64,000 nt of DNA from Armatimonadota bacterium (lineage in GTDB: Bacteria; Armatimonadota; Fimbriimonadia; Fimbriimonadales; Fimbriimonadaceae), in NCBI GenBank assembly GCA_018268355.1, contig JAFDWR010000004.1, positions 248,404 to 312,403 of the forward strand, given 5' to 3'. Shown here piece after piece: positions 1-64,000 of this stretch. The translations under genes and the position numbers were made by a program. The notes under the pieces were generated by a model. That model searched no databases and was not told where the DNA came from. It saw only the letters and a list, made by a program, of their open reading frames with translations. Position 1 is the stretch's first letter; every line of letters begins with the position of its first letter.

Positions 1-600
1 GGTGCTCTTTGGCAGGTACTTGTAGGCTTCGCCCTTGCCGATCAATCGGCCGATGAAAGGGACCACCCGGTGGAAAACGAGGTTCGACTGCCAGCGCATG
101 AAGCCAGACTTCGGCACTGCCATGTCGATGGAAACGAATCGACCGCCGGGCCGCAAGACGCGGGCGATCTCGCGATGGGCAAGGTCGATGTCGGGGACGT
201 TGCGAATGCCCCAGCCGACGGTGACCGCATCGACCACGCCGCTCTGCATCGGGATCTGGCAGGCATCGGCCTGGGCGAGCCGCTCGGATTTGAACTTGGT
301 TGCCGCCTTGTCGAGCATCGGAAGGCAGAAGTCTGCGCCGATGACGGTGCCCTCGGTGCCGACCGCCTCGCGGAGCGGGGCAAGGAAGTCGCCGGTGCCA
401 CAGCAAAGGTCGAGGACGCGCTCGCCAGGGGTCAATTGGAGGGTCTGGACGGCGAGGCGACGCCACTTGTGGTGAAGCCGGACCGACATCACCGAGTTCA
501 TCAGGTCGTAAGACGGCGCGATCTCGCCAAACATGCGCTGGACCGCCTGCCGCTTTTCGCTGCCTTCGGTGTGCCAGATTGCTTGGTCGCTCGCCATCAT
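1..600 (-). CDS. menG: Demethylmenaquinone/ubiquinone C-methyltransferase, 3' end cut by window edge
   Basis: UbiE/MenG family enzymes methylate the ring of demethylmenaquinone in the last step of quinone synthesis. Translating the minus strand from the ATG at 600 gives 200 open codons running off the left edge. The N-terminus has the family signature around FGEIAPSYDLMN, followed by the SAM-binding motif VLDLCCGTGDF, an ADFC segment and the post-II motif RVLRPGGRFVSIDM. A second ATG lies one codon downstream of the chosen start. In a lineage like this menaquinone is the likelier substrate, but that is inference; the sequence does not separate ubiE from menG. Confidence 0.88.
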   Translation of the reverse strand, partial: MMASDQAIWHTEGSEKRQAVQRMFGEIAPSYDLMNSVMSVRLHHKWRRLAVQTLQLTPGERVLDLCCGTGDFLAPLREAVGTEGTVIGADFCLPMLDKAATKFKSERLAQADACQIPMQSGVVDAVTVGWGIRNVPDIDLAHREIARVLRPGGRFVSIDMAVPKSGFMRWQSNLVFHRVVPFIGRLIGKGEAYKYLPKST

Positions 601-724
601 GACCGTTCTGAAGTTTCAAAAATCTTTGAAACTTGTCTTATTGTACGTCAGCAGGGGATCGAAAGTCATAGGAATTGGCACACGAACCTTTCCTCGCCGC
701 AACAATTTGGGATAAGTTTTTATC

Positions 725-1399
725 ATGCTTTCCGCCGTTCTTGCCCTCGGACTTCGCCGGGACTTCAAGCTTCCGCCGATGGAGCAGGTCACTCTGCTCA
801 TCTTCATGCGAGGAAAAAGCTCCAAAGGGATGCCCGCCGAGCAGCTCGAAACGATGCAAAAGGGCCACATCGCGAACCTGGAGCGGTTAGGAAAGGCCCA
901 CAAGGCACCCTGCGCAGGGCCGTTTGAGAATGGAGGCGACCGGCGCGGTCTGGTTGTCCTCACGTTGCCCAAGGACAAGGTTCCTCAAGAGTTCGAGAAC
1001 GACCCCTTTGTGAAAGAGGGACTGCTCAAGCTTGAGCTCCACACTTGGATGGTGCCCAAGGGCCTGTTTGCTTGGCCCACACTGACGAAGTTCGAGATGG
1101 GGATGTTCACGTTTGCCTGGGTCTCCAAGGGCAAGAACCCCAAGCTTCCAGAGCCGAAGGACGAGCTAGCCAAGCACGTTGAGCACAACTTGGGTCTGAT
1201 GCGCGATGGCCGCGCCGCACTCATCGGCCCGTTCCTCGATGAGAACCCCTGGGCGCTCGGCGGCTACATCTTCAATGAGACCGATGAGGCAAAGATCAAC
1301 GAGTGGCAAAAGGCCGATCCGAGGATTCAATCGGGACGACTTGAATTCCACACCCTGAAGCTCTATATGGCCAAGGGGCTCTTCAAACGCCTGCCCTAA
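725..1399 (+). CDS. YciI-like protein with two tandem domains
   Basis: This 224-residue protein looks like two successive YciI-type ferredoxin-like domains, at about residues 19-105 and 115-215. Both halves carry the HI.NLERLGK / HNLGLMRDGRAALIGPF pattern, with a conserved His followed by GPF. YciI-family proteins are small and their enzymatic role is poorly defined. The first 18 residues are mildly hydrophobic and could be either a short leader or over-extension; a second in-frame ATG at 779 starts at MEQVTLL. No strong Shine-Dalgarno sequence helps choose between them. Confidence 0.6.
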   Translation: MLSAVLALGLRRDFKLPPMEQVTLLIFMRGKSSKGMPAEQLETMQKGHIANLERLGKAHKAPCAGPFENGGDRRGLVVLTLPKDKVPQEFENDPFVKEGLLKLELHTWMVPKGLFAWPTLTKFEMGMFTFAWVSKGKNPKLPEPKDELAKHVEHNLGLMRDGRAALIGPFLDENPWALGGYIFNETDEAKINEWQKADPRIQSGRLEFHTLKLYMAKGLFKRLP

Positions 1400-1459
1400 A
1401 AAGAGTGCGGGACCGCCAATCCTGGCGATCCCGCCCTTCCATTTCCCGAAAAGGAGAAC

Positions 1460-2383
1460 TTAGTCGATCTGGGCGAGAACGTCCTTGAGCGACTGAGCCG
1501 ACTTGTGCAGGCCTTCTCGTTCGGCTTCGCTGACGCTCGGCTCAAGGATGGCATGCGCGCCACCGCGACCGACGACGGTCGGGAGCGAGAGCGAGATGTC
1601 GCTGATGCCGAGGGCACCCGACTGGTAGACCGAAACCGGGAGGACGGCTTCCGAGTTCAGGGCGATCGCTTCCACGACTTCCTTGATCGAAATACCGACC
1701 GCGCGGCCCGCGCCACCCTTGAGGCGGATGACTTCGGCGCCCGACTTGCGCGTGAACTGGAAGACTTCGTCAACCTGCTCGGCATAGCCGGGAATGCTGG
1801 TCATCGGGACGCCGCCGATGGTTGCCGAGCTTAGAATCGGCACCATGCTGTCGCCGTGCTCACCGAGGATGAGCGCCTTGACGTCCATCGCGTTCACCTT
1901 GAAGTGATCGGCGAGGAGCGATCGGAATCGGCAGGTGTCGAGCACTGTACCGAGGCCGAGAACCTTCTCGACGGGAACGATGCCGCTCTGACCAGCGAGG
2001 TGGGTGAGAATGTCGACCGGGTTGCTGACCACAACGATGGTCGCGCCGTCATTGAGCTTGGCATCCTTGAGGCTGGCGAGGATGTTCTTGAAGAGACCAA
2101 CGTTTCGGTTGATCAGCTCAAGTCGGCTCTCGTCCGGCTTGCGGCGGAGGCCAGCAGTGATGACGACACAGTCGCTTCCGTTGACGACGGAATAGTCGCC
2201 TGCGGAGGTGAACGTGATGTTCGAGGTGAGGGCGGCTCCGTGTCGGAGGTCGAGGGCTTCACCCGCGGCCATGTCTGCGTTCATGTCAACGAGAGCGATC
2301 TCGCGAACCTTTCCACCGATCTGAAGAGCGAATGCAGCGTCGGATCCAACTCGTCCGCCGCCACCGATGATGCTTACTTTCAT
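1460..2383 (-). CDS. mdh: Malate dehydrogenase (LDH/MDH family)
   Basis: It interconverts malate and oxaloacetate using NAD in the citric acid cycle. The 307-residue protein opens with a GGGGRVGS dinucleotide-binding loop and has ALVDMN, whose acidic residue favours NAD. The substrate loop reads TAGLRRKPDESR. The Arg at the position occupied by Gln in lactate dehydrogenases indicates malate specificity. The catalytic His is in GEHGDSMVP and the substrate-binding Arg in DTCRFRSLLA. Length is normal for the family. It is transcribed convergently with the YciI-like gene. Enzyme assignment is firm; exact substrate preference is inferred from the loop. Confidence 0.88.
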   Translation of the reverse strand: MKVSIIGGGGRVGSDAAFALQIGGKVREIALVDMNADMAAGEALDLRHGAALTSNITFTSAGDYSVVNGSDCVVITAGLRRKPDESRLELINRNVGLFKNILASLKDAKLNDGATIVVVSNPVDILTHLAGQSGIVPVEKVLGLGTVLDTCRFRSLLADHFKVNAMDVKALILGEHGDSMVPILSSATIGGVPMTSIPGYAEQVDEVFQFTRKSGAEVIRLKGGAGRAVGISIKEVVEAIALNSEAVLPVSVYQSGALGISDISLSLPTVVGRGGAHAILEPSVSEAEREGLHKSAQSLKDVLAQID

Positions 2384-2407
2384 GATGACGTCTCTGATTA
2401 TGGCCGG

Positions 2408-3532
2408 TCAGAGGCGGTAGCGTTCCACTCGGAAGGCATCACAGACGAGCCAACCGAGCATTGCGGCAAGGTAGATCAGGTTCCCCGACCAAAGAAAAAC
2501 TTCGACCGCAAAAACTTTCTCCTGGAAGGCGACTCCGATCGTGAAACACACGACGGTCATCGCAACCGAGCCGACGATCCGCGTGGTGCTGTAGTGAAAC
2601 GCCTGCCGCGTGACCCCGATGAGGACATACAAGGCGGCCGCGAACCAGAAATTGATGAGCGCGAGCAGGCCGAGGACGACGGTTGGGGAAGGGCCGCCGA
2701 GGGACGTGCTGACGGTGGCGTTGATTCGGTCGATGAGGTTTCCGATCGACAGGCAGCTGCCAAGCGAGACCCCCGCAAAGATCGTCACCACCCAGGTCGT
2801 CAGGTTCCACGAGCCGATCAGAGGCAGCTTGGGAAAAGCGGGTTTGCCACCGGTCCACATGAGCGCGAAACAACAGCCGAGGACGATGATGGCGGCGGTG
2901 CCGGTCATGAATGCGCCGAGGGTCTCATCAGCGTCGCCGCGCGAGGCTCGGACCTCGGGGACCACCTGCTCGAGGAGCTGCTCGTAGCGGCGTTGGTACA
3001 CCGTGTTGTTCGGCTCAAACTGGATCGCGTAGGCATACATCTTCGCCGCCTCGTTCCGGTCGCCGTTCTTGCGGGCGATGTCGCCGAGCACCGCATAGGG
3101 CAATCCGACCTTCGGGTTGGACGCGATGATGTTCTTCGCCGCCTGCTCCGCCAGCATGAAGTTGCCTCGCTTGATGAGGATGGTCAGCTCGTTCAGCTCG
3201 GCCTGGAGGTTGGTGGCGGGGGTCGCTGTTCGGCGCTGAGAAGCCGCTGCCGAAGGCCTTGGTTGGGCCTTGGGCGGCGTTGAGGTCTTCGTCGTGGCGG
3301 TGGGTGGCGGCTTGGGAGGCGGGTTTAGCTCGCGGTCGTATTGCCGGCGTCGGATGGGGTCGCTCAGGACCTCGAACGCGCGGTTGGCTTGGTGGAGGAT
3401 CTCGACCGAGCCAGGGTCAGACGACCGGTCGGGGTGGTGCTTCAGGACGACGCGGCGATACGCACGGCGGATTTGGTCAGGCGTCGCGTCTTTGGCGACC
3501 TCCAGAATCTCGTAGTGCGTCTTCGGTCTCAC
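2408..3532 (-). CDS. DnaJ-domain membrane protein with TPR-like region
   Basis: The first 65 residues form a J domain with the HPD tripeptide at residues 33-35, which in this family stimulates Hsp70 ATPase. A Pro/Ala/Thr-rich linker follows (about 70-100). Next come helical repeats resembling tetratricopeptide units (about 105-180). The C-terminal half has four to five hydrophobic segments. It therefore looks like a membrane-anchored J-protein rather than a full DnaJ, since there is no G/F region and no zinc-finger Cys cluster. Its start overlaps the stop of the GspF-like gene by 4 nt, so the two are probably translationally coupled and may function together. Confidence 0.72.
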   Translation of the reverse strand: MRPKTHYEILEVAKDATPDQIRRAYRRVVLKHHPDRSSDPGSVEILHQANRAFEVLSDPIRRRQYDRELNPPPKPPPTATTKTSTPPKAQPRPSAAASQRRTATPATNLQAELNELTILIKRGNFMLAEQAAKNIIASNPKVGLPYAVLGDIARKNGDRNEAAKMYAYAIQFEPNNTVYQRRYEQLLEQVVPEVRASRGDADETLGAFMTGTAAIIVLGCCFALMWTGGKPAFPKLPLIGSWNLTTWVVTIFAGVSLGSCLSIGNLIDRINATVSTSLGGPSPTVVLGLLALINFWFAAALYVLIGVTRQAFHYSTTRIVGSVAMTVVCFTIGVAFQEKVFAVEVFLWSGNLIYLAAMLGWLVCDAFRVERYRL

Positions 3533-4794
3533 CGCAGGGTCCAGATCATCGTCGCGTTGTCGGCGGCATCAAACTGCATCTGGAAGTAGCCGGTGTAGAA
3601 CTTGATGAGCACGATCAGAACGTAGATCGCCACGCAGATGATCGCGACGACACCCACGATGCGCGCGAGAACCAGGGCCCGCACCTTCGCCTCTTCCTCG
3701 TAGTATTCGGCGACCTTGGTGAGCATCTCGTCGACGTTGCCGGTCCGTTCGCCGGTGGCGAGCATGTCGGCGACAATCGGCGTGAGACCACCGGTGGCTT
3801 GGAGGGTCGCAGCGATGCCTTCACCCTCCTGGAGCTTCCTTGCGGCGGGATAGATCAGCGCGCGAACGTATTCGTTGCCACACGAGTCGGCAGCGAGCTC
3901 AATCGACCGCTGGATGGGCACGCCGCCCGAGTAAAGCGCACCAAGGGCACGACCAAATTTCGCCATCGCGAACTGGTGGAGCGTGTGGCCGGAATAGGGG
4001 ACGTTGATGATGAACTGGTCCCAGCGGGCCTTGATCGCGGGGTTGGCGAGGCCGATCTTGAAGAACAGCCACAGGCCGACGATGATCGGGCCTAGGTAGA
4101 GCCAGGTAATGGGCTGGGTGAGCGGCGACCAGATGCGGATGTTGCTGCCTTGGGAGGCAATGAAGGCGTTTGCGCCCAGGATGATGAGGATCGAAGCGCC
4201 GATCGTGAGCTTGGGCATGAGCGTGGCCCGTCGGTACTCGTCGCGAATCTGGATGTCCTGCTGGATGTAGTTGGCGACGAGGTCCGACGCGCGGTCCAGG
4301 TAGCCGCCTTCTTCGCCGGATCGGATCAGGCTCACCATCAGCGGGGTGAAGACCTCGGGATAGCGCTGGAGGCCAAACGAAACCGGCCGACCGGCTTCAA
4401 CGTGGCCTTGGCATTCGCGCAGGATGGAGTTCAGCTTGCCGTCACGAGCTTGTCCGGCGAGGGTGCCGAGCGCCTGGACGATGGGAACGCCCGCCCGCTG
4501 CATCGTCGCGAACTGCCGGAAGAAGAACATCAGCTTGCTGAGCGGCACCTTGTCGACCACGCGTCCGACGACGTTGGTTTGCATGTAGGTGCGCTCGTGG
4601 GTCGGCACTTCGTGGACGACGGGCGGCGGGGCCTGGGTCAGCGGATCGGCCTGGCTGGTCATCACGCTGATCGCTTCGACGTTCATTCCGTCGCGGCTGA
4701 GCTGACCAAGGGCAACATCAAGCGAGGCTGCGTAGAGGGTCCCCTGAGTCCGATTGCCGGATCCATCAATGGCGGAGTATTGAAACGTCGGCAT
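3529..4794 (-). CDS. Type II secretion/type IV pilus inner-membrane platform protein (GspF/PilC family)
   Basis: GspF/PilC proteins are the inner-membrane platform of type II secretion systems and type IV pili. The start at 4794 (MPTFQYSAIDGSG) gives 421 residues and matches the usual N-terminus; 12 further upstream codons are open but look non-coding. Two homologous cytoplasmic/TM modules are visible. The first is around FFRQFATMQRAGVPIVQAL and the second around FGRALGALYSGGVPIQRSIEL, each followed by hydrophobic segments. No pilin, ATPase or secretin gene is adjacent, so which machine it serves is open. It is followed directly, with a 4-nt overlap, by the J-domain gene. Confidence 0.85.
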   Translation of the reverse strand: MPTFQYSAIDGSGNRTQGTLYAASLDVALGQLSRDGMNVEAISVMTSQADPLTQAPPPVVHEVPTHERTYMQTNVVGRVVDKVPLSKLMFFFRQFATMQRAGVPIVQALGTLAGQARDGKLNSILRECQGHVEAGRPVSFGLQRYPEVFTPLMVSLIRSGEEGGYLDRASDLVANYIQQDIQIRDEYRRATLMPKLTIGASILIILGANAFIASQGSNIRIWSPLTQPITWLYLGPIIVGLWLFFKIGLANPAIKARWDQFIINVPYSGHTLHQFAMAKFGRALGALYSGGVPIQRSIELAADSCGNEYVRALIYPAARKLQEGEGIAATLQATGGLTPIVADMLATGERTGNVDEMLTKVAEYYEEEAKVRALVLARIVGVVAIICVAIYVLIVLIKFYTGYFQMQFDAADNATMIWTLR

Positions 4795-4884
4795 CGGTTC
4801 TTGAGTAGTTAGACGAAACTCGCCTCCCAACTATTGCAAATGATCGGCCTCCGCGGCGATTTCAATAAGATTTCTTCACGGTGC

Positions 4885-4912
4885 TTGACATCGTGCGATA
4901 TTTGCGTATAAT
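4885..4912 (+). promoter_or_regulatory. Consensus sigma-70-type promoter of the flavodoxin-fold gene
   Basis: A perfect TTGACA (4885-4890) and a perfect TATAAT (4907-4912) are separated by 16 bp. The predicted transcription start falls at about 4919-4920, only two or three bases before the ATG at 4922. The message would therefore be leaderless or nearly so, and there is no room for a ribosome-binding site. Confidence 0.85.
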
Positions 4913-4921
4913 AAATTTGCT

Positions 4922-5470
4922 ATGTCAACTAATGCGCTGATCTCTGTGGTTTATCACTCCGGCTATGGCCACACCGCCGTCGTGGCGAACAAGGTTCAGG
5001 AAGGTCTTGCCTCGGTGGAGGGCGTCGAAGCCCGCCTGTTCTCGGTCGACGATGTCGATTGGGACGTGCTGAATGCCTCCGACGCGATCGTTTTTGGTGC
5101 GCCGACCTACATGGGTGGCCCGAGCGCAGGATTCAAGGCGTTTGCCGATGCGACCGCCAAGCCGTGGTTCGGCGATGCTTGGAAGGACAAGCTGGCCGCT
5201 GGCTTTACCAACTCGGGTTCAAATGCCGGTGACAAGCAGGTCACGCTTCAGTACCTCGCGACCCTCGCCGCGCAGCAGGGCATGCTATGGATTCCCCTTG
5301 CGGTGAAGTCGGCAAACGGCCTCAACCGGAACGGCTACTACCTCGGGCTCGGCACCCAGTCAGACAACGACAGCCCGGAAGTGACTCCTGGCGATGCGGA
5401 CAAGACTGATGCCTTCAACTTTGGCGTTCGGATTGCCCAGGCGACGAAGCGCTGGAAGGCCGGAGCCTAA
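4922..5470 (+). CDS. Flavodoxin-fold NAD(P)H:quinone oxidoreductase-like protein (WrbA-related)
   Basis: The 182-residue protein has the flavodoxin phosphate-binding start SVVYHSGYGHTAVVA and a second FMN-contact segment, GAPTYMGGPSAGFKAF. A later loop is FTNSGSNAGDKQ. The fold binds FMN, and WrbA-like members reduce quinones by two electrons. It is somewhat shorter and more divergent than canonical WrbA (about 200 residues). It is monocistronic behind a near-perfect promoter and ends 4 nt into the opposing membrane-protein gene. Confidence 0.78.
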   Translation: MSTNALISVVYHSGYGHTAVVANKVQEGLASVEGVEARLFSVDDVDWDVLNASDAIVFGAPTYMGGPSAGFKAFADATAKPWFGDAWKDKLAAGFTNSGSNAGDKQVTLQYLATLAAQQGMLWIPLAVKSANGLNRNGYYLGLGTQSDNDSPEVTPGDADKTDAFNFGVRIAQATKRWKAGA

Positions 5471-5841
5471 GCTCGATCCCTTTCGTCGGAAGCGGAGTCC
5501 TGAGTGGGCTCCGCTTTCTTCATTTTGGGCTGGAGCCAGGAGCCGGGGAGCGCGCGGCTACCGGTGAACATCGCGATGCCGCGGTTCGCGACGAGCGAGC
5601 CCACCACCGACATCACGACGAGCAGCATGACGCGAAGGAACACCGCGCCGAAGCCTTGGAGGGCGATGGAGACGTCGAACGGCTCACCCTTCTTGATCTT
5701 GAGCACCTGCTCGGGCGGGACATTGAACTGGTCGTAGGCAAGCTTGAACACGAGCAGCAGCAGGCCAACGCCACCCAAGAAAACGAGCAGCCCAAAGACC
5801 TTGCCTAACCAATCGCTGATGGGTCGCCCGTCCTTCGACAT
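5467..5841 (-). CDS. Small membrane protein with two to three transmembrane segments
   Basis: The protein has 124 residues. Hydrophobic stretches at about residues 14-34 (VFGLLVFLGGVGLLLLVFKL) and 65-85 (AVFLRVMLLVVMSVVGSLVA) are likely membrane helices. The C-terminal tail is charged and rich in Lys, Glu and Asp. I do not recognise a named family. Its stop overlaps the end of the convergent flavodoxin-fold gene by 4 nt. The minus-strand upstream sequence has a GATAAT hexamer 8 nt before the ATG. Confidence 0.6.
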   Translation of the reverse strand: MSKDGRPISDWLGKVFGLLVFLGGVGLLLLVFKLAYDQFNVPPEQVLKIKKGEPFDVSIALQGFGAVFLRVMLLVVMSVVGSLVANRGIAMFTGSRALPGSWLQPKMKKAEPTQDSASDERDRA

Positions 5842-5858
5842 GGACCCCTATTATCCCG

Positions 5859-6527
5859 CTAATCTGCGCGACTCAACACGACGTATCGGTTTTCGCGGTC
5901 ACTTCGACGATCAAGGAGCACCGCCTCAAAGCTGAATTCGTCCTCGAACTCGAACTGCTCGATGGTGGTTTGGAGCAGGGCAAGGGTGGAGGCCTTGGCC
6001 TCGTCGATGCTCTCGGTGGTGGGCAGGGCCCGCGCGCCTTCGAGCAACCGATCTGCAAGATCGAGGCTCCCCGAAACGACCACCACGCGCTGGTGCACGG
6101 TGTAGTCGCCGTCGTAGTCGAGGATAAAGTAGCGGTCGGCGTCCACCGTATCACCTGCTTCGGCAAAGACGGTTCGCGCCACGACGGGCGAGGCCTGGAA
6201 GTCGGAGAAGGCCCTCTTGAGCGACGTGCTAAGCGCATTCACGACGCGGGAAACTGTGACATCCTGTTCCGACCGGTTGAAGCCCTCTTGATGGGCAAAG
6301 TCAATCGCAGCGACCCGGATCGCCTCCACGTCGGACTGCTGACCGATGGAGGCCATGACGAGGTGGTCATAGACCTCATAGATCTTGTTCGCACGGCGCC
6401 GGAAGGTGGCGACGAGGATTCCCGCATCAATCGAGCGCGCGATGATCGGCGTCCCTTGTTCGAGCCGAGCTTCAATGAAGGACGCGCGGTGTCCAATCCC
6501 CTCTTGCCAGTCGTAGGGCGTGAGCAT
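5859..6527 (-). CDS. prcA: 20S proteasome alpha-type subunit homologue
   Basis: The 222-residue protein resembles bacterial proteasome alpha subunits. It starts MLTPYDWQEGIGHRAS and continues with an N-terminal helix and the strand pattern ARSIDAGILVA. Then come the KIYEVYDHLVMASIG and DVEAIRVAAIDFAHQEGF segments typical of alpha rings. There is no N-terminal catalytic Thr after a cleavable propeptide, as expected for alpha rather than beta. In Actinobacteria PrcA caps the PrcB core and binds the Mpa ATPase; UBact/Pup-like systems are known in Armatimonadota. No prcB, ligase or Pup-like gene adjoins it here, so the partners must lie elsewhere. Family assignment is by motif recognition only. 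Confidence 0.7.
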   Translation of the reverse strand: MLTPYDWQEGIGHRASFIEARLEQGTPIIARSIDAGILVATFRRRANKIYEVYDHLVMASIGQQSDVEAIRVAAIDFAHQEGFNRSEQDVTVSRVVNALSTSLKRAFSDFQASPVVARTVFAEAGDTVDADRYFILDYDGDYTVHQRVVVVSGSLDLADRLLEGARALPTTESIDEAKASTLALLQTTIEQFEFEDEFSFEAVLLDRRSDRENRYVVLSRAD

Positions 6528-6556
6528 AGCTAGTAATACTCCGTTTTACGGGAGGA

Positions 6557-7486
6557 CTATTTCACGGGACCGGAAAATGGCGGATCGAGCTTCAGCCACG
6601 AGTGGAGCATCTTGCCGACCTTGCCGAGCGATTCTGCGGAGCACTTGTCCACCGTATCGCCGAGGGTGTGCCAGGGTTCGTAGTCAAAGTCGATGAGGTC
6701 GATGACGGGGATGCCGGCGTCGTTCAGGCAAATGTGGTCGTCCTCGATTGACGGCCCGTAGACCTTCGGGAAGGTTGAACCGAGGCCGATCTTGGCGGCA
6801 TGGTCATAGAACGCTCCCATGAGCTTGGGGGCGTAGTAGGCGCTATTCGGCTCGACGGGAATGCGCAGGCTCTTGTCGCCGATCATGTCGAGCAGGATGC
6901 CGTAGTTGGGGACGTTGTCGCCGAAATACTGCTTGGTGTTCGCGCGGGACTGGACGATGTGCTTGGCGCCAAGGAACATCTCTTCGAGCGAGGGACCGAG
7001 GTCTTCGCCGTCGGTGAGGATGTAGGCGATGCCGACCGATTTCGGAAAGTCGGCGGCGCGGGCGAGCTCGGCGAGCACGGCCACTCCGCTCGCGCCATCA
7101 TTCGCGCCGAGAATCGGCTGCTTTCGCTTGGCGGCGGATTCCTCCTGGTCAGCGGTGGGGCGGGTGTCCCAGTGGGCGAGGAGGACAACGCGTGTGGTCG
7201 CTTTTTCCCAGTTTTGGGTCGCGACGATGTTCCACATTGTCACCTTCTTGCCCTTCGACCAGTTGTGGGTGAGCTCAACCGTCTTGACCGAGTCGCACGA
7301 CTTCTTGAACGTCTCAACGAGGTAGTCGCGGCACTTTAGGTGGCCGGGAGTTCCGGGCACGCGGGGGCCGAAGTCGCATTGCGTGGTGAGGACCTTCCAT
7401 GCAGCGGCTTGGTCAAAGGTGGGTCGAGGCTTGACGGGATCTTGGCCCATGACCGTCGCCGCAAGAAGTGAGAGCAAGAGGGACAT
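6557..7486 (-). CDS. Secreted M28-family zinc aminopeptidase/glutaminyl cyclase-like protein
   Basis: It has 309 residues with an N-terminal signal peptide ending near ATVMGQD. Zinc ligands of the M28 fold are visible: His-Asp in LLAHWDTRP, Asp in GANDGASGVAVL, and the Glu-Asp pair in TDGEDLGPS. The overall arrangement, with a short catalytic domain and no PA insert, resembles glutaminyl-peptide cyclotransferases as well as aminopeptidases. The exact reaction cannot be chosen from sequence. It is probably periplasmic or exported. The next gene on the strand starts 30 nt later. Confidence 0.8.
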   Translation of the reverse strand: MSLLLSLLAATVMGQDPVKPRPTFDQAAAWKVLTTQCDFGPRVPGTPGHLKCRDYLVETFKKSCDSVKTVELTHNWSKGKKVTMWNIVATQNWEKATTRVVLLAHWDTRPTADQEESAAKRKQPILGANDGASGVAVLAELARAADFPKSVGIAYILTDGEDLGPSLEEMFLGAKHIVQSRANTKQYFGDNVPNYGILLDMIGDKSLRIPVEPNSAYYAPKLMGAFYDHAAKIGLGSTFPKVYGPSIEDDHICLNDAGIPVIDLIDFDYEPWHTLGDTVDKCSAESLGKVGKMLHSWLKLDPPFSGPVK

Positions 7487-7502
7487 CTATGGCTAAGACG
7501 TC

Positions 7503-8090
7503 TTAGTCCACGGCGGTGTAACGCGGGTTTGAATCGGTTCCGCGCTTTTCCTTCAGGATCTGCTCAAGGGTCATCGACTCAAAGTTTCGGTTGAGCGACG
7601 TCTTCATGTTCCAGACCTTGAAGTAGCCATAGCCACCTCGCGCGAGCGAGGTCGGCATTGCCACCACGTAGGTTCGGCCGTCGTCGAGGGGCTGCTTGTT
7701 CACCCGGACGTCGACGATGCGGGGCGAAACCCCGTTGGCGCGGCGGTAGGTGACCTCTGCGCCGGAAATCTGCAGGAAGAAGGTGCTCGTCTGGGGCAGG
7801 AGCGAAACCGACCGCTCGAGGGCGGCGCGAAGCTGCGCACCCGTGAGGTTGAGCGTCGAGAACGACTCGTTCGGGAAGGCGAGGACGCTCGCGAGGTTAT
7901 CCTTGCTGCCACCCGACTTCAGGATGGCCGAAGGCAGGAAGGCGATGTCGGCCGCTGTGGTTTCTCGAAGGGAATCGGCAGCCGATTGGGCAAGGCTCAG
8001 CGGCCCCGCACCTGGGTCATCAGCAACGGCAACCCCCGAAAGGGTGCAAGCTACCAGTCCGATCAAAAAGAGACGCGAAAAGTTGCGCAT
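7503..8090 (-). CDS. Exported stand-alone 5'-nucleotidase C-terminal domain protein
   Basis: Starting at 8090 (MRNFSRLFLIGLVAC), where an AGAGGG Shine-Dalgarno sits 7 nt upstream, the 195-residue protein has a clear signal peptide cut near GVAVA. The mature part matches the substrate-binding C-terminal domain of UshA-type 5'-nucleotidases, including LTGAQLRAALERS, FFLQISGAEVTY and RTYVVAMPTSLARGGYGYF. The metallophosphatase domain that normally precedes it is missing, so it should lack phosphatase activity. It may bind nucleotides or sugars, or act with a separately encoded catalytic subunit. An ATG six codons upstream is an alternative start. Confidence 0.72.
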   Translation of the reverse strand: MRNFSRLFLIGLVACTLSGVAVADDPGAGPLSLAQSAADSLRETTAADIAFLPSAILKSGGSKDNLASVLAFPNESFSTLNLTGAQLRAALERSVSLLPQTSTFFLQISGAEVTYRRANGVSPRIVDVRVNKQPLDDGRTYVVAMPTSLARGGYGYFKVWNMKTSLNRNFESMTLEQILKEKRGTDSNPRYTAVD

Positions 8091-8187
8091 CGATACCCTC
8101 TTAGACACTTCAATCTTCGGTTAGGTTCGTTAAATCTCCAACCCTTCGTTTACGAAGAGTTAATGAAGTTCAGTTCCGGTTCAAAGC

Positions 8188-8220
8188 AAAGGACCCAGCG
8201 AAAAAATCGCTAGGTCCTTT
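8188..8220. terminator. Bidirectional intrinsic terminator between rplK and the divergent region
   Basis: AAAGGACC(C/T)AGCGA forms a 13-14 bp stem with its complement around an A/T-rich loop (8202-8206). It follows the rplK stop at 8239 in the leftward direction and is followed by a T-rich run, consistent with termination of the L11 transcript. Confidence 0.75.
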
Positions 8221-8238
8221 GGCTGAATCTTGAAAAGA

Positions 8239-8664
8239 TCAGTCTTCGACGCGGACGCCCATCGAGCGAGCCGAGCCAGCGATGATTCGCATCGCCATCT
8301 CTTCGTCGTCGGTGTTGAGGTCCTTCATCTTGGCCTTGGCGACGTCGCGGAGCTTGTCTCGCGAGATCACGCCAGCCTTGTCCGTCTTCGGGTTGGCCGC
8401 GCCGCGCTCGATGCCGATCGCTCGCTTGATGAGGTCGGTGGCGAGGGGCTGCTTGACGACGAACGCATAGGAACGATCCTCAAAAACCGTGATTTCCACC
8501 GGGAGGACGAAGCCCATCTGAGGGGCGGTCATCTCGTTGAACTTCTTGAGGAACTCCATCATGTTGACGCCAGCTTGACCGAGGGCCGGACCAACGGGAG
8601 GAGCAGGTGTTCCCTTACCTGCGGGGATGTTGAGCTTGATAACTCCAGTAACGCGCTTTGCCAT
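8239..8664 (-). CDS. rplK: 50S ribosomal protein L11
   Basis: L11 binds the GTPase-associated region of 23S rRNA. The 141-residue protein begins MAKRVTGVIKLNIPAGKGTP and has PPVGPALGQAGVNMMEF, the conserved N-terminal domain signature. The C-terminal RNA-binding domain contains the KPLATD-like QPLATDLIKR. Length is canonical. In most bacteria rplK is followed by rplA; here an intrinsic terminator follows directly and no L1 gene is present, so the usual L11-L1 pairing is broken in this genome. Confidence 0.97.
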   Translation of the reverse strand: MAKRVTGVIKLNIPAGKGTPAPPVGPALGQAGVNMMEFLKKFNEMTAPQMGFVLPVEITVFEDRSYAFVVKQPLATDLIKRAIGIERGAANPKTDKAGVISRDKLRDVAKAKMKDLNTDDEEMAMRIIAGSARSMGVRVED

Positions 8665-8739
8665 GGCTAAATTCTCTTGGGTTGTGGTTTGCGCAACCGA
8701 GAGGGAAGCATCGGGCTTGCGCGAATCAGGAAGGATACC

Positions 8740-9483
8740 CTAGAACCGCAGCGTAACTCCAGCCGTGATGTACGTAAGGAGCGCAGAATTTCTCGTCGCG
8801 GGCACGTTGGCGCCTCCTTCGAGGAACCTTCCGCCGATGAACGCAGTGGCGCGGCGGTCGATCGGCACGTTGAGGGTGACCGATCCATCGAAGGCGCGTC
8901 CGGGGCCACCGGCGAGTCCGTCGAAGTCCACGCCGAGCCAGAGCTTTTCGGTCAGCTTGGTTTCACCGCTGATGTGAAGCAGGGGGACGAAGCCGAGGTT
9001 TGAGTATTCAGAGACCGTGTTGCCTTGGCGCAGCCGGACCTTGGCATCGCGGAGCTTGCCGGTAAAGCCGAGTCGCCAGGTGCCGCGCTCGTTCTTGGCC
9101 CATCGCCAGAAGTAGCCGATGCGCCAGGAGTTGAACTGATAGAGGCCATCGGTGGGAGTGTTGGCGGCGAAGGTGGTGCCGTTGAAGCTGACCGGCGAGC
9201 TGAAGGTGCCCGTTCCGCGCAGGCTGAGCGGAGCGAGGACGAATCGCCAGCCGTTCTTGGCGTCGGGGGTGGTGAGGACGGTGATGCGCAGGAATCCGGT
9301 GGGCCCTCGACCGATGAGGTCGGGGAAGCTGAAATTGGTGCCCGATCGGGGAACGGCGACGTCGTTCTTGTTCTGCCAGACGTAGCCGGTTTCGACGGTC
9401 ACGCGGACCTTGTCGGGGGTGTCGCTTTGGGCTTGGGCCAGGGCTGCGGTCGCGAGGAGGGGGAGGAGGACGAGCGGGCGCAT
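8740..9483 (-). CDS. Predicted outer-membrane beta-barrel protein
   Basis: It has 247 residues with a signal peptide (MRPLVLLPLLATAALAQAQ). The mature part is rich in alternating hydrophobic/polar strands such as WRIGYFWRWA, WRLGFTGKLRD and LWLGVDFDGLAGG. It ends in the strand LLTYITAGVTLRF with a terminal Phe, which is typical of outer-membrane insertion signals. No specific family is recognised. A diderm envelope is independently supported by lpxB and the heptose genes in the window. Confidence 0.65.
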   Translation of the reverse strand: MRPLVLLPLLATAALAQAQSDTPDKVRVTVETGYVWQNKNDVAVPRSGTNFSFPDLIGRGPTGFLRITVLTTPDAKNGWRFVLAPLSLRGTGTFSSPVSFNGTTFAANTPTDGLYQFNSWRIGYFWRWAKNERGTWRLGFTGKLRDAKVRLRQGNTVSEYSNLGFVPLLHISGETKLTEKLWLGVDFDGLAGGPGRAFDGSVTLNVPIDRRATAFIGGRFLEGGANVPATRNSALLTYITAGVTLRF

Positions 9484-9527
9484 AGAGGTTCTTACGCGGG
9501 GGAGGCGGGATTCGTTGTCGGGGGTGT

Positions 9528-9652
9528 CCCTGCCTCTGGGCGGAGGAGCGAAGCGACGAGGGTCGCGTCAGCAATGTTAAGATGCCGTCTGCCCCACAGC
9601 ACTCCCTGCCGCATGTACAATTTCGGGGACAGCTCGGGCAGAGGCAGGGGGG
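9528..9652. repeat. Intergenic inverted-repeat element, copy A
   Basis: The ends CCCTGCCTCTG (9528-9538) and CAGAGGCAGGG (9639-9649) are inverted repeats. Just inside the left end is a GGAGGAGCGAAGCGACGAGGG-type core. The same core and ends recur in reverse orientation at 10402-10462, on the other side of the gene at 9737. Nothing protein-like is seen in 9484-9736. Confidence 0.6.
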
Positions 9653-9657
9653 CACTC

Positions 9658-9679
9658 GGGGCAGGCGACCCGCGCCCGC
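9658..9679 (+). repeat. Single copy of the GC-rich intergenic 22-mer found in the 13.4-kb repeat
   Basis: The 22 nt at 9658-9679 are identical to 13412-13433, the start of a tandem-repeat unit. This shows that the repeat family is dispersed rather than local. Confidence 0.6.
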
Positions 9680-9736
9680 ACGGGCGAAAGGATTAGAATT
9701 TTCCGAGTAGCGTCGGAGGCCCGAGGTTCACCAAAC

Positions 9737-10372
9737 ATGCTCTACATGCGCAAGCTTTCACCGACCTCGCGAACGCAGGGTCTGGGCTTTCAAGAGGCGG
9801 GGCAAGCGTACTTGTTGGCTGAGAAGTCGGTAGAGCACAGCTCTGCGGGGTACACCTCTCTACGTCGGCTTGTCTCGGTTGACAACGTGTTCTCCCTTCG
9901 CGCCATGCTGAAGTGCGAAGGCATGATCTTCTTCCTTCGAGGTCACCCGACGCCTGCCAACTTGCGCGAGATTCAAGCGGAGAAGCCAGGCTTCATCCAA
10001 GTCCTTATCGACGATCCCTCGTTCATCGCTTGGTGCAGCGATGCCGACATCGAGACTCTCCGGCGGCTCGAGCTTGATGAATCCATCGACTATGCGTTTG
10101 GTTGGATCGAGCCCAGTGTGGGGGTCGATTGGGGCCAGGCTCTTCTCAAGCATTGCAGCCAGTTGCTGTCCCTCGAGAGGTCCGTCGAGGCCGTCGAACT
10201 TCCTTGGGAGGGGGCTTTTCTGATGCACGTCCTTCACGACACCGGGGGCTATTTCGCACCTCGATCCACCGATTTTGTTCACTACATCAGCGAACCTGCG
10301 GAGGTGACGGAGAGTGATGCCTCGGGAGAGGGAAGGCAGGCAGAAGACTTCTTGCTGAAATCCCGGTGGTAG
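9737..10372 (+). CDS. Hypothetical protein, 211 residues
   Basis: I do not recognise this protein. Its composition looks like a folded soluble protein, with alternating helices and strands such as LRAMLKCEGMIFFLRG and PGFIQVLIDDPSFIAWC. There is no signal peptide or membrane helix. It is isolated between two inverted copies of an intergenic repeat (9528-9652 and 10402-10462), a layout that might mark a mobile or recently acquired cargo gene. An opposing open frame (9860-10486) was judged the shadow because its translation is less protein-like. Existence as a gene is likely but unproven. Confidence 0.5.
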   Translation: MLYMRKLSPTSRTQGLGFQEAGQAYLLAEKSVEHSSAGYTSLRRLVSVDNVFSLRAMLKCEGMIFFLRGHPTPANLREIQAEKPGFIQVLIDDPSFIAWCSDADIETLRRLELDESIDYAFGWIEPSVGVDWGQALLKHCSQLLSLERSVEAVELPWEGAFLMHVLHDTGGYFAPRSTDFVHYISEPAEVTESDASGEGRQAEDFLLKSRW

Positions 10373-10401
10373 GGGTCGGCTGTTGGGTTGAGGGAGGCCG
10401 T

Positions 10402-10462
10402 CCCCCCTGTCTCTGCCCGTCCTCGCCCTCATCGCTTCGCTCCTTCGCCCAGAGACAGGGGG
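10402..10462. repeat. Intergenic inverted-repeat element, copy B
   Basis: CCCCCTGTCTCTG (10403-10415) pairs with CAGAGACAGGGGG (10450-10462) to give a 13-bp stem. The core CCCTCATCGCTTCGCTCC is the reverse complement of the core of copy A. The rest of 10373-10622 shows no gene. Confidence 0.65.
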
Positions 10463-10622
10463 AATGGCGGCCGTCCTCGGTGACAAGTCGGTATTGACCT
10501 TAAGAATGCCCCGGAGTTAACGGCGAAGGCGCGCACTGTTCCCCCGCGCCCGGGCGTGCGACGCCTCATCCCGGAGCTCCAGAGGGATGCGCAGCAACTT
10601 CTCGGGAGCAGGATGACCGTGG

Positions 10623-12401
10623 CTAGCCGCCGTTAACGACCCTCTGAGCAGCCGCCAGGGCAGGGTCACGGCCGGCTCGAATGTCCTCCACCGTGCTGTC
10701 AGCCCGAATGTCTGGGACAAAGCCAACACCGACGAATTCCGTGCCGTCGGCATTTCGGTCACGCTTCGTGCAAATCCGTGCCCAACCGCCACCAGGGAGG
10801 TTAAAGCGCATCGGTTGGCCGGTGGAGCCACCGGTAGGCATTCCGACAAGCTTTCCTCGTCCAGATGCTCGGTAGTAGCATAGGAAATCCTCTGCGGCTG
10901 AAAAGGTTCGAGGACCACAAATCACGGCGACCGGTCCAGTGAACTTGTCAGCACTTGCGAACAAGGTCTCCTCTTCGCCGTATCGATCCGAAGCTCGGTC
11001 CCATGCCCGGAAGGATGGCCGGTAGTTTCGGGTTTCCCACTTTCCAACCTTGAGATCACGGTCGACCAAGTGGCTGAGAATGCTGGCTCCGACACCGCTG
11101 TTCCCACCTTCATTCAGGCGCACATCGATAATAAGCCTCCCCGCTTTGCGAATCTCCGGAAGGAGCCGCTCGAAACTCAGCGCGGGCACATCGTTGTTGC
11201 AAGTGTTAAAAGCGAAGTACGCGGTTCCATCCGCAAGGATCTTGAACTCAAAGGGTGGAGTCATCACACCTGACAAAGGCTTGTCGCGACGAACCGTGAT
11301 GGCTTGTTTCGTTCCGTCGGCATGCTCGACGCCCAGTACGACCTTCTTTGTTTTTGGCCCTCTCAGCAGCATGTACGTGTAGAGGTTGACATCGTGCCCC
11401 TGAGGGGTCGAACTTGACACCAGCTTGCCCCACTTGCGCTGTCCGTACTCGATCGCGGGAACACCATCGATGGTCTCGATCACGTCGCCAGCTCGAAAGC
11501 CGAACTTGGCCAAGCTGGGGGAAGGCTCTCGCCAAATCACAACGTGGTCCTGGACCCGCCTGATCGGGAGAGGAATTCTAACCTCCATGGAGTTTCGAAG
11601 GCTCTCTGGAAGTCCGAGGTCGGTGTGGGCATCCTTGAGAAGAGCCATGAACTCGCGCAAGAGGTCGTAGTACTCGTAGCGAGACTGTTCTTTGGCAACA
11701 CGGGGAATGAACTGACGGTAGGTTCCATCCCAATCCAGGCCACTGACAAGGTCCCAATTGGCAAAGTTGTACTTTGCCTCGGACCAAATCATCGAGAGTC
11801 CAGCAATTCGGTCACCGGCAGTGATTTTGTCGGTGTCACCGCCGGGGTAGGGGATCCCTGCGAGCATCCAGTCGGGATCGCGGCGTCGCAGGTCGCCGAT
11901 CACTTTCGTTATCCTGGGATCGGGCAAAAGGGCGATCACTTCAGGCATGCTGGCGATGCGGTTCGCGTAAAACGAGAACATCGAGAGCTTGTTCTCTTTG
12001 ATGATCCACGAATCTTCACCGGTCAGTGAATCCCTCAGTTCTTCTGCGCTGGTCACCACCCGCTCTCGATCTCCTAGTTTGCCGTAGCAAATGATCAGGT
12101 CCACGAGGATGTCATTCCGCTGAAAATAGACGAGCTGGCTTCCATCGGCAGCCTTAAGGTTGCGAATCTCGGGCCGCAAGCAAAAGGCCTTGAGAGCCTC
12201 TAGATCGGCGGTGACCTTTTTCAATTCGTCCTGCGTCAGCTTAGGATTTGACCATTGCCCTCGCGCCGTGGCCCTGGCCGATTGGACCTTTTGCCAGGCT
12301 TGGTCAAATGCTGGCTCTTGGGCACCGGCGAGGGCGCCGATGGCGGCAAAAACCAATCCGAGGCTCCCGAAGAGCCAACCAATTCGCTTCATCGAATTCA
12401 T
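10623..12401 (-). CDS. Exported S41-family (C-terminal processing-type) peptidase
   Basis: It has 592 residues with a signal peptide (MKRIGWLFGSLGLVFAAIGALAGA). After an alpha-helical N-terminal region comes a PDZ-like segment (PSLAKFGFRAGDVIETIDGVPA) and then the S41 catalytic core. The nucleophile Ser lies in GPRTFSAAEDF and is followed by GMPTGGSTGQPMRFNLPGGG. S41 enzymes cleave near C-termini or degrade peptides; this long form resembles tricorn-like or TSPc-only exported members. The first ATG overlaps the stop of the upstream AraC regulator by 4 nt (12398-12401), suggesting translational coupling; an alternative Met lies three codons on. Confidence 0.82.
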   Translation of the reverse strand: MNSMKRIGWLFGSLGLVFAAIGALAGAQEPAFDQAWQKVQSARATARGQWSNPKLTQDELKKVTADLEALKAFCLRPEIRNLKAADGSQLVYFQRNDILVDLIICYGKLGDRERVVTSAEELRDSLTGEDSWIIKENKLSMFSFYANRIASMPEVIALLPDPRITKVIGDLRRRDPDWMLAGIPYPGGDTDKITAGDRIAGLSMIWSEAKYNFANWDLVSGLDWDGTYRQFIPRVAKEQSRYEYYDLLREFMALLKDAHTDLGLPESLRNSMEVRIPLPIRRVQDHVVIWREPSPSLAKFGFRAGDVIETIDGVPAIEYGQRKWGKLVSSSTPQGHDVNLYTYMLLRGPKTKKVVLGVEHADGTKQAITVRRDKPLSGVMTPPFEFKILADGTAYFAFNTCNNDVPALSFERLLPEIRKAGRLIIDVRLNEGGNSGVGASILSHLVDRDLKVGKWETRNYRPSFRAWDRASDRYGEEETLFASADKFTGPVAVICGPRTFSAAEDFLCYYRASGRGKLVGMPTGGSTGQPMRFNLPGGGWARICTKRDRNADGTEFVGVGFVPDIRADSTVEDIRAGRDPALAAAQRVVNGG

Positions 12402-13222
12402 TCTTGCGGAAGGAACGACCGTGAACTAGAACAATTGAAACATTCTGCATTTTTGCCGCTCACCTGGCGAAGCCATGCGCGAGGGCTTATGCCGAGTACC
12501 TGCTTGAAAGCCCGTCCGAAGTGCGATTGATCGGAAAAGCCAGCTTCTTGGGCGGCCAATCCCATAGATCCGCGGGCCGAAGTGAGGGCAGTGGCCGCCA
12601 GAACTCTTCGAATCCCGAGGAACTCGGATACCGATAGGCCGAAGCGCGCCCGGAAAACGCGTGCCAGATGGACGGGATGGACTCCGAGGTCGCGAGCCAA
12701 GTTCGAAAGGGTCCAGTCGTTCGTTTCGGCAAGGCGCTGGGTGAGTTTGCGCATCCAAGGTCGAGTCTCAACCGCGTTGGATGCTGCGGGCAACAGGAAC
12801 TCGACCCAAAAATCGTCCGGGCGGTCGAATTGGTCGCGAGCGGCACGCATGAACTCCACCGCCCGTAACTCGCTGTGGTCGACTCGATAGTCGCCGAGGT
12901 CGGAGGCGGAAACTTCGTTTTTGGTGAGCCATTCCTCGGTGGGTTCTAGGTTCCAGCCCATTCGTCCGTCTGGCCCCGCCACGCCTTCATGGTCCGCTCC
13001 GGGAGGATGGAAAAGGAGTTCGAAAGGCTGCGGTGCAACCGCGCCCAGTTTCGGTGAAACATCGATGTAGGCCCCGGAGAGCAGCAGGAAGTAGGTTGGA
13101 TTCTCGTGGCAGTGGAGCCGCTGACGTTGCCTCGCCGGATAGTGGGTGAACGAGATGGCGAGGCCACCTTGTTCAAAAGCCCGGTCGACTCGCCCTAGAT
13201 ATTGACGGGCTCGTAACTCCAT
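12398..13222 (-). CDS. AraC-family transcriptional regulator
   Basis: The 274-residue protein has an N-terminal cupin-like sensory region with HCHENPTYFLLLSGAY. Its C-terminal AraC/XylS domain has two helix-turn-helix motifs: LSNLARDLGVHPVHLARVFR and LAAQEAGFSDQSHFGRAFK. The final KQVLGISPRAWL is the family hallmark. It reads directly into the S41 peptidase gene with an ATGA overlap, so the regulator and peptidase form one operon. The natural ligand is unknown. Confidence 0.88.
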   Translation of the reverse strand: MELRARQYLGRVDRAFEQGGLAISFTHYPARQRQRLHCHENPTYFLLLSGAYIDVSPKLGAVAPQPFELLFHPPGADHEGVAGPDGRMGWNLEPTEEWLTKNEVSASDLGDYRVDHSELRAVEFMRAARDQFDRPDDFWVEFLLPAASNAVETRPWMRKLTQRLAETNDWTLSNLARDLGVHPVHLARVFRARFGLSVSEFLGIRRVLAATALTSARGSMGLAAQEAGFSDQSHFGRAFKQVLGISPRAWLRQVSGKNAECFNCSSSRSFLPQE

Positions 13223-13670
13223 GTGAACGATACGAGTTCGGAAGCCACTGGAGTTCGCCGCGCGAGCGGAATAGGGCCTATTGACCCTTCGGATTGATTA
13301 GGCTTCGGCGGATGCATTGGGGAATCAGGCTCGCGTTTGGGCGGGTGAGGCTCCATTCCCCGCGCCCGCCCGGGCTGTCCCCAAGTTTCCGGGATCAGCA
13401 AAGCGTGCTTTGGGGCAGGCGACCCGCGCCCGCCCGTGCTGTCCCCGTGCTTCCGGAATCAGCAAAGTGTGCTTTGAGGCAGGCGACCCACGCCCGCCCG
13501 TGCTGTCCCCGTGCTTCCGGAATCAGCAAAGTGTGCTTTTGGGGCAGGCGACCCACGCCCGCCCGTGCCACACCCTCGCCCCGGCCAGCCGGGGCTCCGC
13601 CCGGGCGCGGGGACAAGCCCCTCCCGGCAGCTCAGCCTGAAACCAGCCACGAATCCAGCGAGAAAAAAGC
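13223..13670. other. Gene-free GC-rich spacer of about 450 bp holding a tandem repeat
   Basis: No convincing coding frame or promoter is visible. The middle of the spacer is a 64-65-bp tandem repeat described separately. Around it are GC-rich palindromes such as the cluster at 13578-13620. Open frames here are by-products of the repeat. Confidence 0.6.
13357..13570. repeat. Tandem repeat, about 3.3 units of 64-65 bp
   Basis: The motif GGCAGGCGACCC starts at 13414, 13478 and 13543, giving spacings of 64 and 65 bp. The whole unit, including the TTCCGGAATCAGCAAAGTGTG part, is conserved between copies, so this is a tandem repeat and not a CRISPR. A partial unit precedes the first full one. The first 22 nt of a unit also occur at 9658-9679. 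Confidence 0.8.
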
Positions 13671-13934
13671 CTACCGACGGCGCGCGAGCGCGCGCAGCGC
13701 CTCATCACGCAGGTCCAGGTAGAGGCTCCGCATTTTCCGGGCGAGGCGGTCGAGGTGGACAAACCCATTCCGGTCGCGTTCGCGCGGGGTTTGCTCGCGC
13801 AAGAAGACGAGGCGGGACTCTTGTTTGCGCACCGTGCGCCCGAGGGCGAGGAACTGACGAGCCTTGCGAAAAGGGGTCGCAGAACTCGATCGAATGTCGG
13901 AGATGCGTCGTCGCAGATCAAATTCGGTGAGCAT
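13671..13934 (-). CDS. Small basic hypothetical protein, 87 residues
   Basis: The protein begins MLTEFDLRRRISDIRSS and is very rich in Arg (RKARQFLALGRTVRKQE, RKMRSLYLDLRDEALRAL), predicting a mostly helical, basic protein. The minus strand carries a TATACT hexamer at 13959-13964, about 24 nt before the ATG. The C-terminus enters the GC-rich repeat area. No family is recognised; coding status is likely but not certain. Confidence 0.5.
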   Translation of the reverse strand: MLTEFDLRRRISDIRSSSATPFRKARQFLALGRTVRKQESRLVFLREQTPRERDRNGFVHLDRLARKMRSLYLDLRDEALRALARRR

Positions 13935-14014
13935 ATGGAGTGGTCAAAAACTCGCTCTAGTATAGTCCGTGCCCTGTTGTGTGAGCCAGTGCGCTACTAC
14001 ACTACAAAGACAGC

Positions 14015-16018
14015 ATGGTCGAGCGCTTTCGTTTCCTCTTTTTTCGGATGACGGTGGTCGTTGCCTTGCTGTTCGCCTTGCTGGGTCGTTTGGCCCTTGC
14101 CCGGCCGATCAAAGTTTGGGGACCCGCGCCCACCCTCGCGAATGTCGGATTCTTCGGCGCGTTGCACGCTTATGCGAAGTCCACCGGACAAGAGATCGAC
14201 TACGCCGCCGCGGCCGGGTCGGGGCTCGACCGCCAAAGACTCGCGATTGCCTTCGCTTCCGGCCATCCGCCCGACCTCGTCCTCATCGACCGAAGCGAGG
14301 TGAGCCGGTGGGTAGGCGAGGGTGTCCTTGGTCCAATTGTGCGTAACAAGCGCAGCAGTAAGGTGGTCGAAGAGGGGTTGGAGTTCGATGGCATGTCCTA
14401 TGCCGTCCCTTACCAAATCGAGGTCACCCGACTCTTCCTCAACCTCGACGCCTGGGGCGGCCCTGCACCTGAGATTCGAACCAAAGAAGACCTTGAACGG
14501 GTGGTAAAGACCCTCAAAGCGAAGTACCCCAAGCGGATTGTCTTCGCCGACCGCTATGCCCAACGTGACCAGGCGTTCGACCTCGCCTCGGGGCTGCAGG
14601 GTCTCCCCATGTTGGGCGGAAGCGAGGACGTCCTGTCGGACTGGGCAACCGACCTGCCGATGGCCTATGCCAAGGGCGACATCCTGCTGAAGTTCGACGT
14701 CGATTGGTCGTCCAGCGAGATCGCCGGGCGGGGCGGGACCTTCCGCGAGGCGGTTTACCCGTCGCCCCTCGGCACCATGGTCGGGGGTACCGCGCTCGTG
14801 CTGCCCAATAACGCCGAATCTCGTGCCAAGGCGTTCCAGCTCATCGAATTCCTCATCTCGCCCGAGGGTCAGCGCGCGGCAAGCGAAGCAGAAACCTCAA
14901 CGCCGGGTGCCGCCCGGCGCACCCTCTTCGACTTGCCAAAGGGCGTCGAACTCGGCGCGCCGACCTTCCCAAAGCCGACCTCGGCCCAGCTCGACTATGT
15001 CGCGCGGATGGGGCCGTACGCGCCCGACGAAAGGACCTTTCGTGAGTTCGCCAAAGTCGAGATCCCCAGCGAGAGGGGTGAGCGCAAGTCCGAGGGGCTC
15101 AAGCTCGGCGCCTACTTTGCGGTCGGGTTCCTGATTTTTGCGCTTTTCAGCGACCGCAGATACGCCTACAAGTTCCTCATCCCAGTCGGTGTGGGGCTTA
15201 GCTGCTTTGTTGGCGGGCCCATCCTCGGCTTGCTCCAGAGTTCCATCCACAACGACGGCCTCACCCGGCCCGGAGGATGGACTCTGCAACCCTACGCCGA
15301 GCTCTTCGCCCCCGGCCAGGCGCGCAGTGCGATCCTTCATGCGCTCTTGCTCGCGGTGATCGCGGTGCCGGTGGTCGTCGGCCTCACCGGCTGGATCGCC
15401 CTCGAACTCCGCAAACGGCCCGGATTCGCCTGGATCTTTGCGATGCCGAGCATGATCCCGGCGGTCGCGGCGGCGACTTGTTGGGGCTGGATCTTCTTTC
15501 CCGCGGGCCAGGCCGGACTCGCCAACCTCGTGGTCCAGGCGATGGGGCTGAAGTCGCGGTCGTGGCTGCTGCAGTCCGACTCCGCCACGCTGGCCCTGTT
15601 TTCCACCTTGGTTTGGTCGATGCTCGGCAGCTCGCTGGTTTGGCTCGGGGCACTGCGCGAGGTCCCCGCAAACCTGATTGATGCCGCCGACCTCGATGGT
15701 GCGGAAGGCTGGGACCGCTGGCGATCGACCTATTGGCCGTCGCTGCGCTGGGCGGTGTGCTTCATCGCGCTCGGGGTGCTCCTCGCATGCCTCCAGAGCT
15801 TTGAGACGACCGAGATCTTCCGCACGAATAGCGCGACGGTTGGGCCGGAAGACATCCTTCGCCTGCCCGGCTCCCACCTTTTTGATGCGGCGTTCCGCGA
15901 TTTCACCATGGGTCGCGCGGCGGCGATGGGCGTTGCGATCGGTGTCATTGGGCTTGCGGCAGGAATCGGCGTGCTGTGGCTGGCCCAGGGGCGAACCGCG
16001 ACGAGGAGGGGCGACTGA
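14015..16018 (+). CDS. ABC transporter: extracellular solute-binding domain fused to MalF-type permease
   Basis: The 667-residue protein joins two parts normally encoded separately. Residues 1-30 are a signal/anchor. About 30-350 is a family-1 solute-binding domain (GHPPDLVLIDRSEV; GTALVLPNNAESRAKAFQLIEFL). About 360-660 has some eight hydrophobic segments, including the permease EAA loop (IDAADLDGAEGWDRWRSTYWP) that docks on the ATPase. The likely substrate is a sugar or polyol, by family. The next gene supplies the MalG-type partner and overlaps the stop by one base; no ATPase gene adjoins. A TACACT hexamer ends 11 nt before the ATG. Confidence 0.85.
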   Translation: MVERFRFLFFRMTVVVALLFALLGRLALARPIKVWGPAPTLANVGFFGALHAYAKSTGQEIDYAAAAGSGLDRQRLAIAFASGHPPDLVLIDRSEVSRWVGEGVLGPIVRNKRSSKVVEEGLEFDGMSYAVPYQIEVTRLFLNLDAWGGPAPEIRTKEDLERVVKTLKAKYPKRIVFADRYAQRDQAFDLASGLQGLPMLGGSEDVLSDWATDLPMAYAKGDILLKFDVDWSSSEIAGRGGTFREAVYPSPLGTMVGGTALVLPNNAESRAKAFQLIEFLISPEGQRAASEAETSTPGAARRTLFDLPKGVELGAPTFPKPTSAQLDYVARMGPYAPDERTFREFAKVEIPSERGERKSEGLKLGAYFAVGFLIFALFSDRRYAYKFLIPVGVGLSCFVGGPILGLLQSSIHNDGLTRPGGWTLQPYAELFAPGQARSAILHALLLAVIAVPVVVGLTGWIALELRKRPGFAWIFAMPSMIPAVAAATCWGWIFFPAGQAGLANLVVQAMGLKSRSWLLQSDSATLALFSTLVWSMLGSSLVWLGALREVPANLIDAADLDGAEGWDRWRSTYWPSLRWAVCFIALGVLLACLQSFETTEIFRTNSATVGPEDILRLPGSHLFDAAFRDFTMGRAAAMGVAIGVIGLAAGIGVLWLAQGRTATRRGD

Positions 16019-17400
16019 TGCTTTCGCTCGCCCTCCTCGGCCTCGTTCGACTGTGGATTCGGCGCGAGCCGATCTGGCTCGCGGGGCTAGTCTTCTGCTT
16101 CATTCCGGGCTGCAACCGGTTCTGGGAGCCGGATAACCTCAGTGGCAGCATCGTGATGGTGGCGGTCTGCGTCGTCTTCCTCGCGATCCCGCGTCTAGGG
16201 GCGGCCGCTGCGTTTTTGGGGACCGTGCTCCTTGGCTTGGCGGTGTGCCCGGGTTCACTCGCCGTCGGCGAGCCGAGGCCGTCGGTGGCGAGTTTCCTCG
16301 TGCTCGGCGTTCTTGGCCTGCTTGGCCTTGCACCACGAAAGCTGGGGCTTTGGGCGATGGCGTTCCTGTTGCCGATGGTGTGGCTCTTTGTCGGCTCGGG
16401 ACTGGACAGCCGCGCGGGCGGGCCGGGCGAGGTGCTGAAGGAAACGAGCGTCGTGGGTGAGCCGCCCCTTGTGCAACAAGGCGAGGTCGTGGGTCGGCGG
16501 CTGGATGGCAAAATCCGCGTGCTCTTCCCGTTCTCGCGGCGCGGCGAGCTGATCGACGCCGACCCCAGCGCCAAGGTGATCGGCGAGCCGGTGCCTACCT
16601 ACCGGGGCGAAACCGTACTCCGCATCACTCCCGAGGGCAAGTTTCTGATGTCGCCGAGCGGGGCGCAGCTCGACAAGCTGCCGAGCCCCGACGTCCGGAC
16701 TGGCTTTCGGTGGGAAAACTTTGCCGACATCTGGAAGCGGGTGGAAGATGGACCGCAGAAGGTCTTGCACTCGGTGCTGATCGGCCTTGTCGTCATGATC
16801 GGGTCGGTGCTCAGCTCGGCGATGGCGGCCTATGGCTTCGTGCGCTTCAGGACCGAAGCGGGCACCCTTCTCTGGTACGCGAACCTGCTCACCCTCGCGA
16901 TCCCGGGCACCGCACTCGTGGTTCCGCAATTCGAACTTTTCCGAACCTTCGGACTGCTCGGCACGAGCGTGCCGCTCTGGCTCCCCGCATGGTTCGGCAT
17001 CGGCAGCGGCACGATTATGCTCGCCGCCTTCATGCGCCAACTCAGCCTCGAGCCGGAGCTCAGCGCCAAGATCGACGGGGCGAGCCACGCCCAGATCTGG
17101 TGGCACATAGTCCTCCCCAGGATTCGCCCCGCGCTCGGAATCGTCGCCCTCACGTCGTTTGCGACGAGCTGGAACGGCCTCTTCCTGCCCCAGATGACCT
17201 ATGACGGCCCGGGCCAAGGCACGGTCTCGACCGCACTCGCCCAGGTTCGCGCCGACCACATCGGGCGTCCGGAATGGGTGCTCGCGGCGGCGGTCATGGC
17301 GATGGTGCCGCTTATTCTGCTCAGCCTCGTGCTCCTGAGCCTGTTTAAGAAGGCTACAAGCGAAGGTAGGGACGAATTTGTTCCAGCAGGGCGGGGCTGA
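16018..17400 (+). CDS. ABC transporter MalG-type permease with N-terminal membrane extension
   Basis: The ATG at 16018 shares a base with the preceding TGA, giving 460 residues. Frames open 14 codons further upstream but the overlap marks the true start. The N-terminal 150 residues contain several extra hydrophobic segments and a soluble loop not found in typical 280-residue MalG proteins. The C-terminal permease domain has the EAA loop SAKIDGASHAQIWWHIVLP and the following TSFATSWNGLFLPQM. It should pair with the fused upstream protein. The 3' end overlaps the opposing comEA-like gene by 47 bp. Confidence 0.82.
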   Translation: MLSLALLGLVRLWIRREPIWLAGLVFCFIPGCNRFWEPDNLSGSIVMVAVCVVFLAIPRLGAAAAFLGTVLLGLAVCPGSLAVGEPRPSVASFLVLGVLGLLGLAPRKLGLWAMAFLLPMVWLFVGSGLDSRAGGPGEVLKETSVVGEPPLVQQGEVVGRRLDGKIRVLFPFSRRGELIDADPSAKVIGEPVPTYRGETVLRITPEGKFLMSPSGAQLDKLPSPDVRTGFRWENFADIWKRVEDGPQKVLHSVLIGLVVMIGSVLSSAMAAYGFVRFRTEAGTLLWYANLLTLAIPGTALVVPQFELFRTFGLLGTSVPLWLPAWFGIGSGTIMLAAFMRQLSLEPELSAKIDGASHAQIWWHIVLPRIRPALGIVALTSFATSWNGLFLPQMTYDGPGQGTVSTALAQVRADHIGRPEWVLAAAVMAMVPLILLSLVLLSLFKKATSEGRDEFVPAGRG

Positions 17401-18019
17401 TCCCCGAGACATAGCCGAGCTCGTCAAGCGATGAAAATCCGCCGTGGTCGAGCCGGTAGTTGACGATCGCCTCGGCGACCTTGGGGCTCACGCCGGGTAA
17501 CTGGTTGAAGTCAGCGGCGGTCGCTTCGTTGAGGCTCACCGATCCAAGCTCGGGGAGGGGCACGGCGGGCTTCTTCGCCCGCTTCGATGAGCTGGTGGCC
17601 TTCGATCGCGGGGTGCGAGGCGGCTTGCCGACGGTTCGACCCTTGTAGGGCCTCGCGACCGACGTGTCGGGATCGGTGACCCTCGGCACAAAGAGCTGGG
17701 TCCCGGACTTGAGGGCAGCGGCACGGTTCAGTCGGTCAAGCTGGGCACCCTCAGCGGGTCCGCCGGCCTTCGTGAGGGCGTCTTCGACGGTTGCGCCGAC
17801 AGCAAACCGATAGAGCCCAGGCTTGCGGACCGCCCCTTCGACGTCAACGACGAGCGGCAGTTCAGCCTCGCTGGGCGGGGAAACGGCGCCTGACGAGGCG
17901 GAGACCACCGTCACCGGCAGCGGGGCAGGCTTGGAAACTTGGGTCCAGCCGACCCAGCCTAAGGCTCCCGCCACGGTTGCGGCGAGAATTCCAGCCCGGG
18001 CGCGGCTTGGCAAAGTCAC
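17354..18019 (-). CDS. comEA: ComEA-like DNA-binding competence protein (SLBB + helix-hairpin-helix)
   Basis: It has 221 residues with an N-terminal membrane anchor (ILAATVAGALGWVGW). An SLBB-like beta-grasp region follows (VVDVEGAVRKPGLYRFAVG). A basic, Ser/Lys/Pro-rich linker leads to a C-terminal helix-hairpin-helix pair (FNQLPGVSPKVAEAIVNYR; LDELGYVSGISPALLEQI). This order matches ComEA, the surface DNA receptor for natural transformation. No comEC gene is in the window. Its 3' end runs 47 bp into the convergent permease gene. Confidence 0.85.
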   Translation of the reverse strand: MTLPSRARAGILAATVAGALGWVGWTQVSKPAPLPVTVVSASSGAVSPPSEAELPLVVDVEGAVRKPGLYRFAVGATVEDALTKAGGPAEGAQLDRLNRAAALKSGTQLFVPRVTDPDTSVARPYKGRTVGKPPRTPRSKATSSSKRAKKPAVPLPELGSVSLNEATAADFNQLPGVSPKVAEAIVNYRLDHGGFSSLDELGYVSGISPALLEQIRPYLRL

Positions 18020-18374
18020 GACCCCACCATTCTAAACCCAAAAAATCAGAAAGGCCACCCGGAGCAAAGGTGGCCTAACTTGAGGAAGGAAAGGGGAGGG
18101 TGATGAAGCCTCCCCGGCTGGAGGTTGCGGGGCCCGGCGAACCGGGCCCTTAGGATTGCTGTCGGAGCTTGGCGGCGAGGGGGATCGATCACGCCGAAGC
18201 CCGACACATTCTCTGACGGCAATCTTTTCCCAATCGATGATCTTCCGTTGCGAAAAGTGACGCAAAAAATGGCGGAACAAAACTTCTGGTGCCTTAACAT
18301 CCGTCCGCGGAATCTCGGTAAGGGCGGAAACTTGCCACGCGTAACCTGCCCTGTGGCGTCAGAATAGAAATCGC
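18020..18374. other. 355-bp spacer between comEA-like and MFS genes
   Basis: Beyond the hairpins described separately, nothing protein-like is seen. The part from 18150 to 18374 is less GC-rich and probably holds the divergent promoters. A CAGAAT hexamer lies 9 nt before the MFS start codon. Confidence 0.4.
18045..18150 (-). ncRNA. Candidate leftward structured RNA with intrinsic terminator upstream of comEA
   Basis: On the minus strand three hairpins occur in a row. The first is an 8-bp GGGCCCGG stem capped by a UUCG tetraloop (18130-18149). The second is a CCTCC/GGAGG stem (18109-18124). The third is an 8-bp GGTGGCCT stem (18052-18076) followed by a T-rich run to 18042. No gene on that strand ends here, so either a short RNA is terminated or comEA has a structured, attenuator-like leader. 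The 5' end is not defined. Confidence 0.35.
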
Positions 18375-19637
18375 ATGACGCCTACCGAGTCCAAGAAGCC
18401 AAATCCGATAGCGGGAATCTTCCTGACTGTCTTTCTTGACCTGCTGAGCTTTGGCATCTTCATTCCGGACTTGCAGCTTCGCGGCGAGCACGTCATCCGT
18501 GAATTCTTGGGTTCGAAGGCACCGGAATCGACGGTGGCGATTGGCATTGCCCTCGTCTTATCGCTCTATTCCATCGCCTCGTTCATCGCCTCGCCTTATC
18601 TGGGTTCGCTGAGCGACCGCATCGGCCGTCGGAAGATCCTGCTCGTGACCTGCATGATGGCCTCGATCAGCTACTTCATTTACATCAAGGCCGACGTCTT
18701 TGCGATCCTGATTCTCACCCGCATCACGTTGGGTATTGCCGCCGCCAACGTCGGGGTAGCGTTTGCCTATGTCGCCGACGTCACCGAGCCCAAGGACCGA
18801 GCCAAGTCGCTCGGCGCGCTCGGAGCCGCGTTTGGCCTCGGCTTCATCTTCGGCCCGCCCCTGGGTGGCCTGTTGCTTCAGCTTGGCAACGACCATCCGA
18901 TCTATATCGGCCTCCTGGGCGGCTTCCTCAGCCTGATCAACTTCTTGTATGTCCTGTTCCTGCTGCCCGACCCACCCGTGCGAGAGTCGGCGCGAAAGGG
19001 CAGCTTTGTCAAGGACTTGCGGCGCGCGCTCAAGGTGCCAACCCTCGGCGTCTTGCTCCTCATGTTCTTTGCGGTGAACCTCGGCTTCACCAACCTCGAG
19101 ACCACCTATTTCCGCATGCTCGAGGCCCCGAACTGGATTCACCACTTGCCTTCAACCCAGGCGAAGTCGGCGGGCTCATTCGTGCTCGCGATGGTCGGCA
19201 TCGTGAGTGCGTTCACCCAGGCGGTGCTGGTTGGCGTGTTCGCGAAGTACGGCCAAATGAAGGTGCTGCGGCTCTCGTTCCTCGTCTATGTCCCCGCGTT
19301 CCTGTTTGTGCCCTATGGCCACCTCTGGGTGCCAGTGCTGATTGGCGTGCTTGCCCTCGCGATGTCGGGTGGACTCATCAACCCGAACATGAGCGGGATC
19401 ATCTCCACCTCTGCGCCGGACGACATCCAAGGCGGCGTTTTTGGCGTGACCCAGGGTCTGGGTGCGCTCGCCCGGATCATTGGACCGTTCGTAAGTCAAC
19501 CGCTCTTTGCCTACTCACCCGCTGCGCCATATTGGCTCGGCGGAGCGATCCTCGCGATTCCTGCGGTGCTGATCTGGTTTGTGAAGCCACCCGAGCCTCG
19601 CGAAGCGAAGTCCGAAGACCCCGTGCTCGCGCACTAG
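18375..19637 (+). CDS. Major facilitator superfamily transporter (TetA/drug-efflux type)
   Basis: It has 420 residues with about 12 predicted helices. The loop 2-3 signature is present as GSLSDRIGRRKILL, and the second-half equivalent region is less conserved. The ADVTEPKDRAKSLGALGAAFGLGFIFGPPLGG segment matches the tetracycline/multidrug antiporter group. It likely exports a small molecule using the proton gradient; the substrate is unknown. It is monocistronic, with the convergent gene on its 3' side overlapping the stop by 4 nt. Confidence 0.8.
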   Translation: MTPTESKKPNPIAGIFLTVFLDLLSFGIFIPDLQLRGEHVIREFLGSKAPESTVAIGIALVLSLYSIASFIASPYLGSLSDRIGRRKILLVTCMMASISYFIYIKADVFAILILTRITLGIAAANVGVAFAYVADVTEPKDRAKSLGALGAAFGLGFIFGPPLGGLLLQLGNDHPIYIGLLGGFLSLINFLYVLFLLPDPPVRESARKGSFVKDLRRALKVPTLGVLLLMFFAVNLGFTNLETTYFRMLEAPNWIHHLPSTQAKSAGSFVLAMVGIVSAFTQAVLVGVFAKYGQMKVLRLSFLVYVPAFLFVPYGHLWVPVLIGVLALAMSGGLINPNMSGIISTSAPDDIQGGVFGVTQGLGALARIIGPFVSQPLFAYSPAAPYWLGGAILAIPAVLIWFVKPPEPREAKSEDPVLAH

Positions 19638-20227
19638 CGCTTGGGCGGGATCGACTTGAATTCGTAGGTGAGGTCGGCGGCCTCTTCGCCCCCCGGAATC
19701 GGCATGGCGAGGACGGTGCCTTTCACTGAAACGGGAACCCCGGTCTTCGGGTCGAGTTCAACCTTGAACTTACCCTTGATGCCGTCCTTCTCGGCGAAGC
19801 TCCAATCGTCGGTGCCCATCGTCCAGGTCGCGGTCGGCAGGCCTTCGACGAACGAGGCCAAGGACCCTCCGCCAAGAACGGGCCGCCCGAGACGGAAAAC
19901 GCGGAAGGTGTCCGCATAGGACGGGTGGAAGTTCGCCTTGACGGTTCCGCCGTGGATGTCCCACGTTTCGGTCCACTTTTCGGGCTTGCTGCCGGGAGGC
20001 GGCCCGAGGCGAACGCCAGGGGTGACGGTCTCGGTGAGGCGATGGGTGACTTCAACGTCGATCAGGCCCTCTTTGATCGCCAGGACCTTGAACCCGATGT
20101 CGTAGCGCTCAGAGAAGACGAGGTCGCCTTCTTGGCGAAACGTGCGCTGCTCGGCGGCGGGCCAGTGATCGCCGACTTTTAGGTTGAGTTGATTCGGGGC
20201 GATCAGCAGCAGCGCAAGCGTGGTCAT
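19634..20227 (-). CDS. Hypothetical exported protein
   Basis: The 197-residue protein begins with a short hydrophobic leader (MTTLALLLIAPNQL) and then is beta-rich (FKVLAIKEGLIDVEVTHRLTETV; GKFKVELDPKTGVPVSVKGTV). The pattern resembles periplasmic beta-sandwich or DUF-type proteins, but I cannot name a family. It is the last gene of a tight pyk-initiated operon, its start overlapping the stop of the upstream small gene by 4 nt. Confidence 0.6.
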   Translation of the reverse strand: MTTLALLLIAPNQLNLKVGDHWPAAEQRTFRQEGDLVFSERYDIGFKVLAIKEGLIDVEVTHRLTETVTPGVRLGPPPGSKPEKWTETWDIHGGTVKANFHPSYADTFRVFRLGRPVLGGGSLASFVEGLPTATWTMGTDDWSFAEKDGIKGKFKVELDPKTGVPVSVKGTVLAMPIPGGEEAADLTYEFKSIPPKR

Positions 20228-20492
20228 GGGGTTTTCTCAATCGGCTCTTCGTTTTTCTTCAAGAGCCCTTGTTCTCGGGCGAGGCGGTCGCGGCCCGTTG
20301 CTCCCTCAATCTCAGCGTTCTTGCGGGCGAGCTCAACGCGGGTGTTTTCCGCCTTGACTGCCATCGCTTCAGACTGTCTCGCCTGTTCGCGCTGCTTTTG
20401 ATAGAGTTGCCACGGCCCACGGCCGAGATAGACACCCACTGCAATTGCAATGCCAAAAAAGAAGGTGCCGACAATGATCTTCGCTTCCTTGC

Positions 20493-20496
<4 letters not shown>
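20224..20496 (-). CDS. Small single-pass coiled-coil membrane protein (FtsB/DivIC-like architecture)
   Basis: The protein has 90 residues. A transmembrane helix (about 8-25, IVGTFFFGIAIAVGVYLG) is followed by a charged coiled coil with ELARKNAEIEG. The segment GRDRLAREQGLLKKNEEPI recalls the end of FtsB/DivIC septum proteins. The resemblance is architectural and could be coincidental. It overlaps pyk upstream and the hypothetical gene downstream by 4 nt each. Confidence 0.5.
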
Positions 20497-21899
<1,403 letters not shown>

Positions 21900-21955
21900 G
21901 AGGCTATTGTCGGCAACTAATAGAGCGACGATTGGGCGACAGGCTGAGATTCGCC

Positions 21956-21961
21956 TACAAT
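21956..21961 (+). promoter_or_regulatory. -10 element (TACAAT) of lpxB
   Basis: TACAAT lies 9 nt before the ATG at 21971, placing the predicted transcript start within two or three bases of the start codon. A TTGGGC at 21932 gives an 18-bp spacer to a weak -35. Confidence 0.5.
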
Positions 21962-21970
21962 CTCGAAGTC

Positions 21971-23077
21971 ATGCGCATCTTCCTTTGTGCAGGTGAGGCG
22001 AGTGGGGACCGCTATGCGGCGGCCCTGGCGCGGCTCCTTGCCAAAGAGGTGCCGGGCGTCACGCTCGAAGGCGTGGGCGGTCCCCGGCTCGGTGCCATCC
22101 TCGACCTCCTCGCCGACAGCACCCGCTGGGGGGCAATCTCGATCGTGGAAAGCCTCAAGGTAGTCGGCCGCATCCTGCCCGCGTACTTCAAGATCCGCCG
22201 CCGACTCGCCGAAGTTCAGCCGGGCATCTTTATCCCCATCGACTTTGGCTTCCTGAATGTCCGCCTGGCGCGCTTTGCGAAGCAGAAGGGTTGGAAGGTG
22301 CTCTACTTCATCCCCCGCGGGTCTTGGAAGCACAACCACAAGGCGGAGGACCTACGCGAGCAAAAAGAGGTGATCGACGGCGGGGTGAGTCCCTTCCCGT
22401 GGTCGGCCAAGGCGATGTTTGACGCAGGAATGGACGTGCGGTTTTATGGTCATCCGCTCAAGCAGGTTTTGCGCGATGAGGGCGTGAAGCCCATGCTCAA
22501 TTCGAAGCGAATCGCACTTTTGCCCGGCAGCCGTGAGCAGGAGATCGCGCGTAATCTCGAGCTGATGGCCGAGGCGGTCGAAGGCCTCGGTCCGTTTGAG
22601 CTCGAAGTGGCGGTTGCCCCAACCACGAGCGCGGAGAGCGTGCGCCGAACCTGGAGCCGCTTCTCCAAGCGGGCGATCATCACCACCGAAGGGGACATCT
22701 ACGGCGTGCTCTCGCGGGCGCGGGCGGCGATTGTCTGTAGCGGGACCGCAACCCTCGAGGCCTCGCTCATGGGGGTGCCGATGGTGGTCGTTTATGCGGC
22801 CTCGAAGGCGATGCAAGTCGAGGCAAAGCTCATCCGATTTAAGACGCCGAAGTGGATTTCGCTTCCCAACATCACGTTGCAGCGCGACCTTGTCCCCGAG
22901 TTCGTTGGGGTCGCGATTGATGGCGGCGAGGTCCGCAAAGCGGTGGCCGGCATCCTCGAAGACGGCCCCCTCCGCGAAGCCCAGCGCCAGGGCCTTTCCG
23001 AAGTTGACGAGATCCTCGGTCCATCCAACGCCCTCGACGAGACGGTCGCCTGGATTAAAACCTGGGCCGAAACGTAA
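21971..23077 (+). CDS. lpxB: Lipid-A-disaccharide synthase
   Basis: LpxB joins UDP-2,3-diacylglucosamine to lipid X, forming the lipid A disaccharide at the inner membrane. The ATG at 21971 starts at MRIFLCAGEASGDRYAA, the conserved N-terminus, giving 368 residues; a TTG 39 nt upstream is open but overlaps the promoter. GT19-family signatures include FIPIDFGFLNVRLA and IALLPGSREQEI, then CSGTATLEASLMGVPMVVVY. Its presence shows an LPS-bearing outer membrane. No lpxA, lpxC or lpxD is nearby. Confidence 0.9.
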   Translation: MRIFLCAGEASGDRYAAALARLLAKEVPGVTLEGVGGPRLGAILDLLADSTRWGAISIVESLKVVGRILPAYFKIRRRLAEVQPGIFIPIDFGFLNVRLARFAKQKGWKVLYFIPRGSWKHNHKAEDLREQKEVIDGGVSPFPWSAKAMFDAGMDVRFYGHPLKQVLRDEGVKPMLNSKRIALLPGSREQEIARNLELMAEAVEGLGPFELEVAVAPTTSAESVRRTWSRFSKRAIITTEGDIYGVLSRARAAIVCSGTATLEASLMGVPMVVVYAASKAMQVEAKLIRFKTPKWISLPNITLQRDLVPEFVGVAIDGGEVRKAVAGILEDGPLREAQRQGLSEVDEILGPSNALDETVAWIKTWAET

Positions 23078-23124
23078 ATCGGCCCCCAAACCGAGGTGGT
23101 CCGGAGGCCGCGAAAAGGGTCAGC

Positions 23125-23739
23125 TTAGAGGCGAATGCCGTAGCTGAGGTTGATCGTGTGTTGCCAAGGCTGGTGATGATCGGTCGGGAGTCCCGCCGAG
23201 AACGTGAGGCCCAGACCCTTCATCGGCAAGGGAATGAAAACGCCTGCCCACGTTGAGCCGTTCGGACCGCCGAAGTGCTCGACCATGCCGGTCCAGCCGT
23301 TCTTCATCGCGAAGTCGACGCCGATCATCGGATGCTCGACGGTGTCGCGGTACACGCCGGCATGGAGTCGCATGTTCGGCATGTCGTAGCGACCGACAAC
23401 GTAAACGGCATTCAACCCCGTTCGGAAGTCGAAGTTCATGACTCCCGCACTGATCGCGTAGTTCTTGCCCTGGGCAAAGCGAAACTTCACGTTGCCATAG
23501 GTCGTCGCGTTCAAGTTGTTGTCGTAGCCGATCTCGATTCGGTCGGTGAGACCAATCGTTGCGCAGTGCCACAGGTTGCCGCGCTTAGCGATGTCCCACT
23601 TGTTGCCCGCAGAGTAAACGCCAAAAAGACATTCGCCAGGTCCGACCGTATCCGCGATCGGAATCAAATTTAATCCGGTAGGTCCCGCCATTGCCATTGC
23701 CGGCAACATGAGACACACCCAAGCCATCCTCCGTACCAT
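23125..23739 (-). CDS. Predicted outer-membrane/periplasmic beta-structured protein
   Basis: Starting at 23739 the 204-residue protein has a signal peptide (MVRRMAWVCLMLPAMAMA). The rest consists of amphipathic strands such as NAISAGVMNFDFRTG-like YAISAGVMNF, MRLHAGVYRDT and TINLSYGIRL. The composition suggests a small beta barrel; no family name can be given. The frame stays open upstream to 24462, but that extension lies antisense to other genes and has no coding character. It is divergent from the gene at 23842. Confidence 0.6.
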   Translation of the reverse strand: MVRRMAWVCLMLPAMAMAGPTGLNLIPIADTVGPGECLFGVYSAGNKWDIAKRGNLWHCATIGLTDRIEIGYDNNLNATTYGNVKFRFAQGKNYAISAGVMNFDFRTGLNAVYVVGRYDMPNMRLHAGVYRDTVEHPMIGVDFAMKNGWTGMVEHFGGPNGSTWAGVFIPLPMKGLGLTFSAGLPTDHHQPWQHTINLSYGIRL

Positions 23740-23841
23740 GGCTGTGCCTTTCCGCAACACCTCCCGAGTCTCGACAAGCGTTGTTGCCGGGATTGGGTTT
23801 TCCCCGCACGTTTGGCACACGAGCCGCAAGTTAGGCGGCAT

Positions 23842-24264
23842 ATGTCCGCCGTCGCCCTCCGAGCGTTGCCCCTCTTCGAAGCCCTCCTTCCGGAAGAGCC
23901 TTGTGTGGTCCTGGAAGCGCGACGCGATGTCGCCTTCGCAGGAAAGATCGGACAGCGCGTGATCGACGAACTCCTCGTCGAGCGCGGCGGAAAGAAGTTC
24001 CTCCTCCAGGTCGGACGTCGACCGGGCCGAACGGAATCTAACTTCCGGGCCTATGAGGTCGGAGAGCGCCTCTACGTTCCCGGCACTCCTGCCTTCGGCA
24101 AGATGTACATCGTGAACAACCTCGTGCAGCGAGCCCTCGTCCTCGTGGATACTTCGGAGCAGGGAAGCGAGCCGATCTTTGCCCCTTCGGTCCGAAAGGA
24201 AAAGACCCGCGTTCGCCGAACGGTCGCCGCCGCAAGGGCCCACCTTGCCGCGAAGTCGGCCTAA
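23842..24264 (+). CDS. Hypothetical cytoplasmic protein, 140 residues
   Basis: The ATG at 23842 follows a TTAGGCGG ribosome-binding sequence. The N-terminal 100 residues look like a mixed alpha/beta domain (VIDELLVERGGKKFLLQVGRR). The C-terminal tail is strongly basic (VRKEKTRVRRTVAAARAHLA), which could bind nucleic acid. No known family is recognised. It lies 12 nt upstream of the tautomerase gene and is probably cotranscribed with it and queC. Confidence 0.55.
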   Translation: MSAVALRALPLFEALLPEEPCVVLEARRDVAFAGKIGQRVIDELLVERGGKKFLLQVGRRPGRTESNFRAYEVGERLYVPGTPAFGKMYIVNNLVQRALVLVDTSEQGSEPIFAPSVRKEKTRVRRTVAAARAHLAAKSA

Positions 24265-24276
24265 GGAATTCTGGTC

Positions 24277-24627
24277 ATGCCCCATCTCATTCTCGAAACC
24301 ACGGCCGACCTGCCTGAGAATGGCAACATTCCCGACATCCTGGAGTCGCTCGTTTCGATCTTCAGCGGCTTCGAGACCGTGAACCCGGTCGCGGTGAAGG
24401 CCTATCACACGCTGCGCTCGAACTGGGTCATGGGCGAAGGCGCACCAGCGGGGTTTGCTCACCTCAGCGTTTGGGTCCTCGAAGGTCGCCCGCTCGAACT
24501 TCGCGAGAAGATGGCGGACACCCTCTATGCCGAGATGAAGCAGCAGTTCGCCGAATCGGCCGCCGAGAACGGGGTCTCGATCACCCTCGAAGTGCGCGAG
24601 ATGGCCACCGCGACCTACCGAAAGTAA
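24277..24627 (+). CDS. Tautomerase-superfamily protein (CHMI-like)
   Basis: The 116-residue protein begins [16 protein letters not shown]. After Met removal, Pro-1 would act as the catalytic base, as in 5-carboxymethyl-2-hydroxymuconate isomerase. The conserved second half contains [26 protein letters not shown]. Family members isomerise keto-enol substrates in aromatic catabolism; no catabolic genes adjoin it here, so the natural substrate is uncertain. It is followed after 13 nt by queC. Confidence 0.72.
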
Positions 24628-24640
24628 ACTCTTGCCCGGA

Positions 24641-25315
24641 ATGAAGAAGGGTGTGGTTTTGCTGAGTGGCGGATTGGACTCCGCGACGGTGGTGGCGATG
24701 GCGAAGGACCAGGGCTATGAGATCCACGCCCTCACCGTCATTTATGGCCAGCGCCACGACGTCGAGATTGAAGCCAGCCGTCGGGTGGCCGCCCAGCTGG
24801 GCGTGGCGAGCCACCGATTCGTTTCTGTTGACCTCGGTCAGATTGGCGGCTCTGCCCTCACCGCCGAAATCGACGTCCCGAAGGGCCGCGACGAGTCCAC
24901 GATGGAGTCGGAAATCCCGGTCACCTATGTCCCTGCGCGCAACACGATCATGCTCTCGATTGCGCTGGGGCTCGCCGAAGTCCTCGAGGCCGAAGCGATC
25001 TTTGCGGGGATGAACGCGGTGGATTACAGCGGGTATCCCGACTGCCGACCCGAATACGTCGACGCCTTTGCGAGGATGGCCGCCCTCGCGACCAAGGCAG
25101 GCGTAGAAGGCAACCCGGTGACGATCATCACGCCGCTCATGAACCTGCGGAAGGCGGACATCATTCGCGAGGGGATTCGGCTCGGGGTGGATTACTCGCT
25201 CACTCACTCCTGCTACGACCCGGTGGAGGGGCGAGCCTGCGGCGAGTGCGATGCCTGCCTCATCCGGATTCGCGCGTTCAGCGAACTCGGGATGACGGAC
25301 CCCGCGTTAGCGTAG
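24641..25315 (+). CDS. queC: 7-cyano-7-deazaguanine synthase
   Basis: QueC converts 7-carboxy-7-deazaguanine to preQ0 with ATP and ammonia, in queuosine synthesis. The ATG at 24641 gives 224 residues starting [19 protein letters not shown], which carries the PP-loop SGGLDS. Other conserved parts are [15 protein letters not shown] and the zinc-binding Cys set in [16 protein letters not shown]. FolE2 (42669) and QueG (57808) of the same pathway are in the window but not linked. The 3' end overlaps the convergent crtI-like gene by 9 nt. Confidence 0.95.
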
Positions 25316-26758
25316 GCGACCATCGTCAACGAGCCGCCGTTCGGCAAGGTCGGCGGAGATGAGCACCATCGGGAGTCCGTTTCCAGGCTGGGTGCTCGCG
25401 CCCACAAAGACCATGTTCCGGTTCGACTTCGACCGGTTGCTGGGCCGGAAGTAAGCGCTCTGCCAGAAGTCGTGGCTCAGGCCAAAGGCCGCCCCGCGGT
25501 CGAGGTTGAGGTCGTCGGCCCAATCCTTCGGACGGTAGGTCTTGCGCTGGAGGATTCGCGCGGGGTCGAAGCCGACTTCGTCTTGGAGTCGCTTCAGCGC
25601 GCCGTCAATGAGGGCGTTCTCCTCGGCCTCGGTCCAGCTGTGGTCGAGGTTGGGCGCTGGAATCAATAAATACAAGTTTGAACGGCTATTCTTGCAGCGT
25701 TCAGGATCCGTCTTGCAAGAGACCGCCGCATAGAACGCGGGGTCGGTGGGAATGCGCTTCTCGTCGAAGATCTGGCGCAGGTTGCCCTCGAAGTCGGCGC
25801 CAAAGAAGACGTTGTGGTGCTCCAGGCCGTCGATCTCGCCGTCCACTTCCGCATAGAGCATGAGCGCGCTGCAGCTGTAGCGGCGCTTCGGCTTCGCGGG
25901 CAGCGATTGGAGTTCGCGCTCGGCATAAGGCAGGTCGGCGTTGCAGATCACCGCCTCCGCCTCGATGACTTCGCCGCTTTCGAGGATGACGTTTCGACCC
26001 TCGACCTTCTTCACCGCAGTGTTGAGGCGGAATTCCGCGCCCTTCTTGGTCGCGAGCCGCTCGATGGAGCGGGCGATCTCGACCATGCCGCCCATCGGGT
26101 ACCAGATGCCCTCGCCATATTCCATGTAGGTGAGGACCGCATAGACCCACGGCGCGTCGTAGGGCGAGAGGCCAAGGTACATCGTTTGGAACGAGAAAAG
26201 CATCCGCAGTCGGGGGTCTTCGACGTAGCGGCCGATCCCCTTCGCGAGGTTGCCGAGCATCCGGTGGCGCAGGACGAGCGGCAGGGCCTTGCCGCCGATG
26301 AACTGGCCGATGTGGTTGTAGTTCCGCTCGACGAAGCGCGGGATCGCCTCGCGGTAGAGGTCGGCGAGGTCGCCGAGCAGCTTGGGGTAGGCGAGGGCAT
26401 CCTTGCGGCCCGAAAGTCGGTTGATCTGGTCGACCATCTTCGCGACGTTGGTCGTCCCTTCGATGCGGCTGCCGTCGCGATAGAACACGCGGTAGCTGGG
26501 GTCGCAGAGCCGGATGTCGAGGTGGTCTTCCAGCTTCTCGCCGACGTCGGTGAAGAGCTTTCGGAACGGGTCGAGCATCATCATGAGCGTCGGTCCGCCG
26601 TCAAACTTGGCGTCGCCGACCGTCACTTCGCGGTTTCGACCGCCGACCTGGTCGGTTTTTTCGAGCACGACCACTTTTGCCCCACGATGGGCGAGGCGAA
26701 GGGCGACCGCAAGGCCTCCGACACCGGCTCCAATGACGACAAAGGGTCGATCTGACAT
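25307..26758 (-). CDS. crtI: Phytoene desaturase-family carotenoid oxidoreductase (CrtI-like)
   Basis: The start [17 protein letters not shown] at 26758 gives 483 residues with the FAD-binding GAGVGGL motif and the acidic strand end [15 protein letters not shown]. The C-terminal FAD signature reads [22 protein letters not shown]. These are features of CrtI-type desaturases/isomerases, but CrtD/CrtN/CrtO relatives share them, so the exact step is inferred. It follows the CruF-like gene by 10 nt in the same operon, supporting a role in acyclic carotenoid modification. Confidence 0.85.
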
Positions 26759-26768
26759 CCTTTGAGTC

Positions 26769-27461
26769 CTACGAAGGGAGGGGGCCGAGTTGCGCATGGA
26801 TCAGGCCGATCCCGGCGGTGAGCGCAAGATGTCCGGCGAGGACGTACCGGGAGGTGGGTCTGGCTTCGCTCTGGCGGCTGACCGTGGTCGCGAGCAAAGC
26901 GACCGCGAACCAGCCGACGAAGTTTAGCAGCGGCGCGCCGCCGGGGAGGGGGCCCTTGTCGAGCCACTTCCAGTAGCCAAGTGGGCCCGCCATGACCGGC
27001 TCCATCAGGAGGTCAATCGCGGCGGCGAGCAAGGCGACGATGAGCACGCGGTATTGCCGGGGTCCGACGGTGCCTTCGGCGGCCCCCACCATGAGCAGCC
27101 ACGCAAAGGGAAGGAGGAGCGGGAAGGGGCCCAGCTGACCGAGCTGGACGGTGGGTTGCCACGCGGTCGTGTAGACGTAGCGTCCGAACGGGTAGCCGGT
27201 CGCGAGCCCGATGACCTCGGCGGAGGTGCCGATGAGCAGCGTCGTGACCAGCGCGCGGGTGGGAACGCGCTCCGCATAAAGCGCGGCAAGCCCCGCGAGC
27301 AAGGTGAGCGCAGAGGCGACGGGCGCGATCGGCCCGGGCGAAAGCTTGGTGAGTGCGCTCATCAGGCTTCCAAGAATCGAGAAGGCGACAAGACCGAGAT
27401 AGAGAAGCAAAAAGGCCCGGGATCGCGGCGTGAGGTGAGCAAAGGGGCGCATCCCGGCCAT
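26769..27461 (-). CDS. cruF: Carotenoid biosynthesis membrane protein (CruF/DUF422-like)
   Basis: It has 230 residues with about seven transmembrane segments. DUF422/CruF signatures are visible: SAEVIGLATGYPFGRYVYT, GPFPLLLPFAWLLMVG, AAIDLLMEPVM, GYWKW and NFVGWF. CruF is a 1,2-hydratase acting on the psi ends of acyclic carotenoids such as gamma-carotene. It is cotranscribed with the crtI-like gene downstream. A TATAAC hexamer 7 nt before the ATG suggests a leaderless transcript, overlapping the tRNA promoter on the other strand. Confidence 0.82.
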   Translation of the reverse strand: MAGMRPFAHLTPRSRAFLLLYLGLVAFSILGSLMSALTKLSPGPIAPVASALTLLAGLAALYAERVPTRALVTTLLIGTSAEVIGLATGYPFGRYVYTTAWQPTVQLGQLGPFPLLLPFAWLLMVGAAEGTVGPRQYRVLIVALLAAAIDLLMEPVMAGPLGYWKWLDKGPLPGGAPLLNFVGWFAVALLATTVSRQSEARPTSRYVLAGHLALTAGIGLIHAQLGPLPS

Positions 27462-27470
27462 AGGGTATGT

Positions 27471-27476
27471 TATACT
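27471..27476 (+). promoter_or_regulatory. -10 element (TATACT) of the tRNA-Ser gene
   Basis: TATACT ends 14 nt before the tRNA 5' end. The same few bases carry a TATAAC on the minus strand serving the CruF-like gene, giving a compact divergent promoter pair. Confidence 0.5.
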
Positions 27477-27490
27477 TCGGCTCGACCCGC

Positions 27491-27582
27491 GGAGAGATGG
27501 CTGAGTGGTCGAAAGCGCCCGCCTGCTAAGTGGGTAAGTGCCTTAAAGCGCTTCTCGGGTTCGAATCCCGATCTCTCCGCCA
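27491..27582 (+). tRNA. tRNA-Ser (anticodon GCU)
   Basis: GGAGAGA (27491-27497) pairs with TCTCTCC (27572-27578), followed by discriminator G and an encoded CCA. The anticodon loop CTGCTAA gives GCU. A long variable arm, typical of class II tRNAs, precedes the T arm with GGTTCGAATCC. Total length is 92 nt. Confidence 0.96.
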
Positions 27583-27612
27583 TTCCACTTTTGGCCTTTG
27601 CTCTTGGCCTTT

Positions 27613-28695
27613 TTACGCCCCGCTCTCCACCCGGCGGAGCGCTCCGAGGAACTCCTCCATTACCGATTCCGGGCCGATCGACACCCGCAGGTAGCCATCG
27701 AGTGGCGGCTGGGCGGGCTTGCGGACAAAGACACCTTCTTGGAGCAGCGCGGCGAGGGTCGCTTCGGCCCGCTCCTTTGACCCACAGTCGATGAGGCTGA
27801 AGTTGGTCCAGGTTCGGCGGACGCGGCCAGGGAGCTTTTGGCTGATCTGGGCTTGAAGCAATCGGGTTTGGGCCACGACGCTGGCCACGTGGGCGCGGTC
27901 TTCGAGGGCGGCGAGCCCGGCAAGCAGCGCGAGGCGGTTCACGCCGAAGTGCATCCGGAACTTGTCGAGCTGGGCAAGGAGTTCCACCGGCGCTTGGACC
28001 ACGCCGAGCCGCATCCCCGCCATCGCGTGGGCCTTGCTGAAGGTGCGGGTGCGGATGAGGCGGCGGGTGGGCACCTTTGGCAGTTCGTCGGGGTCGGCAA
28101 AGTCGGCATAAGCCTCGTCGAGCAGGAGCCATTGGTCGGGGCGCAGCGCGGCCTCGAGTCGCAAGACATCGGCGGCGGGGGTGAGGGTGCCGCTGGGGTT
28201 GTCGGGGTTGGCGAGGTAGACCAGCCTCACGCGGTCATCGTCGGACGCCGCGATGAGGGCATCAATGTCGACGAAGCCATCCGCGCGGTAGGGGCACTGG
28301 ACGAGGGTCGCGCCGCATGCCCGCACGCCGTAGTCGAAGGTGGGATAGGAGCCGAGGGTTGTCACCACCGCGTCGCCAGGACCGGCCACCGCGCGAAGGA
28401 CAAGCGAGAGGAGTTCGTCGATCCCCGATCCAAGCCGGATCTCATCCCGGGTGCAGCCGAACACCCCACCAAGGGCATCGCGAAGCTCGGGCGCCTCGGG
28501 ATCGCCATAGAGCGCAACCTCGGCGGCATGGTCGCGGATGACCTCGAGGACGCGGGGTGACGGGCCAAAAAGGCTCTCGTTTGCGCCCAGGCGCAGGTGC
28601 ATCGGACGGCCCACTCGGCGGCCCAGGGTCTCGGGTCCGATGAAGGGCGTGGTGGCCGGGATGGACTCAATTTGAGGGGAGAATCGGTACTCCAC
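27613..28695 (-). CDS. hisC: Histidinol-phosphate aminotransferase-family protein
   Basis: This PLP fold-type I enzyme of 360 residues probably transaminates imidazole-acetol phosphate in histidine synthesis. Motifs include LRLGANESLFGPSPRV, YGDPEAPELRDAL, LANPDNPSGT and LLDEAYADFAD. The PLP lysine is in RTFSKAHAMAGMRLG. The start codon is GTG. HisC-like enzymes may also act on aromatic amino acids, and no other his gene adjoins it, so specificity is not certain. Confidence 0.85.
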   Translation of the reverse strand: MEYRFSPQIESIPATTPFIGPETLGRRVGRPMHLRLGANESLFGPSPRVLEVIRDHAAEVALYGDPEAPELRDALGGVFGCTRDEIRLGSGIDELLSLVLRAVAGPGDAVVTTLGSYPTFDYGVRACGATLVQCPYRADGFVDIDALIAASDDDRVRLVYLANPDNPSGTLTPAADVLRLEAALRPDQWLLLDEAYADFADPDELPKVPTRRLIRTRTFSKAHAMAGMRLGVVQAPVELLAQLDKFRMHFGVNRLALLAGLAALEDRAHVASVVAQTRLLQAQISQKLPGRVRRTWTNFSLIDCGSKERAEATLAALLQEGVFVRKPAQPPLDGYLRVSIGPESVMEEFLGALRRVESGA

Positions 28696-28817
28696 GGCAC
28701 ACTATGGCGCATTCTGGCCGGCCTCGCAAGGTTAAGGGAAATCGCCAAAAGACCCAGACCCACTGAACTCGGGAACAAATTGCACGTTAATCCACGTTGG
28801 AACAGCGAGGAAACAAC

Positions 28818-29021
28818 ATGAAGATCGTCGACTACGCGAATAATCAAACCCTTAGCGATGTCGAGATCGTGCTCACTGCTCAGGAAGCCGAGGACCTCCT
28901 TGCCTACTTGCAGCAGCTCACCCGCCGGCCGGGTCTGGACCGAGTTTATCTTTCGGACTTGTCGGGCGGTTTGCTACAGCGCGAACTCGTCGTCAGCCTC
29001 GACAACACCTGCTGTGCTTGA
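28818..29021 (+). CDS. Small conserved-looking protein, 67 residues
   Basis: The ATG at 28818 is preceded by GAGGAAACAAC, a good Shine-Dalgarno. The product MKIVDYANNQTLSDVEIVLT... has a predicted helix (AQEAEDLLAYLQQLTRR) and ends in Cys-Cys-Ala. It is soluble, acidic and without a signal peptide. A strong intrinsic terminator follows, so it is expressed as a monocistronic unit. No family is recognised; the good signals make it very likely a real gene. Confidence 0.65.
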   Translation: MKIVDYANNQTLSDVEIVLTAQEAEDLLAYLQQLTRRPGLDRVYLSDLSGGLLQRELVVSLDNTCCA

Positions 29022-29042
29022 ATTCAGCAGGACGTAAAAAAG

Positions 29043-29073
29043 CCCCTTTCTTGATGCCAGAAAGGGGTTTTTT
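29043..29073. terminator. Intrinsic terminator after the 67-residue gene
   Basis: CCCCTTTCT pairs with AGAAAGGGG around a 7-nt loop and is followed by six T. An A-run on the left side makes it usable from the other strand too, for the zinc-ribbon gene. Confidence 0.9.
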
Positions 29074-29091
29074 GTTGCCTGGACTATCGCT

Positions 29092-29373
29092 TTACCGCAT
29101 CGCCAGCCGAATGCCGACGACGATGGCCACGACGACCACTGTGCTGATGACCGTGTAAAGAAGAATTCCTGTGTTCGCGTTCTGCCGGGTCTTCGCGTTG
29201 AAGTTCATCTTGCAGTTGTTGCACTTGTGGAGGTTGAGCATCTTGGGACCGATGACCCCTCCCCACCATGTGTATTTCACCGCGGTGACGTTCGGAGACT
29301 GGCAGGAAGGACAAGTTTCGCTCGCGGGGTCGAATCGCTGGTAGCCCGAGACGGGCGGCGGGACATTAGCCAT
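29092..29373 (-). CDS. Zinc-ribbon membrane protein
   Basis: This 93-residue protein has CPSC (about residue 21) and CNNC (about 51), a four-Cys zinc ribbon. A C-terminal transmembrane helix follows (ILLYTVISTVVVVAIVVGI). The soluble part probably faces the cytoplasm. Such small ribbon-TM proteins are widespread but functionally undefined. It is transcribed toward the shared terminator and is divergent from the PEP-CTERM gene. Confidence 0.65.
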   Translation of the reverse strand: MANVPPPVSGYQRFDPASETCPSCQSPNVTAVKYTWWGGVIGPKMLNLHKCNNCKMNFNAKTRQNANTGILLYTVISTVVVVAIVVGIRLAMR

Positions 29374-29524
29374 GCGGCGTTTATAAGGGATTTGGCCAAT
29401 TTTTGGAAAGTGCCGCCCGCTGCCCAGCGTGAAAGCAATTTCACGCAGCCTGGTTTAACCTGATCTTGGGTTGCCATTGCGCGACCTGCGCGGCTTGTGT
29501 CGCGGCGTTTCGGAGGGGATTGAA

Positions 29525-30529
29525 ATGAAATTTGGATTGAGAGCAGCCCTGTCGCTTGGCCTCGTGGCGAGTGGCATCGGAGTCATGGCCCAGAACTACT
29601 ACCTTTACTCGGCGGAGACATCGGCAGGCTCAAACGGCTCGAACACGGCAGCCTATGGCGGCGTCCGTCGATACAGCGTCGCCCTCAGCGGCGGTGCGGC
29701 GACCCAGGTCACCGGCATCCCGGCATCGAGTCTTAGCGACCCGATCGGCCTCGTGGTGCAGGCCGGCGATCTTTACGTGACGAACCGGCATGGCAACACC
29801 ATCGGCCAGGGTTCGGTCCAGAAGTTCTCGGGAGTCTCGGGGGCGGCTGCGCTCACTGGTGGCGCGACGATTGTCACCCAGAATTCGGCTTCGGACCAAG
29901 GCTTCCACGGCATGGGGATGGCCCCCAACGGCGACATCTTTGTCACCTCGGTGAATAACGGTACGAGCTGGTTCAAGAACAACGCGGGCACCTATTCGTT
30001 CGTCGCGCGGACGAGCGGTGCGACTACCCGGGACGCCTGGGTTTCGCCGGACGGCCAAAAGCTGTTCGAGACGGTGGGCGGCCAGCTCCGTATCACGTCG
30101 ATCGGCGCCTCGAGCTTTGGCTCGACCACGACGGTGAACGTCTCGGGCTCTTTCATGCACCAAATGGCGTTTCGCGGTGGCTCGCTTTACATGGTCGCTT
30201 TTGACTCCACGGGCACGATCTATAAGGTCGACCTTGATGGCACCTATAGCGTGACCGGAGCGCCGACCGCGGTCGGATTCGCGCCGAACAATGTTGGGAT
30301 CGCCTTCAGCCCCGACGGCACGGAAGCGTTCCTCGGCGGCCACCAGGGCAACACAGCGATCAGCCGCTTCCTGGTGAGCGCGAATGGCCTGACTTGGACC
30401 GCAAACGGGACGATCAATACGGGCGTGAGCAACGGGTACCTGGTGACGGCGGTGCCGGAACCGGCGACGCTGCTTGCGTTCGGTGTGGCGGGCGCGTTGG
30501 GTCTGCGGCGTCGCCGCCGCAACCGCTGA
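29525..30529 (+). CDS. PEP-CTERM sorting-domain surface protein (beta-propeller-like)
   Basis: The ATG at 29525, preceded by GGAGGGG, gives 334 residues with a signal peptide ending near GVMAQ. The middle consists of repeated strands with DLYVTN, MGMAPNGDIFVTS and IAFSPDGTEAFLGG, suggesting a propeller or NHL-like fold. The C-terminus VPEPATLLAFGVAGALGLRRRRR is a PEP-CTERM signal: Pro-Glu-Pro, a TM helix and an Arg cluster, which is cut by exosortase. No exosortase gene is in the window. The upstream frame open to 29471 is not needed. Confidence 0.85.
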   Translation: MKFGLRAALSLGLVASGIGVMAQNYYLYSAETSAGSNGSNTAAYGGVRRYSVALSGGAATQVTGIPASSLSDPIGLVVQAGDLYVTNRHGNTIGQGSVQKFSGVSGAAALTGGATIVTQNSASDQGFHGMGMAPNGDIFVTSVNNGTSWFKNNAGTYSFVARTSGATTRDAWVSPDGQKLFETVGGQLRITSIGASSFGSTTTVNVSGSFMHQMAFRGGSLYMVAFDSTGTIYKVDLDGTYSVTGAPTAVGFAPNNVGIAFSPDGTEAFLGGHQGNTAISRFLVSANGLTWTANGTINTGVSNGYLVTAVPEPATLLAFGVAGALGLRRRRRNR

Positions 30530-30550
30530 GTTTGGATTTTCGCCGAAGCG

Positions 30551-30683
30551 AAAAAGCAAAGAGCCTCTTCCGTTTTAGAAGAGGCTCTTCTTATTCCCCA
30601 GCCAGGCTAGGATTGACTCCGAAGAGTGCTAATTGGCGAAATCCAATTTTGTTGGAGCTCCGTCAACTCTGATCAGATACGTT
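30551..30683 (-). ncRNA. Candidate tracrRNA, divergent from cas9
   Basis: Read on the minus strand, 30680-30651 is an anti-repeat. Its first 14 nt (GTATCTGATCAGAG) are identical to repeat sequence. The last 11 (GGAGCUCCAAC) pair with GUUGGGGCUCC at the crRNA repeat start with one G-U wobble. Between them a 4-bp helix flanked by small bulges is possible. Downstream are a hairpin AATTGG/CCAATT (30631-30648) and a UUCG-capped ACTC/GAGT hairpin (30616-30627). The shared intrinsic terminator follows. This is the standard layout of a type II tracrRNA of about 130 nt. The 5' end is inferred; a TATTAT hexamer lies at 30693-30688. Confidence 0.85.
30559..30589. terminator. Bidirectional terminator shared by the PEP-CTERM gene and the tracrRNA
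   Basis: AAGAGCCTCTTC (30559-30570) forms a perfect 12-bp stem with 30578-30589. On the minus strand it is followed by TGCTTTTT (to 30551), a good termination tract for the tracrRNA. On the plus strand the tract is weaker (TCTTATT). Confidence 0.85.
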
Positions 30684-30686
30684 CTT

Positions 30687-30692
30687 TATAAT
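30687..30692 (+). promoter_or_regulatory. -10 element (TATAAT) of cas9, next to the tracrRNA 5' end
   Basis: A perfect TATAAT ends 8 nt before the cas9 ATG, predicting an almost leaderless mRNA. The region 17 bp upstream, where a -35 would lie, is inside the tracrRNA anti-repeat and has no TTGACA-like match. Confidence 0.65.
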
Positions 30693-30700
30693 ACACGCTT

Positions 30701-33700
30701 ATGGGGAAACTAGCGCTTGGAATTGATTTAGGATCGAATAATGTCGGTCACAGCCTGGTACTTCTGAATGAGGAAGAACTGGATATCGAAACCCTGGGCA
30801 CGTATGTCTTCTCGTCACCGATGGTAGACCCGAATGACCCCGAGGCAGGCTACAAGCAAGGCCAGTTTGGGTTGAAGCGGCGACAAATGAAGACGATTCG
30901 ACGCCGCGCCAAGCGAAAGCTCAAGTTCTATCGGCTCCTCATCTCCCTCGGCTTCCTCCCCGCCGATCGAAAGGAGCGCGAACGCATGCTCTGTCAAGGA
31001 AAGTCTGAGAACGGATCCTTTTCGCCCTACATCCTTCGCGCAGAAGCACTCGAACGCAAGTTGACTCCCGGCGAACTCGCGCGCGTTATCACGCACTTGA
31101 ATAATCACCGGGGATTTCTCAGCCCACGTGCCCAACGGTTTATCTCCGTTGATCCCGACATGGTTCGAGACTTGAGCTCGGACGATGAAGAGACCGGCGT
31201 CATGCTCGGTCAGATCAAAAGGACCCGCGAGATCATGGAGGCGGCGGGCTTCCGCACGCCTGGCCAACTCTTCGCCGCAAAGATCAAGCAAAACGAGCTT
31301 GTCCGACTCAAGACCAAGGTGAATCGGAAGGTTGGTGGCAAGAGGATGGACGAAAAGGTCCGCGCAGCCAAAAACGAGGCTCTCAAGAAGGAGATCAAGA
31401 ACCGGTCCTACCTTCGCCCCGACCGATTCATGGTCCGCGACGAGCTGCGCGCGATTCTCGAACTCCAGTCGAAGCACCACCCGATCCTCACTCCGGCCGT
31501 CCAAGACCAGATTGTCGATATCGTCTTCATGCAAAAGGACATCCGGGAAGACAAGGACCGACGAGGGTTCTGCACCTTCTTCCCCGATCAGAGGCGAATC
31601 TATCGCTGGTCGATGGCGGCGCAAAAGTTCGACATCGTTCAGCGATTATCGAATCTGGAAGTGGTTCCGCCCGCCGGGACCTCTCGCCGACTCACGCCTG
31701 AAGAGCTCGCCATCCTGACCACGCAACTCATGACCGGCGAGAACCTCAAGTGGGCGCGAGCGAAGGAACTTCTTGGCCTCTCGGCCGACCATCATTTCTC
31801 GCGCGAACCGCTCGACAAGAAGCAGAAAGGCACGCTCCAAGAGCTGCGGGGCAACCAGACCGCCGCTGTGATCAAAGACAGCATCGGTGAGAAGTGGGAC
31901 CTTCTCAATCCGGAAGCTCAGCTCGAACTCGTCAATGACCTCACTGCCAACGAGAATAAGCGCGGAGCGACGAGCAATCGCTACCAACTCCTGAAGTCGA
32001 AGACCTATGGCGTTGCAAGTGTTCGCTTCACCTCGGAGGAAGCGGCAAGACTCGCAACGCTTGAACTACCCAAAGGCACCCTTAGCCTCTCGCACAAGGC
32101 GATTCGAAAGATTCTCCCGGGCATGCTCGCCGGCTTGAACTATGCGGACGCATGTGCTCGAATTGGCCTGAATCACGCCGAAGGTAACCGCGCCGGAAAG
32201 GTCTCTCGCCTCACTCCCGACCTTGCGGATGGGATTCTCCATCCAGGCGTCAAATGCGCGGTGATCAACGCGTTCCGCGTGATCAATGCCTACCTCGATG
32301 AGTATCCAGAGCTGAAGGAAATCCACGTCGAACTCCCGCGTGAAATCGCCCGCTCGGCAAAGCAAGCGGCCGAAGAGGAGAGGCGTCAGAAGGACCGCGA
32401 GAACGAAAACAAGAAGATTCGGGCGAGGCTCCTCGAAGCGAAGCTCGCACCCACGGGCGTCAACTTCGACAAGGCCAAGCTTTGGGTCGAGACGGGCGGA
32501 TTCTTGCCCTACGATCCCGAACGCGGGCCGATCACCCTCGTCGAAGCGTGCTCGGCGGACTACGAGATCGACCACATCGTCCCCCGGGGCTATGAGCTCA
32601 TCGATGGATTCGAAAACAAGGTGCTTGCGTCGGTCCAAGACAACCGCGAGAAAGGAAAGCGAACGCCCTACGAGGAGTGGGGCCAATCGCCCCGCTGGCC
32701 GTTGATCGTTGCTGGCCTCAAGGCACTCAAAGGCATGTCGCTGCGAAAGAAGCAGCGGATTCAGAGCAGGGAGGTCCCCAAGGACTTTTCCGACCGCTTC
32801 CTGACCGCCACCGGCTATATCTCAAAGGAGATTCTCGGTGCGCTGAAACGGCTCGACCGAGACCTCGACATCACTGTCATGCCAGGTCGGTCAACCGCGT
32901 TCTTTCGGCGGCGATGGGGGCTCGACACCCTGATCCCGCTCCATCCGGAAGAGGAGGCCAAGCTGGAGAAGCGCAAGGCCTTGATCGCCGGAGGGGTCGA
33001 TCCGGGACCGATGCCAAAGTTCCGCTCGAACTACCTCCACCATGCCCTTGATGCGCTCGTGGTCGCGGTCACCAACCGCAGTCTGCTCCAGAAGCTGTCG
33101 AAGTACTACCAAGAAGAGGATGAGGCCCGGGCGGACAAGATTCACTTCCCGATCCCCGATCCCAACCTTCGTGAGAAGGTCAAGAAGGCCCTTGAAGGAG
33201 CGATGGTTGTTCACAAGCCGAACCGTAAGCTCACGGGTGCGCTCCACAAGGAGACGGCGGTTCGCCCCGTCGATAACATCGGCCCAGGAGAGCCCGCAAC
33301 TGTCAAACAAGTGGGAACGAAAATGGTGCGATTCGATCTGGATGGAAATCCTAGCCAAGCCTACGAACTGGGCAGCAACCACCATATTGCGATTTGGGAA
33401 GGACCCGACGGAAAACGCATGGCGGCCGTTCGGTCACTGTTTGCTGTTGCAACCAGGAAGAACAGAGGTCAACCGGCAGTGGACACGACCCCGCCTCGGC
33501 CAGGATTTCGGTTCGTGATGAGTTTGTGTGGTGGTGATACGGTTCAACTCAAGGATGGTCAACTGGCCGTTGTTGGGGCGCTTGAACGTGATGGTCGGGT
33601 TTCGCTTTGGAAGCCGATTAAGGCCCATGACGTTGGGAAAGAACGAAATACCGGCACGTACTGCATTTCCAGATCTACTTCGACGCAGAACATTGCCTAC

Positions 33701-33751
33701 CGCATCGTGCTGGACCCGCTTGGACGAGTCCTTAAGACCGAAGGAGAATGA
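30701..33751 (+). CDS. cas9: CRISPR-associated endonuclease Cas9 (type II, compact, II-C-like)
   Basis: Cas9 is an RNA-guided DNA endonuclease. The 1016-residue protein is in the size range of type II-C enzymes. RuvC-I is LGIDLGSNNVG with Asp9. An Arg-rich bridge helix follows (about 58-85). RuvC-II is EIHVELPREIA with Glu544. The HNH domain is YEIDHIVPRG with Asp624-His625 and the later Asn648. RuvC-III is HHALDALVVAV with His781 and Asp784. All expected catalytic residues are present. About 230 residues follow RuvC-III and should form the WED/PAM-interacting region. No cas1, cas2, cas4 or csn2 is in the window. tracrRNA lies divergently upstream and the array 61 bp downstream. Confidence 0.97.
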   Translation: MGKLALGIDLGSNNVGHSLVLLNEEELDIETLGTYVFSSPMVDPNDPEAGYKQGQFGLKRRQMKTIRRRAKRKLKFYRLLISLGFLPADRKERERMLCQGKSENGSFSPYILRAEALERKLTPGELARVITHLNNHRGFLSPRAQRFISVDPDMVRDLSSDDEETGVMLGQIKRTREIMEAAGFRTPGQLFAAKIKQNELVRLKTKVNRKVGGKRMDEKVRAAKNEALKKEIKNRSYLRPDRFMVRDELRAILELQSKHHPILTPAVQDQIVDIVFMQKDIREDKDRRGFCTFFPDQRRIYRWSMAAQKFDIVQRLSNLEVVPPAGTSRRLTPEELAILTTQLMTGENLKWARAKELLGLSADHHFSREPLDKKQKGTLQELRGNQTAAVIKDSIGEKWDLLNPEAQLELVNDLTANENKRGATSNRYQLLKSKTYGVASVRFTSEEAARLATLELPKGTLSLSHKAIRKILPGMLAGLNYADACARIGLNHAEGNRAGKVSRLTPDLADGILHPGVKCAVINAFRVINAYLDEYPELKEIHVELPREIARSAKQAAEEERRQKDRENENKKIRARLLEAKLAPTGVNFDKAKLWVETGGFLPYDPERGPITLVEACSADYEIDHIVPRGYELIDGFENKVLASVQDNREKGKRTPYEEWGQSPRWPLIVAGLKALKGMSLRKKQRIQSREVPKDFSDRFLTATGYISKEILGALKRLDRDLDITVMPGRSTAFFRRRWGLDTLIPLHPEEEAKLEKRKALIAGGVDPGPMPKFRSNYLHHALDALVVAVTNRSLLQKLSKYYQEEDEARADKIHFPIPDPNLREKVKKALEGAMVVHKPNRKLTGALHKETAVRPVDNIGPGEPATVKQVGTKMVRFDLDGNPSQAYELGSNHHIAIWEGPDGKRMAAVRSLFAVATRKNRGQPAVDTTPPRPGFRFVMSLCGGDTVQLKDGQLAVVGALERDGRVSLWKPIKAHDVGKERNTGTYCISRSTSTQNIAYRIVLDPLGRVLKTEGE

Positions 33752-33812
33752 AGCGATCCGTCATCCTCATTGGAGGCCCAACAGATGATCGTCGGGCAGT
33801 GGGGGAGTCCGA

Positions 33813-34838
33813 GCTGTATCTGATCAGAGGATGACCGGGAGCCCCAACCTAGGGTCAGGTTGGCGAACTCGGCGTAAAAGTGTATCTGATCAGAGGATGA
33901 CCGGGAGCCCCAACAGGGCGTCGGGCCTGGAGGCGTCTATCCGGAGTGTATCTGATCAGAGGATGACCGGGAGCCCCAACGCGCGTGCAGCATCAATCGG
34001 CGGCCTGGCAAGTGTATCTGATCAGAGGATGACCGGGAGCCCCAACAGCGTTCGCGGCGGTGGTCGAGCTCTTCGAAGTGTATCTGATCAGAGGATGACC
34101 GGGAGCCCCAACGGCAGGAAGAGCGAGCGGACGGTCGAATCGAGTGTATCTGATCAGAGGATGACCGGGAGCCCCAACTTTGGCTTTGCTGGGTCCCTAA
34201 ACAAGGTGAGTGTATCTGATCAGAGGATGACCGGGAGCCCCAACAGGCAATCGAAGCGGTCGAGCGGCTCCGAAAGTGTATCTGATCAGAGGATGACCGG
34301 GAGCCCCAACATCCACGAGAACGCGCTACGAGGGGGCATAAGTGTATCTGATCAGAGGATGACCGGGAGCCCCAACGTTTTGGGCCAAATGTGGTCTTGC
34401 GCTCAAAGTGTATCTGATCAGAGGATGACCGGGAGCCCCAACGGGCGGGCGAGCGAGCGCAAGCGAGACGAAAGTGTATCTGATCAGAGGATGACCGGGA
34501 GCCCCAACCCCGAAAACGTAAACTTCGTAAACTCCGTAAGTGTATCTGATCAGAGGATGACCGGGAGCCCCAACTGATGCCCTTCGTTGGCGAGTACGGG
34601 GCGTAGTGTATCTGATCAGAGGATGACCGGGAGCCCCAACGAGCTACGGCGATCCCACGGAAGCGGAGGAAGTGTAGCTGATCAGAGGATGACCGGGAGC
34701 CCCAACCTGTGGGCCGCTGTGGGAGCTATGGGCCGCAGTGTATCTGATCAGAGGATGACCGGGAGCCCCAACGGGAGGGGCAGGGAGGGGCATTCGAGCC
34801 ACAGTGTATCTGATCAGAGGATGACCGGCCGCCACCGG
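33813..34838 (-). CRISPR. CRISPR array: 16 repeats of 36 nt, 15 spacers of 30 nt
   Basis: Repeat starts are at 33813, 33879, 33945 and so on to 34803, an exact 66-nt period. On the plus strand the repeat begins AGTGTATCTGATCAG and ends GGGAGCCCCAAC. In crRNA sense (minus strand, set by tracrRNA pairing) it begins GTTGGGGCTCCC. The repeat at 33813 differs in its two first bases. The one at 34671 has one substitution (TAGC for TATC). The one at 34803 matches for only 26 nt before diverging. Spacers are all different. In crRNA sense each repeat ends GATACACT, which could hold an internal -10-like TACACT. No AT-rich leader is apparent at either end. Confidence 0.98.
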
Positions 34839-34936
34839 CCCCCAGCCTCAGGATCGAAGGGCACCCGGCAAAAAACCGGACACCCGCACCCCAGATCAGT
34901 CACAATAGTGATGCGCAACGACGCGCAGCTACGCTC

Positions 34937-36055
34937 ATGAGAGTCCCCTTTTACGACATCAAGGCCCAGTACGACGAGCTCGCGCCCCAGATGGACGCCG
35001 CCGTTCACCAAGTCATCAGCAGCGGTGGCTATGTCATGGGTCCGAACCACGCTGGCATCGAGCGAGAGATCGCCGACCTTCACGAGATGAAGCACGGCAT
35101 CGCCCTCAACTCCGGCACAGACGCCCTGCGAATCCTCATGGATGCGGCCGGGATCGGCCACGGCGACGAGGTCATCACCACCGCCTTCACCTTTGTCGCG
35201 AGCGTCGAGACCATCGTCCAGACCGGCGCCAAGCCCGTCTTTGTCGACATCGACCCCCACACCTTTAACATCGACGCCGCCAAGATTCAGGCTGCAATCA
35301 CCCCGAGAACCAAGGCGATTCTGCCGATCCACCTCTTTGGTCAGATGGCCGAGGCGGAGAAGATCGCCGAGATCGCCTGCGCGAACAACCTCGTCGTCCT
35401 TGAAGACGCCGCCCAGGCCCTTGCTTGCACCCGCCACGGAAAGCCGGCCGGTCACTACGGCATCGGCGCAGGGTTCAGCTTCTATGTCACCAAGAACCTC
35501 GGCGCAGCGGGCGATGGCGGCATGATCGTCACGAACAGCGACGAGATCGCCGAAGCTTGCCGGTCGATCCGCGTCCACGGCATGGGCCGCGAGCGCTACT
35601 ACTACGACCACCTCGGCTACACGTCGAGGCTCCACGAGGTCCAGGCCGCTGTGCTCCGCGTGAAGCTCACCAAGCTCGCCGCTTGGAACGCGCGCCGCGC
35701 TGAACTCGCCGCAATCTACAACGACGTGCTCGCCGGTTCAAGCGTCCAGCTTCCAACCATCCTCGAGGGCAACAACTGCACCTGGCACCAGTATTCGATC
35801 CGCACGTCGCGCCGCGATGAGCTCCAGGCGTTCCTGAAGACCAAGGAAGTCGACTCGATGATCTACTACCCGGTGCCGATCCACTTCCACGAGCCGTACA
35901 AGGCGTTTGGTCACGGCGCAGGCTCGCTGCCCGAGACCGAGCTTGCCGCGAAGGAGATCCTCAACCTGCCGATCCACCCGCATCTCAGCGATGCCCAGGT
36001 GCGACACGCGGCCGAGTCGATCCTCGCCTTCGCCGATCAGACCGCCGCGGTCTAG
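34937..36055 (+). CDS. DegT/DnrJ/EryC1/StrS-family sugar aminotransferase
   Basis: This PLP enzyme of 372 residues transfers an amino group to a keto-sugar nucleotide for surface polysaccharide or glycan synthesis. Typical blocks are VPFYDIKAQYDELAPQMD, LNSGTDALRILMDAAGIGHGDEVI, FVDIDPHTFNID and VLEDAAQAL. The PLP-binding Lys is in FYVTKNLGAAGDGG. Length is standard. It follows the CRISPR array by about 100 bp but has no evident connection to it. No nucleotide-sugar dehydratase is adjacent. Confidence 0.88.
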   Translation: MRVPFYDIKAQYDELAPQMDAAVHQVISSGGYVMGPNHAGIEREIADLHEMKHGIALNSGTDALRILMDAAGIGHGDEVITTAFTFVASVETIVQTGAKPVFVDIDPHTFNIDAAKIQAAITPRTKAILPIHLFGQMAEAEKIAEIACANNLVVLEDAAQALACTRHGKPAGHYGIGAGFSFYVTKNLGAAGDGGMIVTNSDEIAEACRSIRVHGMGRERYYYDHLGYTSRLHEVQAAVLRVKLTKLAAWNARRAELAAIYNDVLAGSSVQLPTILEGNNCTWHQYSIRTSRRDELQAFLKTKEVDSMIYYPVPIHFHEPYKAFGHGAGSLPETELAAKEILNLPIHPHLSDAQVRHAAESILAFADQTAAV

Positions 36056-37980
36056 TGGCTACGAGGCTCGGCCAGAAGTCGAAGTCCGTTGAGGATGACG
36101 AGCACGGTCGAGCCTTCGTGCCCCACCACCGCTAGCGGTAGGGGCAGCTTCGCAAAGAGCGAAAGCACGGTGAGCACCACAATCACGCTCGCCGCGAAGA
36201 TCAAGTTCGTCTTGATGACCCGGTTCGTGCGCTTGCCGAGGCCGATGAGCATCGGCACCCGCGCGAGCTTGTCGTGCATGAGGATGACGTCGGCAGATTG
36301 CATCGCGATGTCGCTGCCCACGCCGCCCATCGCCACGCCGACGTGACTCGCGCTGAGAGCGGGAGCGTCGTTCACGCCGTCGCCAACCATCATCACCTTG
36401 CCGCCGCCGGTGACGAGGTCCTGAACTGCGGTTGCCTTGTCGCCGGGCAGAAGTCCCGAACGGAAATCGGTGAGGCCGAGGCTCTCGGCGACCCTCGTGG
36501 CGGTTGAAACCGTGTCGCCGGTGAGCATGACGACGTTCTTCACCCCCGCCGCCTTCATGTCGGCAATCGCGGTCTTTGCCTCGTCGCGAATCGCGTCATT
36601 GAATCCAAGTCCGGCGATCTTGTCGCCCATCGAGACAATCGCCATCGGCATTCCGCTGCGCTCAAGCTCGGCGACGTGGTCAAGGAATCCGCTCGGGATT
36701 TGGATGCCAAGTGACTCGAGGTAGTCGGCTTGGCCGACCACAACCCGCACCCCGCCAACGTTGCCGACGAGGCCGCGCCCCGGCTCCACCTGGAGGTTTT
36801 CGGCCTCGGGGACGCTGAGGTTGTGCTCGCGGGCCGCCTGGAGGACGGCAAGGCCGATCGGGTGGTTGGAATACTGCTCGAGGGCGGCCGAAGCGATGAG
36901 AATTGACTCCGCTTCGTTCGACATCGAGGTCGCGCCATCGTGCCAGCACTGTCCCTTGTCGATGCACGTCCCTGGAATGCTGACCTCAACGGGAACGCAA
37001 AGGCAGATCTCGGCGAGCTTGGGCTTGCCAGTGGTCAGCGTGCCCGTCTTGTCCATCGCGACGGTGTCGATCCAACCCGCGCGCTCGATGAACTCGCCTC
37101 CACGGACAAGGACGCCCTTCCGGGCGGCGAAGGCAAGCGCACTCAGGGTTGAAGCGGGTGTCGAAATGACCAACGCGCAGGGCGAAAGGGCGACGAGTAG
37201 CGTGAGGGATTGGGCGAGCGCGCCCATCCAGGTGGAGCCCAAAACGACCCGCGTGACGACAGAAATTGCAAAGACGGCGAGGACAAAGATCGTGTACCGC
37301 TCGCCGAACCACTGGCTGATCCGCTCGCCGCTCGCCTTGTTGGTTTGGGCCTCGTCGACAAGGGCGACGATGCGGTCGAGGGTGTTGTCGCCGACCTCAA
37401 CCGAAACGCGCGCAATGAGTCCACGGTCGAGGTTCCGGGTTCCGCCGAGGAGCGGGTCACCCGGCTTCTTGCTCACGGGGATCGATTCGCCGGTCATCGC
37501 GCTCTGGTCGATCGAGCCCTCGCCGCGCTCGACCACGGAGTCGACCGGCACGGGTTCAAAGGGGGAGACGCGGATGAGGTCGCCGACCCGAAGCTCTTGG
37601 AGCGGGACGCGCACGTCTTGGTCGTTCTCAATGCGAAGCGCGGAGTCGGGGCGAAGGCGAATCAGGGCTTCGATCGCGGACTTGGTCCGCGCCATCGTCA
37701 GGCTTTCAAGGGTGCTGCTGAGGCTAAAAAGGAAGAGGAGGGCGGCAGCTTCGAGGGGCTGGCCGACAAGCACCGCGCCCGCCGCCGCGAGGACCATGAG
37801 CAGGTTCACGTCGATCTCGCGCTTGGCGAGCGACTCCCAGGCCGAGGCAAGGGCGAAATAGCTGCCGAGGGCGACGCTCACATAGGCGGTCCAGACCGGC
37901 GCACCCGCAAGGTTTGCCACCAAAAACAGCCCGCAGCCAACGGTCAGCCACACCTGGGGATCGCGCCACACCTTGCCCAT
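36052..37980 (-). CDS. Heavy-metal P1B-type ATPase (P1B-4-like)
   Basis: It is a transition-metal exporter of 642 residues. The TM metal-binding motif is SPC (residues 266-268) in place of CPC, and the last helices contain HEGST. That combination is typical of the P1B-4 group (Co, Fe or Zn export). The phosphorylated Asp is in DKTGTLTTG (about 310), with the TGES actuator motif and the MVGDGVNDAPAL hinge. There is no N-terminal heavy-metal-associated Cys-x-x-Cys domain. An insertion with CLC, C and CWH residues at about 327-345 might bind metal. It overlaps the aminotransferase stop by 4 nt. Confidence 0.88.
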   Translation of the reverse strand: MGKVWRDPQVWLTVGCGLFLVANLAGAPVWTAYVSVALGSYFALASAWESLAKREIDVNLLMVLAAAGAVLVGQPLEAAALLFLFSLSSTLESLTMARTKSAIEALIRLRPDSALRIENDQDVRVPLQELRVGDLIRVSPFEPVPVDSVVERGEGSIDQSAMTGESIPVSKKPGDPLLGGTRNLDRGLIARVSVEVGDNTLDRIVALVDEAQTNKASGERISQWFGERYTIFVLAVFAISVVTRVVLGSTWMGALAQSLTLLVALSPCALVISTPASTLSALAFAARKGVLVRGGEFIERAGWIDTVAMDKTGTLTTGKPKLAEICLCVPVEVSIPGTCIDKGQCWHDGATSMSNEAESILIASAALEQYSNHPIGLAVLQAAREHNLSVPEAENLQVEPGRGLVGNVGGVRVVVGQADYLESLGIQIPSGFLDHVAELERSGMPMAIVSMGDKIAGLGFNDAIRDEAKTAIADMKAAGVKNVVMLTGDTVSTATRVAESLGLTDFRSGLLPGDKATAVQDLVTGGGKVMMVGDGVNDAPALSASHVGVAMGGVGSDIAMQSADVILMHDKLARVPMLIGLGKRTNRVIKTNLIFAASVIVVLTVLSLFAKLPLPLAVVGHEGSTVLVILNGLRLLAEPRSH

Positions 37981-38019
37981 ACTCAGTTAGTTTACGCCTC
38001 CGAAAGGTAGCCTATTGGG

Positions 38020-39615
38020 ATGCAGATGCGAATGTGGACGTACGATCTTGCGCGCGAGCAAGCTCCCTCCATCGGCCATCTTCGTGACCTTCTCCAGATG
38101 ACGCGCGAGGCGGGCTACACCCACTTCGGCCTCTACATGGAGCACCGATTCGCCTATCCGAGCACGCCTTGGGCGCATGGCAAGGGCGCCTTGACTCCGG
38201 AGGTCATCCGCCAGCTCATCGCCGAGTTTCCCGAGGTTGAAATCGTTCCTTTTGTCAACCTGCTGGGCCACTACGAGGGGATGCTTTACACCGAGGGTGG
38301 CTACCGGATGCGCGAGGAGCGGTTCAAGGGTCTCCAGGCTTGCCCGAGCTGTGATGAGTTCATTGCGGTCTGCGAAGGCATCATCGACGATGTCCTTGCG
38401 ATCTTTCCCGCCCAGCTGGTCCATATCGGCGGTGACGAGACCGCGCAACTCGGTCGCTGTCCCAAGTGTGCGGCGCGGGTCGCCGAAGAAGAGAAGGTCG
38501 AAGGCGTCGACGGAAAGGCCGTGCTGTATGGCAAGCACTTCCAACGCCTCTGCCAAAAGGTGGTCGATGCGGGTCGAACCCCCGGACTCTGGGCCGACAT
38601 GTTTGCCGAGCATCCCCAAGCAATCCAGTTCATCCCTAAGAGCACGATTCTCTTTGATTGGAAGTATTTCCACAGCCCGAAGGAGTCCGCTCGCCAGCAC
38701 ATGGAGAACGGCTTCAAGGTCGTCCTTTCGCCGACGCTGCACACGTACAACTCGGTTTGGCTTCACCTCGCCCAGAGCGAACGAAACGTCCTCGGCGCCA
38801 TCCAAGGGGCGCAAGAACTCGGCGCAGAAGGCGTGTGCGTGACCACCTGGGAATGCGGGTTGTTTGGCAACTACGAGACGTTGATGCCTGCGCTGCGGGC
38901 GAGTGGCGAAGCAATGTCGCGGCCCCAACCCGCGAGCATCGGCGGCCCCGAGGAGTACCTCACGTCGCCCATGCCCTATCCGAGCGGCGACCTGGGTTGC
39001 TTTATGGAGGCCTACCAGGCGGGAGGCGAGCGCGCCGGTGAGTGGGCGAGGCTGATGGGGCTTGAGCTCAACGAACTCGGCGGCATCTTTGGTTACTCGC
39101 ACACCCGGAGCTCGCTGAAGTGTCGTCTCCTGCTTTACGGCAATCCGTTCCTGGCCTGGATGCACCATGCCGACGAACTGAAGGGTCCGCAAGGCGAGAA
39201 GGCCCTCGCGATCTGTGACCGGGCGGAGACGTTTGCGCCGAACCCAAGCATGCGTGGCGTCGCGACCTTCGTGAAGAAGGCGGTGGAGTTCGTCCGATAT
39301 GCCGAGCAGGCCCGTCAGGCTTATGGTCAAGGCATCGTGGGACTCGCGATGGCAAGCCTCGCCCCGTGCCGCCAGATCTTTGAGGACCTCGAGAAGGTGG
39401 CGATTGCGAACCAGACCAACATCGGCGGATCGCTCGCCGACATCGAGCGGTGCAAAGTGGCCAAGCTCCACGTCGAAACCGTCATGCGGCGGCTCAAAGA
39501 GTACGGCGACGGATCGCTGGGTTATCTTCCCGCCTTCGAGATCATCACGCATCCGAAATTCATGCCCCATGACCAAGCGTCGTGGTGGCTGATCAATACC
39601 TGGGCAAACGAATGA
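38020..39615 (+). CDS. Glycoside hydrolase family 20-like protein (beta-N-acetylhexosaminidase type)
   Basis: The 531-residue protein has a TIM-barrel core with the GH20 signature HIGGDET, whose Asp-Glu pair provides substrate-assisted catalysis. Flanking parts include GYTHFGLYMEHRF, PEVEIVPFVNLLGH and CVTTWECGLFGNYE. There is no signal peptide, so it is probably cytoplasmic and may act on recycled or imported glycans. The N-terminal GH20b domain is absent, and a long helical C-terminal part is present. It overlaps the downstream methyltransferase start by 4 nt (ATGA). Confidence 0.82.
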   Translation: MQMRMWTYDLAREQAPSIGHLRDLLQMTREAGYTHFGLYMEHRFAYPSTPWAHGKGALTPEVIRQLIAEFPEVEIVPFVNLLGHYEGMLYTEGGYRMREERFKGLQACPSCDEFIAVCEGIIDDVLAIFPAQLVHIGGDETAQLGRCPKCAARVAEEEKVEGVDGKAVLYGKHFQRLCQKVVDAGRTPGLWADMFAEHPQAIQFIPKSTILFDWKYFHSPKESARQHMENGFKVVLSPTLHTYNSVWLHLAQSERNVLGAIQGAQELGAEGVCVTTWECGLFGNYETLMPALRASGEAMSRPQPASIGGPEEYLTSPMPYPSGDLGCFMEAYQAGGERAGEWARLMGLELNELGGIFGYSHTRSSLKCRLLLYGNPFLAWMHHADELKGPQGEKALAICDRAETFAPNPSMRGVATFVKKAVEFVRYAEQARQAYGQGIVGLAMASLAPCRQIFEDLEKVAIANQTNIGGSLADIERCKVAKLHVETVMRRLKEYGDGSLGYLPAFEIITHPKFMPHDQASWWLINTWANE

Positions 39616-40382
39616 CCCCCCATCCCGACCAACGGCTCCTCTCCCGCGCGAAACGCTGGTGGGCCTACCGTTGGCACGAGAAGCGGCTGAAAGAACGCGC
39701 GGCGGCCGAGCGGCGGTTCATCGATAGCAGCGGTCTTGAGGTCCAGGGCGGGCTCTTCAAGGGGATGAAGTACATCGACGACGCGGTGTGCGGGGTGCTC
39801 GCGCCGAAGCTGATCGGGAGCTATGAGGCCGAGATTGCCGACGTTCTGGGCGACCTTTCGGGGGTTTCTCGGGTCGTCGATGTCGGGTCCGCCGAGGGCT
39901 ACTATGCGGTTGGACTCGCGATGTTCCATCCCGAGCTGCCCATCATCGCCTTTGACATGGACCCCAAGGCCCGCGCGCTTCTTGCCCGCCTCGCCGAGCT
40001 CAACGGGGTTGCGGGTCGCATTGACCAGCGAGAAGAAGCGACCCCCGAAGCCCTTGCCAAACTGGACCTGGATCGCGCCCTGCTCATCGTCGACTGCGAG
40101 GGCTATGAGGACATCCTCCTTGATCCGGTGAAGGTGCCTGGCCTCGCGGGCGCGACGATGGTGGTCGAGATCCACGACATGTTTGTGCCCGGCCTCAGCG
40201 AGCGGCTCAAGGATCGATTTGCAGCGACGCACGACGTGGAGCTGCGCAAACCCCAAAAGCGGAACCCCCGCGACTACCCGCCCATCGCCGAACACCCTGA
40301 CGCGAGTCTCCTCCTCGACGAGGCCCGCGCCCCAACCGAAGCCGACTGGCACTTTGGCATCTTCCGGCCCAAGCGGCGATAG
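39612..40382 (+). CDS. SAM-dependent methyltransferase
   Basis: The ATG at 39612 overlaps the GH20 stop (ATGA), giving 256 residues. A class I SAM-binding motif VVDVGSAEGYYAVGLA is followed by the acidic IAFDMDPKARALLARL and a LLIVDCEGYEDILL segment. That segment resembles FkbM-type methyltransferases, where an Asp-Cys-Glu-Gly motif is common. The substrate is unknown. The upstream N-terminus (about 60 residues) is basic and helical. Confidence 0.75.
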   Translation: MTPHPDQRLLSRAKRWWAYRWHEKRLKERAAAERRFIDSSGLEVQGGLFKGMKYIDDAVCGVLAPKLIGSYEAEIADVLGDLSGVSRVVDVGSAEGYYAVGLAMFHPELPIIAFDMDPKARALLARLAELNGVAGRIDQREEATPEALAKLDLDRALLIVDCEGYEDILLDPVKVPGLAGATMVVEIHDMFVPGLSERLKDRFAATHDVELRKPQKRNPRDYPPIAEHPDASLLLDEARAPTEADWHFGIFRPKRR

Positions 40383-40385
40383 GGG

Positions 40386-40391
40386 CATACT
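40386..40391 (+). promoter_or_regulatory. -10-like hexamer (CATACT) 6 nt before the sbtA-like GTG start
   Basis: CATACT at 40386-40391 would place transcription start on the GTG at 40398. The hexamer sits just after the preceding stop codon, so the transporter may have its own leaderless promoter in addition to read-through. Confidence 0.35.
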
Positions 40392-40397
40392 GAAATC

Positions 40398-41360
40398 GTG
40401 GTGACCGCGAACCCCGCCATCGACAACCTCCTTTCGCCCGTCGTGTTGTTCTTTGGGCTTGGGGCACTCGCGAAGTGGGTGAAGAGCGACCTCAGCCTTC
40501 CCCCCGGGATGTATCCCGCCCTGAGCACCTTCTTGCTCCTTGCCGTCGGCCTGAAGGGCGGCACCGAGATGGCGGAGGCGAAGTTCGGCGACCTCGTTGG
40601 TCCGATGGGCGCGACGATCGCGCTCGGACTTTCGATTCCGTTCCTCATCTTCTTTGCCGCGCGCAAGCTCGGGAAGTTGTCGGTGGCGGATAGTGCGGCC
40701 CTTGCTGCGCACTACGGTTCGGTTTCGGCGGTCACGTTTACCGCCGGGCAGGCCTTCTTGCAATCGGCGGGGACGCCCGCGCCGGGGTTTGCCCCTGCGC
40801 TCGTCGCGCTGATGGAGATTCCGGGCATCATTGTCGCGCTGTTCCTCGCGCGCAGCGGTGGCCCGCAAGACTTGCACTGGAAGGAAGCCGTGCACGAGAT
40901 CGTCACTGGTCGCAGCGTGATGCTGCTCCTCGGCGGCCTGCTCGTCGGTGCGCTCGCCGGTCATCGCTTCGAAATCGTCAAGCCGTTCTTTGTTGATCCG
41001 TTCAAGGGCGTGCTTTGCCTCTTCATGCTTGAGATGGGGACCTTGGCGGTGGAGCGGCTGAGCGACCTGCGTCAGGCGGGCGTTTTCATCGTGATTCTGG
41101 GCATCGTTGCGCCGGTGATCCTCGGGACACTTGGCGTCTTCGCGGGCCTTGCGGTGAAGATGGGCGTACCGGGGGCGACGATCCTCGGGGTGCTTTCGGC
41201 AAGTGCGTCGTACATCGCGGCCCCCGCCGCGGTTCGGATTGCGCTGCCCGACGCCAAGCCGGGCTACTATCTGACTGCAGCGATTGGGATCACCTTTCCG
41301 TTCAACCTGACGCTCGGAATCCCGCTGTATTACTTCATCGCCAAGCAGTTCGGCGGTTAA
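40398..41360 (+). CDS. SbtA-like sodium-dependent bicarbonate transporter family permease
   Basis: It has 320 residues and about ten hydrophobic segments. SbtA-family features are the start NLLSPVVLFFGLGALAKWVKSDL and LPPGMYPALSTFLLLAVGLKGG. Also present are AAHYGSVSAVTFTAGQAFL and the repeat-like second half SASASYIAAPAAVRIALPDA. In cyanobacteria SbtA imports bicarbonate with sodium; relatives in heterotrophs are often of unverified substrate. There is no adjacent SbtB (PII-like) gene. The start codon is GTG. Confidence 0.82.
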   Translation: MVTANPAIDNLLSPVVLFFGLGALAKWVKSDLSLPPGMYPALSTFLLLAVGLKGGTEMAEAKFGDLVGPMGATIALGLSIPFLIFFAARKLGKLSVADSAALAAHYGSVSAVTFTAGQAFLQSAGTPAPGFAPALVALMEIPGIIVALFLARSGGPQDLHWKEAVHEIVTGRSVMLLLGGLLVGALAGHRFEIVKPFFVDPFKGVLCLFMLEMGTLAVERLSDLRQAGVFIVILGIVAPVILGTLGVFAGLAVKMGVPGATILGVLSASASYIAAPAAVRIALPDAKPGYYLTAAIGITFPFNLTLGIPLYYFIAKQFGG

Positions 41361-41381
41361 GGTAGCGGTATTCTCTTCGGC

Positions 41382-42599
41382 ATGGGTAGCCCCATTACGA
41401 TGACCTCTGCGGGACTGCAGGTTCCGAACGACCCCATTTTGCCGTTCATCGAAGGCGACGGCACCGGCCCCGACATTTGGCGAGCGAGCGTCCGAGTCCT
41501 TGACGCTGCGGTGGCCAAGGCTTACGGCGGTGCAAAGAAGATTGAGTGGCTCGAAGTCCTCGCCGGTGAAAAGGCTTTCAACCAAACGGGCAATTGGCTC
41601 CCGGACGAGACCCTCGATGCCTTCAACAAGTACCTTGTTGGCATTAAGGGCCCGCTCACCACGCCCGTTGGCGGCGGCATTCGCTCGCTGAACGTCGCGC
41701 TGCGACAGATGCTCGACCTCTACGTTTGTCTTCGCCCGGTCCAGTGGTTCACGGGCGTTCCGAGCCCGGTGAAGGATCCCGGCGCAGTCAACATGGTGAT
41801 CTTCCGCGAGAACAGCGAAGACATCTATGCCGGTATCGAGTTCCAAGAAGGCACCGATGACGCGAAGAAGTTTGTCGCGCTCATGCAGGAGGCTTTCCCC
41901 AACCAATTCAAGAAGGTTCGCTTCCCGGCCACCTCGGGCTTTGGCATTAAGCCGGCCTCAAAGGAAGGCACCGAGCGGCTCGTTACCTCGGCGATCGAGT
42001 ACGCGATTGCCAACGGTCGCAAGAGCCTCACGCTTGTCCACAAGGGCAACATCATGAAGTTCACCGAGGGTGCGTTCCGTGACTGGGGCTACCAAGTGGC
42101 GAAGGAGAAGTTCGGCGCGGTCGACTTCGAGGGCGGTCCTTGGCAGATCATCCCCGAGCACAACCTCATCATCAAGGATGCGATTGCCGACGCCTTCCTC
42201 CAGCAGATTCTGCTTCGACCGAAGGAGTACGACGTCATCGCCTGTATGAACCTCAACGGCGACTACATCAGCGACGCCCTCGCCGCTCAGGTCGGCGGAA
42301 TCGGCATCGCACCGGGTGGCAACATCAACTATCACACCGGCCACGCGATCTTTGAGGCGACCCACGGCACCGCGCCGAAGTACGCCAACCTCGACCGCGT
42401 GAACCCGAGCTCGGTGATCCTCAGCGGCGAGATGATGTTCCGCTACATGGGTTGGACGGAAGCCGCCGACCTCATCCTCTCCGGCGTCGAAAAGGCGATT
42501 GGCAGCAAGCACGTGACCTACGACTTCGCTCGCCTGATGGATGGCGCAACCGAAATCAAGTGCTCCCAGTTCGCTGACAAGATCATCGAAATGATGTAA
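41382..42599 (+). CDS. icd: Isocitrate dehydrogenase (NADP type)
   Basis: It oxidatively decarboxylates isocitrate to 2-oxoglutarate. The 405-residue protein has [13 protein letters not shown], the substrate loop [25 protein letters not shown] and [13 protein letters not shown]. It also has the catalytic [14 protein letters not shown] and [19 protein letters not shown]. The coenzyme segment [15 protein letters not shown] has the Lys-Tyr pair characteristic of NADP-dependent enzymes. Length is normal. A TATTCT hexamer 7 nt before the ATG suggests a leaderless start. A strong terminator follows. Confidence 0.94.
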
Positions 42600-42608
42600 G
42601 CCCGTTCG

Positions 42609-42640
42609 AAAAGGTGCATGCCCCAGGCGTGCACCTTTTC
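42609..42640 (+). terminator. Intrinsic terminator of icd
   Basis: AAAAGGTGCA forms a 10-bp stem with TGCACCTTTT around an 11-nt loop; the T-run is part of the descending arm. It ends about 30 nt before the folE2 start. Confidence 0.85.
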
Positions 42641-42668
42641 GCCTATTCCGTCGTAGGACGAAGGGCAG

Positions 42669-43469
42669 ATGTCTACTTCACAGACCGGACAGACCCCGCT
42701 GGTCGATATTCAAAGCTCGCCGGATCGACGGAATATTCCGATCGATCGCGTGGGCGTGCGCAAGGTCAAGTACCCGATGCACGTTCGCGAACGCGACAAT
42801 GGCCCCCAGCACACGGTGGGCGATTTCACGCTCACGGTTGACCTGCCCAAGGAATTCAAGGGCACGCACATGAGCCGATTTCTTGAGATCCTGGGTCAAC
42901 ACAATCACGACATTTCGGTGGAGACGATCCCCACCATCCTTGCCCAGCTGCGAGAACGGCTCGTCGCAGAAACCGCGCATCTTGAAGTCAAATTCACCCT
43001 CTTCCGAGCGAAGGCGGCCCCGGTGACGGGCAAGGTGGGCATGATGGGCTACGAATGCGGCTTTTCCGCCTCCGGTGGCGCGACCGACCGATTTGAGCTG
43101 CTGCTCACGGTGCCGGTTGCCACCCTTTGCCCGTGTTCAAAGGAGATTTCGGACTACGGCGCGCACAACCAGCGCGGATATGTCACGGTCCGGGTTGAAC
43201 CGAAGGGTCACCTTTGGCTCGAAGATGTCATCGACATGATCGAGGCGGCAGGTTCGGCTCCTCTCTATCCGGTGCTAAAGCGTCCGGACGAGAAGTTCGT
43301 CACCGAGCAGGCCTATGACAATCCTCGCTTTGTCGAAGACCTCGTGCGTGAAGTCGCGATATCTTTTGATAAGAACGACCGCGTTGTTTCTTATGAGATC
43401 GAGGTGGAGAACCACGAGTCGATCCATGACCACAACGCTTACGCCTATCTCAAGCGCAGCAAGGTCTAA
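42669..43469 (+). CDS. folE2: GTP cyclohydrolase FolE2 (type IB)
   Basis: FolE2 converts GTP to 7,8-dihydroneopterin triphosphate, the entry step for folate and queuosine. The 266-residue protein contains VGVRKVKYPM, LPKEFKGTHMSRFLEIL and the metal-site motif VATLCPCSKEISDYGAHNQRG. It ends with YEIEVENHESIHDHNAYA. FolE2 works with various divalent metals and often replaces the zinc enzyme FolE. It is flanked by terminators on both sides, so it is a monocistronic unit. Confidence 0.95.
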   Translation: MSTSQTGQTPLVDIQSSPDRRNIPIDRVGVRKVKYPMHVRERDNGPQHTVGDFTLTVDLPKEFKGTHMSRFLEILGQHNHDISVETIPTILAQLRERLVAETAHLEVKFTLFRAKAAPVTGKVGMMGYECGFSASGGATDRFELLLTVPVATLCPCSKEISDYGAHNQRGYVTVRVEPKGHLWLEDVIDMIEAAGSAPLYPVLKRPDEKFVTEQAYDNPRFVEDLVREVAISFDKNDRVVSYEIEVENHESIHDHNAYAYLKRSKV

Positions 43470-43495
43470 TTGCCACTCATTTGAGCGAGCTTCCT

Positions 43496-43527
43496 GGCAA
43501 TTCCACCTGGATTCGGGTGGAATTGCC
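43496..43527 (+). terminator. Hairpin after folE2, flanked by a short direct repeat
   Basis: GGCAATTCCACC (43496-43507) pairs perfectly with 43516-43527 around an 8-nt loop. A GAGCGAGCTT direct repeat lies on either side (43483-43492 and 43533-43542), the second followed by T residues. It probably terminates folE2. Confidence 0.65.
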
Positions 43528-43626
43528 GTTTAGAGCGAGCTTTTAACGGTGTCTTGATCTCGAATCCCGTATCCTTTCACTGTTACTTTCGCCAACTTTG
43601 GTGAAGTTTTTTGGGAGTAGGAGACT

Positions 43627-44238
43627 ATGAATATGAGAACCCTTGCTGGGCTCAGCCTTTTGGGGCTTGCCGGTGCGGTCAGCGCGCAGAGCTTTACGCT
43701 TGCGACCTTTGCAGACCCCACGCTTAACGCGACGACGCCGATGATCACGTTCGTCAGCGCGAACACCGATCCCCTGAACCTCTCGGGAACCCTTTCGGGC
43801 TCGTGGACGGGAAGCGGCCTCACCCTCATCACGCCGAATCTGTCGGGTGGCCCGTTCGCCAACGCGCGATTCAGCCTCGCAACGGCGGGCGGCGGTGCAA
43901 TCTCGGTCAGCAATGGCGCGGTCAGCGCGGGCGTCGTGACCTTCCGCAACAGCGCGAACGCAGTGCTCTTTTCGATCAACTTCCAAAGCGCGGTTTACAA
44001 CAACTCGGGCGTGGGCGGAAACTTCCTCATCAACAGCGGCATCTCGTTCACGAACGGCCTGTTGAACGTCTCCAGCTTCACGAACGGTGCGTTTGGTTTC
44101 GCCTTCGCGAACCCGACGACGAGCGGCAACCAGATCACCTACACCGCTTCGTTCACCTCGTCGGCCGTGCCGGAACCGGCAAGCCTTGCCGCTCTTGGCC
44201 TGGGCGCGATCGCCCTCATCAAGCGCCGCCGACGCTAA
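43627..44238 (+). CDS. PEP-CTERM sorting-domain surface protein, 203 residues
   Basis: The start is preceded by GGGAGTAGGAGAC, a strong ribosome-binding site. The protein has a signal peptide (MNMRTLAGLSLLGLAGAVSA) and a beta-rich, Ser/Thr/Asn/Gly-rich body (LNLSGTLSGSWTGSGLTLI). The C-terminal VPEPASLAALGLGAIALIKRRRR is a complete PEP-CTERM signal. It is expected to be exported, processed by exosortase and anchored or released at the surface. The body matches no family I know. Confidence 0.85.
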   Translation: MNMRTLAGLSLLGLAGAVSAQSFTLATFADPTLNATTPMITFVSANTDPLNLSGTLSGSWTGSGLTLITPNLSGGPFANARFSLATAGGGAISVSNGAVSAGVVTFRNSANAVLFSINFQSAVYNNSGVGGNFLINSGISFTNGLLNVSSFTNGAFGFAFANPTTSGNQITYTASFTSSAVPEPASLAALGLGAIALIKRRRR

Positions 44239-44261
44239 CCCATCCGACCCCAAAACACGCC

Positions 44262-44303
44262 GAGCCTGGTTTGACCCCGATAGAGGGAGCACAAACCAGG
44301 CTC
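44262..44303 (+). terminator. Terminator-like hairpin overlapping the next gene's promoter
   Basis: GAGCCTGGTTTG (44262-44273) pairs with 44292-44303 in a 12-bp stem. It follows the PEP-CTERM stop but lacks a T-run. It ends 7 nt before the TATAAT of the ABC fusion gene, so the hairpin occupies the place of its -35 region. Confidence 0.55.
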
Positions 44304-44310
44304 GCGTCCG

Positions 44311-44316
44311 TATAAT
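44311..44316 (+). promoter_or_regulatory. -10 element (TATAAT) of the second ABC fusion gene
   Basis: A perfect TATAAT sits exactly 6 nt before the ATG at 44323, so transcription should start on the A of the start codon. No TTGACA-like -35 is seen at the usual distance. Confidence 0.7.
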
Positions 44317-44322
44317 CGCATC

Positions 44323-46746
44323 ATGTTTCGTTGGCGAGCCGCTTTCACTGCCCTTGCTGTGATGGCAGCTGCGCTCGGCTTCAGCCAGCCGGTCGAGATC
44401 CGGATGATGGGCGGCGCGGCCTATGGCATCCCGCCCAAAGAGACCACAAACACCACCACCGCGATCCGGCGCGCGGTCTTTGACGAGTTTCACCGCCAGA
44501 ATCCCGACATCAGCGTGGTCAACGCAGGCGGCTTAAACCTCGTCGGCGATCAGGCCGACAACATGTTCCTGATGTCGATGGCGGGCGATAAGGCCCCCGA
44601 CATCTTCTATGTCAACTTCCGGCAGTACTACACCTTCCTCGAACAGAAGTTCTGCCGCCCGCTTGATGACCTCGTGGCGCGCGATCCCGACGTCCTCGGT
44701 CGCACGAACCCCACCATCCTCGACGTGGTCAAGAGCTATGACGGCCACATCTATGCGATCCCGTTTTTCCAGGTCGCTCTCGGCCTCTACTATCGCAAGG
44801 ACTACTTCCTCGAGGCCGGACTCGACCCCGCGAAGCCGCCGAAGACCTGGGATGAGTTCTATCAGGTCGCGCGCAAGCTGACGGACGAGAAGAAGGGCCG
44901 CTATGGCTTTGTCTTCTCGACGCCTCCCGGCTACCTGTGGTCCAACTTCCTTTATCAGAGCGGCAGCGACGTCGTCCGTCGCGACGCGGCAGGCAACTGG
45001 ATGTCGGCGATTGATAACGACAAGGCAGTCGCCGCAGTTGACTTCTTCCGGCGGCTAGTTCTGCCCGAGAAGGTGCCGGGCGGAAAGGACCTTCCCCCCG
45101 TCGCGAATATCGCCAAGAGCATGAACGACGACATTCGCATGGGCAAAACCGCGATGTGGTTTGGCTACACGAACGACGTCCTCATGAGCTCGAGCACGAC
45201 CTATGACCTCGATTCGTCGGTCATCGGGATTGCCGCGATGCCAGCGGGCCCTGCCGGGTTCCAGAACGAGATCAACGCGGGCATGTGGGCGATCAATGCC
45301 CGCGTGAAGGACCCCAAGAAGATCGAGGCGTGCTGGCGGTTCATCAAGTTCTTCGCCGGTCAGCAAGCGGCCAAGGTCAACACCGACAAGTGCGTTGAGA
45401 TGGGCCTCGGCCAGCTCGTCAACCCGATCTGGCTGGAGAAGTTTGGCTACCAAGACATCCTCGCGACCGTCGATCCTGGTTACGTTGAGGCGAACAAGAC
45501 GCTCTTTTCCACTGGTCACCCCGAGCCCTATGGCCGCAACTGCCAGCAGGTCTATTCGGTGCTCGACAACGTGCTCGACAAGGCTCGGCTCGACCCTTCG
45601 ACTCCCGCGCGCGATGTCCTGAAGTGGGGCGCGGCGGAGATGAACCAAAAGCTGATTGGCTACACGCCGGAGTCGGTGATGCAGCAGCGCCGGGGCTTTG
45701 CAGCGGGGATCCTGATCTGCGCAGGGCTGGTCGGGCTCTTCTTCTTGGCAAGGGTCATCATCCGGGCACGGCTCGCGCCGAAATCAACGATTTATGAGCG
45801 GCTGCCGGCGGGAACGCCGCGGTCGAAGATCGTCCGATTCGTGTGGTTCTGCGTCGCCCCGGCGGCCCTCTCGATCCTCGTTTGGCAGTACTACCCGCTC
45901 CTGCGCGGCCTCACAATCGCTTTCCAGGACTACAAGATCGCGAGCGATAGCAAGTGGGTCGGCATCGACAACTTCGTCGGCGTCTTCAGTCAGCCCGTCT
46001 TCTACCAATCGCTTTGGAATTCGTTCCTCTACGTTGGACTGTCGCTGATCATCGGGTTCTTCATCCCGATTGCCCTTGCGATTGCCCTGAACGAGATCCC
46101 GGTGGGTCGGGCGTTCTTCCGGACGCTGTACTACCTGCCCGCGATGACCTCGTCGATCGTCATCGCTCTCCTTTGGCGACAGCTTTATGACCGTGCGCCG
46201 ACCGGCATCCTCAATTCGCTCCTCGCGCCGTTGATTGAGCACGTGATCAACCCGGTCCGAGGGTGGTTTGGCGGTGCGCCGTGGCCGGTGGCCAATGACT
46301 GGCTGGGGAACCCGAGCCTTGCGATCTTCGCCGTCGTGATCCCCGGCATCTGGGCGGGCGCGGGCCCCGGCTCGATCCTCTACATGGCTGCGCTGAAGAA
46401 CGTTGCGGAGGAGCGATACGAAGCCGCTGACCTGGATGGCGCGAGCTGGTGGCAGAAGATTCGGTACGTCACGCTTCCTGCGCTTCGACCGCTGATCCTC
46501 ATCAACCTGCTCGGCGTCTTCATCGCGGGCTTCAAGGCGATGGAGAACATCTTCGTCCTCACTCAGGGCGGACCGGTGAATAGCACGCGCACGATCGGCC
46601 TCGAGGTCTGGCAGAACGCCTTCATGTACCTGAAGTTCGGCTACGCGACGGCGGCAGCATGGGTGATGGGCGCGATCCTTGTTGGGTTCACGCTGATCCA
46701 GATCCGGTCGCTGCTCAAGATGCGGTTTAGCTCGGTGAAGGCCTAG
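44323..46746 (+). CDS. ABC transporter: extracellular solute-binding domain fused to MalF-type permease (second example)
   Basis: The protein has 807 residues. A signal peptide (about 1-22) is followed by a family-1 sugar-binding domain (about 25-440) with DIFYVNFRQYYTFLE, IYAIPFFQVALGLYYRKDYF and INAGMWAINARVKDPKKIEACW. Then come a TM helix (about 463-483) and a MalF-like permease (about 515-800). Its EAA loop is RYEAADLDGASWWQKIRYVTLP. The substrate is probably a carbohydrate, by family. Unlike the fusion at 14015, no MalG-type partner or ATPase follows; the next gene is convergent. It is predicted to be translated from a leaderless mRNA. Confidence 0.87.
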   Translation: MFRWRAAFTALAVMAAALGFSQPVEIRMMGGAAYGIPPKETTNTTTAIRRAVFDEFHRQNPDISVVNAGGLNLVGDQADNMFLMSMAGDKAPDIFYVNFRQYYTFLEQKFCRPLDDLVARDPDVLGRTNPTILDVVKSYDGHIYAIPFFQVALGLYYRKDYFLEAGLDPAKPPKTWDEFYQVARKLTDEKKGRYGFVFSTPPGYLWSNFLYQSGSDVVRRDAAGNWMSAIDNDKAVAAVDFFRRLVLPEKVPGGKDLPPVANIAKSMNDDIRMGKTAMWFGYTNDVLMSSSTTYDLDSSVIGIAAMPAGPAGFQNEINAGMWAINARVKDPKKIEACWRFIKFFAGQQAAKVNTDKCVEMGLGQLVNPIWLEKFGYQDILATVDPGYVEANKTLFSTGHPEPYGRNCQQVYSVLDNVLDKARLDPSTPARDVLKWGAAEMNQKLIGYTPESVMQQRRGFAAGILICAGLVGLFFLARVIIRARLAPKSTIYERLPAGTPRSKIVRFVWFCVAPAALSILVWQYYPLLRGLTIAFQDYKIASDSKWVGIDNFVGVFSQPVFYQSLWNSFLYVGLSLIIGFFIPIALAIALNEIPVGRAFFRTLYYLPAMTSSIVIALLWRQLYDRAPTGILNSLLAPLIEHVINPVRGWFGGAPWPVANDWLGNPSLAIFAVVIPGIWAGAGPGSILYMAALKNVAEERYEAADLDGASWWQKIRYVTLPALRPLILINLLGVFIAGFKAMENIFVLTQGGPVNSTRTIGLEVWQNAFMYLKFGYATAAAWVMGAILVGFTLIQIRSLLKMRFSSVKA

Positions 46747-47132
46747 TTGACCATCAGCTTGATCTGACCCGGGTTGGTGATCGAAATCACCCCACCCAAC
46801 GCACAGATGCAGGTGCAGGCCTGGTGCAGGGCAGGGGCACCCATGTGGAGCATCTTCACCGCGCCCGGCATCCAAGTTCCCGTGATCACCGGTGTGCAGG
46901 GCACCGGCGTCGGGACGCCAAACGCCGCAGCGGTCGCCGAGACGAACGCGGGGTTGGCCGGTGAGATGCACATTCCAAACGGCGGAATGTTCTTCATCGG
47001 GATGCAGTCGGTGATGTTGCCGGCCGGCATGCCGCCCGCAAGCATGATTCGCTCGGGGGTGATGATGAGCGTCGACGGCATTGCGCCAAAGATGCAGGTC
47101 ATCGTCGCGCCATTCACGGCTTGTAACGGCAT
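46743..47132 (-). CDS. DUF4280 (PAAR-like) protein
   Basis: This 129-residue protein matches the DUF4280 pattern. It has the start ATMTCIFGAMPSTLII, the GGMPAGNITDCIPMKNIPPFGMC block, and the end CTCICALGGVISITNPGQI. DUF4280 proteins are PAAR-like and are found with type VI or extracellular contractile injection systems, where they may tip the spike. No other injection-system gene is in the window, so it is an orphan here. It converges on the ABC fusion with a 4-nt overlap. An opposing open frame (46774-47232) is its shadow. Confidence 0.78.
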   Translation of the reverse strand: MPLQAVNGATMTCIFGAMPSTLIITPERIMLAGGMPAGNITDCIPMKNIPPFGMCISPANPAFVSATAAAFGVPTPVPCTPVITGTWMPGAVKMLHMGAPALHQACTCICALGGVISITNPGQIKLMVN

Positions 47133-47144
47133 GCCTTCACTCTA

Positions 47145-48374
47145 TCATGAAAGCGGTTCGATGTCCCAAAGTGCGCTGATCGGGAGCGCGACCACGCCCT
47201 CGCGCAGCGGCACCGCTTCGGTCCCTTCGTAAAGCACGATGCCTTGGCGGAACCGATCGGGGGCAAGGTCGGAGAGGTAGGCAAGGCCGTCGGCGTGGCT
47301 TCGGGTTGGCACCTTGTCGTCGATAACATCGAGGCCCACGAGCTCACCGGTGGGTGATTCGAGCACAAAGTCGACCTCGTGGTGCTTCACTGTTCGCAGC
47401 GAGAGCAGCAGGGGCCGAAGCTCGCTGACGCCGACGAGCCGGTGGAGCTCGGCGGCGACGAACGATTCGAGCAACCGAGGGCGAAGGTCTTGGCTCAAGG
47501 CCTCGGGTCCACGGCGAAGGACGTGGAGGAGCAGCATGGGGTCGACGAGGTACGACTTCGGCGTCTTCGCGAGGCGGACGGACAGGTCAGCGGACCAGGG
47601 GCCGACTTGTTGGACGAGGAAGAGCGACTTGAGCAGCTCAACGTAGCGGGTGAGGGTGGTGTGGGCGATGCCCAGCTCGCGGGAGAGGCTGCTGATGTTG
47701 GTCGGCTCGCCGCTCCGCGCGCCGAGGAGGTTCAGCAGGCGAGGGAACTGGCTGAGGCCTTCGACGACGGACAGGTCGCGGACGTCGCGGTCGAGCAGGG
47801 TGCGCACGTAGTTCTGCGCCCACGCCGCCCTGCGTTTGCCGTCGCGGGTGAGGGCGGGCTCGGGGAAGCCGCCGCGGGCAATCCGCTCCGCGAGGTTGGG
47901 CTCGCCCCATCGGCCTCGGGCCGAAATCGGCTCGCCGAACAAGCGGTCAACGAGATTGCCCGGTTTGCCTTCCATCTCGGCTTGGGTGAGGGGCAAAAGG
48001 TCGATGACCTCCATGCGACCGGCGAGCGAATCGGCCACTTTGGGCATGAGGAGGACGTTCGCCGACCCGGTGAGGAGGTAAGCCCCTGGGGTTCGCTTCT
48101 GGTCGACCGCCAGCTTCAGCGGAAGGAAGAGTTCGGGCGCGCGTTGGACCTCGTCGAGGATCAGCGGCGTCCCCATCATCGCGAGGAACCCCTTGGGGTT
48201 TCGCTTCGCCTCGTAGAGCAGATCGGGGTCGTCGAGGGTGGCGTAGCGGCGTTCGTTGGATTCAAAGGTCCGGGCGAGCGTGCTCTTGCCGCACTGCCGC
48301 GGGCCGAGCAGTATCGTGACCGGCGAATCGGAAAGGGCCTCGGCAACTTTGATGGCGGCGCGGCGATGGATCAT
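47145..48374 (-). CDS. AAA-family ATPase with DUF4143 domain
   Basis: The start MIHRRAAIKVAEAL at 48374 gives 409 residues. A TTTAAT hexamer lies exactly 6 nt upstream, which supports this start over an ATG 6 codons earlier. Walker A is LLGPRQCGKST and Walker B is PLILDEVQRAPELF, with GAYLLTGSANVLL as the sensor region. The C-terminal part is DUF4143, including HHEVDFVLESPTGELVGLDV, a nuclease-like E-V-D/E-x-K arrangement. These ATPases are common, often transferred between lineages, and of unknown function. Confidence 0.85.
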   Translation of the reverse strand: MIHRRAAIKVAEALSDSPVTILLGPRQCGKSTLARTFESNERRYATLDDPDLLYEAKRNPKGFLAMMGTPLILDEVQRAPELFLPLKLAVDQKRTPGAYLLTGSANVLLMPKVADSLAGRMEVIDLLPLTQAEMEGKPGNLVDRLFGEPISARGRWGEPNLAERIARGGFPEPALTRDGKRRAAWAQNYVRTLLDRDVRDLSVVEGLSQFPRLLNLLGARSGEPTNISSLSRELGIAHTTLTRYVELLKSLFLVQQVGPWSADLSVRLAKTPKSYLVDPMLLLHVLRRGPEALSQDLRPRLLESFVAAELHRLVGVSELRPLLLSLRTVKHHEVDFVLESPTGELVGLDVIDDKVPTRSHADGLAYLSDLAPDRFRQGIVLYEGTEAVPLREGVVALPISALWDIEPLS

Positions 48375-48380
48375 GTGAAC

Positions 48381-48386
48381 ATTAAA
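48381..48386 (-). promoter_or_regulatory. -10-like hexamer (TTTAAT) of the AAA/DUF4143 gene
   Basis: On the minus strand TTTAAT ends 6 nt before the ATG at 48374, the same geometry as at 44311 and 51288. It marks the likely leaderless start. Confidence 0.45.
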
Positions 48387-48475
48387 CCACATCGTGGGGA
48401 ATTTTTCCCCGATGTCTCGCCAAGATGGTACGTTCTGATGCGCTGGTACACTTCTTGCATCACTGGGAGCTGATC

Positions 48476-49333
48476 ATGCGGCGACTTGCCATTCTTGTCC
48501 CCACTTACAACGAAGAAGCTCTCCTCACCCGATTCGTGGACTCGCTGGAGCCCGTTCCGGGCGTTGAAACGACGATCGTCGTCATCAACGCAGGCAAGCC
48601 GCTGAGCGAAGGGCTCGCTAAGCGCGTCCTCGAGGTCGCCGTGCCTGACCACTTCTTCTGGACCGCCTGCATGCAGGTTGGCTTCGAAAAGGTCGCCGAA
48701 GACGGCAAGTTTGACTTTGCGATGATGGGCAACGCCGACACCGTGCTCGTGCCCGGCTCGGTCGCCGAGCTCATCAAGTTCATCGACGCCCACCCGAACA
48801 CCGTTGCTTGTTGCCCGGCCTATCTGAAGCTAGGCGAAGAGGAGCCGCACCTCCATTACAGCGATCAAAACGACTGGGGATTCCTGCTCTACGGAAAGAT
48901 GTCGCAGCGCTGGAACACGCTTTCCGAGGCTCCGAAGGAGCCGTTCAAGACCGACGTGATCGGCGGCCAGGGCGTGCTCTTCGACGCGACGATCTGCGCC
49001 AAGTATCGCCTCGACCCCGACAACTTTCCGCAGGCAGCGGGCGACCACGACTTTTGGTACCAGCTGCGCAAGGGCGAGAAGATTCAGCTTTGGATGGTGC
49101 CCACCGCCGGCACGATCAACCTGCGCCAGATGGGCGTCCAGCCCGGCCGCAAGAAGGGCTTTTTCCGCCGCATCTGGCAGCGCATGACGAGCGATAAGAC
49201 GGGCGATTCCGCCCGGCTGATGTGGCGTCTGCGGCGCAAGCACCTCAGCCTTCCTGTCGCGGTGCCCTCGTTTGTCATCAGCTTCCTCATCCGGTACACC
49301 TTGGGCCTCCCCAAGATGCTCAAGCGCCTCTAA
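48476..49333 (+). CDS. Family 2 glycosyltransferase
   Basis: The ATG at 48476 follows GGGAG and starts MRRLAILVPTYNEEALL, the GT-A nucleotide-sugar-binding start, giving 285 residues. A metal-binding acidic motif lies in MMGNADTVLVPGSV, and the acceptor-side block includes DVIGGQGVLFDATI. The C-terminus is basic with a hydrophobic helix, fitting peripheral membrane association. It is followed after 12 nt by gmhA and gmhB, which suggests work on heptose-containing glycans such as LPS. Confidence 0.82.
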   Translation: MRRLAILVPTYNEEALLTRFVDSLEPVPGVETTIVVINAGKPLSEGLAKRVLEVAVPDHFFWTACMQVGFEKVAEDGKFDFAMMGNADTVLVPGSVAELIKFIDAHPNTVACCPAYLKLGEEEPHLHYSDQNDWGFLLYGKMSQRWNTLSEAPKEPFKTDVIGGQGVLFDATICAKYRLDPDNFPQAAGDHDFWYQLRKGEKIQLWMVPTAGTINLRQMGVQPGRKKGFFRRIWQRMTSDKTGDSARLMWRLRRKHLSLPVAVPSFVISFLIRYTLGLPKMLKRL

Positions 49334-49345
49334 CCCGCCGAACTC

Positions 49346-49930
49346 ATGAACTCCAATCCCATCAATCTCCCTGCGGTCCAGTCGATCCTCGACGAGCACC
49401 GCGCGACGATCGACGCCACGATGGCGATGGCGCCCGACATCCTCCGCTTCAGCGAGATGGTCGCGGATTGCCTACGCGCGGGCGGAACGATCTTCCTCTG
49501 TGGCAACGGCGGATCGGCAGCCGACGCCCAGCACATCGCCGGTGAGTTCGTCAGTCGGTTCCTGCTTGAAAGGCAAGCCCTGCCCGCAATCGCGCTCCAC
49601 ACCAACACGACGGTGATGACCGCGATTGGCAATGACTACAGCTTTGATGTCGTCTACAGTCGCCAGATTGAGGCCCACGGTCGCCCCGGCGACCTTCTCA
49701 TCGCGATCAGCACCTCAGGTGGTTCGCCAAACATCCTCAAGGCGTGCGAAGCCGCCAAGGAGCGCGGCATGACGGTGGTCGGTTGGACGGGAAGCCGGGT
49801 TTCGCCGCTCCCCGCGATGTGCGATCTTTGCCTTGCCGTGCCCTCGACCCACACGCCGCGAATTCAAGAGATGCACATCCTCATTGGCCACATCATGTGT
49901 GAGCTGGTCGAAAAAGCCCTCGCCCAATGA
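49346..49930 (+). CDS. gmhA: Sedoheptulose-7-phosphate (phosphoheptose) isomerase
   Basis: GmhA converts sedoheptulose 7-phosphate to D-glycero-D-manno-heptose 7-phosphate. The 194-residue protein has the SIS-domain motifs FLCGNGGSAADAQHIAGEF and LLIAISTSGGSPNILKA, plus TPRIQEMHILIGHIMCE with the catalytic Glu-His region. Length is standard. Its last bases overlap gmhB by 4 nt, so the two act in sequence in one operon. Confidence 0.94.
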   Translation: MNSNPINLPAVQSILDEHRATIDATMAMAPDILRFSEMVADCLRAGGTIFLCGNGGSAADAQHIAGEFVSRFLLERQALPAIALHTNTTVMTAIGNDYSFDVVYSRQIEAHGRPGDLLIAISTSGGSPNILKACEAAKERGMTVVGWTGSRVSPLPAMCDLCLAVPSTHTPRIQEMHILIGHIMCELVEKALAQ

Positions 49931-50439
49931 AGAAGCCTTGTGCCTTTTTGGATCGGGACGGCGTGATCAATGTCGATCACGACTACGTCCATTTGCCGGA
50001 ACAACTGGAGTTCATCCCGACCGCGCCGGAGGCGATCCGCTGGCTCAATGAGAACGGCTACTTGGTCGTCGTGGTGACCAACCAATCGGGAATCGCGCGG
50101 GGCAAGTTCACCCAGGAGCAGTTCTATCGCTTCACCGAATACCTCGATGAGCGGCTCGCCGAACACGGCGCACACATCGACGCGACCTACCACTGCCCCT
50201 ATCATCCGGACGGCATCGTTCCCGAGTTCACGATGGAGAGCCAGCTGCGAAAGCCCGCGCCGGGAATGCTGCTCAAGGCAATGGCAGAGCACCCGATTGA
50301 GGTTCGCGGATCGTTCCTGATCGGCGACAACGTGCGCGACGTCTCCGCCGCCGAACGGGCAGGGATTCCCGGCTATCTGTTCCTCGAAGGCGAGCTGCGA
50401 CCGTTTGTCGAGTCGATCGCCGCTCGCGTCGGCCGTTAG
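49927..50439 (+). CDS. gmhB: D,D-heptose 1,7-bisphosphate phosphatase
   Basis: GmhB removes the phosphate from C7 of heptose 1,7-bisphosphate before nucleotide activation. The 170-residue HAD enzyme has the nucleophile motif FLDRDGVINVDHDYV, then VVVTNQSGIARG and the zinc-loop residues in CPYHPDG. The C-terminal SFLIGDNVRDVSAAERAG is HAD motif IV. It is the last gene of the glycosyltransferase-gmhA-gmhB operon and overlaps the convergent peptidase by 4 nt. Confidence 0.92.
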   Translation: MKKPCAFLDRDGVINVDHDYVHLPEQLEFIPTAPEAIRWLNENGYLVVVVTNQSGIARGKFTQEQFYRFTEYLDERLAEHGAHIDATYHCPYHPDGIVPEFTMESQLRKPAPGMLLKAMAEHPIEVRGSFLIGDNVRDVSAAERAGIPGYLFLEGELRPFVESIAARVGR

Positions 50440-51281
50440 GGCTTCAGGCCGCTGGGCAGGCCGTTCGGGAAGTACTCGTTGATCGCGGTCTTGATGCGGT
50501 CGATGCGGTTCTCCGGGTTCGGGTGGGTGGAGAAGAATTCCGGCTGGCGTCCGCCGCCTCCCGCTTGCTCAAGGATCTTCATGACGCCGATCATCGCGCG
50601 GGGGTCATAGCCCGATTGCGACATGAAGCGAACGCCGAGTTTGTCGGACTGGAGCTCGTCATTGCGACCGAACTTCAGGTTCACCGCCTTGCTGATCAGC
50701 TGGACCATCGCGACCCCGGCTGCACCCTTGGGGTCGCTCGGGTCATACGCTCCCATGACCATCGCCCCGGTGATGCCTTGGCTCAGCTCGGCCTTCGCCA
50801 TCTGCTGGGCACCGTGGCGGGCAATAACGTGGCCGATCTCGTGGCCCAAAACGCCCGCGAGTTGGCCTCGGGTTTGCAGTCGGTCGAGCAGGGCGCGGGT
50901 GATGAACACCTGACCGCCGGGGAGGGCGAAGGCGTTGATCGTCTTGGGATCTTGGAGCAGGTGGAACTCGAACCGGTAGCTGGATCGTCCGGCATCGGAG
51001 TTCTGCAGGAGTTCGTGGCCAACCTCATTGACCAGGCTCGCGGCGGCGGTTCCTTCCTCAAAGTCGCCGTACTGCGAGGCCATCTCGTCCTTGGCTTGGA
51101 GGCCGAGGGCGATCTCCTGGTCGACGGTCATCGAAACGTATTGCGTTTCGCCGGTGATGGGGTTGACCGAACGCTTACTGCAATAGCCAAACAGCGAGAA
51201 GGCAATGACGCCCAGGATGACCAGCATCCGGGCCCCTCCGCCGCCGCTTCGAGAACCTGATTGACCGTAACCGTACTGCAT
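50436..51281 (-). CDS. M48-family zinc metalloprotease
   Basis: The start at 51281 (MQYGYGQSGSRSG) lies 6 nt after a TACAAT and gives 281 residues; an ATG two codons upstream directly abuts the hexamer. An N-terminal membrane or lipoprotein-like helix (MLVILGVIAFSLFGYCS) is followed by the zinc motif GHEIGHVIARHG and the distal Glu in NDELQSDKLGVRFM. The arrangement matches Oma1/BepA/LoiP-type proteases in envelope quality control. A second M48 gene is at the right end of the window. Confidence 0.86.
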   Translation of the reverse strand: MQYGYGQSGSRSGGGGARMLVILGVIAFSLFGYCSKRSVNPITGETQYVSMTVDQEIALGLQAKDEMASQYGDFEEGTAAASLVNEVGHELLQNSDAGRSSYRFEFHLLQDPKTINAFALPGGQVFITRALLDRLQTRGQLAGVLGHEIGHVIARHGAQQMAKAELSQGITGAMVMGAYDPSDPKGAAGVAMVQLISKAVNLKFGRNDELQSDKLGVRFMSQSGYDPRAMIGVMKILEQAGGGGRQPEFFSTHPNPENRIDRIKTAINEYFPNGLPSGLKP

Positions 51282-51287
51282 CGCCAT

Positions 51288-51293
51288 ATTGTA
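51288..51293 (-). promoter_or_regulatory. -10 element (TACAAT) of the M48 peptidase gene
   Basis: TACAAT on the minus strand ends 6 nt before the ATG at 51281. On the plus strand the same area reads CATATT (51285-51290), 18 bp after TTGACC (51261-51266), so divergent promoters may overlap. Confidence 0.5.
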
Positions 51294-51296
51294 CGG

Positions 51297-51564
51297 CCCC
51301 GAGGTCGAAAAACAGAAATGCCCCGCGAGAGGAGGATCGCAGGGCAAATCTAGGATTTTGGGGAGGGTTTGGAATGTTCTTGCCTTTCCTCTTTTTCAAG
51401 GAAAGGGCCAAGGCGGCCACCCGATTTCAAACCAGGCAAAAAAACCTACGTTTGGCGGGAACGGCAGGAATGCGGATTTGGTTTTCTTGAACAAGCAAGA
51501 ATCACTCCTCCAAATCCGCTTCGCCCCGTCGGTTCACTCATCACGCCGTCGGGGCGCTTTTTTT
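51297..51564 (+). ncRNA. Candidate structured RNA with strong intrinsic terminator
   Basis: No protein-like frame fits this spacer between two leftward genes. On the plus strand five paired elements follow each other. They are TGCCC/GGGCA with an inner GCGA/TCGC (51319-51346), GGTTTG/CAAACC (51366-51433) enclosing CCTTTCC/GGAAAGG (51383-51406), a perfect GCGGATTTGG/CCAAATCCGC stem (51472-51519), and a terminator. A TTGACC-N18-CATATT promoter-like pair precedes it. Since no plus-strand gene ends here, the terminator implies a dedicated RNA. It matches no named RNA class that I recognise; 6S RNA is one possibility by size. Confidence 0.4.
51522..51564 (+). terminator. Intrinsic terminator with no upstream plus-strand gene
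   Basis: CGCCCCG (51522-51528) pairs with CGGGGCG (51550-51556) and is followed by seven T. Its polarity is rightward, while both flanking genes are leftward. Confidence 0.7.
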
Positions 51565-53566
51565 ACGCGGCGATGACTTCGAGGTTGTTCAGGACCCCAG
51601 CGTGACTCGGATTGATCTGGAGCGCTTGTCGGTAGGCAAGCTTCGCACCCTCGTCGAGGTTCATCTGTGCGAGCGCATTGCCCATCATGAACCAACCGTC
51701 GGCGTGGTTCGGATTCACGCGTAGGCCGGTCTCATAAAGGTGCGCGGCGTCGCTGAACGCGCCGTTTCGATAAAGCAGGTCGCCGCAGTTGAAGTAAGCG
51801 TTCGCCTGGGTCGGGTCGCGCTTGATGACTTCGGTGAAGCAGGTGAGGGCACGCTCGTCCTGGCCGGCTTCGGCGAGGGCGCGTCCCCAGTTGATCAGAA
51901 CTTCGTTGGTCGGCTCGTGGTGCTTCACGAAGGCCTCGTAGGCAAGCAGAATCGACTCGGTGTCACCCCAGGCAGTCGCCGCTTCGGTCCAACCCACCCA
52001 ACAACCGTAGTCGTCAGGATCGGCCTCCCAGGCTTCCTTGAACAGCTTGGCCGCCGCTTGGAGAATCCCGAGGGCGAGGGCGGTTCGGGCTGCGCCCTTG
52101 GTGGCGAGGGCAAGGATGCCCGCATCGCTTCGTGCCTTGAGGAAGGCTTCGTAGGCCTCAAAGGTGTCGCCCTTCTTCTCGAGAGTGGCCGCCCGGCTAT
52201 AGAGCGCGGGGCCGTAGTTCGGCACCTTGGCGAGGGCAAAATCAAGTTCGGCGAGGGCTTCGTCGTAGCGGCCGAGCAGGGCAAGCGCTTGACCCTTGAT
52301 GATGTTGCGCTTGTATTCGACAATCGAGCGATCGCCGGTCATGCCTTCCGGCCATTGGTCGACGCCACACTTCTCGAGCGCAGCAAGGCACCCGGCACCG
52401 TCGCCCATCTTCAGATAAGCGTTGGCGCGCTCGTATTCGACGAGGATGCCTCCGTAGCCCCTCGCGGTGGCTTGGTCACAAAACTCGATCGCGACGTCGA
52501 GTTTGCCCTGGGCGATCATTGCACCGGTGAGCAACTGGTAGCACATCGCGCCATAAGGATCGTTTTCGCGAAGGCGCTGGACGCACTGGCGACCCGCGTG
52601 CTCGCTCTCGGCCCAACGTTCGGCGCAGTAAAGCGTATTGCAGAGGTTGAACCAGTGGAATGCCTCTTCGGGTTGGTTGCGGACTTCGTGTTCGAGCAAG
52701 GTGATCGTGCGATCAATCTTGCCCTTGGCTTCCATCATCTCCGAGGTGTAGCCGTAGTGGTGGATCGTCGCGCCTTCAAGGGTCGCGCCGGGTAGTTCCA
52801 GAGCCTGGAGGCCGTGGACGATCTGCTCGTGGACCTTGCCAGTGAAGCGGACGCTCGGCAGGTTCCGGAAGAGTCGAATCGGGTGATGCTCAAAGACGGA
52901 ATACTCCGAGTCCTTCTCGGTGTAGTTGATGATCTGGATGTTGAAGCCGCCAAACTGGGGCCGGGTGACCGCCCGTTGGAAGGCGCGTGCCGAACCGGGG
53001 TCGAGGACTTCGTCGGCATCGATCCAAAGAATCCAGTTGCCGGTCGCGAGTTCAAGGCTGGCGTTTCGGGCGGCGCTAAAGTCGTTGCACCACTCAAACG
53101 TTCCCATGACCGCGCCATAGGATTGGGCGATCTCAACGGTCCGGTCCTTGGAGCCGGTATCAACGACAACAATCTCGTCGACCGCACCCTTCAGGCTTTC
53201 GAGGCACCGACCCAGGCACTCCTCTTCGTCCTTGACGATCAGGCAGGCTGAAATCTTGATCCCGACATTCTCGGGGGTGACGCCAAAGCGGTCCTTCAGA
53301 AAGCCAAGCTCGGGGGAGTGGTCCTTCTTGGATTGGAGCTCAACGCATCGCAGGTAGTTGGCAAGCTGTTGGGCGACGAGGATGGAATCCGGGTTGGCCT
53401 CCGAGGATTCGAGGATGCGGAAGGCGTCGGCCTCGCGGCCACGGACCATGTAAAGTCGGGCCCAAAAGACACGAAAAGCTGGGCTCTCCCCAGCTTTTCG
53501 CAGCTCCTCTTCGATCTGAGGGAACTGTTCTTCGGCGAACCAGCGCCTTAAAGTCGGTGCGTCCAT
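51563..53566 (-). CDS. TPR-containing family 2 glycosyltransferase (SunS-like)
   Basis: The start MDAPTLRRWFAEEQ at 53566 gives 667 residues; an upstream ATG would overlap the MerR gene. After a helical N-terminus, a GT-A domain begins at about residue 104 with KISACLIVKDEEECLGRCLESL. It has VVDTGSKDRTVEIAQSYGA and the metal-binding ILWIDADEVL. The second half is a long series of tetratricopeptide repeats (about 300-667), such as DPTQANAYFNCGDLLYRNG and NPNHADGWFMMGNALAQM. GT2-TPR proteins often glycosylate peptides or surface proteins. It follows a MerR regulator by 4 nt. Confidence 0.85.
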   Translation of the reverse strand: MDAPTLRRWFAEEQFPQIEEELRKAGESPAFRVFWARLYMVRGREADAFRILESSEANPDSILVAQQLANYLRCVELQSKKDHSPELGFLKDRFGVTPENVGIKISACLIVKDEEECLGRCLESLKGAVDEIVVVDTGSKDRTVEIAQSYGAVMGTFEWCNDFSAARNASLELATGNWILWIDADEVLDPGSARAFQRAVTRPQFGGFNIQIINYTEKDSEYSVFEHHPIRLFRNLPSVRFTGKVHEQIVHGLQALELPGATLEGATIHHYGYTSEMMEAKGKIDRTITLLEHEVRNQPEEAFHWFNLCNTLYCAERWAESEHAGRQCVQRLRENDPYGAMCYQLLTGAMIAQGKLDVAIEFCDQATARGYGGILVEYERANAYLKMGDGAGCLAALEKCGVDQWPEGMTGDRSIVEYKRNIIKGQALALLGRYDEALAELDFALAKVPNYGPALYSRAATLEKKGDTFEAYEAFLKARSDAGILALATKGAARTALALGILQAAAKLFKEAWEADPDDYGCWVGWTEAATAWGDTESILLAYEAFVKHHEPTNEVLINWGRALAEAGQDERALTCFTEVIKRDPTQANAYFNCGDLLYRNGAFSDAAHLYETGLRVNPNHADGWFMMGNALAQMNLDEGAKLAYRQALQINPSHAGVLNNLEVIAA

Positions 53567-53570
53567 GGTG

Positions 53571-53846
53571 TCATGCCGAGCGTTGGAGACTGAAGGCAAA
53601 GGAGAGGTGTCTTCGAGCCCCGGCGATGCTGAACATCTCGTCGCGAAGAAGCCGCTTCACGAGAAAAACGGTCTGAATGTCTTCGGGTCGGTAGCGTCGC
53701 TGACCGCCATCAGTTCGAACGGGATTCAGGAACTCTGCAAACTCCTTTTCCCAATAGCGCAAGGTGTGTACCTCGACGCCGGTGATCCGGCTCGCTACAC
53801 TGATGCTCACGGCCTGGTCTGCTTTGCCTCGCTTGTCGTTTGCCAT
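53571..53846 (-). CDS. MerR-family DNA-binding protein (DNA-binding domain only)
   Basis: The ATG at 53846 gives 91 residues; a TTG 51 nt upstream is a less likely start. The winged-helix MerR motif is clear in SVASRITGVEVHTLRYWEKEF and QRRYRPEDIQTVFLVKRLL. There is no C-terminal sensing domain and little of the dimerisation helix, so it is a minimal member like those using protein partners. The tight spacing to the glycosyltransferase gene suggests cotranscription. Confidence 0.85.
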   Translation of the reverse strand: MANDKRGKADQAVSISVASRITGVEVHTLRYWEKEFAEFLNPVRTDGGQRRYRPEDIQTVFLVKRLLRDEMFSIAGARRHLSFAFSLQRSA

Positions 53847-53995
53847 CCTCGGGACGCTTCTCCTTGGTTCGGGGAGCCGTTTGACGACCCCACGCAAGGA
53901 ATTTATCGGCTGGGCCTGGTGCTTTTTACAGGGTCATTCCGCACCAAACGACCTACGGGCACCATTTTGAACTTGCCGTGCGTACAAGATGGGTT

Positions 53996-55963
53996 ATGTT
54001 TTTGCGCACGTGCGCATCTGGTGCTCTGATTGCGGTTTGCGGCCTCGCTATGGGGTCTGCGCCTGAAACTTTGCGTGGCGTTCGCCTGGAGAAGGCGCCT
54101 GTCATCGACGGCACGATCAACGAGGACGAGTGGAAGGGCGCGGCCCAAACGGGCGAGTTTATCGATCCTTTTCGGGGTACGCCGTATGCCGATAAGACCG
54201 TGGCTTACCTTGCCTATGACGACAAGGCGATCTATGTGGCGTTCAAGTGCCTCGCGGTGGATCCCACCCAGCTCGTTGGTCGAGATATTCAACGGGGATC
54301 CTCATTCCCCGGAGAAGACACGGTTAGCTTTGCGATCAACCCGCTTGGCAATCACAGCTTCAGTGGTCTGTCCACCTTTACCGTAAACTTGCTGAACACT
54401 CAGCGCGAACGCATCGCGGGCGGACGCGCCGGAAAGCAGGAATGGACCGGAAAGTGGAAGAGTGCGGTGCGCCGGACCGAGACCGGATTCGAAGTGGAGA
54501 TGGAGATCCCTTGGGGGATTCTCAACTATCCAAACGGGAAAGACCGCGTGATGGACGTCTCGTTTGATCGAGACCATGGGAAGCAGCTGACGACCTCGAG
54601 CTGGCCTAACCTCACGCTCCAAAGTCTTCCCGAACTCCAGGCTCGATGGGAGGGGATCTCGCCGCCCGCCGCCGCCATTCCGACGAAGTTCCGGGGCCTC
54701 GCGTACACCGTTCCCGAGTATGTCAACGGGCAATTCAAGCTCCAGAGTGGCCTTGACTTAAGGTACCAATTCAACCCGCAACTCACCGGAATCGCGGCGA
54801 TCAATCCCGATTTCCGCAACATCGAAAGCCAGATCGCGGGCAATGAGTTCACCCGGACCGAACGGTTCATCGGCGACGTGCGGCCCTTCTTCACCGAAGG
54901 TCAGGGGTTCTTCAACCTCACCGGACAGTTCGGGCTGGGGCGCATGTTCTACTCGCAACGCATCGGTGCTTTCGACTTTGGTGCCAAGGCGTTTGGCCAA
55001 CTCAATCCAACCCTGAACGTCGGCGCGCTCGTTGCCGTGGACGGCAAGGACGAGGTTGAGGGCGTTTTTCGTCTTGCCAAGATCTTTGATCCTCGAACGA
55101 GCGCCTCCTTCTTTGTGACGGCCACAAAGACGCCGGAAGTGAAGGACTCCACCGCAGGCGGAACCTTCGTCATGCGGCGCGGCAACTACCAGTTCTACAT
55201 GGAAGGGGCAACCCTCAGCCGCGAGAACCGCCGCCCGCTCACCGCCTTCAGTGCCAACTTCGTCTATCAGATCCCCAAGGTCTTTTCGGGAATCTTTTAC
55301 ACCCGTGTGCCGGTTGGCTTTAACCCGAGCCTTGCGTTCATCCCCTGGACCGACCGTCGCGGCGGCTTTTGGTACACCGAATACAACACGGAGTATCGAA
55401 CCGGCACTCTGCGGTCGTTTGGCGGCAACTTTTCGATTTCGAACTTCACGACCTGGAAAGGTGACCCGCAAGAGGTCGGCACGTTCTTCAACATCTACGG
55501 GCGCACAAAGTCCGACATCCAGTTTGGGATCAATAAGGACAACACGCGCTACTTTGGGCGGCTGGATAACGTTTGGGGAGCGAACCTGAACTTCAACGCC
55601 AGCAATCGCTTCCGCCAGTTTGGAATCTATGCCGAGACGGGGACCCGCAACGGCGGGACGAAGACATCGTACGTTGCCGCGAATGGTTCCTTCCGACTTT
55701 GGAAGCGGCTCGACCTGGGTCTCAGCTATTCCGTCTTGAACTTTGAGGGCTCGAACCGGCAGGGAATCTTTACGCTCGCTTATGAATTCAGCCCCGTGCG
55801 TGCTATTTCCGCCCGCGTCATCACGATTGATGGCAAGCCAAACGCCTACTTTGCGATCCGCAACGGCGGTCTGAGCGGGTTCGAGTGGTACTTCATCTAC
55901 GGCGATCCGAACGGAATCCGGTCGAGCAACCGCATCGCGTTGAAGCTGGTCTATCCGTTCTAA
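53996..55963 (+). CDS. Exported CBM9/DUF5916-type protein with outer-membrane barrel
   Basis: The start at 53996 (MFLRTCASGALIAVCGLA) gives 655 residues with a signal peptide. A TACAAG hexamer lies 7 nt upstream, favouring it over the earlier ATG at 53978. Residues 30-210 are a carbohydrate-binding family 9-like domain (APVIDGTINEDEWKGAAQ; DDKAIYVAFKC; VEMEIPWGILNY). The rest is strand-rich (FNLTGQFGLGRMFYSQRIGAF) and ends in IALKLVYPF, with a terminal Phe as in outer-membrane barrels. DUF5916 proteins have this layout; their function, perhaps glycan handling at the surface, is unproven. Confidence 0.8.
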   Translation: MFLRTCASGALIAVCGLAMGSAPETLRGVRLEKAPVIDGTINEDEWKGAAQTGEFIDPFRGTPYADKTVAYLAYDDKAIYVAFKCLAVDPTQLVGRDIQRGSSFPGEDTVSFAINPLGNHSFSGLSTFTVNLLNTQRERIAGGRAGKQEWTGKWKSAVRRTETGFEVEMEIPWGILNYPNGKDRVMDVSFDRDHGKQLTTSSWPNLTLQSLPELQARWEGISPPAAAIPTKFRGLAYTVPEYVNGQFKLQSGLDLRYQFNPQLTGIAAINPDFRNIESQIAGNEFTRTERFIGDVRPFFTEGQGFFNLTGQFGLGRMFYSQRIGAFDFGAKAFGQLNPTLNVGALVAVDGKDEVEGVFRLAKIFDPRTSASFFVTATKTPEVKDSTAGGTFVMRRGNYQFYMEGATLSRENRRPLTAFSANFVYQIPKVFSGIFYTRVPVGFNPSLAFIPWTDRRGGFWYTEYNTEYRTGTLRSFGGNFSISNFTTWKGDPQEVGTFFNIYGRTKSDIQFGINKDNTRYFGRLDNVWGANLNFNASNRFRQFGIYAETGTRNGGTKTSYVAANGSFRLWKRLDLGLSYSVLNFEGSNRQGIFTLAYEFSPVRAISARVITIDGKPNAYFAIRNGGLSGFEWYFIYGDPNGIRSSNRIALKLVYPF

Positions 55964-55969
55964 GGCCCG

Positions 55970-57802
55970 TTACTCGACGGTGACCGACTTCGCGAGGTTT
56001 CGCGGCATGTCGATCTCACATCCCCGTCGCTTCGCGACGTGGTAAGCAAGCAGCTGCATCGGAATCGCGCTCAGCAAGGCGTTGAGGAACGGATACGGCG
56101 TGTGTGGGATTTCAAGATAATGGTCGCTCACCGATTGCACGGCTCGGGTCTGCTCGGTGCCGACGGTCACGAGGGTTCCGCCGCGCGCCTTCACTTCCTG
56201 CATGTTGCTGACCACCTTGTCGGCGAGGCCCGGGTCGGTCGCGCCGAAGACGCTGACGACGCCAGGCTCGACGAGGGCGAGCGGGCCATGCTTCATTTCG
56301 CCCGCCGGTGATTCCTGAGTCGGCATGTAGGCGACTTCCTTCATCTTCAGTGCGGCCTCGAGGGCAACGGAGGCATCCGCGCCGCGGCCGAGGAAGAAGG
56401 TTAGCGGTGCGCCATCAAACGCGGCCGCGATCTCTTGACACTGGGAATCCAACTTCAGGCAGTCCTCGGCGAGCTCGCTCAGCCCGACCAGCGAATTCAC
56501 CCACTGGCGGGTTCGGACGCCGGGAGTCTCTTGGACCTGGGCGATATAGAGCGCGAGCAGGGTGAGCACCATGACCTGGGCGGTGTAGGCCTTGGTCGAA
56601 GCCACCGAGATTTCGGGTCCCGCCTGGGTGAAGATCGTGCGGTCGCACTCGCGGGCAATCGAACTTCCGATGACGTTCACGATGCCAAGGGTCCGAATTC
56701 GGCGGTCCTTGCAGAGCCGGAGGGCGGCGAGGGAGTCGGCGGTCTCGCCCGATTGGGAGACGAAGACGGCAAGCGAGCGGGGCGAAAGCACGGGGTCGCC
56801 GTAGCGAAATTCGCTGCTGTGATAAACGTCGGTCGGCAGTCGGAGCAGCTTCTCGAAGAGGTGCTTGCCCATGAGGCCTGCGTTGTAGGCGGTGCCGCAG
56901 GCGATCACGTTGACGCGGTCGATCTCGTTCCAAACATGCTCGCTGAAGATTGACTCGAAGCGGATTTCGCCGCCTTCGTCCACGCGCCCGGCAAGGCATT
57001 GGCGCATGACCTCGGGCTGTTCATAGATCTCCTTGATCATGAAGTGCTCGTAGCCACCGCGCTCGGCTTTTTCCACATCCCATTCGATGTGTTGAATCTC
57101 GATCGGCACCGGCTTTCCGAGCATATCCATCACCTGGATGCCCTCTTCGGTGAGCACGGCGAGGGTGTTTTCTTCCATCACCGCGACTTCGCGGGTGTAG
57201 GGAAGCAGGGCAGGGATGTCGCTCGCGAGCAGGTTCTCGTGCTCGCCAAAGCCGAGGACAAGCGGGCTCGCGTTTCGCGCGCAGACGATCTTGCCCTTTT
57301 CGGTGCGGCTGATGACGACAAGCGCATAGGCACCGCGCAGCTTGAGGCAGGCTCGGCGGACGGCCTCTTCGAGCGGGACGCCCTGGCTGTATTCCGCGCC
57401 GATGACGTGGGCGGCGACTTCGGTGTCGGTTTGGCTGTGGAACCGGTGGCCGCGGTGGGCGAGCTCGTCGCGCAGCTCTTGGTAGTTCTCGATGATCCCG
57501 TTGTGGATGATCGCGACCTGTTCGAATTCGTCAAAGTGCGGGTGGGCGTTTTCGTCGGTGGGCCCGCCGTGGGTGGCCCATCGGCTGTGGGCAATCGCGA
57601 TATGGTTCTCGCTGATCGGCCGCTCCTTCAGCAGGGCATCGAGGTTGGTGAGCTTTCCGGCCCGCTTCAGGACCTCGATTTGCTCACCTTGAAGCGTGGC
57701 GATTCCCGCGGAATCGTATCCCCGGTATTCAAGCCTCTTCAATTGATCGAAGACAACACTCACCGCATCACGCGGTCCAACATATCCGGCAATGCCGCAC
57801 AT
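55970..57802 (-). CDS. glmS: Glutamine-fructose-6-phosphate aminotransferase
   Basis: GlmS makes glucosamine 6-phosphate for peptidoglycan and lipid A. The true start at 57802 exposes Cys2 (MCGIAGYVG), the glutaminase nucleophile, giving 610 residues. Signatures are SRWATHGGPTDENAHPH, NGIIENYQELR and the two SIS domains with FVSQSGETADSLAAL and QESPAGEMKHGPLAL. It ends LAKSVTVE. The frame stays open upstream to 58054 but overlaps queG and is not coding. There is no room for a glmS ribozyme in the 5-bp gap to queG. Confidence 0.95.
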   Translation of the reverse strand: MCGIAGYVGPRDAVSVVFDQLKRLEYRGYDSAGIATLQGEQIEVLKRAGKLTNLDALLKERPISENHIAIAHSRWATHGGPTDENAHPHFDEFEQVAIIHNGIIENYQELRDELAHRGHRFHSQTDTEVAAHVIGAEYSQGVPLEEAVRRACLKLRGAYALVVISRTEKGKIVCARNASPLVLGFGEHENLLASDIPALLPYTREVAVMEENTLAVLTEEGIQVMDMLGKPVPIEIQHIEWDVEKAERGGYEHFMIKEIYEQPEVMRQCLAGRVDEGGEIRFESIFSEHVWNEIDRVNVIACGTAYNAGLMGKHLFEKLLRLPTDVYHSSEFRYGDPVLSPRSLAVFVSQSGETADSLAALRLCKDRRIRTLGIVNVIGSSIARECDRTIFTQAGPEISVASTKAYTAQVMVLTLLALYIAQVQETPGVRTRQWVNSLVGLSELAEDCLKLDSQCQEIAAAFDGAPLTFFLGRGADASVALEAALKMKEVAYMPTQESPAGEMKHGPLALVEPGVVSVFGATDPGLADKVVSNMQEVKARGGTLVTVGTEQTRAVQSVSDHYLEIPHTPYPFLNALLSAIPMQLLAYHVAKRRGCEIDMPRNLAKSVTVE

Positions 57803-57807
57803 GCTTG

Positions 57808-58731
57808 CTAGGATACTTCGCCGGCCCGCTTTGCGTTTCTGATGAGCTGATTTCGCTTCGCTCGGCGGGTCGCGCTGCCCTCTGTGATGCGGTCCCACTC
57901 CTCTTCGGTCAGGGTTTCGAGAGCCTCGCGGGTGGGCCACGGGATCACGTTCTGGAAGTCGGGCTCGCGGGTGGGCTGGGCGCGGAGCGGTTGGCTGGGG
58001 CGAGGATGGTTGAAGGGGCAGACCTCTTGGCAGACGTCGCAGCCGAACACCCAACCGTGGGTGTTTTCGGTGAGGTCGGGCTGGCGGTTCTCAATCGTGA
58101 GGTAGCTGATGCACTTTCTCGAATCGACCTGCCAGCGACCGTCTTGGTGGACAATCGCGCCGGTCGGGCAAGCGTCGATGCACGCTCGGCACGTTCCGCA
58201 ACCACCTTCGGCGGGCTTATTTGTTTCGATAGTAAGCGTAGTGATTAAAAACCCAAGCAAGGACCAACTGCCGCGCTTGGAGTTGATGAGCATGGTGTTC
58301 TTGCCAAACCACCCGAGCCCAGCGAGGTGAGCGAGTTCGCGCTCAAGGAGGGGGGCGGAATCCACGCAGATCCGAAAGCCAGCCCCCGGGTGTTCTTCGG
58401 CGAGCTTGCGTTCGAGGTTTCTCAGCTTGGCGCGAATGACCTTGTGGTAGTCCCGCCCCAGGGCATAGCGAGCGCGTTTGGCTTGGCCAGGCGGTAAGTC
58501 CTGATAGTAGTTCAGCCCCACTGCGATGACGGACTTTGCCCCGGGGAGCAGTTCGGTGGGCGAACGGCGAAGCGGCAGGTGACGCCGCATGTAGTCCATC
58601 GTCCCCGCGAAGCCGTTTTCCACCCACTGGGTGAGCGCATCGATATGGAGCGGGGCGTCTGCCGCGCAAACGCCGCTGAGTTCAAAGCCGAGGGCTTCGC
58701 ATTCACTCGTAACCTCCACGAGGGGGATCAT
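57808..58731 (-). CDS. queG: Epoxyqueuosine reductase
   Basis: QueG reduces epoxyqueuosine in tRNA to queuosine, using cobalamin and two 4Fe-4S clusters. The 307-residue protein has the N-terminal cobalamin-binding region with MDYMRRHLPLRRSPTELLPGAKSVIAV. The ferredoxin motifs are CGTCRACIDACPTGAI and CDVCQEVCPFN. Length is a little shorter than E. coli QueG because the C-terminal HEAT-like part is reduced. It sits between a phosphatase gene (directly upstream, abutting) and glmS. Confidence 0.93.
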   Translation of the reverse strand: MIPLVEVTSECEALGFELSGVCAADAPLHIDALTQWVENGFAGTMDYMRRHLPLRRSPTELLPGAKSVIAVGLNYYQDLPPGQAKRARYALGRDYHKVIRAKLRNLERKLAEEHPGAGFRICVDSAPLLERELAHLAGLGWFGKNTMLINSKRGSWSLLGFLITTLTIETNKPAEGGCGTCRACIDACPTGAIVHQDGRWQVDSRKCISYLTIENRQPDLTENTHGWVFGCDVCQEVCPFNHPRPSQPLRAQPTREPDFQNVIPWPTREALETLTEEEWDRITEGSATRRAKRNQLIRNAKRAGEVS

Positions 58732-59399
58732 CTACCCGTTGAGCATAGCCCACGGGGTGAACTCGGTCATCCCGAAGACGGGGAGCGCGTAGCGAATCCG
58801 GCCGCTAATCGCCGAGCCATCGCGTTCGAGATGCAGCTCGACCACCGCGCCATTGCCCAGCCTGCGCACGGGCGGATCCTTTTCCAAGAGGTGCTGGAGG
58901 GCGATGAGCAAGCCGCCATGGGTCACCGCGAGCACCCGCCCCGCGCCCCATTGGTCGTCGAGCCACGAGCGAACGCGCGGCACGAGGTCGGACAGCGCCT
59001 CCGCGCCCGGATAGTCAGCGCGCCAATCGAACGTCGAAGAGTGCGCAATGTCGTCGAGATAGTCCGAACAACTATATTCGCTTACGACTTTGCCCCATAA
59101 GCGTTCGCGGAGGCGATCATCGTCCACCCAAGGGCCACGCGCCCCGAGCGATTCGCTCGTTTGTTGAGCGCGAAGATAGGGAGAACGGACGAAGCGGTCC
59201 GCCTCCAAAAGGCCATGATGACCCAGCCACTGACCAACAATCTGGCACTGGTAAACGCCCACCGGCGTCAGCGGCCACGAGGATTCCGGCATTTTATCGC
59301 GGAGCTGTGCCCGGAGCAGCTCCGGCTCGCCGTCACGGGCAAGGTCGCACGCGAAGTTGCGGATCGACTCCGCGTGTCGGACCATGACGAGCTGCAGCA

Positions 59400-59403
<4 letters not shown>
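58732..59403 (-). CDS. Histidine phosphatase-superfamily protein
   Basis: The 223-residue protein has the catalytic N-terminal motif LVMVRHAESIRNFA (RHA instead of the more common RHG), then SPYLRAQQTSE. The second catalytic His is in VLAVTHGGLLIALQ. The family includes phosphoglycerate mutases and phosphatases; this one is probably a phosphatase. It overlaps the upstream ATPase gene by 4 nt and abuts queG, within one leftward operon. Confidence 0.85.
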
Positions 59404-60992
<1,589 letters not shown>

Positions 60993-61084
60993 TCTAGTTT
61001 TGACCTCCCAGGGCCATCGGACCCCGCGAGGTATAGACGTTTTGACGCAAGAATCTCGGGGATTGATGCGTCAAAGATTGAATC

Positions 61085-62239
61085 TTATTCTTGCACGCTG
61101 GCAGGCCGAATCTCGGAGAGTTCCACCTCGACGTCCTTGGTTTCGCCCTTGCTCCAGAGCTGAATCTTCACCTTTTCGCCCGGCTTTCGCGCGTTGAGGG
61201 CGCGGATGACATCGAAGGACTGTTCGACGTTTCGGTCGGCAATGCGAAGGAGGACATCGCCCATCTGAATCTTCGGGTTTCGCGAGTCCACGATGAGAAC
61301 ACCCCGCGTGGGAGCCTTTGCGTAGTCCATTCGCAGCTGTTGGCCGATATAGGCGCGACCCTCTGCGTCTCCGAGGACGCCATCGAGCTGGGGCGAATAG
61401 TTGACGTTGAGGCCGGCGTAGCGGGCATAGCCGAGCTTGATGATGTCGCTAACGACCTGCTTGACGCGGTCGATCGGGATTGCAAAGCCGATGCCGACGC
61501 TCTGGCCGGTGCCGCTCGCGATGGCGGAGTTGATGCCGATGAGGCGACCTTGGAGGTCGGTGAGCGCGCCACCCGAGTTGCCGGGGTTGATCGCGGCGTC
61601 GGTTTGGATCGCGTCGACCAGGCCACCTTCGCGCACCGGGAGGTCGCGCTTGAGCGAGCTGACGACGCCGACGCTGACCGTGTTGTCAAAGCCAAGCGGA
61701 TTGCCGACTGCCATCACCCATTGACCGACTTCAACGTCGTTTCGGTTGCCGACCACGATGGGGGTGAGGCCCTTCGCGTCGATCTTGAGCACCGCGAGGT
61801 CGGAACGGGGGTCTTTGCCGAGCACCTTGGCGTCAAACGAGCGTCCGTCGCTGAGGCGGACCTTCACCTTCGAGACCTCACCGCCGGAGACAACGTGGTT
61901 GTTGGTCACGATGACGCCGTCCGAGCTGAGGATCACGCCCGAGCCGGATTGGGCCTTTTGCTCGACGGTCTCATCGGACATGAAGCCACGGCGGAACCGC
62001 TGATACTCGTCAATCGCAACGACGGACGGGGTGACCTTCTTGGCGGCTTGGCGAAAGTCTACGCCAGCCTGGGGTGTGACCGTGTTCTGCACCAGGGTGG
62101 GACGCGCCTCGTTCCAAACGGGCACTTCAACGCCCGACGAGTTGCTCGGAGTCGGGTGGAGATAGCGGTCCACCTGCAAGGCTCCAAAAACGCCCGCCCC
62201 AACGGCAAGGCCAATCCAAAGAATGCTTCCCTTTTTCAT
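61085..62239 (-). CDS. HtrA/DegP-like S1C serine protease with PDZ domain
   Basis: The ATG at 62239, behind AGAGGAGGCGCGTG, gives 384 residues with an N-terminal membrane anchor (ILWIGLAVGAGVFGAL). The catalytic triad is His115 (VTNNHVV), Asp147 (RSDLAVLKID) and Ser222 (NPGNSGGAL). A single PDZ domain occupies about residues 285-375 (APTRGVLIVDSRNPKIQMGDVLLRI). It degrades or refolds misfolded envelope proteins. It is divergent from hsp20, consistent with shared stress regulation, though no operator is identified. Confidence 0.92.
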   Translation of the reverse strand: MKKGSILWIGLAVGAGVFGALQVDRYLHPTPSNSSGVEVPVWNEARPTLVQNTVTPQAGVDFRQAAKKVTPSVVAIDEYQRFRRGFMSDETVEQKAQSGSGVILSSDGVIVTNNHVVSGGEVSKVKVRLSDGRSFDAKVLGKDPRSDLAVLKIDAKGLTPIVVGNRNDVEVGQWVMAVGNPLGFDNTVSVGVVSSLKRDLPVREGGLVDAIQTDAAINPGNSGGALTDLQGRLIGINSAIASGTGQSVGIGFAIPIDRVKQVVSDIIKLGYARYAGLNVNYSPQLDGVLGDAEGRAYIGQQLRMDYAKAPTRGVLIVDSRNPKIQMGDVLLRIADRNVEQSFDVIRALNARKPGEKVKIQLWSKGETKDVEVELSEIRPASVQE

Positions 62240-62324
62240 CACGCGCCTCCTCTTTTGAACGCAATCTTCGGAAGTTGAGTTCCAGGGTGAAAATTTCTCG
62301 GCCATTTTTGGGCACTCATGAAAC

Positions 62325-62353
62325 TTGATAGTGTAAGACTCACGTTATATTAA
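62325..62353 (+). promoter_or_regulatory. Putative promoter of the hsp20 gene
   Basis: TTGATA (62325-62330) and TATTAA (62348-62353) are 17 bp apart, about 30 nt before the hsp20 ATG. The divergent htrA gene starts on the other side of the same spacer. No CIRCE or HAIR element is visible. Confidence 0.5.
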
Positions 62354-62383
62354 GTGTAGGCCATCAAATGGCCAAGATGAAAG

Positions 62384-62815
62384 ATGATGAAGACGATGAC
62401 AATCATTCCTGCAAGCGAGTCCTTCCGTCAGTTCGACAGCCTGTTCGAGCAGATCTTCGGCGAACCCCGCCGAACCCAGCCCGGCACCACCGCCATTCCG
62501 GTGGACGTGCTCGAGCGCGATAACGCGCTAATCATTCGCGCCACTGTCCCGGGCATCGCCCCCGAGAACCTGGAGATCAAGGTGGAGAAGAACGTGCTCA
62601 CCCTCGCCGGTTCGACCACGGTTGAGGAAGTGAGCGAGGGCACCAAGGTGTTCCTGCGTGAGCGAATCGAAGGCGCCTTCTCGCGCTCGATCCGCCTGCC
62701 TGAGGGTTTGAACCTCGAGGCCGCCGCCGCCAAGTTCGAGCACGGCGTCCTCACGATCACGCTTCCGAAGGTGGAAGAGGTCAAGCCGACCGCGATCCAC
62801 ATCCCGATTCAGTAA
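62384..62815 (+). CDS. Small heat-shock protein, Hsp20/alpha-crystallin family
   Basis: This ATP-independent holdase has 143 residues. After a short N-terminal arm with FRQFDSLFEQIFGEPRR, the alpha-crystallin domain runs from about residue 38. It includes VDVLERDNALIIRATVPGI, FLRERIEGAFSRSIRLPEGL and AKFEHGVLTITLPK. The C-terminal I-x-I-like motif is IHIPIQ. A second ATG one codon on is an equal start candidate. A strong terminator follows. Confidence 0.94.
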   Translation: MMKTMTIIPASESFRQFDSLFEQIFGEPRRTQPGTTAIPVDVLERDNALIIRATVPGIAPENLEIKVEKNVLTLAGSTTVEEVSEGTKVFLRERIEGAFSRSIRLPEGLNLEAAAAKFEHGVLTITLPKVEEVKPTAIHIPIQ

Positions 62816-62830
62816 GGTCGGAAAAGGCAA

Positions 62831-62866
62831 GCCCGGGGGCGAACTCAGTTCGCCCCCGGGCTTTTT
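62831..62866 (+). terminator. Intrinsic terminator of hsp20
   Basis: A 14-bp perfect stem of the GCCCGGGGGCGAAC type (62831-62844 with 62848-62861), capped by a 3-nt loop, is followed by five T. It also lies at the 3' end of the convergent M48 gene. Confidence 0.92.
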
Positions 62867-62878
62867 GTTTCAGAACGG

Positions 62879-64000
62879 TTATTTCGCGCTCTTGATCTGG
62901 AAGCTCAGGATGTAGAGACACTCCTTGACGGACTTGAGTGCGTCTTGGGCCTTGGCCTTGAGGGTCTGATTCTGATCAAGGTCGCTGGCGGTGAACGTCC
63001 AAACGGGTCGTCCGTGGTACATCAGCGAGCCATCCTCGCTAGCCTTGACCTCGAACATCGCGGGTGTCGAGTCGAACATCATGTTCAGCCTTGAAACCGC
63101 CTCTTGGACACGCGCGGGGTCCTTTCCGGAAAGCGCAAAGAGGTTGGTCTTGCCGAACTTCAGGCGATAGGCACCTTTGTCTTCGGTGGCGACGACCCGG
63201 AAGCTGGTGGTGACGAGACTGCGGCGAAGCGGCACCCCTGCCTTGCTCATGTAGTTGGTGAGGCTGGCGGCACGTTCCCGGCTCGGAGGGTGGGTTCGAT
63301 AGATGCCGAGGTTGATGCCGAGGAAGGTGCGCTCGTCCCGGGCAAGTCGCTCCATGAAGGTGAGAATGCCGGTAGGGTTGTAGGAGCTTTGCACCATGTA
63401 CTGGAACCCGCCGTAGTCGGCGGATTCTTCGGCGGCGACCGACCATCCGCTCGTAAGGGCTTGGCCGAGCATCTGCACGCCGATCAGGCCTTCGAGTCCG
63501 CCTTGTCCCCGCGAGAAGAGCGCGGCAAGGATGAACGGAATCTGCATTAGGCTTACCTTGTCCTGTTGCTTGCGAAGGGTTGCGACGTGGCGGAAAGCGG
63601 CGTGGGCGACCTCGTGACTCACGACGCCGGCGAGCTCGTCGTCGGACTCCACATAGTCCATCAGGCCCTCATAGATGAAGATCTGGCCACCCGGAAGCGA
63701 GAACGCGTTGATGTCCTTGCCCTGGATGACGGTGAACTTGTATGGGAAGATCGCAAATCGGCGATCGCCCCAGGTCACCTTAGCGTGGGTTCGGTTGGCG
63801 ATATCGGCGAATTCGGAGCCGATGCGGTCAGCGCGAGCCTGGTACTCAGGCTTTGAGGTCGGCTTTTCTTCCTTGAGGACTTCGGCGGCGTACTGCTTGC
63901 CAAGCTCGATGTCCTTGTCGACTTCGGGCTGAAACTTGGGGTCGACCTTCAGGGTGGTTTGGGCCTGTTGGACCGGGGTGTCGGCCTGTTGCCACGCCCA
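62879..64000 (-). CDS. M48-family zinc metalloprotease, 5' end beyond the window
   Basis: The frame is open from the right edge (64000) to the stop at 62879, 373 residues without an obvious start; a GTG at 63778 is internal. The N-terminal part DPKFQPEVDKDIELGKQYAAEV is the helix preceding M48 cores. It is followed by NAFSLPGGQIFIYEGLMDYVES and the zinc motif VVSHEVAHAAFRH. The distal Glu is in SVAAEESADYGGFQYM. A C-terminal domain of about 150 residues resembles none I can name. It is probably an exported protease like the one at 50436. Confidence 0.85.
   Translation of the reverse strand, partial: WAWQQADTPVQQAQTTLKVDPKFQPEVDKDIELGKQYAAEVLKEEKPTSKPEYQARADRIGSEFADIANRTHAKVTWGDRRFAIFPYKFTVIQGKDINAFSLPGGQIFIYEGLMDYVESDDELAGVVSHEVAHAAFRHVATLRKQQDKVSLMQIPFILAALFSRGQGGLEGLIGVQMLGQALTSGWSVAAEESADYGGFQYMVQSSYNPTGILTFMERLARDERTFLGINLGIYRTHPPSRERAASLTNYMSKAGVPLRRSLVTTSFRVVATEDKGAYRLKFGKTNLFALSGKDPARVQEAVSRLNMMFDSTPAMFEVKASEDGSLMYHGRPVWTFTASDLDQNQTLKAKAQDALKSVKECLYILSFQIKSAK

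What the first reader, a model, noticed from the sequence alone, without database searches (positions are those of the whole stretch)
30551..34838. Minimal type II CRISPR locus: tracrRNA, Cas9 and array without any adaptation genes
Seen: intact 1016-residue Cas9 (Asp9, Glu544, His625, Asn648, His781 and Asp784 all present), a tracrRNA candidate and a regular 16-repeat array. Flanking genes are a PEP-CTERM protein and a DegT aminotransferase; no cas1, cas2, cas4 or csn2 is present. Known: II-C loci usually carry cas1-cas2. Inference: spacers are acquired with Cas1-Cas2 from another locus, or the array is static. A compact Cas9 with an untested PAM and this unusual layout is the best candidate here for an undescribed system.
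Basis: partly seen in the sequence, partly recalled or inferred. Interest (0 to 1): 0.75.

Follow-up and report, generated by a model that had tools for sequence, protein, structure and literature searches.

The report
CRISPR-Cas9 locus that lost cas1-cas2
This is an ordinary type II-C CRISPR-Cas9 immune locus, probably from a Fimbriimonadaceae-like bacterium, in which one deletion removed the genes that record new invaders, leaving a cutting enzyme with a frozen memory; it is not a new kind of system.

Summary
In detail: intact 1016-aa Cas9, a tracrRNA, a 16-repeat array, and no cas1 or cas2 nearby or anywhere in the 2.70 Mb, 97.7%-complete genome. Two corrections: tracrRNA and array are on the minus strand, and a 17th, truncated repeat plus a 16th spacer lie between cas9 and the array. 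The 'undescribed system' reading fails. The Cas9 sits in a 100/99-supported clade with three relatives that all carry cas9-cas1-cas2-array; 28 of 31 other Cas9-bearing genomes of the phylum have cas1 beside cas9, and the three exceptions are short contigs or a gene fragment. The window keeps a two-sided deletion scar: an ATGA start overlapping the cas9 stop and reading MKRSV, like the relatives' Cas1, followed by the last 11 nt of a repeat lying exactly one spacer before repeat 1. One deletion removed nearly all of cas1, all of cas2, the acquisition end of the array and part of at least one repeat. The rest probably still makes crRNAs and interferes but cannot acquire spacers. Cas1/cas2-less II-C loci are already described (CampyICE1, C. 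coli clade 3). Low interest.

The parts
30558..30687 (-). tracrRNA candidate: anti-repeat 30680-30651 followed by terminator hairpin 30590-30558
   Evidence: Anti-repeat alignment and same position and strand in six relatives; 14-pair terminator with T tail; predicted duplex with the repeat -49.9 kcal/mol. Ends are inferred.
30701..33751 (+). cas9, 1016 aa, type II-C clade, catalytic residues intact
33748..33771 (+). cas1 remnant: ATGA start overlapping the cas9 stop, MKRSV (to 33762); right edge uncertain
   Evidence: Same 4-nt overlap and [VLM][KR]RS[VI] start in the three nearest relatives; ranks 2nd of 4812 start codons in the window for residues 2-6
33772..33782 (-). truncated 17th repeat (GGAGGCCCAAC on +), the array-side edge of the deletion
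   Evidence: 10 of 11 match, in register one spacer before repeat 1; the only + strand match outside the array in 64 kb; simulated chance about 3e-5
33783..33812 (-). 16th spacer (30 nt), newest surviving
33813..34838 (-). CRISPR array: 16 repeats of 36 nt, 15 spacers of 30 nt; crRNA-sense repeat GTTGGGGCTCCCGGTCATCCTCTGATCAGATACACT
   Evidence: -10-like TACACT at the repeat end
34803..34838 (-). degenerate first-transcribed ('extra', oldest) repeat; keeps the -10-like part
   Evidence: typical of II-C per PMC12080349

Best explanation
A type II-C CRISPR-Cas9 locus of the usual plan (tracrRNA on the minus strand, then cas9-cas1-cas2, then an array transcribed back towards the cas genes) suffered one internal deletion. 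It ran from about codon 5-8 of cas1 into a repeat of the array and removed cas1, cas2, the cas2-side end of the array where II-C spacers are acquired, and at least part of one repeat. Shown: the scar on both sides, an intact cas9 frame, a pairing tracrRNA, near-identical repeats, RNase III in the genome. Inferred: repeat-embedded promoters make crRNAs, tracrRNA and RNase III mature them, and Cas9 cuts DNA matching the 15-16 stored spacers, but no new spacers can be added.
For: No Cas1 or Cas2 in the genome. 28 of 31 other Cas9-bearing genomes of the phylum have cas1 beside cas9. The window Cas9 is nested with three cas1-bearing relatives at 100/99 that share period, repeat ends and tracrRNA layout. 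cas1 start remnant at 33748 with the same 4-nt overlap and the same first residues. Truncated repeat in register at 33772-33782. Intact catalytic residues, repeat:anti-repeat duplex -49.9 kcal/mol, RNase III.
Against: The cas1 remnant is only about 5 recognisable residues, and when residues 2-10 are scored it ranks 5th of 4812. No reads are available to exclude a misassembly. No crRNA expression or cleavage has been shown. No spacer target was found.
Confidence: 0.9

Rival explanations
1. Assembly artefact or mixed population: the organism has cas1-cas2, and the assembly skipped them by joining cas1 to a repeat.
For: Arrays are repetitive and can mislead assemblers; the genome is in 7 contigs and 97.7% complete, and reads could not be examined.
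Against: The left edge (cas1 start) shares no repeat with the array, so an ordinary repeat collapse would not join them. The locus lies inside a 613-kb contig. No stray cas1 or cas2 exists elsewhere.
Confidence: 0.06
2. An original minimal system that never had adaptation genes, a distinct undescribed variety.
For: The layout in this one genome.
Against: Nested inside a cas1-bearing clade; cas1-start remnant and truncated repeat present; no second genome with this layout found in the phylum or in genome contigs.
Confidence: 0.02
3. Spacers are still added by Cas1-Cas2 acting from elsewhere, such as a plasmid missing from the assembly (as subtype VI-B borrows II-C Cas1-Cas2 in Flavobacterium, PMC8092290).
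For: Repeats are near-identical, and borrowing of adaptation proteins is known (PMC8092290, abstract seen).
Against: No Cas1 or Cas2 in the genome, and the cas2-side end of the array, where II-C spacers enter, is itself cut off (PMC12080349).
Confidence: 0.03

Closest known systems
Type II-C loci of three Armatimonadota MAGs: Chthonomonas sp. UBA6659 (DKKT01000038), Chthonomonadaceae H1_ARM1 (CP054189), Fimbriimonadaceae SJ693 (JADZBW010000058)
   Same: Cas9 42-43% identical and in one clade; 36-nt repeat GTTGGGGC...CAGATACACT, 66-nt period, minus-strand tracrRNA upstream of cas9, array reading back towards cas9
   Different: They carry cas1 (4-nt overlap with cas9) and cas2 between cas9 and the array; the window has only a remnant
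CampyICE1 cas9-only type II-C system (PMC8743540)
   Same: Type II-C Cas9 with arrays and no cas1 or cas2; thought unable to acquire spacers
   Different: On a mobile element with three short scattered arrays; Cas9 of 965 aa from another lineage; here one array next to cas9 and a visible deletion scar
Campylobacter coli clade 3 cas9 without cas1/cas2 (PMC4607530)
   Same: cas9 without cas1 or cas2 in a lineage whose relatives have cas9-cas1-cas2
   Different: Different host and lineage; scar edges not compared here
Solved II-C Cas9 structures (for example 9ar4, 8jtj, 6kc8)
   Same: Best sequence matches among solved structures, 158-178 bits; assignment of these entries to II-C orthologues is from my own knowledge
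   Different: Remote similarity only; PAM-interacting end not aligned, so the PAM cannot be transferred

Membership tests
Type II-C CRISPR-Cas | Effector is a Cas9 that groups with II-C Cas9s (class 2 subtypes rest mainly on effector phylogeny, PMC12669027) | tested here: met
   Clade with three Cas9s at 100/99; Cas1 of two of these is subtype II/NMENI; best solved matches are II-C orthologues, with SpCas9 at 25 bits. Only one II-A and no II-B reference in the tree.
Type II-C CRISPR-Cas | No csn2 and no cas4 in the locus | tested here: met
   Neighbouring genes are a PEP-CTERM protein and a DegT aminotransferase; no further gene lies between cas9 and the array
Type II-C CRISPR-Cas | tracrRNA with anti-repeat and terminator near cas9 | tested here: met
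   (prediction; no expression data)
Type II-C CRISPR-Cas | Repeats ending in a -10-like promoter element, array read towards the cas genes, mutated extra repeat | tested here: met
   TACACT, 4 of 6 to TATAAT; extra repeat degenerate; PMC12080349. Promoter activity not tested.
Type II-C CRISPR-Cas | cas1 and cas2 in the operon (usual, but not what defines the subtype) | tested here: not met
   Only a cas1 start remnant; hence filed as a deletion derivative of II-C, not as a complete II-C system
Type II-D (Cas9d) | Cas9d effector | tested here: not met
   NF049971 112 bits against a cut-off of 375
CampyICE1-like mobile cas9-only system | Carried on an integrative or mobile element | not tested
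   Immediate neighbours show no mobility genes; element boundaries were not searched

The most novel reading that the evidence does not exclude
The frozen Cas9 array is kept by selection after losing adaptation because its fixed spacers now do something useful, such as lasting exclusion of one resident element or regulation of a host gene through partly matching spacers.
Probability: 0.06. Interest if true: 0.5.

Novelty: new member of a known kind. Interest (0 to 1): 0.2.

Why it matters
It is a clear case of loss of adaptation with both deletion edges still readable, and a caution against taking a missing cas1-cas2 as a sign of a new system. The Cas9 (1016 aa, 42-43% identical to its nearest relatives) is an uncharacterised compact orthologue with an unknown PAM; it would be one more orthologue, not a new mechanism.

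Tried and rejected
Spacer targets: no self-match in the window outside the array (best 7 mismatches). The whole-genome search gave only short hits at E 0.1 or worse apart from the array itself. Known phages gave only matches at E 0.3 or worse. Exact 24-mers of six spacers hit nothing in IMG/VR, so no PAM could be inferred; the other ten spacers were not searched there.

A single-sequence search of genome contigs and viral contigs found no relative; the alignment search found the three near relatives. Rfam gave no tracrRNA match, only a weak sub-threshold antisense-RNA hit on the terminator hairpin. A conserved motif downstream of the relatives' arrays first looked like a leader motif but is the reverse complement of the cas2 C-terminus. 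A weak Cas2-like hit at G000:C1:709776 overlaps an unrelated 397-aa frame. A consensus tracrRNA fold showed almost nothing conserved. The sigma-70 scan found no two-hexamer promoter, so promoter claims rest on the -10-like element alone.

Full report
WHAT IS THERE. The window holds a complete cas9 gene (30701-33751, +, 1016 aa). It matches the general Cas9 model strongly (TIGR01865, 443 bits, cut-off 100) and the Cas9d model far below its cut-off (112 against 375 bits). The array is 16 repeats of 36 nt with a strict 66-nt period (33813-34838). The repeat occurs nowhere else in the genome.

STRAND AND RNA PARTS. The anti-repeat lies at 30651-30680 and pairs when read on the minus strand; a 14-pair terminator follows at 30590-30558, also minus. 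The predicted repeat:anti-repeat duplex is -49.9 kcal/mol. So tracrRNA and array are both read on the minus strand, the array towards cas9. Six relatives examined have the same arrangement. The crRNA-sense repeat ends in TACACT, a -10-like element; relatives range up to a perfect TATAAT. Published II-C repeats carry their own promoters (PMC12080349). The first-transcribed ('extra') repeat at 34803-34838 is degenerate at its 5' end in crRNA sense but keeps the -10-like part. That is the common II-C pattern: about 60% of extra repeats are mutated, and new spacers enter at the other end (PMC12080349).

NO ADAPTATION GENES ANYWHERE. Pfam Cas1 and Cas2 find nothing in the 2.70 Mb, 7-contig, 97.7%-complete genome, while controls ring. 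A relative's own Cas1 finds nothing even at E 10. A relative's Cas2 gives one 15-bit hit overlapping an unrelated 397-aa frame.

RELATIVES HAVE THEM. Among 291 genomes of the phylum, 32 including this one have a Cas9 match. Of the other 31, 28 have cas1 next to cas9. The exceptions are G022 and G098 (contigs of 3.1 and 6.0 kb) and G164 (a fragment in a 205-aa frame). The nearest relatives, at 42-43% identity, are G165, G018 and G035. All three have cas9-cas1-cas2 and an array with the same 66-nt period and the same repeat ends. Their Cas1 is subtype II/NMENI in the two tested. A maximum-likelihood tree joins the window Cas9 to these three at 100/99, inside a wider clade at 100/100 whose complete loci carry cas1. 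The absence is therefore a derived loss.

THE SCAR. In all three relatives cas1 starts in a 4-nt overlap with the cas9 stop (xTGA) and begins [VLM][KR]RS[VI]. The window has ATGA at the same place (33748), reading MKRSV. Over 4812 start codons in the window this one ranks second for residues 2-6 and fifth for residues 2-10, and it is the only one at the predicted position. Soon after it, at 33772-33782, comes GGAGGCCCAAC, a 10-of-11 match to the repeat's end. It is exactly 30 nt (one spacer length) before repeat 1 and is the only such + strand match in 64 kb outside the array. A Markov simulation gives about 3e-5 for a match at this register. The simplest account is one deletion from about codon 5-8 of cas1 into a repeat, taking the rest of cas1, cas2, the stretch between cas2 and the array (which in several relatives starts with a strong hairpin), and at least part of one repeat. 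One extra spacer (33783-33812) survives between the scar and repeat 1.

HOW IT MOST LIKELY WORKS NOW. Shown by sequence: intact Cas9, pairing tracrRNA, 13 of 16 repeats identical to the consensus, RNase III in the genome. Inferred: crRNAs are made from promoters within repeats, matured with tracrRNA and RNase III, and guide Cas9 to cut matching DNA. Acquisition should be impossible, both because Cas1 and Cas2 are gone and because the acquisition-side end of the array has been cut away. The intact frame, conserved catalytic residues, near-identical repeats and only modestly long Cas9 branch (0.97 from the shared node, against 0.71-0.87 for the three relatives) fit a fairly recent loss, though this is not a formal test of selection. 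No target was found for the spacers searched, so neither PAM nor targets are known.

KNOWN OR NEW. Cas9-only II-C loci are described: CampyICE1 (PMC8743540) and C. coli clade 3 (PMC4607530). A Haemophilus strain lacking cas1-cas2 is also reported, subtype not clear from the passages read (PMC13016550). In annotated plasmid records seen here, Nitrobacter hamburgensis plasmid 1 and a Pontibacillus plasmid have cas9 without an annotated cas1 beside it. This locus is one more such case. It meets the effector, RNA and array features of II-C, lacks the usual (not subtype-defining) cas1-cas2, and is best called a deletion derivative of II-C.

LIMITS. No reads, no expression data, no second strain. 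Subtype placement uses one II-A and no II-B reference, and the Pasteurella row of the tree was a truncated frame. The right edge of the cas1 remnant cannot be fixed to the base.

Noticed in passing
L049, L050, L077, L051, L055, L057, L082, just 3' of the last repeat (crRNA sense): Several relatives have a strong hairpin directly after the last repeat, on the cas2 side (-12 to -25 kcal/mol in 34 nt): possibly an array terminator or part of the acquisition leader. The window lacks it.
   Followed up: partly
window 30701-33751: cas9 has lower third-position G+C (0.69) than neighbouring genes (0.79-0.85), which may mean the locus was acquired from another lineage.
   Followed up: no
L107 4956-8402 (Nitrobacter hamburgensis plasmid 1); L111 4004-7063 (Pontibacillus plasmid): cas9 genes without an annotated cas1 beside them; no short-spaced repeats found around the Nitrobacter one.
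   Followed up: partly
G164:C7:394152-394577 (same family): A Cas9 N-terminal fragment in a 205-aa frame in a genome without cas1, apparently a more decayed locus.
   Followed up: no
window 33748-33834: The cas1 remnant reads on as a 28-codon frame (MKRSVILIGGPTDDRRAVGESELYLIRG) ending inside repeat 1; probably meaningless.
   Followed up: no
window 27491-27582: tRNA-Ser (gct), about 3 kb upstream of the locus; a possible integration site.
   Followed up: no
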